DNA of 64,000 nucleotides. Origin: Lepidurus packardi (Eukaryota > Arthropoda > Branchiopoda > Notostraca > Triopsidae). The position numbers and the translations under genes are program-made. Shown here one piece after another: positions 1 to 64,000 of this stretch (within the stretch, counting starts at the first letter, position 1; every line of letters starts with the position of its first letter). Location of the stretch: contig JAKZAN010000005.1 in NCBI GenBank assembly GCA_023053545.1, positions 9,362,001 to 9,426,000 on the forward strand, given 5' to 3'. The notes beneath the pieces are model-generated. The model was given only the letters and a program-made list of their open reading frames with translations. It made no database searches and was not told the DNA's origin.

Positions 1-16
1 GGCGATCTCAAGGAGG

Positions 17-1804
17 ATGGAAGCTGTTTCCAAAGAGGTAAATCCATTTAAAACATTCATATACGTTTTAAGGAACGTTAGATGGCTAAAACACCTCATT
101 CCTTTTAAAATATTATGGTAGAGTTCAAAGAAATGTCGTAGAAATATGCAGTAACTTTTGGAAAAATATCAAAAATGTGAAAACTAGATAGAAATTGATA
201 ATAAATTTCGTTGGAATTTAAAGGGGAGTAAGGTCTGAAAAAGTATATTATAGAACAGATCAAATGAAGGGTTCTGGCTGAATGAATCTCTGTGTCAATT
301 ATGCATATTAACCGAGTAATTGATTATTTAGCGACCCTAAATTTCAATTTTTCCTATCCTTTTAACATTGGGGGACAGGTGGCCGAACAACCAGCCCCTT
401 TGTCTATGAGTGCATTCAAATCGGACACTATTTTATGATTGATTTTAAATTTTTTTTTCGGACCTTACTCACGCTTTAGAGAAATAGCTTTTAAAGGTTT
501 TTCCGTGGAAATTACGTAGAAATGATGATATGAGGTAGAAGTTTATTGTTTAATTTGTGTAAGTTAGCCTTAGCAAAAAAGGAATAAAAAGTGTCCAGAG
601 TCCAAACGTTTGGTATTTTCATCGCATTTCCATAAAGATTACATAGAAAGGCTGAAACTAGATAGAGTTTGTGTAGGAATATCCAAGCTTTATTATATTT
701 TTTGTTAGTATTGGAAGAAGTTTTGAAATTAAATTAGTGGTTGAGTAGGTATGTTAAAGATATTTGTGTTGCTTGGATTCTGTTTTTTAGAATTTGCCAA
801 AGTGTGTTGTCCACTTCAAAAGATATTATATAGAAACGGACGATGAGTTAGTTTCCATGGTGACTGACGTCGAAGAAGATGATTTGGGAGCCGCGACAGG
901 GTACCACAATGCATTGCCTTTGGTGGTCCATGGGACCGCCTACGCTCAAATGCAAATGGTGTCGAGTACTAAGGCTGAAAAGTTGGTAAAAAAAGATCTA
1001 CACAAATCAGAAATTGCAAAAAAAATGCTTAATAAATTTGGCTTTAGACTGCACCTTGTGTTACAGTGCAACAGTTGAGCTTGGATGCTGAGCAATACTG
1101 TCACGAGATGGCGGAAAAGCTTTGCAGGCAATCTGGGAAGAAATACTGGTTTTGCAGTGATTTCGACTTGGAAATTCTTGACGTAATTCGCTTGAAAATT
1201 ACAATATCATTGAAGATAGGTGATAGAAATGTGATAAGTTTGTATTGGTTTTAGGTCTGTGAGGAAACAGGGGAAGCTATTGTTATTGCCACCATGTTGG
1301 TGGAAGCAGATAACCCTGAAGCAGAGAATGATCGTTTGGCGATGGCGGAGGGGAGCGATTTTGGCTCCAAACCTCCTGGTAGGAAGCGATACGAAGCGAG
1401 TTTCGTATTTGCGTGGGATACCACTACTGGCAACTGCCGCGTCATCGACTGCCATCCACCTCAGTCTCCAGTACCTCCCCATGTGCCAGTATTTTCGGAA
1501 CGGACAAGCGAATCCGAGGAAGAATTGTGGCATCCGGCTCGTGATAAGGCCAAAGTACTTCGAAGTCTATTTCCCGTCATGTCGGGAGTCTATCACATGT
1601 CCAACGAAGCAGTTATCAAAGGTAATTTCAACGTGTATACGCTAATTTTAACGAGTAATGCTATCTTGGCATCGTCAAGAACGATTTTCTCTAAAAAAAA
1701 AATTAATGAATTCATTTATTTTGTATTTGATGTGTTTAGGAATATCTTTAAAGGGATTGTCGGATCCAAATGGGATGATTGCAATTGTGTTGGAGAAGCA
1801 GTGA
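17..1804 (+). CDS. Unrecognised five-exon protein (possibly 5' partial)
   Basis: Exons that join in phase are 17-37 (or open to the window edge), 791-985, 1048-1182, 1255-1621 and 1740-1804, giving up to 260 aa. All introns have GT-AG ends, and the 62-bp, 72-bp and 118-bp introns fit the compact introns of the neighbours. The first exon has an in-frame ATG at 17, but the frame is open to base 2, so more sequence may lie upstream. The product is acidic and probably soluble: an EEDD cluster, a charged region around VEADNPEAENDRLAMAE, then a Pro/Glu-rich stretch (PPQSPVPPHVPV) before the C-terminus. I see no signal peptide and no membrane segment. I do not recognise the family. A very weak resemblance of the SGKKYWFCSDFDLE region to small proteasome-assembly chaperones is not enough to name it. 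Codon-level continuity across four introns makes it a real gene. Confidence 0.6.
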
Positions 1805-2671
1805 TAGGAGAATTGAATCTAGTTTCGTAATTGACATGTGAAGAGATCAGGTGATGATTAGTGTAGCTGTAAGTGATTCAGCAAACATTTCAGGAAGTTT
1901 AGTATTTTAAAAACACGAAAGTGGATTGCCGTACGTATAACTTTATGGTCATTTTATAAGTCGTCTCGGACAATTTAAAAGATATTCTTTTTTTTTAACC
2001 TCGAGTGTTAACTCAAATGTTTGTCGTAACCGGAAAAAGCCTTACATCCATTTGGGTGTTCCGTTACTGTATGTTAGCTTGCGTTTACCGAATAATTTAA
2101 GTTAAAATGTACCGAGTAAATCAAGAAGTGATTGACTAGAAATAATTTTTTTTATAATTTGTTCCTTTTTATTTTTCTAGGTGTTTGGTTAAGTAAGCAA
2201 GCTAGGTATCGTATATAAAATTGCGTTGTTTAATTACAGGCCGCCTTATTAGGTAGTAAAACTGGTTAATCCTGGATTCATTACTTTAAATTAGTTAGCA
2301 ACAAAGTAAATTGAATCGTATTTATTATTACGCATTTATTGAACTACATTTACCCAAACGAAGTCATATCATTGCAAGCCTGTCGCAAAAGTTTTATTGT
2401 AGTGATCCGATACAACAGAATGTAGTTCTGCAGAATGTTGTTAGACGCCATCTGCCGCTAATAAGTCAAACGACGCTTTTGAGTCATCCTCTTGTTGAAG
2501 TTTCGTTTCAGGTTTTTCGTAAATGCCGTCTGCAATATAGGAGTCAAATGCAAAATTTAAATTAAGTGATCATTTAAACCTTTAAACTGATATAAATATA
2601 GCACGGTAACTTAACGCATGATTTTTTATACTATTTTTCGTCTCATAAAAAATCATCAAAAATGTGCTTGT
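1805..2671. other. Intergenic, nothing recognised
   Basis: AT-rich sequence between the 3' end of the unrecognised gene and the 3' end of the esterase, so the two genes converge here. It presumably contains both 3' UTRs. An 84-codon open frame at 2311-2565 shows no recognisable domain. Confidence 0.5.
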
Positions 2672-4634
2672 TTACGTACTAGTTTTTTGTATGAGCTTTG
2701 GTAAGTACTTTGTCCAAAAGGCACACTCTCTCGTACGAAAACCGTGCCCAACTGTATCATTTACAGCCAATTGCAGGTAGTCTCGCTTAGCAGTAGTGTG
2801 GACCGGCCAATCGATTGCTGTTAAGGTGCCGTCTGGATTCTTATTCGGATTCCTTTTTAGTTCATCGATAATTAGAATATATTTATGTAGTATATTATAA
2901 ATTTCACTAACACCAATGTTCATGCTAATAAATGCAGTAATGCATTTTCTGTGACAATTTTAAAGTAATTTAAAACTAATTGACATAATTAAAAAAATTG
3001 CAATATTTCTTTACACTAATTCAAACAATTTTTATTATTTTTGTATATGTAAGCGATGTTTATTTAAATATTTGGCCTTACCCCGAACGAGCAAAGTTGG
3101 CCCAGTACCGCATGATACGTTGAGAAAGGTCCACTTCAGAGGGCAAGAAACCTTTGCTCTTATCCAACGGTTCTCCAAACATAAAAGTTACCTCCTCGAC
3201 ATGGAGCACACCCATCCACTTGGGCCACGGGCTCGCCGAGGTTCTGTGATCAAATTTGTACAAATAAACATCATTACCAGTATCCGCGTAACGCTCGGCG
3301 ACCTCCTGGACACCACATGTTATTTGATAATCCCCCACCATGTTAACTAATGCTTCGCGATTAAGCACGGGGTCATCAGGACGAAGCCAGTCTGTGTATT
3401 CAAAGATGATGGCATCCCTTGCAATCGGGTTGACCTTTGGATTCACCTTGGAAATAACTTTCAGAAACTGCTCTCGATTGATTCCAGTGATTTCGTCCAA
3501 AGGAAAGAGGTCTGTAACGAAGTACAACAGGAACATGCTACCCTCATCTGTGTTGCTACCCAATAGGATCTTCGCTTTCTTAAAGTCCCCTCTTTCTAAG
3601 CTCTTTGTTGGGGTTTCCGTCAAAAAGTGGCCGTCTACGACCGGCACGAACGGGAAGTCACAGAACTCATCGTTCGGACCGAACTCATTATTTACCAGGA
3701 TGTTGGCGTCAGTATTACGCAAACAGTCGATAGTGGCTTTCAGGTCCGACTGGTTATGCGGACAGCCGACGGCCGCCGCCAAACGAAGGCCTTTTAATAT
3801 CGAAACTTCGTTGGGAACGGTAGCCCAGTTTGCGGTGGCTGATCCGCCCTGCATTATAGCCTGATTGTAGTAGTCGTTAGACACCTTCGATAGTAAATGC
3901 AAGGAGACGGCCGCTGCACCGGCTGACAACCCCATCAGTGTAATATTCTGAGGGTTTCCGCCGAATGAAGCGATATTCTCGTGAATCCATTTCATCGCCA
4001 AGGTTTGGTCCAGAAGCCCCATATTGCCCGGTACTTCCGGGGAATCAAAATAGAGGAAACCCAAGGAAGCAAGACGGTACTGCATGGAAACCACGATTAC
4101 ACCCTCTTCGGAAGCTAACGTACGAGGGTCGTACAAGTCTAAAGTAGTAGCTCCACTGAAAAATCCTCCAGCGTGAATAAAGACCAACACGGTGGCGTTT
4201 TCTGGACGTGGAGTCGGAACTGCGATCGTGAGGTACAGGCAGTCCTCGCTGAGCTTGGTGACGGGGTTCCATATTGTAGATCCCGAGAAGTTTCCGAATT
4301 GATTGTCGTAAATCTGGTAGCAGGCATTCGGCTTCTCAGTCGTGTCCTTAACTGCTTCCCAAGGTTCAATAGGTACAGGGGCTTTGAATCGCAGTTGGCC
4401 TAGTGGTGGAGTTGCGTAAGGGATACTTAGCCATAAATCTACGGGTTGACCCGCAGGGGTGGTAGTAGTCAAACCTCGAACGGGACCGCTTTTTGTGTGG
4501 ATCACTAAGGAATCTTCTTTCTTCAAGTGTGGAATTGATTCCACTTGCACAACTAGGTACATCAAACACCAACACGGCCACATTAAATGCCACAGCATGG
4601 TCTTCGGTAAAGAACTCATGGTTGAATAACGCAT
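2672..4634 (-). CDS. Secreted cholinesterase-like carboxylesterase
   Basis: A two-exon gene: 4634-3082, a 229-bp intron, then 2852-2672, giving 577 aa. It belongs to the alpha/beta-hydrolase carboxylesterase type B family, closest in style to acetylcholinesterases, and would hydrolyse carboxylic or choline esters outside the cell. A hydrophobic N-terminus (about residues 6-33) looks like a signal peptide. Visible family marks are SEDCLYL (about 129-135), the oxyanion-hole region HAGGFFSGA (about 154-162), the nucleophile elbow GLSAG with Ser237, the acid Glu364 in NTDEGS, and the catalytic His478 in WMGVLHVEE. The triad is therefore complete. The elbow is GLSAG rather than the GESAG usual in cholinesterases. 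The second exon supplies the normal C-terminal end (CAFWTKYLPKL), and the intron joins S|GNPNKNPDG exactly where the family has its DPN...PDGT segment. I see no C-terminal oligomerisation tail or GPI signal. Start alternatives are Met1 and Met6. Confidence 0.9.
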
Positions 4635-5002
4635 TAGCAGCTTGAAGCTGCACTTTCCATAAAGCTCACTGAGTTTCCTGGAACATATAGTATTTCACTA
4701 GGTTCAATGGGGTCAGTGGGTGAGCGGGTTCAGTCAATATAAGAATTAAAAGCTGATTCCCAAAAAAGACCATAGGAACATGTGCTGTTCGTGACTTGAG
4801 TATAAGGAAATGGGAAATTCTGATTAGTAACGCAGATCTGGAGGTGATTGCCGAACATTATAACCTGAAATTATTATAACCATTATGAACCTGAAAGTAG
4901 AGCTCTTGACACTGTTCGTCGGAAAGTAATTGGGAGGTCCGTTGGTTTTCACAAAAGCTCTTGTAATTGTAAAATCGTTCAAACAGTTCAAGTTAAATAA
5001 AC
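4635..5002. other. Intergenic, esterase 5' flank
   Basis: This short gap holds the upstream region of the esterase (read leftward) and the 3' end of the secreted Cys-rich gene. No motif that I can support was seen. Confidence 0.4.
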
Positions 5003-6664
5003 TTATAAACCTTTCAACCCATATTTCTCCAAAATACTTTCATCGGGTTTTTTGTCTATGAAGATAAGCGCCGATCTGATGGTGTGTCCAGTTGATACAG
5101 ATTGGGGACTAGACATACCGGTACTCACAATTTTCTTATTATCGAGCTTGAGTTTCCCGAACATGCTAATCTTTCCTCCGGGGCAATATGTAGCGTTCTT
5201 TGGGTCCAGTAACCAAAATGACCCGCAGCCATAGCGATCATTTTCGACGGTTACGAACGGGGTGGGTTTAAGGGCCGTGCCGTTTAGATGGAAGATTTCT
5301 GTTAAGGCTTTATTTGACTTGTCGGAAAATACCATATCTCTCAACGTGCCATCGACGTCTATTGCCCAGTCCTCGTAAATAAACCAGTAATCGTCATTAG
5401 CGGTGGTTGTGAACCAAAAGAATATCCGCTGATGTGTCTTCAAATTCGACAAGCGATTCATGTCTTGAAACGACAAGCGGTAGTCTGACGTCACTTCGGC
5501 GGTGGTGACGTTGATTGTCCGACGCACTAAGTACGTGTACCACATCGAACATTGGAGGTGGATGGGTATTGAATGCGGTTTGTCGGACTCAGGCCAAATT
5601 GTGCAATTCTTCACAGCTATAAACGCAAGAAGACAAAAGTTTCAATCGAGATTTTACATATGAGAAAATTAAAATGACAGCAACTTACAAAGAAAGGTAG
5701 ATGGATCAGAATAACGCTTGTTGCAAGCTTCGCAGTGTTGAATGCAGTCGAAGCAATTAGGCCATGTACCCAGGCAGCCCGGTCTTAATACTTCACATTC
5801 AATCTTTGCTCCAGGACCGAATTGTATGTCCACGCAAGACTTACGCATGCCAGTACTCTTCTTCTCCCAAACGGCGCCTCCCGGCCAGTTCACGAACGCT
5901 AGTTTGGATTTTTTAAGACATAAATTGTCCGGTACCAGTTCACAGGCGTACGATGTAGCAGTTTCATAGAAATTAAACGCTTGGCAGTTATTGGCTTTGT
6001 CACAAAAGTCGCTACATTTCATCCTGGCACAGTTTGGAGACCACCTTCCTAATCATAATTAAATCCGAGTTACTTTAAATGGCAGTTAAGAAAGGTCAAA
6101 GCCCTCTCTTGGGAAATATTAAATATTTAATAGAGCGTTACCTTTGGAAATATTCCTCAAGGTGAAAACGCCATTTAAAGAAGTTATTATTTTGGTATTG
6201 ACATAGCGTGGACTGGTGACATAAGCGTCTAAATCTTCGCCATTTGGACAATCTCCATCAACTTTCATTATTTCTTTTGTGCTTGGGTTGGAGGCTTCAG
6301 TCTTTGGTGAGCTTTTTTCAAGTCCTGTTGTTTTTATCTCGGTGTTGTTGATAACTTCAATATTGCGGATGAATTCGTGGATCTGCTCGGAGCTTGCACG
6401 GACTTGTTGAGACTCGTGTTGAGACAGGTTGCTCAATACGGGTAAAACGCTTTGCAAAATGGGGATAATACCCTCTACACTCTTTTGGAACTTGCGAAGT
6501 TCTTGGATTTCTAATGATATGTTTTGAAGAGTTGGAAGAATCAAGCTTGAGATCTCTTCCGCGGAACACTTAGTGAACTCTTTTTCGCCATTTTTCGCTA
6601 ATGTTAAATCTAGACAAAGGGTTCCGATAATCAGGAAAACCTTCACAAATTTTGACAACCCCAT
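5003..6664 (-). CDS. Secreted Cys-rich protein with N-terminal coiled coil (PAN/apple-like region)
   Basis: Three exons, 6664-6142, 6048-5689 and 5616-5003, join with matching phase 1 junctions to 498 aa. The start at 6664 is chosen because MGLSKFVKVFLIIGTLCLDL is a classic signal peptide; an in-frame ATG at 6784 would bury it. After the signal, about 90 residues are rich in Leu/Ile/Gln/Glu with heptad character (a likely coiled coil). A Ser/Thr/Pro linker follows. The middle exon has an even set of cysteines in a pattern reminiscent of PAN/apple modules (CSDFCDKANNCQAFNFYE, then a second Cys-rich stretch with CFDCIQHCEAC). The last exon encodes a roughly 200-residue globular domain with several N-glycosylation sequons and a few cysteines. 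I do not recognise that C-terminal domain. The domain order suggests an extracellular oligomeric binding protein, which is an inference only. It lies head-to-tail with the esterase on the same strand. Confidence 0.8.
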
Positions 6665-7772
6665 GGTTGGCTTGAGCGCTTCAGGACTGCCTGAAGAGTG
6701 TTTGGAGTTGAACGTTATACAATATTTATACGTTGCAGCATGTGGGATTTTCTTCTCTAAAGATAAAATGTAGGACATTGCCACTTGGATACCGGCGATT
6801 CGTATTTGACTCTAGTTAGCTTAAGGAAGTTGGAACTTTACTAGGAATGAAATCTGATATTGCGTGTTTTCTTCACGTTTTCAAGTTGTCTAGAGATAAT
6901 CCTTAGAGGTCTTTAGTTCACCTTAAATTTGTTTATTTTTTTTCATAGGAAACTTATTTTTTTGTAAAAGATGTATGTGCATTTCAATATAAATATTTAT
7001 CGCAGCGCTCTTTAGTAGCCTATTTCGCAACTTATTTTCCATAGACATCCACCATACGGTTTACACGACCCTACAATTTCAATACCATTTAGTTCAAGTA
7101 ATTATGTCTTGGAAGGGAAAGTCTATACGGGTCATTTTTATACCGTTGCATGAGAGAATGCTTTACTGAAACAGATACCTGTCTCAGTAGAAGCACTTTT
7201 GGCAGGCACTTGATGTTAACCTTATTACATTTATCATAATGATGAAATTTCCTACACTACGTGCTCATGCGAATTTATCAAGTTTATTAAATATACTTGA
7301 TAAATTCGCATGAGCACGGAATATATTAATGTTGTAATATCTCAAATTTATTTAATGTGAGATACAAGACAGTTGACCGTGTATCTACGATACGAATATC
7401 ATATCTACATTTAAATAAAATAAATATTTGCAGTCTATATAAAATAATATAAATTTTGTATCTATGATGATGCAAACTGCTAACATTCATCATCGTCGTC
7501 GAACATCATTGTTGCAAAATAGGTTGTTTTTCTTAATAAGAAAACCAAAAAATCCTGACGAAATATAGAATAGGTTAAAGTATATAAATTAATTTGACTT
7601 TGCAATCGCCTTCGTAAAGCGCATCGCAGCTCTTAATATTCGTAAACAGCAATTCAATTACATGACCGCCTATGCTAATCACGCGTACTACAATAAAACT
7701 ACCTTGCGCTGCTTCTAGGGTATTCACTTGCTGATATCTCGTTAAACAAGTACAAACACCTCAAGTACTTCC
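6665..7772. other. Divergent intergenic region with a perfect hairpin
   Basis: This region separates the divergent secreted Cys-rich gene (-) and the first transporter (+), so it should hold both promoters. It is AT-rich. The notable structure is the 23-bp perfect inverted repeat at 7261-7317, listed separately. The last 130 bp before 7773 are clearly similar to the 130 bp before the second transporter (11026-11158), which marks the conserved proximal promoter/5' UTR of the transporter duplication. Confidence 0.5.
7261..7317. repeat. Perfect 23-bp inverted repeat (hairpin)
   Basis: Arms 7261-7283 and 7295-7317 are exact reverse complements, with an 11-base AT-rich spacer. Each arm begins or ends with GTGCTCATGCG / CGCATGAGCAC. 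The structure could fold as a strong stem-loop in DNA or RNA. It lies in a promoter-proximal intergenic region. Confidence 0.9.
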
Positions 7773-10408
7773 ATGTCGCTCTTAGACGAATTGATCCCAG
7801 TGAACGCGCTGGACTGGCCGGATTACTTAGTTTGTGCCATTCTGATACTTTCGTCGATTTCTGTTGGCATATATTTTGCCTTCTGTGCTAATGGGGCGAA
7901 AGAACAATCTAGCACAGAATTCCTTTTAGCTGGTAAAAACATGAGCACATTTCCTATGGCCATGTCACTCTTTTCCTGGTAAATGTTATTTAAAAAAACG
8001 ACTAAGGGATTTTTCGGAGTGCTTATTTATTTCAAATATTATTAGTTTTGTTTCTGCTGTGTCTGTTCTCGGCTTCGCTGGGGAAGTGTACAAATACGGG
8101 ACGATGGGCTGGGTGATAACATTCACTTATTTTCTCGTCATGCCCGCTACTGCTTTCCTTTATTTGCCCATTTTTTATCGGTTACAACTGACATCAGCGC
8201 TTGAGGTAAAGTATAGAAATAATCCTTATTCTTGCAAAATTATCCCTGTGAGATTCCCATGGTGCAAAAAAAGTATCTAGAAAAACGGTTTAATCGGAGT
8301 GTACGCCTGATGTGTTCCGGATTCGTCATCAGTCAAATGGTATCAGTAAAAAAAATTATAATTTAGACTTCAAATTTTGTACAAAATTTTTTGTTGATTT
8401 GCAATAGTGTGTTTATGCTGCTGTGGTTTCATACGCCACATCATTGGCCCTTAATCAAAGTATATTTTGCATAAACGTGTGAGTAAATAAATTTGTACTT
8501 ATTGATTTCTATGCAATTAATCCACAGTGACAAGCATTAATGTTTACATACTGGCCGGGTCCATATTCGTGGTTTGCATTTTCTATTCCGCAATGGTAAT
8601 ATACAGAGGCTTTGTGTTTCTAAAAAAAAAAAATCTAAAATATTTATAGGGTGGAATGCGAGCTGTGATCTTTACGAACGCTTTGCAAATGTTAATCATG
8701 TTTGGATCAATCATAGCTATCGTAATTAAAGGAACGGTAGATTCGGGAGGTATCGAAGTAGTTTTTCAAAAAGGCTATCAGTCGGATCGCATTGAATTTC
8801 TCAAGTACAACATGAAATAGCAACATTACTACAAAAATCAAAGATAATTTTAAGCGAAATAATTGATACCTGCATTAGTTTCGATCCGGATCCGAGGACA
8901 AGAAACACAGTTTGGTCCCTAATCTTCGGGAGCTATTGCCAATGGACGTTCGCGTACGCAGTCCACCAATCGAATGTCCAACGTTATTTAACTGTACCAA
9001 CCATTACTCACGCAAGAAAGTAATTCATGACCTTTATACCTAATTCCGACCTTACTTTATTAATCAGTTTTTCTTAAGTTCACTTTGAACCTAGCATAAT
9101 TTAATTATTATTCGCAGTGCATTATGGCTGAATATAATTGCCTTTATAATTATCAACACGCTATGTTCTTATATCGGACTAATAATTTACGCCAAGTATG
9201 CAGATTGTGATCCTCTTCAAACTGGGGTACATTTTGTACAAGTCTTAAAAAAATAATAAAGTTAACATTCTACTTTCTTGGAATAGATAGTCAGTAAGCC
9301 AGCCCAACTAATGCCTCTGTTCGTATTGGAAACCTTAGGGTCAATCCCAGGAGTACCGGGCTTTTTCATCGCTGGAATTTTAAGCGCTGGAATTAGGTTA
9401 GTAGAGCTCTTATTAGTAAAATATTCACGTAAGTAATTTTTTTTACTTAGCTCTGTTACAAGTGGTTTAAGTGCATTGGCAACGATCACATTGGAGGATT
9501 TCATCAAACCCTTGGCCACAGGGCTTGCTGATACAACGGCTACCAAGGTATCCAAAGGTTTAGCAGCCCTATATGGAATCACTTGCTTTGGTTTTGTTTT
9601 TATGATAGCTAATTTGACCAACATTCTTGAGGTATGATAGCTTCAATATTATTTTCTTTATATTATTTTTTTTTTTTTTGCTAGATTGCTATAACTGTAA
9701 ACAGTACTATCGGAGGACCCATTTTGGGGGTTTACTCGTTAGGCATGTTCTGCCCATGGTCCAATGCGAAGGTAGGGAGAAATAACTGAATGCTGCTATA
9801 GAAGGAACAGTTCGTACTGGAGTGCTTATGTTTATTCTAGGGCGCTGGAGCAGGAGTTTTTTTAAGTACAGGATTGGTGATGTGGATCGCGTTCGGCTCC
9901 CAGGCCGCAAAGGTGGGGGGATTGCTACTGGACATAACAAAACCTTTGAGCATTTCTGGCTGCAACTCAACAGATATATTCAACGTTACAATGTCAGCTG
10001 TCAAGAGGTAAGTGTCACATTTACCTTAGACAATTTTTAAAGGTAGCATCTCATCTATAGTGAAGAACCCTTGGAAATCTACAAGCTGAGCTACTTGTGG
10101 TATTCGGCTATAGGCTGCTTGGTAGCAATGACTGTGGGGATGTTTGTGAGCTGGGTTACCGGCTTCCAGAATCCTCGAAAACTGAACCCAGATTTAATAC
10201 TAAACTTTGGAGATACGTTTGCTTGGTTTCTGCCAGCTTCTGCACAAGAATGTATGCGATTCCATGTGGGAGATGAATATGAAGTTAGCTTTTTTAAGAT
10301 TATTCATTGTTATCCAGAACTGATTTTTATTTTCGGTAGGTAACTTTGCCCAAAATTAAGGGAAATCAGATGCAGATGGTCTTCGAAGAATTAGAACCCA
10401 AAGGTTAG
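7773..10408 (+). CDS. SLC5-family sodium-coupled solute transporter, tandem copy 1
   Basis: Fourteen exons: 7773-7978, 8046-8205, 8274-8339, 8408-8459, 8528-8595, 8650-8804, 8879-9019, 9118-9226, 9287-9396, 9451-9631, 9685-9771, 9841-10007, 10061-10283 and 10340-10408. All phases agree and give 597 aa, the usual length for SLC5 carriers. The protein is mostly membrane segments and matches the sodium-coupled monocarboxylate/multivitamin branch (SMCT/SMVT type). Supporting motifs are FVSAVSVLGFAGEVY after the first helix, YLEKRFNRSVRL, the QSNVQRYL stretch, SVTSGLSALATITLEDFIKP (the Na-binding helix region of SMCTs) and GGPILGVYSLGMF. A Cys/Asn-rich extracellular loop with a glycosylation sequon (GCNSTDIFNVT) follows, with the usual last helix and a short cytoplasmic tail. 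Expected role: sodium-driven uptake of a small organic anion or vitamin at the plasma membrane. The exact substrate cannot be read from sequence. It is paired head-to-tail with the copy at 11159. Confidence 0.92.
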
Positions 10409-11158
10409 GAAATGAAAGCATACCGTCACAAAACTTTGTGAAAGTTAGATGAATGTTTTTCAGAGGTAAGGTAACCTTTATAACTTCCAAATTGACATGT
10501 TTTGACTTAGCATACAATACTTAATGACTTGGAAAGTAAAAAGAATACAAACTGTAACTTAAAAAAATTGTTCGAAATAATAAAAGATAAATTTGTTTTG
10601 AATGACTCCGAGTACGCCGCAGCTGTAAAAGACGGATTGAATTCCTATTTCTGAATATATATCGTTACGCTTTTTAAACCTTCTTACGGCTCAAACAACG
10701 TTTCTAAAACGTAAGAAAACCAAACAGTAGTGTTTCTTGAGGGAAGCAAACAACGACAACAGTCGGAGAGCAACAACCTGAAAACGGAACATATTTCGAA
10801 AACGAAACAGAACATATTTTCCACACCTAACTTACAGATGAAGACTCATGACTATTTAACTGACCGCCTGTTCCGTTTTCAGGTTGTTGCTCTCCGACTG
10901 TTGTCGTTGTTTGCTTCCCTCAAAAAGCACGATTGTTTAAATTTTTCCTACGCTTTACAAACGCTGTTTGATCCGTAAGAAGGTTTAAAAAGCTTATCGA
11001 TATATATTCAGAAATAGCAATTCAATGACGTACACCAATTTTCTGGGGACGTGACGGCCAATGCTAATCACGCATACTGCAATAAAGTTGCATTGCACTG
11101 TTTCTAGGGTATTCACTTCCTGATTTCTCGTTAATAGAGTGACATCTCAAGTAGTTCG
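10409..11158. other. Intergenic between transporter copies
   Basis: This gap holds the 3' flank of copy 1, a large inverted-repeat element (10636-11026) and the proximal promoter of copy 2. The 3' flanks of the two copies are also recognisably similar (shared words after each stop codon around 10440-10580 and 13800-13960), so the duplication unit includes 3' sequence. Confidence 0.6.
10636..11026. mobile_element. 391-bp foldback (long inverted-repeat) element
   Basis: The left arm, 10636-10790, and the right arm, 10870-11026, are imperfect reverse complements over about 155 bp, separated by about 79 bp. The innermost roughly 50 bp are almost exact (for example GGAGAGCAACAACCTG against its complement), and the outer 40 bp are also well matched (around CTATTTCTGAATATATATCG). 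No coding capacity is present. It resembles a non-autonomous foldback element or MITE that entered the promoter side of transporter copy 2. I could not find a clear target-site duplication. The corresponding site upstream of copy 1 lacks it, although the shared promoter sequence begins just at its right edge. Confidence 0.75.
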
Positions 11159-13781
11159 ATGTCGCTTTTCGATGAACTGATTCCAGTAAACATGCTGGAC
11201 TGGCCGGATTACTTAGTGTGTGCCATACTAATACTTTTATCGATTTCAATTGGCATATATTATGCCTTCTGTGCAAATGGAACAAAAGAACAATCTACCA
11301 CAGATTTCCTTCTAGCTGGTAAAAACATGAGCACTCTTCCTATGTCCATGTCCCTCTTTTCCTGGTAAGTCTAATTGAGAAAAGTAACTAAGGTATCGCT
11401 AGAGATTTATTTATTTTAAATATTGTCAGTTTTATTTCTGCTGTGTCGATACTCGGCTTGGCTGGGGAAGTATACAAGTACGGGACGATGTGCTGGTTGA
11501 TAACATTCACTTATTTTCTGGTCATGCCTGCTACCGCATTCTTTTATTTACCAGTTTTCTACCGATTACAGCTGACATCAACGTTTGAGGTAAAATTTGG
11601 AAGTAATTCTCATTCTTGCACAATTATACCTGTGAGATTTCCGTGTTGCAAAAAAAGTATCTAGAAAAACGGTTTAACCGGAGTGTGCGCCTGATATGTT
11701 CCGGATTCGTCATCAGTCAAATGGTATCAACTAAAGAAATAATAATTTAGATTTAAATTAAAAAAAAGTTTCTTGTTGAATTGCATTAGTGTGTTTATGC
11801 TGCTGTGGTTTCATACGCCACATCGTTAGCACTTAATCAAAGTATTATTTACATATACATGTAAATAAATGAATTTTAATTTACTGATTTCTTTGCAATT
11901 CATCGGCAGTGACAAGCATTAATGTTAACATACTGGCCGCGTCCATATTCGTAGTTTGCATCTTCTATTCCGCAATGGTAATATACGGAGGCTTTGTGGT
12001 TCAGATTGGAGTATTGAAATTGAATCCTATTTATAGGGTGGAATGCGAGCTGTGATCTTTACAAATGCTTTGCAAATGTTGATCATGTTTGGATCAATTA
12101 TAGCTATCGTAATCAAAGGAACCATAGATTCGGGAGGTATCGAAGTAGTTTTTCAAAAAGCCTATCAATCGGATCGCATTGAATTTCTCAAGTACAACAT
12201 GAAATAGCAACATTACTACAAAAATCAAAGATAATTTTAAGCGAAATAATTGATACCTGCATTAGTTTCGATCCGGATCCGAGGACAAGAAACACAGTTT
12301 GGTCCCTAATCTTCGGGAGCTATTGCCAATGGACGTTCGCGTACGCAGTCCACCAATCGAATGTCCAACGTTATTTAACTGTACCAACCATTACTCACGC
12401 AAGAAAGTAATTAATGATTTTTATATCTAATTCCGACCTTACTTTATTCATCAGTTTTTCTTAAGTTCACTTTGAACCTAACATAATTTAATTATTATTC
12501 GCAGTGCATTATGGCTGAATGTAATTGCCTTCATAATTATCAACACGCTATGTTGTTATGTCGGATTACTAGTTTACGCCAAGTACTCAGAGTGCGATCC
12601 GCTTCAAACCGGGGTACTTTTTATACGAATCTAAAAATATTCTAATTTTTTTGGAACAGTTAGCAAGTAAGCCAGCGCAGCTAATGCCTCTATTCGTATT
12701 GGATACCTTAGGGTCAATCCCAGGAGTACCTGGTTTTTTTGCCGCTGGAATTTTAAGCGCTGGAATTAGGTTAGTAGAGCTCTTATTAGTAAAAAATTCA
12801 CGTAAGTATTTTTTTTTACTTAGCTCTGTTACAAGTGGTTTAAGTGCGTTGGCAACAATCACATTGGAGGATTTTATCAAACCCTTGGCCACAGGGCTTG
12901 CTGATACAACGGCTACCAAGATATCCAAAGGTTTAGCAGCCCTATATGGAGTCACTTGCTTTGGTTTTGTTTTTATGATAGCTACTATGACCAACATTCT
13001 TGAGGTATTATAGCTTAAACTTCATTTTATTTATTTTTAAAAATTTTTATTTTTTTTGCTAGATTGGTATAACTGTAAACAGCACAATCGGAGGACCCAT
13101 TTTGGGAATTTACTCGTTAGGCATGTTCTACCCGTGGTCAAATGCGAAGGTAGGGAGAAATAACGAAAATTTTGCTATACCAGGAGTGTACTGGACCACT
13201 TACATCTTTTCTAGGGTGCTGGAGCAGGAATCTTTTTAAGTACAGGATTGGTGATGTGGGTCGCGTTCGGCTCCCAGACCGCAAAGGTGGGGGGATTGCT
13301 ACCGGACATAACAAAACCTTTGAGCATTTCTGGCTGCAACTCAACAGATATATTCAACGTTACAATGTCAGCTGTCAAGAGGTAAGTGTCACATTTACCT
13401 TAGACAATTTTTAAAGGTAGCATCTCATCTATAGTGAAGAACCCTTGGAAATCTACAAGCTGAGCTACTTGTGGTACTCGGCTATAGGCTGCTCGGTAGC
13501 AATGACTGTTGGGATGCTTGTGAGCTGGGTTACCGGCTTTCAGAATCCTCGAAAACTGAACCCAGATTTAATATTAAACTTTGGAGATACATTCGCTTGG
13601 TTTCTGCCAGCTTCTGTACAAGAATTTATGCGATTCCATGTGGGAGATGAATATGAAGTGTGCTTTTTTTAAAACTGATTGACTCCCATAATTAATTTTA
13701 TTTTCCACACAGGTAACTTCTTCCAAAATTGAGGAAAATCAGGTGCAGGTTATCCCCGTAGAAGGAGAATTGAAACCTTAG
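11159..13781 (+). CDS. SLC5-family sodium-coupled solute transporter, tandem copy 2
   Basis: Fourteen exons: 11159-11364, 11430-11589, 11658-11723, 11790-11841, 11910-11977, 12037-12191, 12266-12406, 12505-12613, 12660-12769, 12824-13004, 13063-13149, 13215-13381, 13435-13657 and 13713-13781. Every exon has the same length as its counterpart in copy 1, for 597 aa. No frameshift, premature stop or lost splice site was found, so the gene appears functional. Differences from copy 1 are mainly conservative changes in helices (for example the start of exon 9, LASKPAQ against IVSKPAQ) and a divergent C-terminal tail (VTSSKIEENQ). Two segments, 12169-12412 and about 13303-13475, are identical to copy 1 including introns; see the findings. 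The role should be the same class of sodium-coupled organic-solute uptake, possibly with altered expression because the upstream sequence carries an inverted-repeat insertion. Confidence 0.92.
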
Positions 13782-14929
13782 TAAATGAAGGAAAATGTAT
13801 TTTTAAAGTTAGACGAATATATTCCAGAGAAAAATGAGGAACCTTATAACTACCGTGCACGTTTGGACTTAGCATACAATGCTCATTGTCTTGTAAAGTA
13901 AAAAGAACAAAATCTGTTAGATATAAAAAATGTTCTGAGAGAAGTAAAAAGTCAGTGTTGAACGACTCTGAGTAGACACATTTTGAAAGCAAATATATAA
14001 TTTCAGGGTGACAATCTATAAAACTGGATTATGCTTCTTTCTAACTTTATCCTCATCCAGATTATAGTACACTTTTCTCAAATAAACCTAAGTTGTGTAA
14101 CTGCTCAATTACGCATTCTTGGGTATTTATGTTAACATATATACTTATCTTCTATCAAACGTAATACCTTCCTTATTGAGAGATAAATCACAGTATTAGT
14201 AGCGACATATTGCACGCTATTAGTACATTTTTCCTTTCATGTAATTATTATTGGAATATCATCAATTACTAAAACACGATGAGATAAGGAAAGTAATTTT
14301 TTTCCTTATTAATTTGTATTAAGTCACTTTTATCTTTCTCGTGTTTAGGGAATTCCAAGCCACAAAACTCGATAGTATCTGACGATTATATCGAAGGGAA
14401 GACCGTAAATCGTAAATCCTTTACAATGAATGTACAAACTTTCTTTACAATGTCCTGGTTGTAGTAACGACTTTATGTTCTATGATGTCTCCAGTTTCAG
14501 TCTACCGAAAGTATAGTGAAGTGCTCCCAATTGTGTATTACTTACTAATTGTTATGTCTTTAACTTCACAATGTATTATTGCCATAAAAGATAGCACGAT
14601 ATCATTAGCAATGTAACTTGAGCTTGAGAAATATTTCGGTGATAGAAAAATAAAAAAAAGATAAGTTACCCCTAGTGTAATGATAACGAACCAATCTTAT
14701 AAATTATGTGTATCATGTATGATACATAGTTTACTTGTCCATATCCATGAGCCAAGAAGCTTTGGAACAAACATGGACTTTCGAAAGACAAACGTTTGGG
14801 TTCACGTATAGAGAAATATATTAAGTGATGTAGATACCAATCCGCGTACAAGTAACAATATGGAGTATTTTTACTTATTTTGATCTAAAGAGTGCTACTG
14901 AATTATGGGCTTAATTGCTAAACTTAATT

Positions 14930-15611
14930 GTTAAAGGTTAGCCTTTACAATTACGTTTTTACTGGTTCAACAGTAATTTAAGTATGACAGCTTTATTGTG
15001 GACCCCAATTCTGTTGGCACGACACCTTTATTGTGGCCGCTATGAATTGCGAAAGGCAATACTAGCTTATTGGGAATATCCTTTTCAAAGGACTTGTCCT
15101 CTATATCTTAACTATTTTTTTACGTATCGGGAATTAGAAAAGAGCGTCATTTAATTCAATTGTTTAGCTTGACCTTTCTATTTTTTCTATTTTCTATTTC
15201 TATTTATTTTCTATTTATTTATTTATTTCTATTTATTTTTCTATTTCTATTATTTCTATTTATTTATTTATTTCTATTTATTTTTATTTTTCTATTCCTA
15301 TTTCTATTTCTATTATTTCTATTTTTATTTATTTTTTTCTATTTTTTTTTTATTGCTCTTTCTATTGGGCGTTCGTAGGCCACGTGAGGTGTAACGCTAG
15401 GTCATGCAGGCGGGATTCAGGGTTACGCTGAATGTAGGTTAAGAAATCAAGGCGCTGCTCAGATTGATAGTTACATATGTAGTTACACATGTTTTTTTTT
15501 TCTGTACGACACACTAGTTAAGCGAATTAATAAATTTCAACTCGATTTTGCTTTCTACTATCAATGGAAGTTTCGTGACGTAGTCATTCTTTTGACATAA
15601 AGTGTTTTTTC
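14930..15611. repeat. Duplicated upstream block, copy A (before glycosyltransferase 1)
   Basis: This block is a direct repeat of 17331-18188. Near-identical stretches include about 200 bp from TGGTTCAACAGTAATTTAAG, the segment containing GGGCGTTCGTAGGCCACGTG, and the roughly 120 bp that end at the shared CTATCAATGGAAGTTTCGTG word just before each gene. Copy A carries a T-rich array at 15163-15355 that copy B lacks. Its position directly upstream of a start codon in both places suggests that it carries the promoter and 5' UTR. Confidence 0.85.
15163..15355. repeat. T-rich simple-sequence array (TTTCTATTTATT-like)
   Basis: About 190 bp consist almost wholly of T with regularly placed C and A (TTTCTATTTATT variants), with no G. 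In the paralogous block at 17331 the same site has only a short ATTTTCTATTGCTCTT word, so the array seems to be a local expansion from that seed. It translates as an apparent Phe/Leu-rich frame that should not be taken as a gene. Confidence 0.9.
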
Positions 15612-15618
15612 AAAGAGA

Positions 15619-16849
15619 ATGGCCCTTAAGTGTGTGAAAACAATTTCTCGTTCCATGTTTCTTGGGTGTCTAATCACTGCCGTGTGCCTATATTTAATGC
15701 TCAACTACAATAAAGGCAACGTCTCTCTGTCGATCTCCTATCTCTTCACGAACCAAAGCGAAGAACTAGAGTTCTGTTCATGCTCTATACCGGAGAAAGC
15801 CTCGAGGCCCAAGTTGATCGTTGGATCCGGGACGCTTTGTCAATCAAAGGTGTCCGATAGAGGATTGCACCAAAAAGTCGTTTCATATTGTCTGGGTGGT
15901 GATGTGAACAACAACGTAACCTTCAGTCGCTACTTTAGTTTCCTTGATATAATTGCTCAGACAGTAGCTGACATATATCCAGGTCTAAGCTTCGTACTTC
16001 ATATACATAGAATAAATTCGCTAATATATTTACAATTTTTTTAATACTGTAGGATGGAACATGCGGATCTACCACAAGTACAATTCAACGGACAAAGCTT
16101 TCACAGAGCATCTTTGTTCAACGTACTGTCGTTTCGGCCACGTGGATCTATGCAATGTTACAGACTTGGAAGTGAATTCAGTGAACCCACTGACAACAAA
16201 TCTTGCCAGTTTGTCTCCAGTTATGTGGAGGTTTTTACCTATTGCAGATAACACGGTTGATCTGTTCATGTCCAGAGATCTGGACAGTGTTGTGACAGAA
16301 AGGGAAGCAGCAGCCGTGAATTTCTGGCTAAATTCTTCCAACGCGACGTTGCATGTCATGCGAGATCATCCGTTTCATGGATCTACAATTATGGCTGGTA
16401 CAATGCATTCGATTCATTCTTACGAAAAATTATGTCTAAAATTCCTTGATATTAGGCATGTGGGGAACACGCATGGAACTTCCACGTATAAAAAACTTGA
16501 CCCGCAGTATTTTCCTAGATATGAAGAATATAGCCGGGAATAAAAACTACTACGGTTTGGATCAGAAACTACTGAATGACTTATTATATACTACCATTGG
16601 AGAGTCCAACGCGGTAATTACCTTCCTAAATAATTACTATAAACTGAAATTGTATAATTTATACTGATGGTTTAGTTACGTCACGAGTCTTATGACTGTA
16701 CTTCCTTCCCTAAGTCATCGGTTCCGTTTCCGACGAAAAGAATCGGCCATGAGTTTGTTGGTGCCAGGTTATATAAGAAAGAAGGTAACCTACCTAACTG
16801 CCCGCTAAAATGCCGCCCAAAACTGCACTTGGACTGGGATTATTGTTAA
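15619..16849 (+). CDS. Type II membrane glycosyltransferase-like protein, copy 1
   Basis: Four exons, 15619-15982, 16053-16397, 16456-16613 and 16676-16849, join in phase to 346 aa. Residues about 10-28 form a single N-terminal membrane anchor after a short basic cytoplasmic tail, the layout of Golgi glycosyltransferases. The luminal part has several N-glycosylation sequons and paired cysteines. A conserved core reads WNMRIYHKY, then SRDLDS (a DxD-like, metal/nucleotide-sugar binding motif), then REAAAVNFWL and MRDHPFH. The 58-bp intron 2 sits between ATG GCT G and GC ATG TGG and restores MAGMWGTR. The last exon has HESYDC and FPTKRIGHEFVG. I recognise this RDHPxH...MAGMWG pattern from uncharacterised glycosyltransferase-like proteins but cannot assign a CAZy family or substrate. 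The neighbouring fucosyltransferase suggests a role in glycan processing. Confidence 0.85.
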
Positions 16850-18267
16850 CGGTTTAATTGTTTTCCATATTTGAATATACTATACCCGAAAACGTGACTT
16901 AATATTGCCTTTACTTATGTATAAATTAGCCGCGTATTAAAGGCTAACGAAATTACGAAAAAAAACTTTACGAAAATGGAATTACGGCTTACTGTCCGTT
17001 TTTAACTCGCAAATAATGCAAATATCTTTTGCGACTCATCACTTGGCTCAGCGACTTTTGTGAAAATGACCGTTCGTAAGACCGCAGCAAGTTGCAATAC
17101 TTATGTAGTCTGGTGCAATCTTGTGTTATCGTTGAAATGCAAAAACTTCGCCAGAGTACACCAGAATTTTAATTTACACATAGATAACAGGTCTTGCTGA
17201 ATCAGAGAAAAAAAGACTAAAAGCGTTAAAAAATCACTCCTACATAATTAGATTATGGCGTCTAGCCTGAATTTTGATTTATTCTATGCATGTTGTTTCA
17301 TTTCTCTTCTCTTGGATTTCAGACCATAATAAGTGTTAAAGGCTTTTCCTGGTTCAACAGTAATTTAAGTATGACAGCTTTATTGTGGACCCCAATTCGG
17401 TTGGCACGACACCTTTATTGTGGCCGCTATGAATTTCGAAAGGCAATACTAGCTTATTGGGAATATCCTTTTCAATGGACTTGTCCTCTATATCTTAATT
17501 ATTTCTTTTAAGTATTGGGAATTAGAGAGGAAAATCATGTAATTAAATAGTTTAGTTTGACTCGAATGATCTATTGATTAATTTTCTATTGCTCTTTGTA
17601 TTGGGCGTTCGTAGGCCACGTGAGGTGTAACGCTAGGTCAAGCAGGCGGGATTTAGGGTTACGCTAAATGGGTTAAGAGACCAAGGTGCTGCTCAGACTG
17701 ATTGATTGGTTGCCAGTGGTGAGGTCACAATTTCCTCCACTTTTGTATGTGTGCCCTTTAGTCGACCCTAAAGTGAAGGGACAAAGAACACCATATGCAT
17801 TGTTTGAACCCCTTGATATGGGCAAACGAGGGAAAACAGCTAACCCAAGGAAAGTGGCGTAGTTTGACTTTTTTTTACGAGAGGCTAATAGTACAAGTAG
17901 GGTCCAACATTTTGGTTGTATATTACCCCCCATCGGGTCGGTGGTCAACAGCTGGCAATTCTGTGACAAGTTCTACTTGCCATAGAATTGCCAGTTGTGG
18001 AGTAACGTCACTTCAATCTCTATATCGTCAATATTCCTGCACTGAAAATCGTTTAGCCTATGTAGTTACACGTGTTTTTTTCTGTACGACACATTAGTTA
18101 AGCGAATTCATAAATTTCCACTCGATTTTGATTTCTACTATCAATGGAAGTTTCGTGACGTAGTCAATCTCATGACGTTAAGTGTTTTTACGATATATCT
18201 ACATGATAATGGGGTGTACAGGAACCAGAGCGAACCTCCAATAGTCTTATCAAGTCGAGGCTTCGCT
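16850..18267. other. Intergenic between glycosyltransferase 1 and the fucosyltransferase
   Basis: From 16850 to about 17333 this is 3' flank that is also present after copy 2 (to about 22966), so it belongs to the duplicated unit. From about 17331 to 18188 it is upstream block copy B. A frame starting at 18172 continues into the fucosyltransferase but is treated here as probable 5' UTR. Confidence 0.6.
17331..18188. repeat. Duplicated upstream block, copy B (before fucosyltransferase)
   Basis: This is the paralogue of 14930-15611. It lacks the T-rich array of copy A and instead carries about 350 bp of extra sequence at roughly 17700-18058, between the GCTCAGA word and the TGTAGTTACAC word that are adjacent in copy A. 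That extra piece contains a small inverted repeat (17952-17962 with 17984-17994). The block ends about 80 bp before the preferred fucosyltransferase start. Confidence 0.85.
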
Positions 18268-19458
18268 ATGATGTCTTGGAAACCGTACCTGTGTGTGACA
18301 CTAGCCGTGCTTTGTCTACTATTTCTTTCCTCCATGTACATACCCATTGCCACATTCCTGTTGAACAAAACTAGTCAATTGAAAAACCATTTATTTAACT
18401 TCGGATTTTCTGTAGTGCCTATTAACTCGAGCCCCACCAACATGAACATTCTGATTTGGAATAGTCCGCATCGATTAGAAACAGCACCTTTTGGTACCGG
18501 CCATGAACCATTCGTCGCAAATCATTGTAACATATCAGACTGTACTGTGTACGTGAACCGAACGGCTTTACCTTTGGAACAATTTGACGCCATTTTGCTC
18601 AATATCCACGAACTCTTTTCGACTTTGCCCAATGGTACCCGACCTGCCAGTCAGCGGTGGGTGTTTTTGGACCAGGAACCGGCCCAGTTTATGCATGAAA
18701 ACTTGAACTCGTTGGAGGGTCTCTTTAACTGGACTATGACGTACCGACTCAACTCTGATATCCGCTTACTGTACGGTCACGTGGAGGCTCTTCCGAGTGC
18801 GCCCAAATCGCTCGCAGAATTCGAAAGTCGCAAGTCAGAAGCTCGACGGGTTCCTCCCGACGTGGAAAACAAGACGCGTTCCGTGCAAACGAAAGCTGTG
18901 GTAGCCTGGTTTGTGAGCAATTGTAACACCGCCAGCAAACGCGAGAAGTACGTGGAAGAGTTGCGTAAATACATTGCAGTGGATGTCTACGGCGGTTGTG
19001 GGAATCTGACGTGCCCCCGGAATCCAACTACTTGGCTCTCTAATATTGAATGTTACGAAATGTTGGAGCAGAACTACAAGTTTTATTTATCCTTCGAAAA
19101 TTCATTTTGTACTGACTACGTCACCGAAAAGTTCTTTTATGTGTTAAACCGGACGATTGTGCCGGTTGTCTATGGAGGTGCTAATTATAGTCAAATTGCG
19201 CCTCCGCATTCCTATATTAATGCACTGGATTTTAAGCCCAAGGCTTTAGCCAATTACTTGCATTTTTTAAACGAAAATGAAGATCAGTACCAAGTGTTTT
19301 TCTGGTGGAAAAATCACTATAAAGTTCACGTAGGTTTCGATGTGGTGATTCCCAAAGCGTTTTGTGACCTATGTGCTAAATTACACAGTAATCAATCGAT
19401 TACAGTTCATAGAGATTTGGTACAAAATTGGGATCCCAAAATACAATGTTGGCAGTGA
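18268..19458 (+). CDS. Alpha-(1,3)-fucosyltransferase-like enzyme (GT10), intronless
   Basis: A single exon of 396 aa from the ATG at 18268. The same frame is open to an ATG at 18172 (428 aa), but that codon lies inside the duplicated upstream block, so the later start is preferred. The protein has a short cytoplasmic tail, a membrane anchor (roughly residues 5-30: LCVTLAVLCLLFLSSMYI), a stem with sequons and a GT10 catalytic domain. Diagnostic stretches are WVFLDQEPAQFMHENL with NWTMTYRLNSDI, the VVAWFVSNCNTASKREKYV segment, VDVYGGCGN, and the GDP-fucose binding signature FYLSFENSFCTDYVTEKFF followed by PVVYGGANY. Expected role: transfer of fucose from GDP-fucose in alpha-1,3 linkage to GlcNAc on N-glycans or other glycans in the Golgi. 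Being intronless among intron-rich neighbours may reflect retroposition or the common single-exon state of this family. The exact acceptor cannot be told. Confidence 0.93.
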   Translation: MMSWKPYLCVTLAVLCLLFLSSMYIPIATFLLNKTSQLKNHLFNFGFSVVPINSSPTNMNILIWNSPHRLETAPFGTGHEPFVANHCNISDCTVYVNRTALPLEQFDAILLNIHELFSTLPNGTRPASQRWVFLDQEPAQFMHENLNSLEGLFNWTMTYRLNSDIRLLYGHVEALPSAPKSLAEFESRKSEARRVPPDVENKTRSVQTKAVVAWFVSNCNTASKREKYVEELRKYIAVDVYGGCGNLTCPRNPTTWLSNIECYEMLEQNYKFYLSFENSFCTDYVTEKFFYVLNRTIVPVVYGGANYSQIAPPHSYINALDFKPKALANYLHFLNENEDQYQVFFWWKNHYKVHVGFDVVIPKAFCDLCAKLHSNQSITVHRDLVQNWDPKIQCWQ

Positions 19459-21252
19459 CGATACTACATGTAGATGTAAGTTATGAAAACGGCCTTCTAA
19501 CCAGTGCCTATTGTTTCTGTGCAGAATATGTGCAAATCAATTTACCAGTGCCGCCTTCTATATCGTCGAATATTGATTTCTGGTCCAATTGTTTATTGTT
19601 TTACTGGTCACAATTTCCTTCCGATGTTTTGCACGTTTTTCGTTCAATCGATATTCGTTTTATTCTTCAACTTTCTCTACGAATTTTCGAATTCTCGATG
19701 ACTGAAAATGAACTCAATTTGTGTGCGTTAATATATAAAAAAAATCTGTATGAAAGATGGAACTATATGAAATTGGAGATTGTGATAGATAAGCATATTG
19801 TTACGTCCCTAACTAGCAACTGGCTCGGTTTACAATGACGTGGTCTTTCACGGGGCCGGACATTACTAAGAAAGATAGTCACTCAGTTTGCAGGAACCGA
19901 CGGGATCTGTATTTCCCCACAGCAACATACCGTCTCTACTCCAACACTGCTTCTCTCCCACACCTTCCTTTCTATCATCCTTTTATGACCTCAACAAACA
20001 CGGACGAAATCAATGTAGTCCCCTTGGTTCCGGGGAAGTGATTTTCAGTAGCCCAGAAACCAAGGGTACGGGGAACAAAATGGGAAGCTACGCTAAGACA
20101 AAACGAGTAATACAAATTGGCGTGGCAATATTTAATCAAGGCTTGGAGTGAGCAAATTGCTTACATCGGGTATTTACCTCTAAAAGTAGCGAAAAATTCC
20201 AAGAATGCGAATGAATAATAAAATTAATATCGACAAAAATTATCTAGGTTTTTAATTTGATTAAATAAATTCCCAGTACAAATGGATCTCTATTGTTAGA
20301 AATGGTCCGTTGCGAATTCAGGTTGGTCTTATATAGTTTGGAATTTATTATACGTGCATGTAATTTATACGTGCAGCGTGGAGCGTCAAAAGAACGGAGT
20401 CGGGAAGACAAGTCACAAAAGATATCCGCAGCAATAAACGACGTCCGCAAAAGACGTCCGCAGCACCTGGAATATGAGTCAAGTGTACTTTTGCGGGAAA
20501 GGAAAAAAGGAAGTTTGTGCTCAGTATTGTTAGTGGAATTTCGTAATACGAAGAGTGTTTTCTTTGTTTCTAAAATTGGATGCTGCAAATTGCATGTATA
20601 CATGTGATTTACAGAATCCTTTAGAGCTCGTATATGTACCTGCCCTGGTTTTCTTCCACCGGTATCATAATATGTTTTCTAAAATTAATTTTTCCAAAAA
20701 TTAATCTTATCTGCGCATTTTTTCCAACAGAAGTTCGAAGAGACTCAAAACTACCTTTCTATATCAGTATTTGCAATTACGTCAAATCCTAATAAATGTT
20801 GTTAGAGGCCTTGAGCCTTTTTGTGGGCAATAGATAATAACCATGCATTGGGTATAAAGGCAATCCCCAATCTTAATTGTAATCTTATCTGCACATGTGA
20901 AACAGGAAAATGGAAAAAGATAAAAGCGTAGTTAAGTATGATAAGAAACCAGCGACACACAATAGGTTTTCCTTTTGCTTGCAGCGACATCTAAGAACGC
21001 TAGTACTGTTTTTATTAACTTCCACGTTGTGCTTCTGAGTTTCCTTCTTCCTCATAGACTGCTCTTCGCCTTACCTAAATGGTATACTTTTGCATAAACT
21101 GTACAAATACTCGTTGCAAGCATTGTGATTCAAATTTCATAAGAAACTAAGATTTTCGGCAACAAGAAATCTAGTTTGCTGATTGTCCCGAAGAAGGGAG
21201 CTACTGAAAACTTCAAGAAAGAAATTAGAGAATGAGAAATAAGAATTAGAGA
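19459..21252. other. Intergenic between fucosyltransferase and glycosyltransferase 2
   Basis: It holds the fucosyltransferase 3' flank and then unassigned sequence. Around 20290-20620 there are overlapping frames of 104 and 119 codons on opposite strands without recognisable domains, plus a TGTTAG-start, TATA-like and AATAAA arrangement that vaguely recalls a solo LTR but lacks a target duplication. Upstream of 21253 there is no copy of the shared promoter block. Confidence 0.4.
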
Positions 21253-22483
21253 ATGGCCTTTAAATGTGTGAAAACAATTTCTCGTTCCGTGATTTTTGGT
21301 TGTCTAATCACTGCCGTGTGCCTCTATTTAACGCTCAACTACAATAAAGACAACGTCTCTCTGTCGATCTCCTACCTCTTCACGAACCAAAGCGAAGAAC
21401 TAGAGTTCTGCTCATGCTCTATACCGTATAAAGCCTCGAGGCCCAAAGTGATCGTTGGATCCGGGACACTTTGTCAATCAAAGGTGTCCGATAGAGGATT
21501 ACACCAAAAAGTCGTTTCATATTGTCTGGGGGGTGATGTAAACAACAACGAAACCTTCAGTCGCTACTTTAGTTTCCTTGACAAAATTGCTCAGACAGTA
21601 GCTGACATATATCCAGGTCTAAGCTCCGTACTTCATATACATAGAATAAATTTTCTAATATATTTGTATTTTTTTTAATACTGTAGGATGGAACATGCGG
21701 ATCTACCACAAGTACAATTCAACGGACAAAGCTTTCACAGAGCATCTTTGTTCAACGTACTGCCGTTTTGGCCACGTGGATCTGTGCAATGTTACAGACT
21801 TGGGAGTGAATTCAACGAGCCCACTGACAACAAATCTTGCCATTTTGTCGCCAACTATGTGGAGGTTTTTACCTCTTGCAGATAACACGGTTGATCTGTT
21901 CGTGTCCAGAGATCTAGACAGTGTTGTGACAGAAAGGGAAGCAGCAGCCGTGAATTTCTGGCTAAATTCTTCCAACGCGACGTTGCATGTCATGCGAGAT
22001 CATCCGTTTCATGGATCTACAATTATGGCTGGTACAATGCATTCGATTCATTCTTACGAAAAATTATGTCTAAAATTCCTTGATATTAGGCATGTGGGGA
22101 ACACGCATGGAACTTCCACGTATAAAAAACTTGACCCGCAGTATTTTCCTAGATATGAAGAATAAAGCCGGGAATAAAAACAACTACGGTTTGGATCAGA
22201 AACTGCTGAATAACTTATTATATACTACCATTGGAGAGTCCAACGCGGTAATTACCGTCCTAAATAATTACCATAAACTGAAAGTGTATCACTTATACTG
22301 ATGGTTTAGTTACGTCACGAGTCTTATGCCTGTACTTCCTTCCCTAAGTCATCGGTTCCGTTTCCGACGAAAAGAATTGGCCATGAGTTTGTTGGTGCTA
22401 GATTATATAAGAAAGAAGGTAACCTACCCAAGTGCCCGCTAAAATGCCGCCCAAAACTGCACTTGGACTGGGATTATTGTTAA
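21253..22483 (+). CDS. Type II membrane glycosyltransferase-like protein, copy 2
   Basis: Four exons, 21253-21616, 21687-22031, 22090-22247 and 22310-22483, match copy 1 exon for exon, including exon lengths, splice phases and intron lengths in the second and third introns (a constant 5634-bp offset from exon 2 onward). The product is again 346 aa with the N-terminal anchor, SRDLDS, MRDHPFH, MAGMWGTR and HESYDC motifs. No disabling change was found. Substitutions cluster in the anchor and stem (for example SVIFGCLITAVCLYLTLN). The homology to copy 1 starts within about ten bases of the start codon and continues about 480 bp past the stop, so the upstream region is unrelated to that of copy 1. 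Function should equal that of copy 1, but regulation may differ. Confidence 0.85.
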
Positions 22484-23111
22484 CAGTTCAATTGTTTTAA
22501 ATATCTGAAAATATTATGCCCGAAAACTTGACTTACTATTTCCCTTATTTATTTACAAATTTAGCCGCTTATTAATGCCAAACAAGTTGAAACTTTACGA
22601 CAATGGAATTACGGCATACTGTCCAGCTTTAACACGCAAATAATGCAAATATATTTTGCGACTTATCACTTGTCTCAGCGATTTTTGTGAAAATAACCGT
22701 TCGTAAGACTGCAGCAAATTGCAGTAATAAGTAAGACCTGTTAGCGTGCAATCTTGTTTTAGCGTTGAAATACAAAAACTTCGACAGAATATGCTAGAAT
22801 TTTAATTTACACATAGATAACAGGTCTTGCTGAATCAGAGAAAAAAAATGTTAAAAAATCACTTCTACATAATTAGATTATGGCGTCTAGCCTGATTTTT
22901 GATTCATTCTATTCATGTTGTGTTTCATTTGTCTTCTCTTGGACTTCAGAGCACAATAAGATGCTTTGAAAAAGAACCGCGCAGCAGAAATTACAAGCAA
23001 AGCCGGCAGTGATGTCCATCTAGTAGAAGAAATCAAAACCGTTAAGAACCACATCGTGCTCTATCCTAGTGTCAGTCGCCACCGCATTGTTTTTGTTGTT
23101 CCATCAAGGAA
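22484..23111. other. Intergenic: duplicated 3' flank and exportin-7 promoter
   Basis: To about 22966 this matches the 3' flank of glycosyltransferase copy 1. The last about 145 bp before 23112 should hold the exportin-7 promoter and 5' UTR. An arthropod initiator-like TCAGTC lies at about 23072-23077; that assignment is an inference. Confidence 0.45.
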
Positions 23112-26100
23112 ATGGCGGATGAACAAGTAAACAAGTCTTCCTTCATTAATAATGCTTATTAATAACCTACTTATACATTAATAAACCCTAATTATATGGA
23201 ATTAAACTACTAACTTATATTAAATCCGTGTGTGGAAAGTTTCTACTATATTTGACAAACTTTCAGGGCCTAAAAAGGGTCATGTCACAATTTACAAGCC
23301 ATGCCAAATTAGCGAATTTATCACTGGAACTTCGCAGTTCAAATTTACCTGATCTAAGGCTTATTGGCCTGGAGGGTTTAAAGTTAGTTAAAATTATTAC
23401 CGAGCTTTTCATCTCTAGCAACTTTTAGCCTATTACATTTAAACCGAATGTTCAAACAATGAAATTATCCTACCCAATGTCTCCACACAGTATGCTAATT
23501 GGGAATCAACAATTCATTTAACTCGAAACAAATTGTTGAAGTGCGGGTTTGATTATGTAAGAATCAATAAGTTGCGTTCCAATTGTTCCTATATCCTTTC
23601 TTGGTTTCTTTAAATAAATTTCTTTCACGCTTCACAACCATTGTTCACGTTTCTTTTTTATCATTCTTAATCTTGAGGTGTTGTACTCATTTATTATAGT
23701 ATGTATCATCTTTTATGTTTCTTGTAAGGTTGGCTCAGTTTTAGCTTTTTGTTATTTTCGTTCTTTTCCATAAATTTTTTTAGGAAGTAAGGCAGCTTGA
23801 GCTGCTTTGTAAGCAACTATACGAGTCGACGGACCCAGCACGGCGTGCCGAGGCCGAAAAGGCATTAGTTGCATTCCAAAACTCTCCTTCGTCGTTGAAC
23901 AAGTGTCAACTTTTGCTCGAACGTGCTGATTCGTCGTATGCTCAACTACTAGCAGCCACGACCCTCACCAAATTAACGTCTCGCCCTGCCCAAGTGCTCT
24001 CCCTTCAACAACGCATCGATATTAGTAAGAAACCTTTCATTTCTATTATTTCTTACTCTTTTCTCTCAATTTGTATGTTAACTTGACGAATTCTTAATCA
24101 GGAAATTATGTTCTTAACTACTTGGCCACTCATCCTAAGCTGGCTCCGTTCGTTTCCCAAGCGTTAGTTACGTTATTCAGCCGTATTACCAAAATGGGCT
24201 GGTTTGACAGTGACAAAGACCAGTACGTTTTTCGAAGCGTGGTGGATGACGTGTCTATGTTTCTAGCAGTAAGAATTATCTTTACATTCATTTGAAATAT
24301 GCTTTGACATCTTTCAAATTATTTTTACTTTCAAATTATTTATTTCTTTATTGAATTGTTTTAGGGATCCGTGGACCATTGCAGCATTGGTGTCCAACTC
24401 CTCTCCCAACTAACGTCTGAAATGAACCAGTTGAGTGAAACGGACGCTTCATTTTCCCTCACGAAGCACCGGAAGATCGCGTCCTCGTTCAGGGACACTC
24501 AATTGCTGGACATCTTTCAGTTGTCGTGCAGTTTACTGCGAACTGCCTTGGAGAATTTCAAGAACTTGAACTTTACGGATGAAGCTCAGCATGGACTCAT
24601 GAATCACCTCCTTCGCTTGGCCCATAATTGTCTCACCTATGATTTCATCGGCACTTCCAATGATGAAAGCTCCGATGACTTATGCACGGTGCAAATTCCA
24701 ACCAGTTGGCGCCCAGTTTTTTTGGATTTCTCCACTTTACACCTCTTTTTCGACCTCTATGCCAATTTGCCTTCCAGCTTATCTCCCATGGTAAGAAACA
24801 AATATTACTATAATACGTTAGAGTAACTAAGGAAAGCAATTACAGTACATAGTTTCAATAAGTACACTACGCAAGGCAAAGAATTGCTATATTGTTTACG
24901 AATAGCTGACAATTTGTGCATTCTTTTCAGGCTTTGTCTTGTTTGGTCCAAATTGCGTCAGTGAGACGGTCTTTGTTCGATAATGCCGAGCGTGCCAAAT
25001 TCCTGAACCACGTGGTGGCAGGTGTGAGACGAATTTTGGAAAACCCTCAAGTAATTATTCCGAAAAAAACAAAAAAAGAAGACTCGTTAATGGGGATGTG
25101 TGTTTATTTAGAGCTTGACAGATGCAAATAATTACCATGAATTTTGTCGATTGTTGGCCCGTTTGAAAACGAACTACCAGCTAGGGGAGCTGGTTATGGT
25201 AGATAATTACCGAGAAGTCATCCAACTCATTGCGAAATTTACCGTAGAGTCATTAAGGGTAAAAATATTTGTGGTTTTACTAAACGTTCTTTAATAGTTT
25301 TCGTTTCTTCTTTGTTTTGTTTTTTTAGATGTGGCAATTTGCACCCAACAGCGTACATTACTTGTTGAGCCTTTGGCAACGAATGGTGGCGTCTGTGCCA
25401 TATGTGAAGGCTACCGAGCCCCACATGTTAGACACCTACACGCCTGAAGTTACGACCGCCTATATTACGTCGCGTGTGGAGGCTGTTGAGATTATTATCA
25501 GGTAAATCATAGGTTATTTTCCCGTACTTTAAAAAGAATTAGATAAGGTTACGTTAGGGTTACATTAGGTTAGGTTACGTTAGATTATGTTACGTTAGGT
25601 TAGGTTACGTTACGTTAGGCTAGGTTAGGTTGGGTTAGGCGTCCTTCTGTCGGAGTTCGGAGTTCTTGTGACGTATTTTTTAATACGGCTTAAGCACTTC
25701 GTAATCTCGTTGACGCTTAACCAATGAGTAGAGATTATTCAAAGTTCTGTTGGTTCCTTAAAACTTGTGGACTGGCTACGAAATAAACAATAGTGCGTAT
25801 AGTGAATCTAGAAATTGGAAACGTGTGGGAAAATGTCACAAAGTGGGTTTTTTTTTAGTACGTATATTCGGTTATTAGAATCTCCGCTTAATAGAACCAA
25901 TATTCGCTTGACAAACGTGATCACAATAAGCGGCATCTACTGTATTATTAAAGTTTTTTACATCTTAGTGAAAGAATCTTTTAAGAACTTTTTGTTTCTT
26001 CTCTTTTTTTTTCTTTGTTTTCTTTTAAGAACTTCTTGTTTATCTTTTAAGAACTTCGTTTTTCTTTTAAAAATTTCTTGTAAGGTCACACTTCCTAGTT

Positions 26101-29006
26101 AGATTATTTACTGTATTTACACAATAATTAGACTTAAATAAGTTGCTTTTAGCATTTTACAAATAATTTCTTTATTTTTGATTGTGATAAAAGCGAAAGT
26201 ATTTTGTTGCGAGAGTGTGATTTGACGAGTCAAAACTCATTTCCGTATGTTTAGGGAAGGGTTAGAGGATCCTTTGGATGATCTAGGGCTGATTCAGCAG
26301 CAGCTTGAACAAATCTCAGTGATCGGTCGGTGTGAATACCCCAAAACGTGCACTTTACTGGTCCAACTTTTGAATTCCGCTGCTCAACGCTACAGCGAAC
26401 TTTTGTCTGACCCTACCCCTCGGCCCTTGGATATACTCATACAAGAAGGGCGGCTCACATGGCTTGTTTACCTCATTGGAGCGGCAATTGGCGGCCGAGT
26501 CACTTTTACCACCAACGACGATCACGATGCCATGGACGGTCAGTTAGTTTGTCGAGTTCTGCAACTCATGAACCTAACCGACTCAAGGTTGCCCAGTGGA
26601 GGCAGTCCCAAGCTAGAACTGGCCTTACTTTCCTTTTTCGAGCAATTTCGCAAGATTTATGTTGGAGATCAGGTAAGTTTTTACTTCTAAACACACAATA
26701 TGATCTGTACTTCATTTCTCAAAAACAATTTCCTTAGGTACAGAAGACGTCTAAAGTTTATAGAGGATTATCCGAAGTCTTGGGCTTGAGTGATGAATCC
26801 ATGGTTTTAAGCGTTTTTATACGAAAAATGTAAGTTTTTATCGGTAAATTTATTTTTTGTGTAGAATTTAATTAAATTTATTTTTTTTAATTTTTATGGC
26901 AGAATTACCAATCTGAAGTATTTAGGAGGCAGTGAAGCCATAATTACTAAAACTTTGCAGTTACTGAATGAGCTTTCGGTGGGATATTCAAGCGTCCGTA
27001 AGCTGGTCAAGCTGGACGAAGTGAAATTTTTACTCAATAGCCACACGGTAAAAGATAAAAAATATCAGTATCTTAAAAGACGTTCATAAAAGGTTTTTTT
27101 TAATTTTTTTACTATTTAGAGTGATGTTTTTCCGTTTTTGGGGCCGAGTGTCCCTCTGGGAGATATGCGAGCCCGTTCTTCATTTTATACCTCGTTGGGG
27201 CGGTTGTTACTCGTCGAATTGGGAGAAGATGAAGAGAAATTCCAGCAGTTTATGCTTCCGATGACTTCAGCACTGGAACAACTTCGCGCCATGCTCAGCA
27301 ACACCGAGCAGCCCATGTTTAACGCGGAAGAAGCCCAGAAAATGGTCATTGGCTTAGCCCGCGACTTACGTGGCCTAGCATTTGCCTTTAATACCAAAAC
27401 TGCGTTTATGATGCTCTTCGATTGGATGTAAAACAAGCTTAAATAAGAGAAAAATCTAAAAAAAATGATCGAAAACTTTCCGTTTGCAGATACCCGGATT
27501 ACACCCCTGTCTTTCTCCGAGCCTTGCAACTGTGGTACCATTTACCCCAAGTGAGCACTCCGGTCCTCAAATTGTTCACTGAGTTGGTCCAAAACCGGTC
27601 CCAGAGACTCCAGTTTGATGTGTCTTCGCCCAATGGATACTTACTCTTCAGGGAGGCTTCCAAAGTGCTTTGCACTTACGGTAAAATTTTGTGTAAAAAA
27701 TGCATTGTCTTCTTAAAAGATATAATGCGATTCCTTAAGAAATATATGAAATAGAGGATACGTTTATATTTTTTTAAAACTGTTTTAGGAAGTGGGATTT
27801 TAAGTGTGGATGCGCCCAAGGATCAGATTTATGCGATGAAGCTGAAAGGTTTCTCTATTTGTTTCTCGCTGCTGAAAGCTGCACTGTGTGGATCGTACGT
27901 CAATTTTGGGGTTTTTAGACTGTACGGCGACCCGGCTTTAGACGATGCGCTAGCCACGTGGGTCAAATTGTTGCTTTCAGTGCCCAAGCAAGAGTTATTG
28001 GATTATCCCAAGTTGAGTCAAACATATTACGTATTGCTGGAGTGTTTAGCCCAAGACCATACGCCTTTTTTGGCTTCGTTGGAGCCGCATGTGTTCTTGT
28101 ACGTCATGGCGACCTTGCAAGAAGGTTTGTCAGCTTTAGGTAAGTTGTTAATTGATTTTTTTTTTTTAATCCCCCTAAATTTGTTACGAAAATTTTCTGT
28201 GAACTTGGCATTTCGTTCGTCTTTTATTTTTGGTTAGATACCATGATATGCACTGGGTGTTGTAACACACTGGACCATTTGGTGACGTTTGTGTTTCGGC
28301 AGCTGACAGGAAAAGGTAATTAAGAGTCATCGTTATTTTTTTTTTTATTTATGTATCAGCGTGAGCCAAGCTCTTGGCCGACTTTTATTGCGAGTTATCT
28401 GATTATTTTACATAAAACATTGAACTTTCTACAGTTGTTATTAATTGTTAGAGTAAATATGGATATTTCTGTAATTTAGGGAACCAGAGGCAGAATGCGA
28501 ATAGTTCGTCTAATTTAATGAGACTTTTGGACGTCCAGCCGGATTTGTTGCAGCCATTATTGTCCACGATTCTTAATATTGTAATGTTTGAAGAATGCCG
28601 TAACCAGTTTTCGATGTCGAGACCTCTTTTGGGTTTGATTTTGCTGAATGAAGAGGTAAAAACTGTCTAGTTTTATTGATTAAGATGAATAATTTGGGTT
28701 TTCATTTGTGTAGTATTTTAACCAACTAAGAGAGAATATTATAAGGAACCAGCCATCTGATAAGCAAACGTCTATGGCACAATGGTTCGAGAATTTGATG
28801 GATGGCGTTGAGAGAAACTTGTTAGCTAAGAATAGGGATAGGTACACGAAAAAAAAAATGATAAAAAATAGTTCGGGAATTTTAAGATTTGTATGGCTTT
28901 GTTTAGGTTTACTCAGAATTTGTCAATTTTCCGGCGTGACATAAATGAGTCGCTGAAAGGACCTTTGCAAGCCAACATGCTCAACACGGACATGATGACG
29001 TCATAA
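23112..29006 (+). CDS. Xpo7: Exportin-7 (RanBP16), importin-beta family nuclear transport receptor
   Basis: Seventeen exons: 23112-23126, 23784-24024, 24102-24268, 24365-24790, 24931-25050, 25112-25258, 25329-25501, 26255-26672, 26738-26829, 26903-27047, 27120-27427, 27490-27680, 27789-28139, 28238-28315, 28480-28655, 28714-28841 and 28907-29006. All phases agree for 1091 aa, close to the vertebrate length of about 1087. The product follows exportin-7 from end to end: [20 protein letters not shown] at the N-terminus, then [129 protein letters not shown] and a C-terminal DMMTS. It is an all-helical HEAT-repeat receptor that binds RanGTP and shuttles cargo through nuclear pores. The 15-base first exon (MADEQ) is separated by a 657-bp intron, unusually long here. 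Intron 7 (753 bp) contains a TTAGG-like tract. Confidence 0.97.
25540..25770. repeat. TTAGG-like degenerate tract plus shared repeat flank in exportin-7 intron 7
   Basis: About 100 bp of GGTTAGGTTACGTTA-type sequence resemble the arthropod telomere repeat TTAGG. They are followed by a flank containing GCGTCCTTCTGTCGGAG and ACCAATGAGTAGAG that recurs after the similar tract at 29303-29480. The joint recurrence of tract and flank means that this is a dispersed element, not a chance simple repeat. No terminal inverted repeats were seen around this copy. Confidence 0.7.
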
Positions 29007-29246
29007 TGTCGTTGGAATTGATGGGGGCGCACATCACTGTTGTAGATAATGTCATGGTTTACAATTGCATGTTTGATAATTTCCATTGAAAAGTGTGCGT
29101 TTCGCTGCACGTGCTTCTGGCCATACCAAGACTTACTCGGCAAAATAGAAAATACACCATGTTTGTGACATGGGTGTTTCTGAATTATTGAAGGTAATAT
29201 TTTTTGAGTATTATTATTTTTTTAAAATGAGAATCGTAACTGTGAC

Positions 29247-29741
29247 CACAGTATATGGGTTATATAGTAGGACAAGAAGGCTATCTTCCAATACGTCACA
29301 AGGTTAGGTTATGTTTTGGTTACTTAAGCTGGGTTAGGTTAGGTTGCGTTACGCGTCCTTCTGTCGGGAGTCCTTGTAACGCACTTTTTTAATACGGCTT
29401 AAGCAATGCCTAATCTCGTTGGCACTTAACCAATGAGCAGAGTTTTTAAAGTCGAAATCGTATTGGTCCCTTAAAAGATTATAGACCTGGCGTACTTCTG
29501 TCGGAGCCTGGATTCCTTGTATCGGGTACACGGAGTCCTTTTGTCAAGTCATCCTTGTGTCTACTTCCCACTCAAGGGAGTTTTGTACTGACTTAAGATC
29601 CGACCTGTGTTGATCTTTGTAAACCGTCCTTACCCTTTTTGAATTTTACCTGAATCTACTCGTGGAGCGGAGAAAGTCGGTCCAAAACCTTTACATTGGA
29701 AGATACCCTTGTTATCCTACTGTGTCAACCTACATTATGTG
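29247..29741. mobile_element. Non-autonomous inverted-repeat element containing a TTAGG-like tract
   Basis: The left end (CACAGTATATGGGTTATATA, with TATCTTCCAAT further in) and the right end (ATTGGAAGATA..., ending ATTATGTG) are imperfect inverted repeats of about 55 bp. Both resemble the ends of the element at 41801-42474, as does internal sequence around GGGAGTTTT and TTTGTAAACCGTC. It has no coding capacity. The eight bases on either side do not match, so the target duplication is decayed or one end is mis-set. Confidence 0.6.
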
Positions 29742-30097
29742 GTTGACCTAGCAAGAAAAACTTGGAAGATTAGCAAGAGTCTTCAAAGATTTGTACCTAG
29801 TTTCGTATTCACATAGGGGATCTTTTGAACCTGGTGATTTTTCTTAGCGATTTTCAATTGTTTTTGATTTTCTAACGTAACTGTGGAATCGCACCCAATC
29901 ATTTTCTTAGACTTTGATTGTCTCGAGAAAAACAAAAGATGCAAAAACACGAATAAGTATAAAAATGTGGTGTAGTTTTATATCTTTTTAATTACTCGTC
30001 ATGTTGAACGCATTAGCTAAGACAGAAATTGCGAAATTTCTATAGACGAGCGAAAGAAAAAGGGACAAAACTTCCTTTACCTATACAGGTGCAGGAT

Positions 30098-30122
30098 ATA
30101 TATATATATACATATATATATA
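30098..30122. repeat. AT-dinucleotide microsatellite
   Basis: An interrupted (AT)n run, ATATATATATA-C-ATATATATATATA, in the intergenic region. Confidence 0.9.
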
Positions 30123-31229
30123 TAAGACAGCATGAGAACATTAATACGAATTTTAAGAAAACAAAAGAACATTATCACCAATGACAAATGTCTAAGAAAA
30201 AACATGAGCCCGAAGCGTACTCAACGTTTTCGATACAATGGATACATAGAGTGAGCAAAAACTGAGCAGCCCTGTATACTTTTCCATTCAGCTACTTCGC
30301 TTTACACTGTCAAAACACACTGGCTGGCCAAAAAACATCAAAGCTAAGTTCCTAGCTTAGTTCCATTTTAAACGTCCATTTCCGAAGGAAAAATAGTAAT
30401 AATAATAAAAAAAAATGCATCCCTGATGTGGGCGTAAGCATTACCACGAATGCGTTTTCCCTTATATGGTTGACAATTTGAAAAGAAATGAAAATTTCCG
30501 TTAAGGGGGAAGAAAGCGCAACAACGTAGCACGAAACATCCGTGTAACAGAACAATGGACGATGAAAAACTGCTTCGAAATGGTCTTTTTCTTTTAGTAA
30601 TGAAATAGGAACATGGGACGTTTAAGTTTAGTTATAAGTGAAGCCAAAGTGTGTTTGTTTGTTTTGTTTACAAAAAGGACACGGAAAGGAAAATTATGAC
30701 ATAATTTGTCTCTTGGAATTAAAAACCGCGGTCACATCATGAACAAGTTTGCAGGGCATTTGATACGAACACGAACATGTTACCTCACCCACAGTATTCT
30801 GTTTTTTTGTTTGTGTTTTTTACCCGTGACTTAGTCTTTTGACCATGGAACCCTCTTCAAAAACATTCTCACAAATAACTCTTAATACTGCTCTTGGATT
30901 CCTTTGTTGCGCCTTTTCTGTTCTGGTTCACACCGTAAAGAAAAATCAATTTAAAAAAATCATCAAACTATAAAAGAAGCAAAACTTTGTTCGAACAGTT
31001 TGATACAACAATCAAACCATATAAGTACGTCCCCTTTTCCCAAAACGCTTCAACTAACCAATTCCAAATGCCTATTGTGGGCTTGGAAACCGGAGCTGAG
31101 CTTTTGAAGATCGAATACTAACATCTGTTGACCTTGCAATTCCCTTACATTTTCCAAATTCATTGCATCCATTCTTTAAAACATCACAAAAGTTGACTGT
31201 TTCTCCAGTGCAGTCACAGATTTAATGAC

Positions 31230-33430
31230 TTATTCGTATTCCAGTATTTGTTTATGGTAAAACAATAAATACCTAAACAAAATTGGCTTAAAAAACCACG
31301 CCCATTACTTAAGTTAAAAGAAATTTTACCCTTCGCTGTCCAAAACTTCTTTAATATTGGCTCGAGTGATCACGTGGTCATCGCACTTGAACCACAGATC
31401 TCGATGCTGTCGAATAAACGCTGTATAATGGCCCGAGTCTAACGATCCCACGTGATTGACAACCGCAAATAACGAGTACCTATACCATGGAGTTTTATTA
31501 CAATGTCTTAAAAATAAAAATAAATCAATAGTTTCTCACATGTTGTCGGCATTGCCGAGGGGACGACGGGTATCCTGGTCGTTATTATTAATGTTGCGAC
31601 GATAGGACATGAATGGCGTCATATCTAAATACTCAGGGAAGGCAATGAACGAGGAGATCTTTTTATGAAACCGATTGGAATGTTCGAAACGCTATGTGGA
31701 AGATTTGGAAGAAAGAAAAATGTATCTTTTATTCCAATTCGTAATTTGGCCAATGAAAGTTACCTTGAGATGGAAGCTGGCCACAATGGGTAACTTCTTC
31801 ATGGTTAGTTGCTTGGTGGATTCTTGATATGACGCACAGCGAGAACACTTGATTTTGGCAGACGATCCCAAGTGCTCCGCCCGAGTAAAGCGCTCTAAAC
31901 AATCCAACAAGGAAACGGGGACCAAAGGTGGCTGCGAAGTAGGGTCGTCCTCCGAATTCTGACTGGAAACGGGGAGCGGGGACGGTGGACGTGAGGTATT
32001 CGAAGAAGATGAGCTCATGGAGGAAGGTGTTGGACCTAAATCCAGGGAAATGTCCCAAAATGGGTCGACAGTGGTTGATACCCCACTAAAAAAAACAGAA
32101 AGGTTAAAATTACTAAAAATCCATAGAAAACGAAGTAACGCCCCTAAATAAAATATATATATATATATTAGGTTCATACTTGCAAGCTTGGCAAACAACG
32201 TCAGATTGGAGTCCCCCGGTGAAAATTTGATCTATAATACAGCTGCATTGATGAGGTGACGTATCTTGATTATTATTGGTGGGCGGTCCTTTGCAATGTC
32301 TGTGTAGAACGTCCAACGTGGCAATGAAGAACTCGTGAGCGTCTTGCTGCTCATAGCCAGCCAAATGGCGAGCATGCGTCCAAATGAGGTGCAGCAATCG
32401 ATGTAATGTCAACGGCGTTTTTTTACCAGAGTAAAACTACAGCCACGTTGACGTCATAAGAATCGTGTTTCGTAATGCTCCCCCTTCGCGTGACGCTCTT
32501 TGAGAGCTTTTACTTTATTGTTTTTCTTTTACCTCTTGAAAGAGTCGCGAGATCTCACAAACTAAGCAGCGTCCCGGTTCGTCTTGGAATTGGCAAACAT
32601 GGCGATCAGATAGGAAATAATCTCGCAGTAAAGGTGTATGAGTTAGGGCTTGCATGATACAATTCATGAAGCAGGTATTACCCAAATTGATCAGCCCTCT
32701 TAAACCTATAATACCCGGCAGAGTAGGAAATTAAGTCAGATAATTTGGCAGATTAGATGAGAAATTACCAATCGTTGAATTTTCTGCCAACTTCTTACGA
32801 CGAGTGTGTGCTTTCAGAAGCTCAATTTCAGCTTCGGAAGGTTCCCAAGGTTTATACACCTCTCCCAAGCCGATGGATTTGGCTGCCTTGCTTTGGTGTT
32901 GCCAAGCAATGCTTTCTAATTCCTTGTCGTACACATAATCCCCGCACTGGAAACAGCAAACCACGCCATAGGTCAAATCCACAGCTAAAATAGACAAGAA
33001 AACAGCGTTACAACCGCCGAGCTTTACCACATGAAGAACTTTTGACTGTATTACCTAGAAAATGCTTCCTTTGTTGACTATGAGCTTGGATGTGACCAGC
33101 TCCATAACATCCAAAAAAAATACAGTGCAAGCAGGCATGCAACCGAGGTCCATAGCTTTGGCAAACATGACAGACGCAGGATTTAGCCTAAAAATGAACA
33201 AGAAAACGGTTAGCTTTCTGATGGTCTTTGTCTTGGGAAATCTCAATCTGTGCGGTAAGGTGATTATGCAATGTAAAAAGGATATGAATATGCGAGAACT
33301 GTGGGCTTACTTTCCGTATTCTAGCTTCTTGAGAGGTAGAAGCGACGAAAAAAGAATGGATCAATTTGTAAGGTTGAGCACCTTTGGCTGCTTTGAAGTT
33401 GTTCAGATGAAGACAGCCATGGTGGCTCAT
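31230..33430 (-). CDS. Usp22: Ubiquitin carboxyl-terminal hydrolase 22 / Nonstop (SAGA deubiquitinase)
   Basis: Nine exons read leftward: 33430-33311, 33187-33055, 32984-32769, 32705-32533, 32436-32180, 32085-31764, 31691-31540, 31479-31330 and 31272-31230, with phases agreeing for 521 aa (the human protein is about 525). The N-terminus has the zf-UBP fold ligands (GCLHL, then [38 protein letters not shown]). The USP domain follows: the catalytic Cys box [14 protein letters not shown] (Cys near residue 168), the Gln/Asp box [13 protein letters not shown], a zinc-binding CQAC...[12 protein letters not shown] pair, LKRFEH, and the catalytic His box [12 protein letters not shown] (His near 475). 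The last 14-residue exon gives [13 protein letters not shown]; the TAA that appears right after SEG is intronic. The enzyme removes ubiquitin from histone H2B (and H2A) in the SAGA deubiquitinase module with Sgf11, ENY2 and Ataxin-7. A Ser/Pro-rich insert of about 30 residues lies in exon 6. Confidence 0.97.
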
Positions 33431-34861
33431 TTCCTTTCCTGCAAACTTGTGCTACAAAAAATTAATGCAATGCCAAGGGGAGTATCAGGGAAGCACAGGA
33501 AACACAGACATAGGCGAGTCAGAGAATCACTTGGGGCTTTATTCGTCAGTTTGATGCAGTACACATGAACAAATATTAGAAAACGTTGAATCTTTCTTTT
33601 TTTCTGGATAGCTTCTTTCCAATGGATAACGAAAATAAACCCAACAGATGGCATATGTGGAGCTAGCTTAGTCCCTCAATTACAGAACGTAAACTAAACG
33701 GACGGTTTTTCGATAATTTGAACATTTAATTTATAAATAATAATGCCGACAAATATGTAGATTGCGCAACAACTAAAACTAGGAGGTTTATCCAACAATA
33801 ACAAGCTTTTGACAAAAGTTTCCAAATAGCTTTTGTTGAACGACATCATGAATTCGATTTTAAAACAGAAAAAAAAATAGTTACTAACGTAAAATACGTA
33901 CACTATGTTTGTTGCACACAATCATGACACAGTCTTATCTAATACAATCTTAGCTCACGCAAGCTCTGGAAAGAACCGAAACAAAAAACAAAATAGGTCG
34001 TAGCCCTTACAGAGCAGTTTAAAACTACAATGAACCACATAATCAAAGATCCGGTGCAGCGCCTTCCGGGTGTTCCGGGACCTATTACCGTCTGAATTGG
34101 CTGACATCAGACTCGTTCTATGTTCAAGCTAATTATTTTCCCCAATTAATTTTGAACAGAAGTGTTGCTAAGTGCCGCTCTAGCTTCATGTAGTGGCGGC
34201 TCGGAATTTCTGGATTTTCTTACAGCAATAAAAGCTAAGTCCCTTTTAGTAATTACAAGATTATACTCATTGTATCCATTTATTCAGTCGTCATGTAGGT
34301 AATCATCATGGCCAGAGCTACGTAGACATTTTCTGTATAAGATTTAAAATGTACAAAATCCCCTTTAATGGCTTTATCGTTGTCGAAATTTTAAACAAGC
34401 TTTCCGTGTGTCGTAATCCGAAGGCTTAAGAGTGACGTTAATTAAGTTTTCAGGAATTGACAATGACTTTGGCTAAGCCAGTCTTAACATTGCCTTAACA
34501 TCATAACTTTGGTATCCGTAACATCTCTTAGTTCTTAAAAGTATATCAATTATACTTAGGTATTACTAAGAAGGAAAAAAAAGGGCTTTATATATGTAAA
34601 ATGTTCTTCTGGTTCTGTCTATGAAGATAAATTATAATAACCAAGACCCCAACAATGAATGACGTGCCTAAGACGTCCCAATGGCATACAGGTGCGACCG
34701 AATAATTACCCATTATGGCCCCTCGCTGTTCGTTTGTCAACTCCTTAAAAGCTCGCTTAAGGTCCCTAACAAGACACACTCTTCCGAAATACTCCTGATA
34801 CTCCGGTTGTAGAAGTACATTTTACTCTTTCTAACCTACGAATCAGTATCACGGAAGCAAC
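33431..34861. other. Divergent intergenic region (USP22 / small secreted protein)
   Basis: The promoters of the two divergent genes must lie here. The sequence is AT-rich with a moderately GC-rich stretch at about 34050-34090. No RNA gene, repeat or supported motif was recognised. Confidence 0.45.
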
Positions 34862-35505
34862 ATGCGTACTCTCAGTATTTTCTTCTTTGCCAGTGTCGCT
34901 TGCCTTTTGGCAATTGGGTATGGTAGCCTGTCTGTTTACGCCTTCCCCGAACCTTCTATGCCTCAAGCGGCTGCCAACAGAGTAGGAATCACTTTTAAAT
35001 TGTATATATTTATTTTAACCTCCCAATTTTATCACTTCAGGATTTATGCGCGCTTTTCGGCCTATTCTGCCCGGTCTCCACCTGCGTAGCCCCAGCTGCC
35101 CCCGCATTCTGTGTAACTCCCCCCACTCGTTCCTTTGCCGGCAGAAGTAAGAAATCTAAAAATTGCGAAACAATAATTTCTACACACGATCTAATGTGCA
35201 TTCTATGCTTTTTTTCAGCCGGAGATGCCAACTGCACCAGCTTCTATTGTTGTAACGGAGGTCTTCCCTACAATCCCAACAGTCCTCTTGCAGTCCGCGC
35301 TAATATGACTCAAACTACTTGCGCTGACTACGGCCGTTCTATCGCAGGTGTCAAGTCTTTCGGCTTCATGGACACATGGGGCACTTGCGGTGTTTCCACC
35401 TGTGGCGTAGAAGGGTACAATCTGACTGCTCCCATCACCACTCAGTGCAACAAATTTGTCGTTGGTCCCAGCTTCAGATTCTGCTACTGTACTAAGTGCG
35501 CGTAA
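34862..35505 (+). CDS. Small secreted cysteine-rich protein
   Basis: Three exons, 34862-34981, 35041-35146 and 35219-35505, joined by 59-bp and 72-bp introns, give 170 aa. Residues 1 to about 27 (MRTLSIFFFASVACLLAIGYGSLS) form a clear signal peptide. The mature protein has about 14 cysteines, including CALFGLFCPVSTC, CTSFYCCNGG, WGTCGVSTCG and a C-terminal FCYCTKCA, with two or three N-glycosylation sequons. There is no second membrane segment. The even cysteine content and compact size suggest a disulfide-stabilised extracellular protein. I do not recognise the fold and assign no function. The start is chosen for the signal peptide. Confidence 0.82.
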
Positions 35506-37024
35506 ATTGACTCACTTCCATAGGTCCTGATCATCTATACGAAAATTAATTAATTCGGTGGTGGATTCTATAAGTACAAATACAATCCAAATTATTCACT
35601 GGAATGCAAACTCAGTTTTATCCTTTCTGATTGAAAATAATAAATTAAAGCATCCCAATACTTTTTCTTCCCTTACTTTAAAACAGCAGTTGTCGTACTT
35701 GAAATTTAATTATAGCTCTAGGATAATTTATCCATCGGTAAACTAAATATAACATGCGACAAGTACGGATTTTATGAATAGCATTTTCAAATACGTATAA
35801 CCTTCGGATGTTAATATGTTAGTTTATAAAGACTTGGTCTTAATCTAGCCATATGTTTCTCTTGTATCACGGCGCATTTGTATGCCACAGAAGACAATCG
35901 GCCCGCAAACAACAGCTTTAGTCGTGTTAGAAGCAAATCATTTTTTGCTTCACACAAGGTCTTGTAAAGAGGCTGTATTGAAACTACACACAATATATAT
36001 TTTTTAAACAAATATTAATCATCCTAGGCTTTCGCCTGTTGATGTAATACATTCTTTTTGCAAGGGTCATTTTATCACTGTGCCTTTGTTTCTTTGTAAA
36101 AACAAGGGTACAGTGTATTGTACCCTGTAGTAATAAGGAATAAGGAACTGTGATCCCACATTACAATATAAATTACAGAACTTGCAGGTACTTTTCTAAT
36201 AAATTCTGTAAATTATTTACGATTATTGTAAAAGGTGTATAATAGCGGAAATTTTTTAAGAATACAGGATATGTATCATTTCAGGATATTTATTACTACA
36301 GGATATTTATCACCATTGCGTACATATGTTGCAAAATTACTGGAATTTGTATTCAATCCAAGTCATTGACAGGGGTAACGTATTTAACTCTAATACTGAC
36401 CTACTTTACATGTGTCACGCAATGAACATATGTACATGTTACGCATAACAATAAAATGAAACAAAATTAATTTTAGGTTAGATCAACTAACCTGTTTTTG
36501 AAATATAATATTAGTTTTTCAACAATGAAGTACAGATGTACCCAGTTTAAAATATAACATCTTCTGATGTTGATTGGATGCAATGACTAAAAAACCACCT
36601 GTATCCCTGCATTGACACAAAATTAAACTATAAAGTGTTATTATAAAAGTCAAACAATACTTTACTCTACCAAGGTTGTTTCGTTACAAAGCGAAGTTGG
36701 CCACATTTTCCCGCAAAATGTATTTGTAAAAACGTCAAAAGTGCTGCCATCTATCATTTTCTACTGTGATTATATTGACTGTGATTCTATGTTTTGGGTT
36801 GGGTTAAGCTACAATTTGTAAATTAAACTTAATCGTGGACTCAGGCAAGTATCTTAATCTTCTTTGTACCGATTTGTATTCATTTTATGTCTAACTTTAC
36901 TAAAATATCTCTTCGAAACTTCAATCTTTCATGTCTACAAATTTTGCGAAAAGAAAAGATGAAGTGAAGATGACACATACATTCATTTTTCATTCATTAT
37001 TGTTAATCTTTCTTCAGAAAAACA
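35506..37024. other. Intergenic between small secreted protein and Arp1
   Basis: AT-rich sequence. It contains a short hairpin (GGGTACAGTG / TATTGTACCC region near 36107-36126) and short repeats of CAGGATATTTAT near 36268-36310. The Arp1 promoter and 5' UTR should occupy the last few hundred bases. No gene was recognised. Confidence 0.45.
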
Positions 37025-38750
37025 ATGGAGACCTATGATGCGATTTTTAACCAGCCAGTAGTCATCGACAATGGTTCAGGAGTGATCAAAGCTGGTTTTG
37101 CTGGCGAAACTGCACCGAAGTGCCACTTCCCTAATTAGTAATCAAACCCCAATGAAATTAAAAAGAAAAAAATAGATAAAGTATCAAATTCTTCTTTCTT
37201 AGTGTTGGGCGACCTAAACATATACGAGTTATGGCCGGTGCTCTAGAAGGCGACCTGTTCGTAGGCCCCAAAGCTGAAGAACATCGCGGTTTGCTTAATA
37301 TTCGCTACCCAATGGAACACGGCATTGTCACAGATTGGAACGATATGGAGCGCATTTGGCAATACATTTACAGCAAAGAACAACTCGCCACCTTCGCTGA
37401 GGAACATCCTGTCTTATTAACCGAAGCTCCCTTGAATCCGCGCCAACACCGCGAGAAAGCAGCTGAAATCTTTTTCGAGGCGTTTAACGTCCCAGCCTTG
37501 TTCATTTCCATGCAAGCAGTCCTCAGTTTATACGCTACCGGTAGAACCACCGGAGTAGTCTTAGACTCTGGTGATGGAGTCACCCATGCAGTTCCCATTT
37601 ATGAAGGATTTGCACTGCCTCACTCCATTGTCCGAGTTGATGTTGCAGGCAGGGATGTCACCAAATATCTCAAGCAAGTTTTGTTTATATGTATTCTCTA
37701 AAAGAGGCAAACTTCAGAGAGTTTAACACTTAAGAAAAGTGCACCTTTTAAAACTTTGTGCACTCTACATGGCAATTCTTATTTCTATCCTTAACAGTAA
37801 CTAAGTATTTATGTATCTTTACTTTTGAAGCTCCACCCGTGTTCGCTTAGCTAAGAACTATTCGCAAGTAATATGTTATTATTATCTTATTTTCTCTTTC
37901 CCTTTTCTGGTTAAAAGAAGAAAATGCCTTAAGGCTTCGTAGCTAAAGTGATCAGATTTCATTCAGCTAAGTTAAAAGTAGGTTAAAGTTTAAGATAGAA
38001 ATACGAAGCTTGATTGTGAGATTCTAGCTACTGTAAAGCGCACGATGTGGGTGTTTGTTGGGTAGATGAAGAAGAAGTTTAAAAAGAAGTTTGAAGAAGT
38101 CTACTCTGCTAATGAAGTTTGTATTATCTGTAAAGGCTATTACTGAGGAAAGAAGGCATTCATTTCCGAACCACTGCCGAGTTCGAGGTTGTTCGCACTT
38201 TGAAAGAACGCGCTTGCTATCTGGCCGCAAATCCTTTAAGAGAAGAATCTGTGGAGAGTGAAAAAGCAGCTTACACGTTACCAGATGGCAGCACGTTGGA
38301 AGTGGGCCCCGCACGATTCCGAGCCCCTGAAGTGCTCTTCCGTCCTGATTTGATTGGCGAAGAAGTGGAAGGTTTGCACGAAGTCTTGTTTTATGCTGTC
38401 CAGAAATCGGATTTGGATTTACGAAAAACGTTGTTCCAAAATATTGTGTTGTCGGGAGGTTCTACTCTTATCAAAGGCTTTGGAGACCGTCTTTTATCCG
38501 AAGTGAAGAAACTGGCTCCCAAAGACGTGAAATTAAGGGTACATTTTCATTATAACTTTTTCGTATAATGCAGGGGATTACATTGGATTTTGCATTGGAT
38601 TTATAGATCTCGGCCCCTCAAGAACGTTTGTATTCGACCTGGATTGGCGGATCCATTTTGGCGGGTTTAGATACTTTTAGGAAAATGTGGGTTTCGAAAC
38701 GCGAATATGACGATGAAGGACAGCGAGCGATCCATCGTAAAACATTCTAG
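37025..38750 (+). CDS. Arp1: Actin-related protein 1 (centractin), dynactin filament subunit
   Basis: Four exons, 37025-37137, 37203-37673, 38136-38538 and 38607-38750, give 376 aa, exactly the vertebrate ARP1 length. The actin fold is clear: the phosphate-1 loop [16 protein letters not shown], then [39 protein letters not shown], the phosphate-2 loop [28 protein letters not shown], the adenosine loop [16 protein letters not shown], and [17 protein letters not shown] with the family C-terminus SIHRKTF-like (AIHRKTF). Arp1 polymerises into the short filament of dynactin, which links cytoplasmic dynein to cargo and membranes. Intron 2 (37674-38135) has GC-AG ends: the reading YLK|LLLRKEG is restored only with a GCAAGT donor. 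No GT donor gives the right frame. Confidence 0.97.
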
Positions 38751-41400
38751 TTTAATTTGAAAAGAAATTAATTACAATGCGACAAACCCTGTTTTGTACA
38801 TCTTTTGCTCTTTATCTCCAAGAACAGAATGGTTGCGTTGCAATATCTTAAGCTATTTCCCTCTTGGTTGCTTGCCGAAATGCACAACTTCCATTAAAAA
38901 AAACAAATTCACTGTCAGCTTTTTTATTTATGTTACTTAAAAAGAACTTGTGCATCCTGCAAGCGAAAGGTACGCAAAAATGGAAGAAGACGTCCGAGTG
39001 GGCGTTCCCTATTAGGGCAGCCTTACTATTTATTTCCAAAAGGAAACATTTGGACTGTAAAAGCTAACCGAATACATACAAGCGAAAACCACTACAAATC
39101 TTAATATTCAGTATTTTTTGGAAGGTTCCCCTCATTACTATCAGACTACTCAATACATTAGTGAAGTAATCCAAGCTCATTTATTTAAAAATATTGAGCT
39201 TCTCTATGGCTGACATTTATATTAGAAAAGTAACAATGAAAACGATTCAGAAAAACGAGTTAAGGGGGAATGGGAATTTGGAATTGTTGTTTCATTACAT
39301 AAAATTGAAGGGAAGTTAGACAGTTATTCAGTTTTCCCTCCTAGCTTGTTGATCTAGTCTATCTGTGGTAGGCTGACTAATTTTTATAGGCCTGTTTCTG
39401 TAAGATAAACCAAAAAAGATTTGATTAGAGATTTCCATCGAATTTTAATAACGCGCGCTACTGAACAGGCCGCAAGGGTCCAGCTTGCACCTTGCAAGCT
39501 CTCTTCAGTCGCACTCGAGCAGTCTAACGTTTAGGACCTCAGCGTCTGTTGTGATTAATTTGGGATAATTCTCATGCTAAATTTGGTATCTAATCTATTT
39601 GAGACTTGTATATAACATTCCTGTTTATCCAGAAGCAATAATTTTGCGTCGTGTGTGGAGTTTAGGTGTGTTTTGAGTGCGGTGTTTCATTTCAAACGGT
39701 TGGGCATCTAGACGTTTTGTTACGTTTAGGCTTGAAAAGTCCAAACAAGATGCCGCTGGGGTTATTCTTTGTCATGTTTGTCTGCTATAGTTCGTGATTG
39801 ATATTTTTAGTTTTTTAGGAGAGACATCCTTTTCGCTTAATCTTGTGGTTATCTGTTACGCAAATGAAGCTGAGTGAAAGTATGGTGTGCCAAGTGGAAG
39901 AATTATGTACGGGATTTAGGAAAGATTGTTTAAAATGGATCTAATAGTTTAATAGGAAAGAATAGACCGGTAAATAAGATTAATGTAAGTCAATCATGAA
40001 TATTAAAATCATTATTAATCAATCATTATTAAAATCATTATTAAATCAATATTAAAATCATCTTTGCATCGTGGTTCGTTTCCTTTACGGCCTAAAAATG
40101 TTTGAATCTGTGTGATTAGCCAATGAGCAGAGATTTCTTCAACTCGATAAGCCAACGGCTCCTGGGAAGGTCAAGATTGCTGGAAGCACGATGAAGATTT
40201 AATTTATTGGATTGTACAGTTTTAACACTGGAAGAACTTGTGCCAAATCCGTAACTGCGCTAATTTTTTGATAATATCTAATCTTCCATGTGTTCGTGTA
40301 TTTCAGATTTAATGTACAGTGAAAACCGCTTAGCAGGAAAAACCTGTTTACACAAAGTTGTATTCCGGTCTGGACAAAACGCTATGTAATTCCATACATT
40401 TATTTCCTTTTAACACGAAAGAAAACATTCGTTCTTCTGAAACAAAACATTTACGTCTCGGAAGAACGACAAGATAGTTTTGCTGCGGCAAGATATTTTT
40501 GGACGACAAAATACATAAACTTAGACAAAATAAAATAGACAAAATAGACAAAGACGACAAAATTTTGTCTTCTTACCAACCGCCTCCCTTTGCCACTCTC
40601 TCTACCAGTGGATTCTCCCGGCTGTGAATCTGGTGGTTATAAGGATTACGCTTCAGTTATCAACCATTCCAGCTGCGGGTATTGCATTTAAAGGCAAGAT
40701 TGAGACATTGATGTTCAACATAGCAGCTTCTGAGTTCAACTTTGTGTGTTATTGTAAAAAATTTTTGAAGCGAGTAGAATTCTAACGCATGTTTTCCCAA
40801 TTTTTTGCTTTTCGTGTCGATGTAACCCTGCCAAGCACTGCTCTTTCGTTCAGTTTCCAAATCTGTTGAAATTTTTGTTCGGTGACTTTTCTTAGCTTCA
40901 AAAATTACTATCGAAAATTATGCAAATGAGATTTTTTACTTTACCTTCCTTATTCCTTATTTGCTGTTTTACTATACCCCAAGTGTCCCCTTAAAATCTA
41001 GTTCCGAAAGTGTCCTTTTTGTTGTACGACTATATTTTTTTAAAAATAAAAGCGAAAGTTTGGCAATTTTTTGCGACTATTTTAACAAGCCCGCTAAAAG
41101 GGGTGTGGCCAATACAAAAACTTCGAATCCTATTGGTGGAATCGACCAAAAAGGGGGCGTGGCTCCTTTTCGAGCTGGGAAAGCGTTTTCAGGGCTTTTT
41201 TCCATAAGGAATAATGCTGTATCAAGGGGGTCCCCTTCAAAAATCGTGAAAAATTGAGAGCCTCGCCCCTTTCCCTGTTCCCAACCCCCCTCCTCAGTTT
41301 GCTATCCCCAATATTCGAACTCGTGATGCCGAAGCTTCACAATTTCGAATAGGGGAACAGGAAAGTTTGCCGGTACAGAGAATGGGAGCCATTTAATATT
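38751..41400. other. Gene-free stretch, part 1
   Basis: Arp1 3' UTR and flank, then unassigned sequence. A short palindrome (AGCTTGCA-CCT-TGCAAGCT, 39482-39500) lies in a locally GC-richer stretch at about 39450-39560. Near 40115 is a word (GCCAATGAGCAGAGA) shared with the repeats at 25730 and 29430. No coding gene was recognised. Confidence 0.5.
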
Positions 41401-41425
41401 TCGTTTTTTTGACGAAATAAATTGC

Positions 41426-41505
41426 CGCGGCTGGGTTTCGAACCCACGACCTTCCGAACACAAAGCTTGCGTCTTATCCACTCGGTCATAAGCTTATATA
41501 TGAAC
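41426..41505 (-). repeat. tRNA-like (SINE head or tRNA pseudogene)
   Basis: On the minus strand, an A-box (TGACCGAGTGG, complement of 41478-41488) and a B-box (GGTTCGAAACC, complement of 41434-41444) sit 33 bp apart, the spacing of a real tRNA. The sequence ends in CCGCGGCA. The presumed 5' acceptor strand does not pair with the 3' strand and the anticodon stem is poor. It is best read as a tRNA-derived SINE head or a decayed tRNA-Ser/Leu-like copy rather than a working tRNA. Confidence 0.55.
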
Positions 41506-41800
41506 ACCGTTGAAAGTTCTATAAGTACAATGCGAAATTAGCTGGTGCACGAGAGTAGTACCCATTTTTTTGTTTGATTGATAAACATATAACGGTTCGT
41601 CCATAGCCATGCCTTGTATTCTCTAGATGTTTGCATTGTATCCTATTTATTTGTATTGTATTTAAAAATGTAATAAAACATCCTTCCTTTGTTTGGTTTA
41701 CGAGTAAAAATCATTCAAACTGTCTACAAGGCCACTTGTTTGCTTTACATTATTTTTATTGAAAGCTCACAAATACAATACAATTTTTCAAAGACAATCG

Positions 41801-42474
41801 CACAGTATAAAGGTTTCACAGTATGGTAATTGGGGGTATCTTCCAATGTAAAGGGATTAACACGATTTTCTCGGTCTCAAGAGGATGTGGGGGTAACAAG
41901 GAACATAGGAGGGATGGATTCACAGACTTGCCCATCCTACCCCAGAAGTAGGCATTCCAAATCTACTACAAGAAGGGTTCGAAAAGAGAACAAAACATTC
42001 ACAAAACGGGGGACTGGTGACCTTTCTCTCGAGGGAGTTTGGGGCTGACGTAAGATTCGACTAGCATTGCGCGATTTTGAAAGTTTTTCTCCCGGAAATG
42101 ATTATGCTGGATCTTGGTATTAAAGTCTTACGGTAAAAGTCTTTCACTTCGCATTGCTTGCTAATCCGCAAAGAAAGACAAGCACTTGCTACGTTCTACT
42201 GTTTTTAATTTCATATAATTTAATTTCATATTTCATTTAATTTCATATTTCATATCTTTTATTTTAAGCTCACATAGTTTAAAGCAATAGATTTAAATTA
42301 CGCGCTTTGTAAACCGTCGTGACCTTTTTTGAACTGCACTGGGAGGTTTGCGAATGTACCCTTTCATTTTCTGGCCTTTTACCTGAATATTACTCGGGGG
42401 ACCGAGAAGGTCGTCAGAAAACCTTAACATTGGAAGATAGCCCTGTTAGCATACTGTGAAACCTCTATACTGTG
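41801..42474. mobile_element. 674-bp inverted-repeat transposon-like element with 8-bp target duplication
   Basis: The ends are inverted repeats of roughly 55-100 bp: the left end begins CACAGTATAAAGGTTTCACA and the right end is the near-exact complement of CACAGTATAGAGGTTTCACA. The element is flanked on both sides by GACAATCG (41793-41800 and 42475-42482), an 8-bp target-site duplication as made by hAT and P superfamily transposases. There is no transposase-length frame, so it is non-autonomous. Internal tandem TTTCATATTTCAT-type repeats lie near 42210-42260. A related but more decayed copy is at 29247-29741. Confidence 0.85.
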
Positions 42475-42707
42475 GACAATCGCTTTGGATCTCAAACCTA
42501 ACTGCCAATCGCGTCCAACAGTTTCGTCTTGAAGCCAACGCAAACAATCTGGAGGGTAACAAATTGAAACGGCTCAGTTATCGTAGGTTTCATGAAAATT
42601 AGTCTTCAGCAAATCTTTCATCAAGTTTCATGGACAACATCTTTAACCTCAAAGAAATTGTTTATTGTGAACAAATACATTTATACAATAAAAAGATTAC
42701 TTATGAT

Positions 42708-42816
42708 CAGGGCCGTAACCAGAATCTTGGTTCGGGGGCGGGAGGGGGTAGTTTGTGGATATCGTTACGGAGATAAAAAATTTCGGGGTGGTTTAACCCC
42801 CCTGGGTACGGGCCTG
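42708..42816. mobile_element. 109-bp hAT-type MITE with perfect 8-bp target duplication
   Basis: The terminal inverted repeats are CAGGGCCGTAACCAG at the left and, read in reverse, CAGGCCCGTACCCAG at the right. Identical CTTATGAT octamers flank the element (42700-42707 and 42817-42824). The 8-bp duplication together with a CAGGG-type end is the hAT signature. The interior has G-rich and C-rich tracts (GGGGGCGGGAGGGGG and its approximate counterpart AACCCCCCTGGG). Confidence 0.85.
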
Positions 42817-42824
42817 CTTATGAT

Positions 42825-45800
42825 TAAGAACAATTATCAAACATTCTTCTTGTTTTTGTGTTAGGCGAAGTGGAATCGCATCGTTGTCTGCTGTTCTCTC
42901 AATACATGTCGCTGTCCATTTCTGGGACTGTCTGACAACGTTACGATTTCGCGTCTTTTTCTGGAAAGTTCGGGGCCTGAAAACAGAGGGCGGTAGTGCA
43001 GAAGAGAGACTCACGCGCTGCCTACTGCGCTATCAAGGCTTCGGCAGTGCAGAAACCAGCTTCAAATTTTCCTGTAGTGCTTCAAATTCTAAACACTAGA
43101 TGCTCCTTGATCCCACCTCGAAGCTCCGTGTTATCTAAACCATTTATTTTAATTACTCTGTAATTTACATTTATTTTAATTACATTACTCTGTAATTACA
43201 AAGTTTAATTTTAACAATTGCAGAAATTAATATTCTACAGGAATAAAGATTCATTTGGATTGAAACTACTGGTAATTTTACAATGTGATATTTTCGAATA
43301 GAAATCTTGAGACAAGGACAAGCTACACTTTTTAAAACGCACCACTAGATGGTGGAATGACAGAATTCCCGGCTTTAAATTCTCTATAAAAAAATAACCC
43401 TAAGCTACTTTATGACGTTCATTAAGACCGCAGAGTGGATTATGGTTGGTCACGGATGCAGAAGTTTCGAGAAAAAAAGGACTTATTGTGGGCAACATAA
43501 CCTCGTAATAGTGATACGACTGATTTTCCTTTGATTCTAACCCGGAGGGTACGGGTTTGGTGAGGGTCTTTTCTTCGGTCGATTAGTATGAGCGGATTGC
43601 TGGGGAGGTTCATTACCAAGAGTCGAAGCTGGCGGGGTTTCTGAATCTTGGGGGCTGCCTTCATTAGTCATCGGCCTTTGACCAAATCAGGACTAAATGA
43701 AGCTTGCATTAAGACCAAACGAAGCAACCAACCCTTTTTATCATCCCTTTTTTGGCTTATGTATGGTGCCACCAGGCTTGATAAGACTTCTGGCTTGCTA
43801 AGAAGATTTATCTGCATGGGAAAGATGCGTATGGCAAAAAGTCTTGTGTTTTTGGTCGCTCAAGCATTAAAAAACACGCGCTGAGCTAGACAAAAAAAGA
43901 GAAGTGCTGTGTACAACATGGGAAATCTTGGGTAACGCTCCATTAATTCCTCCCCGTTCTTTCCTTTCTTTCTTTCTCTGTTTCTCGTCCTATCTTCAAC
44001 GTTGGCAGTAATACAACTGCCGACATTTTACACCCCAAAAGTGGCATAAATCAGGAACCTGAGGAAATCCTCCGCAACTAAGAACTTAATTGCACAGCCG
44101 ACGAGCAATTGCTCAGCGCATCTTTCGGGGAAGTGCGGAACTGACACTTACGAAATGGAAAAGTGACACAAATGGTCTCACTTTTCGTTCACTTTTAAGA
44201 CATAGGCCACGCCCCCTTCTCCACATATGTTCTTCGGATATTGCACTTTGCCATTCCCCATAGCTCTCCTGCCCTCCCCCTTATTTCCTTTCTTTCAGTG
44301 TTAAGTGGGGTGTCAAAATGAAAATTATGCTCCCAACCCAATGAATATTACGGCTTCCAGCAGATAAAAATAGAATGCGTCACACAATCTACGAATTATG
44401 TGACGCCTGTACTCTTTTGCCTATTATTACTAAATCCCCGTGAAATTCTTTCAGAAATATAATGAAACATATAGTAAAAACATATAAACAGATAATGAAA
44501 TGTAATGAAACTCGGATATTTTTACTAAGTTCAAACTCCTTCAATGTAAAGTACGTATTACGTAAACTGTACGTATTACTGAGAATGTTCTTGAAAGTTG
44601 GGCAAGAAAGAACAACTAAACAGCGTTCCAAGTTATGGTAGAAATGAATCGGAAAATGGAGTGAGCCCACATCGTGTCAAATTAAGAATTTTAAGAAAAA
44701 TAATGTGACAATGCAGATACTAAGCAGATACAACAGTACGGCAGATACTAAGACATAAGATAACCAAATCTATCGAAGCAGTTTCCAAAAGTACTTTTCA
44801 TCGCCTAAGTGGGTATACAGACGGACGGGACAAACTGCGCACGGGGTCACTTGATCAATGATGACAAATGGGTCTTTTCCTTATTTTCTTGGCAAAGGAA
44901 GTATTGTCATTTCGGACCACCGCAAAATGGGAAAATGGGCGTGGCCTGAAGTATACACAATAGAGTCATTCGTACCGAACTTCGTCTTGTTTTAAAAGAA
45001 TCCTTGAGCGTATCAGTATACTGTCTATATTTTTTTTTCTCTCTCTCTCTCTTTTGTCTTTCGGATTTTATTTTGAGTCTCACGAGGCTTGACAAGAGAC
45101 AAGCTGGAGAAAGTACGGGGCTTTATACTGTCGTGTCCATGCAAAAGAATGGTGTGAGGTCAAGGGCTAAAAGCCTTCGGCAGGAACCAGTGCCGCCAGG
45201 CGCTGTTGGCAGCTTGTGCTGCTTCTGCTGTAGCTAAAGATAACAATTTCTGCCAAAATAGCAGCAAGCTCCACATTGGAATGCCTCTAGGTCAAAGTTT
45301 CTGTGTACTTCTCAGATCGAACCAAAAAAAGTACGGACCACCATGACGGACCTGGATTCCCTAATTAGATAACTCCTGAGTATTACTGCTACAGTAATAA
45401 ATCCACTTTAGGACTCTATACATGATCTACTCCTAGCGGCAGTAATAGTCGTAAAAGAACGGCTCTGGAGTTGCCTTTAGAAAAATACAAGAAACGGAAC
45501 TAGGAAACTATAGATTTTTACCCACCAAAAACGACAATAGAAAAAAACCGGCTCTCAAAGATCTTTCGTACTTATATTCCCTTTATGCTCCCGAGTTCTG
45601 AGCTTTATTGCATTGGTACAACAAAGCAGAAATGAAGCTTTCCTCTCTTATGTACTTTCCCTAGTCCCCTATATGAAATTTCTTGCTTTGGCGCGCCTTC
45701 TTACACTTGCTCCAATCACTGGACCACAAATCTTTTCTGCTTTTGTCAGCCACATTTCTTTGATACAAGGAAAGCAAGCAAGAAAAAAATAGAGGGGGCG

Positions 45801-48800
45801 AACAAAACCTAACCAAGTCAAACCCCAAAAGATTTTCGAGGAACGCACTCCAAGGCAACCCCAGCAGTGAAGAAAAATCTCAATACATGTTTGTCCCGTT
45901 GCTAAGGGATGGATCCCTTTCTATTGCATCCCACTACTATACTACACTATTTTCTTTTGCCTCCCCCTTTTTAGAAAAGCTTGTGTGGTATTATTGCGTT
46001 GCTCATCACTCGACTAATGAGACCTCCCACTAAGGCCTTCACCATAAAAAAGGGAGACTTTCCTTTTTCCTTCGTTACACAGGTCTTTTTACCCATCCAA
46101 ACCCTATGAAAATTGTATCTGTCTTTATCCAATACCAAGATTAAAACAGCCTAACAATAATGTTAGCAATGCTCTAGTCCATTGTTAGAGCTAGAGTAAT
46201 AGTATAACCTTGTTCCATACAGCCGAGAATAACAATTACTATTCCAGCGTGTCCTGTATAACTAAAAATATAATAATTTGACTATTTATTTAGCTTAGAA
46301 CAATACAATACTTTCAACGTCTATTTTTAACAGTAATGTGTAAACTAACTGCTAAAGCTGCTGTAATAATAAAATTTCAGTTACAATTAGTTTACAATTA
46401 TCGTAATCATAATCTACTAGTAACGATACTAATATTAATATGGTATAGTACATGGTATTGATATTAGTATTGAAATTATTATAGTTGTATTAGAATATTT
46501 AGTAGTATTCGATATTAGTAGTCTTACATAGTATTGATATTAATAATATGATATTAAGTACCATTAGTAGTACTAATAGTGGTAATATTTTTAATATATT
46601 TAGAACACGGCTTACATGATGATGGCCTAGGGGCAAGTTTTAAAAAGTCCAATAAAATCCCGAAAGAAACAATTAGCACTGTTTTCCTGCAGGTAGTCCG
46701 TTCTTTAGCACACGTCCAGTCCATCTTGCTAACAAGTACGAGAATCTCAGGCGGTAAAACACTCTCATTTGCATACAATAGGTGCTATAGCTTGATATCA
46801 GAGACCCATTATACCCAAAACTAATGTAAACTTTCTTGCAGAGTTTTGTCCTGCCCTACTCTCCTGTCTCTCTTCTACCAGCAATACCCCCCGTGATAAC
46901 CCATTCGTGATTCCCCTCCCGTTCATTAATGAGGGGCCTTACATGGGAAAAAACGTATTCTTCTTTTTAACCCGCGGAATCTTTCGGGTAATAGCCCCGT
47001 CATCTCGCAACCACCTATCTTTGTCAAGCAGAAAACAGAAAATACAAAACACGAAAATAAAAATTTTAAAAATATTCAACGCCATACGCATAATCATCTA
47101 TGCAGGTATACACTTTTGCCATTCGCGCGGTTTGGAACTCGACAACGATTAATCATCATTACAGGAACAGAAACCCCTTTAAGATGCGACTCTATATCGA
47201 AGACAAAGTCTCCCGTTCAGAACATAACATTGGTAAAGGAACTTTGATCAGAAAAACTTTTTACGTCCTCATCAAATAAGAGTTTAGAAAAGATTGGCTC
47301 GTTTGGGCCACCAAAACGTTCTAAACTTTCATTTGTATATACATTTTTATAAATATTTTATTGTATATACATGCGCACATACATATAACTGCAAGTGTTA
47401 TCCAGCACCCACCAGGAGGCTGTATAGCAGAAACCCCCTGCGGATTCTCGAGGTGTGAGAGGTACATGGAGGAGATTGCCCAGGGTTTTTAAGTACGCGC
47501 CGACAAACGAAATAAGAGATGGAAGATGCCAATCAAGTGGAAACAAGATGGACGAGCACCGCTTAAGAAATGGCCTTGTTTTGTTTTGCCATTTCCCTAT
47601 TTTATCTTATTTTTTACATATCATCTCCCTCCGCCTTCAAAGTGGCTCCCTCCTTAAAATAATGATTTGACAATTTGAACTAATCCATTTGAACTTACAG
47701 TATTTAGAAAAAATAGGCTGGAAATAATTCGGATGCTTTGCGAGTGAAAATTCGGTCAAATTAATTGTAAGGGACTTAATGTTTCCACCGCTCAAGTTAA
47801 CTTACGTTCGAAACCCTGGAAAACTCAATGATTAATGATTGTGGCCGTCCAAACCTTGTGACAGGCATGAGGGTAAACCCCAAACGAAGTAACATATGAT
47901 GTTAAGACACCCTAAGGGAGCAATTTCACATTGTGTTGCAGCCAATTCTCCGCTTTCGCATCGCAATGACAGACGGGTTTAAACCTTCGTTGGTAAGTCA
48001 AAAAAATTTGCGTGGAAATGATGAAAGTTTTGGGTGGGGAGGGGTTTAAGGCTCGTAATCGTATTGGTGAGCTCAATCGGGACATCTTCGCTTTCGTTTC
48101 CGTGTCTTCTCAGCAATGGAGGATAACGATCTGAAGCACTTGCTTTAAAAAGCTATTTCCCTTCACCGCCAAAATCCTATATCCAAACTCTCTTTCAGAA
48201 TCTCAATGCTGTTTCGGTTTAAGCTGGCAGACCTGCATCAAGGAATAGAAAAAGGGGGAAATGGGGGGTAGAGGACATCAGGCAGGGGGGAAGGGGTGCA
48301 TATAGCTTCTGGGCTTAGGAATATTACTGCCACGAGCTGCACAAGTACGCCACTATACTTTATAGTATTTTGGAATGGCCCTCTTTAGAAGTTTTATGCA
48401 GCCCAGTGGTCATTTTTTAAAAACAGCCCCAAAAAAAGGAGGATTTAACATAAAAAGGACATTACTGTGCCAAAGCCAGTCCTTCTCCACCCCCGAAAAA
48501 GCCCTCAAATGGTCCGGACAGTTATTTAGAAGTATCGTCACAGTAATATAGCCTTGGATCTCTCTTCTAGATCTTTTTTTTTATTTTACTGCTCTTCACA
48601 ACCCCAAGATTCACACAAAAGATTCCTACTCGAGTTTTCAGATCCTAAGATATTTCTTAAAATTACTTTAAAATGGGACCAAATACCTCGAACTGTCACT
48701 AATTATATTATTTCTTTAATTAGAGATATTATGAAAATAAACTTTTTTAAAAGAACATTATCTCAAAATCTTAACTGAAAAAAACTGTCGGAAATCCCTG

Positions 48801-51800
48801 AATATAATATCGTTTTGTATAGTTTATTTTGCAATAGAACATTGCTTTCAATTTTCTTAGCATTACTTAGTTTCATAATTGTAATTACTGTTTGAATTTG
48901 ACGATTAAATCCTAAATATTGCTGAGTCTCTATTTTTGTTTTTGGAGAAACTGGACATAATTATGGATTTTTGGTTGGGTATAGATCCGGAGAAGGAAAT
49001 GCGAAGCGACATTCCAATCCGTGCTCAATACAAGTCCCTTTGGGAAGCAAAGAAAATGACACATACATTGAATGGAATATGAAACTGGAATATATGTGGT
49101 CGGACAGGGACGTTGCTCGAGCCTGATTGATATGCAGCTATTGAACTGCCCCTTTTTTCCAGTAGGAGGTGGTCGAAGCTTCCTTCTTTCTTTCTTTTTC
49201 TCCCTTTTTTTATTCGTACTGTATATTTCCCTGGAAAGGACCCGGCGGCAAGTTTGGTTCTCCTTATTGCTATATATATTATAGTTTCCCGATGAAAAGG
49301 GGTTGCGGTGGCTTTTTTATGCGCGGACAAGGCTCATTGCATATTCTGAAAGTAAAAGGGCTTTCCAGTTTTCCTCAATAGCCACTCCAAAAAATCTGAC
49401 CCCCTTCCTTCCTCCCTTTCCCCTTTTCTATAGCTGCCTCACGCAATTTCCCCTACTGTAAAAGTTACCCTCATTCGTGTTTTCTTCGACTTTTTAAAAA
49501 ATTTGGATAATTCTCCACAAAAGTTTATGAGCCTAGAGACCTCCGATCTCTTTCCTGTAGCATCTACCCTATTTTTAATAGGCAAAGCCAAATATAGAAT
49601 GAATGAACTATTCAAGCCTTTAATAACGACAAATTTGAAAGAATCGAAGGCTTAGATGAAGGGACTGCATAGTACAGCTATAGCTGCAGGCGATGTAGCT
49701 ACCGCTCCGCCGTGACCCTGAAGATTTTGCAAACGCTTAAAAAGCGCGTTATCATTCACTCAAAATACCCACAAAAATAACACTTCTGATGACTTTTTAC
49801 GTACTTTCTTTTGACTACGATACCGCACCAAGTTTCGAAAAATAAAGCCTTTAAACTTAACGCTGCAATTATTAATAGCAGGGCATATTTCACCCAGGTT
49901 CAGTTTGTCTGTATGTAATTTAATACGTAATAATTAATGCACCCCAAAGAAAACCGAAATAAATTCTCTAATGAAATACTATGCTTTTGAAGATAGAATT
50001 TTAGGTCCTTAAAAGCTGACTACTAAAAACACTTTGAAAAGTTGCTGTCAACAAAGTTGCCAAAGTAATGAACTGTCACTATTGGCTGTCTCTCTCTTTC
50101 TCGTTTCGAGAATATAAACCTCCATAAGGATATAGATCTCTCTCGGGTTTTTGTATATTTACCTCAGCAGCCAAATCCATCCGTCACCGTCAAAACTGAC
50201 TGGCTGACCTTTTAACCTGAACGTGTGATCCGAGCCATGTGCCATGCGATGCTCTCATATATTCCTCCCGCTTTACAACAAACACTGTTAACTCTTACAG
50301 GCCATACTTTTTATTTTCCAACACGGTGGACAGAAACACATGTAAAGCTTTTCCTTGGCACTAATCAACTTTGTTCTGGTCGAGTTCAAGTTGGCATTGG
50401 ATTAAAACCAAATAAATCCGAACCTGGTTAACAACTGGCTGCTTCTTTCATCATGTTTTGTCTCCTCCTTACTTTATTTCCTCTTCTTTTTCACTTTTAA
50501 TGGAGCCAGGTTTTTCGTCACGTGCCATGCTTTTTTACGAGGCGAAGTACGAACCCAGCTTTGCCGTTAAGGCTGGCAAGCCAACGACGCGCGCGACGCT
50601 CCGAAGAGATGCCGGAGGTCAACAGGTCAGAAACTACGTCTTCCTCTCTAGTCGGCTTCCCTACTTTTTTCATTTCATCCCTGCCACCGATTTCTTTTAT
50701 TTTCGTTGGGGTCCTATTCTTAAACTTTTCCACATTACCATACCAGCACTTTTGCAGGAATCTAAAATCCAGCAAAAAAAAAATCCCGATATAAATAAGC
50801 TTAAGGGGGATTGGCAGTGCACCTCTACCTTCCTCTCGAACCAAACATGCAAAATGGGTTAAAACAAGGACCTTCCTTTTTTCAGCTCTACATTAGCCAA
50901 GACTTAAATCCCACCCATTTAACCCCAGGATAGCCAGGATCAAAGTGAGGAAATTTGAGTCCAAAATCAGTTGGGGAAATCGTCATAAAATTATAGAACC
51001 AAAGAGGGTGTCGGGGTTTAAACATGGGAGGTTATCAACACCAAGTCACCAAGTTTTAACCTCTTTGACTTCACCGCGGATTTTCCTCTGATCTCGTTTG
51101 ACGACAAGGGTTTTAAAGCCGGCCAAAATCTGATTGGCGTCTCCAAATTGCCTCCACTTTCTGAACATTCCCTTCTGTTATTTACAATCCGCAACATCTG
51201 AGTTGAGTCGAGTCGAGTTGAGTTTATCAGGCCTAATGATATCCGTGTAATGGTTGTAGATACTTTGGTGGTCGTGCGCTTACAATTATCAGGGAATTTG
51301 AAAAGAACAGTTGGATGTTCTATGGAAATACTTTTTTGTATCAAGAGGGGGCCCTTTGTGTAGACTTTGCACTTGAAAAGATCCGAACTCGGGTTCATTA
51401 CATATAGCAAACCTTTTGTTGTGGGTCGTGCAGTCTTGTATACAGACTGTGGGTAGTGTATAGTGTGTATGCGGTAGAGAAGAGTATTGGCGGCGGAAAA
51501 TGAGACCCTCCGCCAGGATTGTGCCGTCTACCCTTGTAAAATAAATGATCTCTTTTTATCTGGCAGTAGTGTCTGTAATACTTTGTGTGGTACTACAAGA
51601 CTCATGACATGTTTTCCAATAAGCACAAAATGCCCGGCCGGGGGTGCCTATAGTGTAGTTTTGAAGTTCATCAACGTTTTGTTCGCCAAGAGGTCAACAT
51701 CTATGGGATAAAGGTAATATACTATATACCAAGGGTTAGAGCACAAAACCTTTTGAAGAGGAATGATACAGTAAGAGATAGCCAGCAGACAAAACCCTTA

Positions 51801-53280
51801 ATTGCACCATAAGGATCCCTCGAAAAGTTGGTGCAGAAATGTGAGACATTATTGATTGTTAAACACAGTGATAAGTTATTGCCAGAACGCATAGAGGAAG
51901 CTTGTTTGGGAGACCATAATTACGCTTTTCAACCTTTAATCGATTGGGAGGACGTGGAGGCAACTGCGATACGAATGAGCAGGATGTGGGTTCAGGACGA
52001 AAGACTTTTAGAGATCAAAACCCTGTGCTAACCTGAGGTTTACCAGGCTAACCACAAGGATTTCATAGTCGAGAATCTTACTCTCCAATTCCAATTTTTC
52101 TCGAAATTCTAATTACTTTCAATTCCTATGTTCAATTTTCTAAACCTATTCTCCAGCTTGTTAAACTCGACGACAACATTCTGGAAAGACAAAAAACGGT
52201 TAAGTGCACGGTAAAACGTTCGGTTTTGGTTAAATGTTTTGGTCAAGTGCTCCAGCCACCAAACTGGAAGTACTACCTCGCATTTTTACCATTTACTCAA
52301 ATTATATATTGACGCTTGAAATCTGCTTTAAAACGTTGTGAACTGGTTCTGAACGGGAGATATACCGGAGATTTAAGATACTATAAATGAACAGTTAAAA
52401 GAATTTTTGTTTTCGTGAATTAAATGTTGGAGGATTTCGAAGATTTACGAGAAGAATCTTTTGTTATACCGACGCTAGACGGATGTCAATGAAATGTTAA
52501 TCGAGTTCGACTAGTCCCAGAACGGGGAATTGTCGACGGAGTCCGGGCGACAAACCGAAGCTTCATTCTAATGAAACTTAAAGTTTTCCCATTCTTATTA
52601 TTTACTCGTAAGGCGCATTATGTGAAGTTGTAGCACCTTCACACGGTTAAACACTTTGCCGTCAGAAAAGTCCTTCCAACGGCAAAGGATGGACATTTTT
52701 GCGTGCATGTTTGGCCAGTGAAAATGTTTTCACAAAAAAAAATGAAAACTTATTGTTTTAGAGAAAAAATACTGACATAATGTGGAAAGGGTGCTTCCCT
52801 TCTATCCGGATCGCTCGTTTGTTATGTTTTAAGGAGAAAGAAAATTATTGAAGCGAAAAGAGATACTTTCGTTCATATCGGTCTTGTTTATTTTTCCAAA
52901 CGTACTGTAACTGGGTAAAACTTTTTCGGAAGTGACGAGATATGCATATTTGTCAACTTGTCCTTAACTCTATGAGCATTAAGGTGTCTGCACGGGACTT
53001 TAATTGGAATTAGTTAATGTTTGTTAAAATTAAGAAAGTTCTAGCAACATCATTAATTGGCAAGCTCTATCAACTGTCAATGCTCATTAACCTCGGAGTT
53101 CTTTCTAGACAACTCACTTCAGTGGGATTAACTCCGTTAGAAGGGTGTAATTTGACGGCAACTTATCCTGCCTAGCCTAGGTATAAAACTGAACTGAGCT
53201 CAAATAAATCAGTTTCGCGAATTGACGTACTTCGAAGATTTCCAAGCTTTTCGAGAAGAACCCATTGCACTTCCTAAGGA
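42825..53280. other. Gene-free stretch, part 2
   Basis: About 10 kb without a recognisable gene on either strand. It contains polypyrimidine runs (for example TCTCTCTCTCTCTC near 45040), AT-rich degenerate repeats of a GATATTAGTA kind at about 46400-46580, and scattered open frames of up to about 134 codons without domains or splice-compatible partners. No tRNA, rRNA or long repeat was identified. Confidence 0.5.
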
Positions 53281-53437
53281 TTCGTTCTAAAATTCTAATC
53301 CTGCTTTGAGAAACCATTCTAATTCTAATTCTAGTTCTAATTGACTCCAAAGGAATTTCCGCAGATTTTTGATTCGTTCTAAAATTCTAATCCTGCTTTG
53401 AGAAGCCATTGACTCGAAAGGAATTTCCGCAGATTTC
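53281..53437. repeat. Two-unit tandem repeat
   Basis: Unit 1 (53281-53372) and unit 2 (53373-53437) both begin TTCGTTCTAAAATTCTAATC and both contain GGAATTTCCGCAGATTT. Unit 2 lacks about 27 bp of the TCTAATTCTAATTCTAG stretch in unit 1. A local tandem duplication. Confidence 0.9.
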
Positions 53438-56400
53438 TGAAAGTTTCCCATTTCATTATGTGTATCAATTTGAAAAAATTCTTACTCAAACATTTAGTTC
53501 AAATTTGGTGTTAATAATTTCAATCAAAGATTTCGGTTCAAAGGTTTATCTTAGAATTAGTGTTTCACAAGCTACCTATGTTTGGGTCCCTTTTAACTAG
53601 GGTTAAAATGTGCGAACATAATGACATAGTTAGGACCTGCTTGAATCAGCAAAAACAAAACATGAAGTCCTCGTCCGTTCTATCAACTCCACCATTTCTG
53701 GACGGATGTCAAATGCCCCAACAAGACAGCCAGGTGGATACTCACGGAACACTTTTAACGAAGGCGACAACACGGTTTTAGGGGGCTCCCATTAAAAGGA
53801 GCCAAAAGAGGCCAAGGAAATTGTTCTAATTAAAACACCCGAGGTAGGCGAGACGTGACGGTTGACCCCTGCGTGCTTGTGGTTGACCCCCGACGCCCCA
53901 TATGTTTTCCGAGCTTGACATTTCATTTTTTTTGGTCTTGCAGCCCCCTCTATGTCTCCTGAAAAAGCGAAATTAAAAAAAGGAAGGAAAAAGTCTTTTC
54001 TTGTCGATCTCGCCCGCACTCCATATCCCGGATGGCAAACGCCAGTAAATTGCTCGAGTCTGCAGCAATAAATTCTGCGTGGCATATTTCCCAGTGGCCA
54101 TTACGACGTGATTTGCGAGACCTTCTCTTGACAAGGCTATCGCATTGGCCATAGACATGCCTCTGTTGGGGATGATGCTCATCGTCGCCCCTGTTCTTCT
54201 TATTTTTTGTGCCTTTTTTCCTACAGCTTCCTCGCTTTTTATATACATTTATGCACCACGCAAAACATTTGGGCTATCTGGAACTTGTGTACATATCTCT
54301 GTTGTATGTATGTGCGTCTGCCATATGAGTAATACACACACACACACAAGACCCAAGCGAGCCGCCAAGAGCAAACTGTATCAAACTAAAGTTGCTTAAG
54401 TTTCTTATACTTATCTAACCCACAGGCATCCATTACTGCTCCTCGACGACGCAATCAGACTCCGGTTAGAAAAATAAAACAAAATGAAAATGAGCTCATC
54501 CTCGGAATATCGCGTGGTGCGTCTGTCGCGTCACATTACAGAAACTTGTGTATGTGTCTGTGTGTGTAAGTGTGACGAACAAATAACAAGCGGGAGCAAA
54601 AGCGTAGAGAGAGAGAAGAGAAAGAGTCTCCGGAGATTCTCTCGAGGCTTTTGACAGGAAATAGTTTGCGTAGAACCGCAAAAAAAGGTTAAAGTTGAAG
54701 TACCGAGTGTTGACACCAGCAGCTGGACTTGTGGTGTAGGCGAGGTTAAAATAGGAGGATTTTACCCAAACAGACAAGAAAAGAAGGGAGAAAAACGCTG
54801 TTGACTGCACTAGCTCTTATTTTTCCTATATCGTTCAGGAACTTGGAAGGTTTCGAGATGTAGAGGACGAACAGAAACCTTAAGAAGCCTATATCTATTG
54901 AGAACAGAGGCACAGAACGGGACTCGGAAAAACTGATGAACTGCCGGAAGAAGACACATTCTTCCCCATCAAAAAGCTCACCCCTTGACCTGCCTTCATG
55001 CGTTTAACACGCTGCCAAAAGCATTCATAACATTTCAGACCTCAATGCATTGCACATTATTTTACACCCATATGTATTTTCCCAAACACCAAAACTTTCC
55101 AGTTTCTTTTACAAGCATTCCTTCTAAACGACTTGGATTTCTCCATAACCTACTATCTCCTATCCCTTTCACAAAACATGGCCGACCCTACGCTTCAAAA
55201 CAGCCTATTTCCACGCGAATCGCGAACCTATATAGTTTATTAATTTTTTTCGATAATTTAAAGATTAAGTGAGACCTAACCACTCCTAATTTGTGGATTT
55301 GAAAGGTGAGTGTATTAATAGAGTAGAGGTTTCTACAGTTAAGGCGAGTCTACATGCCGGCGAATGGGTATAGGAAACAGAATAATTCCCAGTAAATAGT
55401 TAAAATGAAGAAATTAATATTAGGTGGTATATTTACATTTAAAATATTTAGTATATACAAGATTGAAGGCAATTTAGTGGTAGATAAGCATTAGGCAGTA
55501 TTTTTGGGCAAACAAACGTAGATAAATTTGGAATTCAGTGAAACTTTTAACGTCTATTCTATTGAAAGTGGACTCGACTGATTTATGGAGCATGTGTGCT
55601 CGGAAACTGTCTGAAAGGTGGCTGTTCAGTACGATTTCAGCGTAATGTGTTAAACTGATGGTAAGAAATATGTTGCCCCCCTCTTTTCTTTTGAAATCTT
55701 CGGAAATTTTCCTCGGCATACTTTGACCCGTTCCCACGCCCTTAAGAATCCTGCACATGGACAACCCCTTTGACTTGTCTTAAGGCGGCCCACGTGTGTA
55801 TCGAAAGTGTCAATTACCTGTTCTGTTCCACTGGACAAGTTCGTAGCTATCCAAACGACAAAATTAGTCCTTCCAAAAACTCCCATCTCCTTCTGAACTA
55901 AAGAAATCGACATCACTCAACAGCTCTTCACGATTTCATTCCAATGCCAATCGCTTTCGATCGAAAAGATTCACAAGTTGGAGGTTTAAAGCATCCAGTC
56001 CAAGACATCCGGTTTCCATACTCATAATCGAAATAGCCTCTCTTCAGGGTCCACAAGGCTAAACCCCCCTAATTTTCCCACGAACAGTCAAATTTCATTT
56101 TGACTCCAGGGGGAGATTTCCACTGTATCACCAGCAAGTATGTATATATATATGCTCCTGTGGGAGATTTTTGCCTTCCACATATGAGAAAACCACCGAC
56201 AGATACATCGACGTGACCATTCATTAGCCACTGCTTTGCTGAGCCCCCTAACGAAAAATTCCCGTTCCAGCAGCTAAAGGTCAAAAGGTGGCCGTTTGCG
56301 AGGGGTTCATGTGACTTCTTATATGGATCTCTTGATGTCCCCGAAGCTTTTCCAAAGTTGTGGACAACCAGTGCACGACTTTCCAAAGACCCACGACCGC

Positions 56401-59400
56401 AAAAGGTACAAGAACAGTCCAAAAAGGAATATGAAATCTGATAGTCTACGCATGGAAGGGTGTAGAATCGGACTGAAATAGCCACTTATGCCCCCTTTAA
56501 AGAGCTTCCACCCTCCAATTCAAGCTTTCTCAACTTAAAACTAACTCAAAACAAATTTACGACCCCGAAACCCTCGCAATCGATCCTTTCTAACCGTCGA
56601 AAAACCTGTGAAAACAATGCGACTAATGTTTAGTCGAAAATCTACATCCAGACCAAGCTCATCTCTGCGAGTGACAACATTCCTAAAGATCGTTCATAAC
56701 ATCGAACGCACAGATACTGCAATCTATTTGAAGACTTGATACTTATAAATAACGTATCTAAATTTTTAAATTTAGATACAATTTTTGAGTTCTGAAAACA
56801 TGGACTGAATTCCTCTTGACTGAATCTTGACAGCTCTTGCCTGAATTCCTTAAAATTAACCCAGGAGAGGCAGCATAAAAACATACACGAACATACATTG
56901 TTGTCTCATTGATATTATTAACACTGTTGTTAGTAATTTTATACTATTAGAGAATGATTTAACACAATGAGTATTGTTTAAGAAAGAGATATAATAATCC
57001 GCCTTTATGCTAGAAAGTCAAGATTGATTGGCGTGAATCCCTGGGAATTAGACAATAATCAATATGAAAGCCGCAGAAACTTCTTATATACTACCTGTTG
57101 TGCACAAAGCAGCGATTTCTTAGTGGAACAATGGGTCTTGCTTCTTTGGCGACATGGCTCATCACAGATAAAAGGTTTTCTTTGCGGAGGAGGGGGAAGA
57201 ACTGAACAAGAAAACGCTATAACAGCTCCGAGAAATTCTTCGAGAAAAGTATGTAACCAAAAATGAAAAAAAAGAAGCTTTTTGGCTTTTGAAGAGCTTT
57301 GCATGCTGCATACATACCCGCTGTATGCTCTTTGATGGATCGGCTTAGGGGACGTCCATTATCCCAGAAGGTGATGAAAAGTCCTCTTGCAGACTTGCTC
57401 CAACACCAGACCTTTTGAGTGAAAAGTTCCTTTATGCGCTTATGTGTGTGACTATGGTATTTCATTACCCGCAACACAGTCGCCTTTTGACCAAAAGCTT
57501 AAAATCTCTGTTCTTTTAATTTAATTTTTTTTCTCTCCTCTTACGTCTCCCTTGTGTATTAGGCTACACGTTGACTGTCTGAGAAAAGACTATACTTGTA
57601 GCTCATCAGGATGACGTAGGTGAACTCAATAAGGCGGATTCCCTAATCTCTAACCACTCAACGTAATCATGTCAATAAGTTGTGAAGGCACCGAGATTTG
57701 GTACGATGGAGTCTATTACGCAGATGGGAATAGTTAAGACAAGAGACTGGTCCATAGAGAGAGGCTTTATCTATGTCTCCTCACTCTCCTTCGGCCGCAG
57801 AGAGTTTCCGAATTTCCACACATCAATATGAGCGTAGACAAAAGAGGTATGATCACGAAAAGGGACGCGATCCATCACATGGTAGACAGGAGTTGATTGT
57901 TTTCCCGAGAGCCGTACCAGCGCCCAGACTTTACTGGTAATCTTACAGCTTTTGTTGAGCTGAAACCATTTCAGCAGTTGAGAGAAATCGAGTTTTCTCA
58001 CGAGTTATGCACAACTTCCGGCTAATTTTTAGCCCAAAGCTAGTTCAGATGCATACAAAGTACTGTACGAGTTCTGCAATTGACCTGAATTACATCCACA
58101 GCGTGTAACTATAATCTACTCAATAATCATCTATCCGGGACTGTTTGGGCTATTTGGTGTTTTTGTTTGGCTTGCTTCGATGAAGGTGCCAATTATTTGT
58201 ATTTTTAAAAAGAAAGAAATAATAAGGTAAGTTTGTCTTCATGGCTTAGCAGTTGAAGAATTTCGTTAGGTAAGTACAGTACTGAACATAATTTATTTGC
58301 TTCACGGAATGGCCATTAGCTGCATTGGCTGGCGGGAGGCAAAGCCAACTCAACTAATAGACTATACATCAAGCATCTAATTACCTTTCCTGGTAATTAT
58401 GACCATAGGTAAAGCCCCATCAGCACCCAAATGACTAGTCAATAAGCCACGCAACTCCCAAACCTAACTATTATCCCAGTGCTGTTGTATACTTTAAACT
58501 CCTCTGGTTGGCTAATACAGAAACTAAATCTCGAATTGGCGGATGCTTTTGAATTTACTCATGATACAAGGTACGCAATTCTTAAGTGAACCACTGATGA
58601 ACTTCGCATGCTAAGTTAGAGGAAACTATAGTATGTAAATCTCAAGACCAGAGTCTTCTTGCAGCAAATACAACAAAAACAAACTAGACTAAAACAAAAA
58701 ACGAACTGTACAAATACAAAGTGAATTGGTATTAGCTTCAGGTAATGCTTGGAAGTAAACCTCAATTCACTATAATTCCATGACTTTCTTCTGCATCGCA
58801 AAGTATAACGGTCATCCCAGCGAGAGAACAGCTGGAAACCATAGAAAATTGCCAATAATGTACCCGTGTTAGGTAATTGCAGAGAATTAACATTACGCTG
58901 ACGCCACTAAGCTGCCAATTGCCTTCAACTCTCAAAGTTAGACTCAAAAAACCCCGACTGACTTACATTAACGTCATTTTCCTATTCTTACCCTATGCAT
59001 AGATTATTTTAAGTTTTATAAAAATTAATAGTTATACAATTGCCGTTTAATTTGCCCCTAAAAGACTTAACCTTTTGGCGTCTGCGCCACGCCATTTTTA
59101 TTCGCTTCGGAAGCTAATCCCGTTCCGCTCGAGGAGGCAAATCGAAATCGTTCGTGGTCAATATCATTACGCAAAGTATATACAGCATTTGGGGAAGGGT
59201 GAGGGGGAAAAGACCTATTCGTTCTCCCCCGCCTTTCATTTTCTCGATGCAAAACCCCAGAAAAATTTCCGTTTTTTTCCACGCTTGCATAAATAACCGG
59301 AGTGATACAATAATAAAAAAATCTTAGATAACCTTTTTTAGGGGGTATATGTTTATATAAATGTGTATCCATGTATACCTTCCCCCCCCCCAAAAAAAAA

Positions 59401-62400
59401 AAAATGCCAAAGATAACTCTTTCGGATAAGTCATCTCTGGAAGCTTGTGGTCATGTCCCCTCCTTTTGTATATTTATAAAAAAAAAGAGATAAAAAAACG
59501 GTCTCTTCCCTTATGACAATGCAGCATGGATAAGAGGTGATAGGTCATTGCTGCAGTGTTTGTGACGTCCCCGCGTTGGTCATTGCATCTTTTTTTTGTC
59601 AGTTAAGGGCTGTCTGTATGCTTGACTGCGGAATAAAGGCTTGGTAGAGTGCAAAGAAAAAAAAGATTGGCAGGCTATACACTTCTTTTTTCTTTATTTT
59701 TCGCTTTTTGGGGTACCCACACAGACCGCCTGCCGAATCTCTTCCTGTTTTTATGTGCTCGTCCATAATAGCCTTAATGGCGGCTTGATGTGTAATGGCG
59801 AAGGGGATGACTCCCTGGGCCCATCGTTTCTTTATCGCAAAACAACAACTTTGCACCCTTTTCTGCTTGACGTTGGGGGGACGGTTTTGTATTTCCTTAC
59901 CGTTTACCAGCCATTTTTTTTCGATGGCTGATGGAACTCCCCGAGATTAGGCTAATGACGTGGTTCTAGAAACGCTTCTCTTAACGCTTTTAAGATCCCC
60001 CCTCCCTTTTTTCCTTATTTAGGAGGAAAAGAGGGCAGAACATGTAAATTTTCACATCCTTTTCTTACCTTGCCAAACTTTGTTTCTGTTCATATTTCAG
60101 GTTGGCGTTAGGGAGAGAGAGACCGACGTTTGAGAAGTGTGAGATGGCGAAAAAGGAAGAAAGTCCTTACCAAAAAAACAATCAAGGAGCCCTGCTGGCA
60201 ATGAACCTGCATAAGGTTGTTTTGCATTTTGATGAGAAGAGATGAGATGGAAATATACGCGCGCGGAACAAGAAAAAACTCTCCCTCTCTCTTTTCTTTT
60301 ACCAACACTTTTCCTTGCTTTCATAAACAGCTAAGCTCGAATGATTCACCTTGGTGGTGTGACTTTTCCTGAAATTCTAGGATAATATTCCATATTTTAT
60401 CATTAATCTCTTTAATACGTTACCTTTTCAACTGCAATGTTTAGCTTACTTGGAAGATGAAATGCTTTATTTTAAACACATTGTTAAATTGACGAAATTA
60501 TCTGCTTCGTATGCGGATAATTTCGGAATTTCTATTCGTAATGCGGATTTTTGGATACCGTTGTACCGTTGCCAGTAGTATGGTGAATCTTAGTAGAATT
60601 GGTAAAATCTAAAACTGCTGCAACCAAGATTCATTGTAGGACAATGAAGCATTAATGGAAGCTTTTAGTAGTAAAATCAGCGCATTATACTTGAAAGAAT
60701 GGAAAATTAAATGTTTGGAAAAGGAAATCTTAAAGAAAGGATACAATGGCAATACTGTGCAATACAAGGATGCGGTAGTGTGGGTGTGTGTGAATGCAAA
60801 TAATCCTTTTTGCAGGTGGATTTTAGCAACTATGGTCACAAGAATAACAACAATAAAAGCGCAGCGAAAAATAAGCCTGAAAAGAAACACTTACAAAAAG
60901 ACTCTACGCTAGCGAACACTCTACAGAGATTACACACTCGTGTTGTGTACAGTCAGCATTTCCATCATAGGGGCCTGTCAAGGACCCATCTGGTGCTTGC
61001 TGCTTACTAACCCAGAGACAATAGTCGTAAATGAAGGTATACAACACGCTGATGCTAACAACGTGAAAAAAGACAAAACCATAGGACTTTATCACCATGT
61101 CGTTCTATGTCCCTAGAGGCAGTTCCTATAGTCTCAAGCGGTCGCACTGCATTAGCTTGATCACTTATGAATTACATTATGGTTTCTAAAAAAAGATTAA
61201 ATGCTTACCCCTTCACCATACCGGCTCTCTCTCTGTACCGGTCTAAGTTCTTCTACACTAAATTGTGTTTAAGTTTAATTCAATTAAATCTTACGCTTTG
61301 CAAAAATTACAAATTGAATGGTACAAAACGACGCCCGGCAGGGACATATTGTTGTGGTCTGTCTGAATTTCGCCCTTTTTACTGTATTCAAGTTGTATTC
61401 GGCTTGTGGCTACTTGTTCTCTAACGCTTTCTGTCCTTACATAGCAAATCGAACCCTTTTTCGTATTACTTTTCTTAAACAACGTCTTCTCGTCGACTAC
61501 TCGGAACTGGCTTTCACTATCTATTGACGTAGGGTTGGGGAAGCGAAGCACAAATAAAATAAGGAAAAGTGAAAAGGGACTTTGGAAACTGTACAAAATC
61601 ATGACAATATTCTAAGCCATATGACCACTATCATCCGAACTACTTTTCATTCAAAAGAATATTGTATTTAGAACACTGTCCTACGAAAAATTGGGAAAAT
61701 TCGATCAGACCTTTTCAAAAAGCAAAGCTAAACGCCCGAAACGCTTCCAATACCCATCAAATGAGCATATTTAGAACCTAAATATGGTTAGCTTCAAACT
61801 TTTTTAACAAGATTTTTTGGGGAAAAGGAAAGTGAGCAGCGTATCCATTTACTGTATAGTTGAATGTTGGGCATATGGGCTAGGAGCTTGGAATTTTCAT
61901 GAGACGGAATATCTGTCGGCTAAAGGTGTTGGAAGCCCACGTATTAGATAGGAGACCGCCAGGGCGGAGCTTCATTACAACAAGATTAATAGGAGCGGCA
62001 GTAAATCTCAAGCCGAAAGCTTCCCCCCATGCTTATCATGTAAACCCCCCTTTTACATTTGCCAATTACAAGATAAGATGCCTTATCTCAAAAGCGGAGA
62101 TTTCAAAAATCTTAAGTATACAACATATGTAACTCTCAGAAAGACAAAAGACTAAAGAACCTACAACAAAAATGGAACATACAATGTTTTAAGACCTCGT
62201 ATGTGTAGTCTATAGTTAACATATGAACACCCAGAGGAAATAACGAGCGCTGACGGCTTTCAAGCTTCCCAAAGTCGTGACCTAAAGTTAGGATGGCCGG
62301 ATGTGGCTAACCATTCCTGACATTTTGGTCCATTTCATGCTCAAGCCCTTCACTCACCCTAAGCAAAAAAAATTTACGTTCTCAACCCAAATTGCGGGAA

Positions 62401-63177
62401 TTATAATTTGACAAAAAAATCAAGCGTTTCCTTACTTTTGTTCGCCTTCAAAGAGTTATATTTGCGTCAAAAGTTGCACAGAAAAGAGTTACCACACAAA
62501 CAAACGTCTTTTCCTTCAATTTTTTTTTAGAAAAAGGGAAAGTACTTTCCTCATTTTTTTTCACTTTATTTTGCTCTTAAAACGGCTCCACGTACAGGTA
62601 TTTCTTAAAAGAGGAAGTCATGTTTCTCCACCCACAAAAGCAAAATGTAATTAACTCAATCAAATGACTACTTTTTCTTACTTTACATTCTTAGATAACA
62701 ATCTCTTGGTAACCAAAGCATAAAAATACGACGACCTCATACAACACAGCGTCTCAAAAAGATTCGGAAAAGAGATTCTTATGACACCCCATGGACTTTT
62801 CCAAGGGGTGCACAGAAAGAACGAACGATTTGGCATTCCTATGGATATACTCCAGAACGCCCACCTTTAGTCGCCTAACGTGATCTTTTTTTTTACCATC
62901 CTCGTTTCTTCTTATTATTTGAAAGAAAAGAAACGCACCAATGTGGGCCGAAATTTGCAAGTCATGACCAGCAAGCAGCCCCTTGAAGCATTTTTTGGTG
63001 GTATATCTAACAGTATTACCCCCCCCCCCCCCCCGTAAAAAAACACCTAAGAAGGAAAAAAAAGAAACTGTTGCAACATTTTCTTAATATTTATTAATTC
63101 CAAGACCCGATCTTTATTCTCTTTCTCTGTCTCCGTTGCTGGTTATGGCTCTCTACTAAACTTCTCTACTCTCCTCT
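53438..63177. other. Gene-free stretch, part 3
   Basis: Nearly 10 kb with no recognisable gene. Visible items are a (CA)n microsatellite at about 54332-54348, a TG-rich stretch at about 54545-54570, and adjoining homopolymers C11 then A13 at about 59381-59404, together with a 16-18-base poly-C run at about 63018-63035. The longest frame (138 codons, 56485-56069 minus) has no recognisable domain. Confidence 0.5.
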
Positions 63178-63179
63178 TT

Positions 63180-63300
63180 AGTGGTGCAGTGGCTCATGCT
63201 GAGACGCCCTCCCGTTTAACCCAAAGTCCCCGGGTCGACTCATCAGGACTCCTCACACCTGCCTGCCCAGGTAGGGGATCCCCTTCACCTTTAACCTTTT
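63180..63300 (+). repeat. tRNA-derived SINE-like head
   Basis: An A-box-like TGGTGCAGTGG at about 63182 and a B-box-like GGGTCGACTC at about 63231 are spaced as in RNA polymerase III promoters of tRNA-derived SINEs (the GTGGTGCAGTGGCTCATGC type of start is common in arthropod SINEs). The tail has no clear poly-A and no target duplication was identified. Confidence 0.45.
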
Positions 63301-64000
63301 AACACCAGCGAAGCAGCATGCCATGCATGCTTTAATTCCATAAAATAAAAGCCCTTCAATATTTTTTTATGATTAAAATCAAAAGACTTTTACAGCAAAA
63401 AATGACTAGTTCAGCTTTCATTACAACCGAAAAGTGGAACTAAAGTTCTCGGACCAAATGAGAACTTCTCCAATGCAAATTTTAATTTAAATTAGAAAAA
63501 AACGGATCCACTGAAATCCAGGATTATTAATGAAAGGCCTGGGCTTAAAGGACTGATTTCAATGCAATTCAAACTTCCAAGTTTTATGGAAATTACTGGT
63601 AAAATCTTAGAAAATTCCGCTTCCGAATCAATGAAATTTCAATATTAGAATTGTAATTCCAGAATATTAAAAACAAAATATTCGATTTTAAACCAATTTT
63701 AGACGGAAAAAAGGAAATGATTCAAAACAAGGTACGATCTCAAACTTTTCCATCAATTGACTCGGATTTTCTGGAAGACGCTAAAATTCGTATTGAAACT
63801 ACTCGATCCATTAATTAAAACTTTGGCATTGAAAATAGATACTCAAACGAAAAGTCAATTTCTGCTACATACGTAAAGGTGAAGACCTTTGGAATGAATC
63901 CATTTCAAGGCGTGAAAGTGAGGGCCAAATTTTAGCATAAACGATATAACGAACCTGAAATATGACGGCAAGGTGTAAGAAAGCCAAAGAAAAGAAAACT
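63301..64000. other. Terminal unassigned sequence
   Basis: AT-rich sequence to the end of the window with no gene, repeat or motif that I can support. Confidence 0.5.

Follow-up and report, generated by a model that had tools for sequence, protein, structure and literature searches.

A shared upstream block before two unrelated glycosyltransferase-like genes of Lepidurus packardi lies within a tandem gene duplication

Results

Glycosyltransferase-like genes of the locus

The window analysed here, a 64,000-nucleotide stretch of Lepidurus packardi DNA that maps to contig C4 of the 108.6 Mb genome, carries three glycosyltransferase-like genes (GT-A, GT10, and GT-B) and two copies of an upstream block, all on the forward strand (Table 1). 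The first-pass annotation of this DNA missed GT-B (21248-22960), the second copy of the RDHPxH-type gene, which alters the reading of the locus.

Table 1. Features of the glycosyltransferase array, in order along the window.
Feature	Positions	Strand	Description and basis
Block A	14957-15609	+	5' part of tandem copy 1, immediately before GT-A; window self-blastn, repeats, divergence
GT-A, RDHPxH/DxD glycosyltransferase-like	15619-16849	+	Exons 15619-15982, 16053-16397, 16456-16613, 16676-16849; 346 aa
GT-A 3' flank, closing tandem copy 1	16850-17333	+	Homology to 22484-22960, K2P 0.134
Block B	17344-18189	+	5' part of tandem copy 2, preceding GT10; blastn, repeats, divergence, genome search
356 bp found in block B only	17703-18058	+	Gap between blastn pieces
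Segment between block B and GT-B, found in copy 2 only	18190-21247 (3058 bp)	+	blastn pieces break at 18189 and resume at 21248
GT10, alpha-1,3-fucosyltransferase-like	18268-19458	+	Single open frame, 396 aa from ATG 18268; Pfam, PDB relative
Dispersed terminal-inverted-repeat element, MITE-like, 335 bp	19796-20130	.	Ends TATTGTTACGTCC / GGCGTGGCAATA
Block-free DNA upstream of GT-B	20131-21247	+	Sequence, window self-blastn
GT-B, intact copy of GT-A	21253-22483	+	Exons 21253-21616, 21687-22031, 22090-22247, 22310-22483; 346 aa
GT-B 3' flank, closing tandem copy 2	22484-22960	+	Window self-blastn, divergence

GT-A, spliced by hand at GT/AG sites and open to its stop codon, begins with an N-terminal hydrophobic segment (judged by eye), and its protein is 94% identical to that of GT-B. 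Both sequences contain SRDLDS and RDHPxH, which we take to be glycosyltransferase motifs. Searches with the two proteins gave no credible match in Pfam (best 0.26), NCBIfam (best 0.28), PHROGs (best 0.12), or PDB (a single match at E 0.014, to a p53 fusion), i.e., neither a named glycosyltransferase family model nor a solved structure was found for them in these four collections. Relatives of GT-A were recovered by tblastn from 20 plasmid records and 6 phage records (in which some phages are entered twice), at E-values down to 6e-17, and their annotations are mixed, including hypothetical and TPR proteins, with two given as SPINDLY-type O-GlcNAc transferase. The surroundings were read for three of these relatives: that of Synechococcus phage S-SRM01 stands amid GT2, fucosyltransferase, FkbM, and NodZ genes, that of Azospirillum is a TPR protein with no sugar genes adjoining, and the third lies in an unannotated region. 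The S-SRM01 relative itself (L069:2498-3178) is annotated as hypothetical within this sugar-transferase cluster. Pattern searches of the genome-contig and viral-contig collections returned 23 and 52 matches, respectively, none of which was confirmed as a relative of GT-A.

The middle gene matches both GT10 domains of Pfam above cut-off (C-terminal PF00852, E 2.5e-59; N-terminal PF17039, E 4.5e-22), and its PDB relatives are FUT9, the closest solved structure (E 1.3e-22), and a fucosyltransferase A. By its domains it is thus a predicted fucosyltransferase of the GT10 family (a name that we take from CAZy), as first annotated. An alternative in-frame ATG at 18172, inside block B, would extend the protein to 428 aa. 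The coding regions of GT-A and GT10 had been called unrelated; in agreement with this, GT-A carries no GT10 domain in Pfam, and no homology between the two could be detected.

Paralogs of GT10 in the genome

The genome holds about 19 GT10 loci (22 matches), some of which (C3:3901 and C3:6265) are split across several frames. The nearest paralog of the window GT10 is 49% identical to it, and in a 16-row tree the window gene groups with three C2 genes at moderate support (88/90); this tree omits 5 of the 21 paralog matches (four fragments and one match interrupted by stop codons), and locus C2_5067 is represented in it by its N-terminal frame, with 44% of the row filled. Because each of the three nearest paralogs likewise consists of a single frame (405-409 aa), the intronless state of GT10 is no sign of recent retroposition. 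We rejected that origin, as 14 of the 15 paralogs in the tree read through in one frame of 357-465 aa, several of them without the N-terminal part, where an upstream exon is possible, and with the fifteenth (C2_5067) split.

Several other observations concern these paralogs and their contigs. The GT10 paralog L041 (C4:11425958-11427052) contains three in-frame stop codons and is probably a pseudogene. On contig C3, a GT10/RDHPxH pair is duplicated about 320 kb apart (L062, C3:283500-291000; L063, C3:603000-610500), the two loci being 86-94% copies in which the GT10 part has opposite orientations. As these pairs are copies of each other, and their GT10 genes are distant from the window GT10 in the tree, they are no evidence of an ancestral pair, and we dropped the C3 neighbours (at 284 and 604 kb) from that argument. 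TTAGG arrays, whose presence points to an arthropod, also occur in the genome, and one of them sits at the extreme end of contig C3.

Extent and uniqueness of the upstream block

The doubling of an upstream block before two sugar-transferase genes, as first annotated, is real. Comparison of the window with itself (blastn) resolves the block into three pieces, 14957-15173 / 17344-17561 (E 2e-85), 15346-15468 / 17582-17702 (E 1.6e-42), and 15476-15609 / 18059-18189 (E 8.7e-46), with 35 differences over 469 aligned bases. The shared sequence GTTAAAGG, read at both 14930 and 17335, suggests that block homology begins at these positions, and the extent first given for the doubled region, 14930-18188, is accurate. 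Two length differences break up the block, so that the uninterrupted homology adjoining the genes is about 131-134 bp long. Between pieces 1 and 2 lies a (CTATTT)-like tract of 172 bp in block A (15174-15345) and 20 bp in block B; between pieces 2 and 3, block A has 7 bp in place of the 356 bp peculiar to block B. An inverted repeat within this B-only part (arms 17945-17971 and 17975-18001, 3-nt loop) forms a strong hairpin, and the region around it (17931-18010) has a predicted fold of -39.4 kcal/mol. Block A ends 9 bp upstream of the GT-A start codon and block B 78 bp upstream of the likely GT10 start codon at 18268; the DNA common to GT-A and GT10 is therefore promoter-proximal.

Against the whole genome, block A gave 66 matches, of which 4 fall at this locus and 62 elsewhere, and all 62 lie in query positions 220-438, the low-complexity stretch 15149-15367. 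Block B gave five matches, all at this locus. No third copy of the block outside the low-complexity tract was found in the 108.6 Mb by a search tool that skips very common words, and which a very common repeat could thus escape.

A tandem unit of block and gene

Homology between the two copies continues beyond the block. GT-A with its flanks (15614-17333) recurs at 21248-22960 as a 92% copy, and block and gene pieces follow in the same order and on the same strand in both copies. The boundaries meet closely: on the inner side block homology stops at 15609 and gene homology resumes at 15614, and on the outer side gene homology runs to 17333 and block B opens at 17344. The order along the locus is thus block A, GT-A, block B, the 3058-bp segment with GT10, and GT-B. 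With this segment removed, the copies align end to end over 2203 aligned bases at 93.1% identity, with several gaps inside the block. They are collinear, adjacent copies on the same strand, as expected of a tandem segmental duplication, copy 1 ending at 17333 and copy 2 starting between 17335 and 17344.

Divergence is comparable along the unit at presumably neutral sites, the 3' flank being somewhat higher. Specifically, the three parts of the block have K2P distances of 0.078, 0.079, and 0.081, the three introns differ between GT-A and GT-B at 11 of 190 sites, and the coding sequences give dS 0.097 and dN 0.032 (dN/dS 0.33). The block did not differ in divergence from the introns (p 0.50) or from introns and 3' flank together (p 0.12); the 3' flank by itself is more diverged than the block (57/467 vs. 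35/469 sites, p 0.016). The block and the gene have diverged to about the same degree, as a single event predicts, and the excess in the flank could mean that the block is constrained or that the histories differ.

The segment between block B and GT-B

A genome search found no second copy of the whole 3058-bp segment. Most of its 49 partial matches fall in the dispersed MITE-like element, the others being weak GT10 paralogs and a single 127-bp match on C4 (78%). The boundaries of the element were set by aligning the window copy with 11 others. We rejected a solo LTR as the identity of this element, since the alignment shows inverted terminal repeats. Behind the element, GT-B is preceded by 1.1 kb of non-block DNA; GT-A and GT10 have upstream DNA in common, whereas GT-B has a different upstream region despite its near-identity to GT-A.

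Neither a target-site duplication nor poly(A) was seen by eye at the segment ends. At the junction in copy 1, four bases (15610-15613) have no direct match on either side, a trace of the kind that end joining can produce; the junction bases TTCAA are also present in the GT-B leader, which fits a change in either direction. Paralogs place 4 of the 22 amino-acid changes between GT-A and GT-B on GT-A and 1 on GT-B and leave 17 unassignable, an assignment that used 4 of the 6 RDHPxH paralog loci (one exon only of L062; all but L063, a near-copy of L062, and C3:12565 kb). The changes assigned per copy are too few to tell which copy switched regime. Upstream similarity was compared with 12 of the 15 GT10 and 5 of the 6 RDHPxH paralog loci, five of the GT10 start positions being approximate. 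In 2 of the 51 comparisons no more than 5 of 100 mononucleotide shuffles reached the score, which is about chance; one of these two is a 29-bp similarity between block A and a GT10 paralog on C4 (0/100 shuffles).

Neighbourhood of the array

To the right of the array lies an exportin-7-like gene (23787-26671; Pfam TPR_XPO7, E 3.4e-54). Directly upstream is a second tandem duplication (7660-10614 / 11049-13974, 86.7% identical), which is probably older and whose gene is presumably membrane-transporter-like; the one exon of it that was scanned had no Pfam match. A long palindrome of about 390 nt, 80% self-complementary, lies between the transporter-like copies (10636-11026).

Discussion

Origin of the shared block

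The collinear homology of block and gene, the meeting boundaries, and the similar divergence lead us to a single duplication of a tandem unit. We have little doubt that block and GT formed one unit that was duplicated in tandem, and we hold just as firmly that each of its copies has one of the two blocks as its 5' end (copy 1, about 14930-17333; copy 2, about 17335-22960). The first-pass annotation had instead proposed that the block was a regulatory segment which had been copied next to a different gene. The block does stand upstream of both genes, as this would require, but GT-B sits behind the GT10 segment in order and with similar divergence, GT homology starts within 5 bp of the end of block homology, and two independent duplications would need to have matched at both boundaries. 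We consider copying of the block alone highly improbable, and more improbable still that the block is a dispersed repeat lying by chance before both genes; the low-complexity tract does match many places, but the matches away from the locus are confined to it, and outside it a search that skips very common words found the block at two places only, which is not the distribution of the ordinary repeat that the annotation had named as its own refutation. Taken as a whole, that earlier interpretation is partly supported.

How GT10 came to stand in one copy only is the less certain half of the explanation. Here we favour loss from copy 1 over insertion into copy 2, because no donor copy was found for the gene and no target-site duplication was seen. 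The ancestral unit would have been arranged as copy 2 is now, i.e., block, GT10, intergenic region, and GT. After the tandem duplication of this block-GT10-GT unit, a deletion of about 3.06 kb in copy 1, reaching from a point 78 bp upstream of the GT10 start codon to within about 5 bp of the GT start codon, would have joined the former GT10 upstream region to GT-A. As an explanation of the whole locus, a tandem unit plus loss of GT10 from copy 1 is the account towards which we lean. It is possible, if doubtful, that an ancestral block-GT unit was instead duplicated in tandem and that a 3.06-kb GT10 segment then entered copy 2, in which case GT10 may have taken over the GT promoter and GT-B acquired new upstream DNA. 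Such an insertion accommodates the same collinearity and divergence, and the MITE-like element means that DNA has been inserted in the segment at least once; on the other side stand the lack of a second segment copy or a close GT10 paralog in the genome, which means that the gene would need to have left its source, or the source to have since been lost, and segment ends at which, by eye, none of the marks of insertion noted above were seen. More speculatively, and in our view improbably, the array could consist of two old haplotypes, with and without GT10, joined by unequal exchange, such that the presence or absence of GT10 was once, or still is, polymorphic, much like fucosyltransferase genes at Daphnia resistance loci; the block would then control GT10 and GT-A together, GT-B would have escaped that control, and the locus would represent a natural promoter exchange involving two terminal-glycan enzymes, maybe kept by parasite pressure.

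Relation to known systems

Tandem duplications sampled from populations of Drosophila yakuba with RNA-seq are described as changing expression through "shuffling of regulatory elements" (Rogers et al., 2017; PMC5460883). The present locus is alike in that a tandem duplication was followed by an altered pairing of gene and upstream DNA; it differs in that the new pairing arose from a 3-kb gene-bearing indel between the copies, and is known from sequence alone. At Daphnia magna resistance loci, alpha-1,3-fucosyltransferase genes vary in presence and absence (F locus, PMC9894429; PR locus, PMC5340410), and at the F locus the authors consider a fucosyltransferase gene "likely lost" from one haplotype (PMC9894429). 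The likeness lies in GT10-type genes within structurally variable glycosyltransferase clusters; exportin-7, which adjoins the array here, is not among the neighbours named in the passages on those loci (PMC9894429, PMC5340410), and no phenotype is known for the Lepidurus locus. Two D. magna primers from the literature (PMC11476439, PMC1523214) gave no match with up to 2 mismatches allowed, which speaks only weakly against that species, as primers of this sort can bridge exon joins. A limited set of search terms returned no description of this locus in the literature.

Possible consequences for upstream control

The rearrangement is of a known and ordinary type, and it leaves the block directly before two different genes. 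Shared control or expression of GT-A and GT10, as the first-pass annotation envisaged, stays plausible because both start codons have the block immediately in front of them. Under the favoured history of tandem duplication and GT10 loss, the block would drive GT-A in copy 1 and GT10 in copy 2, and GT-B would be driven by the different DNA at 20131-21247. For method, the lesson is that, when two genes share an upstream block, a split tandem duplication is the first thing to look for. With the kind of event already known, the finding is useful for the natural comparison that GT-A, GT-B, and GT10 offer: if the block holds a promoter, these genes provide a three-gene test in which unrelated enzymes have the same upstream DNA and near-identical enzymes have different upstream DNA, and their expression would show how far upstream sequence alone governs the expression of glycan enzymes.
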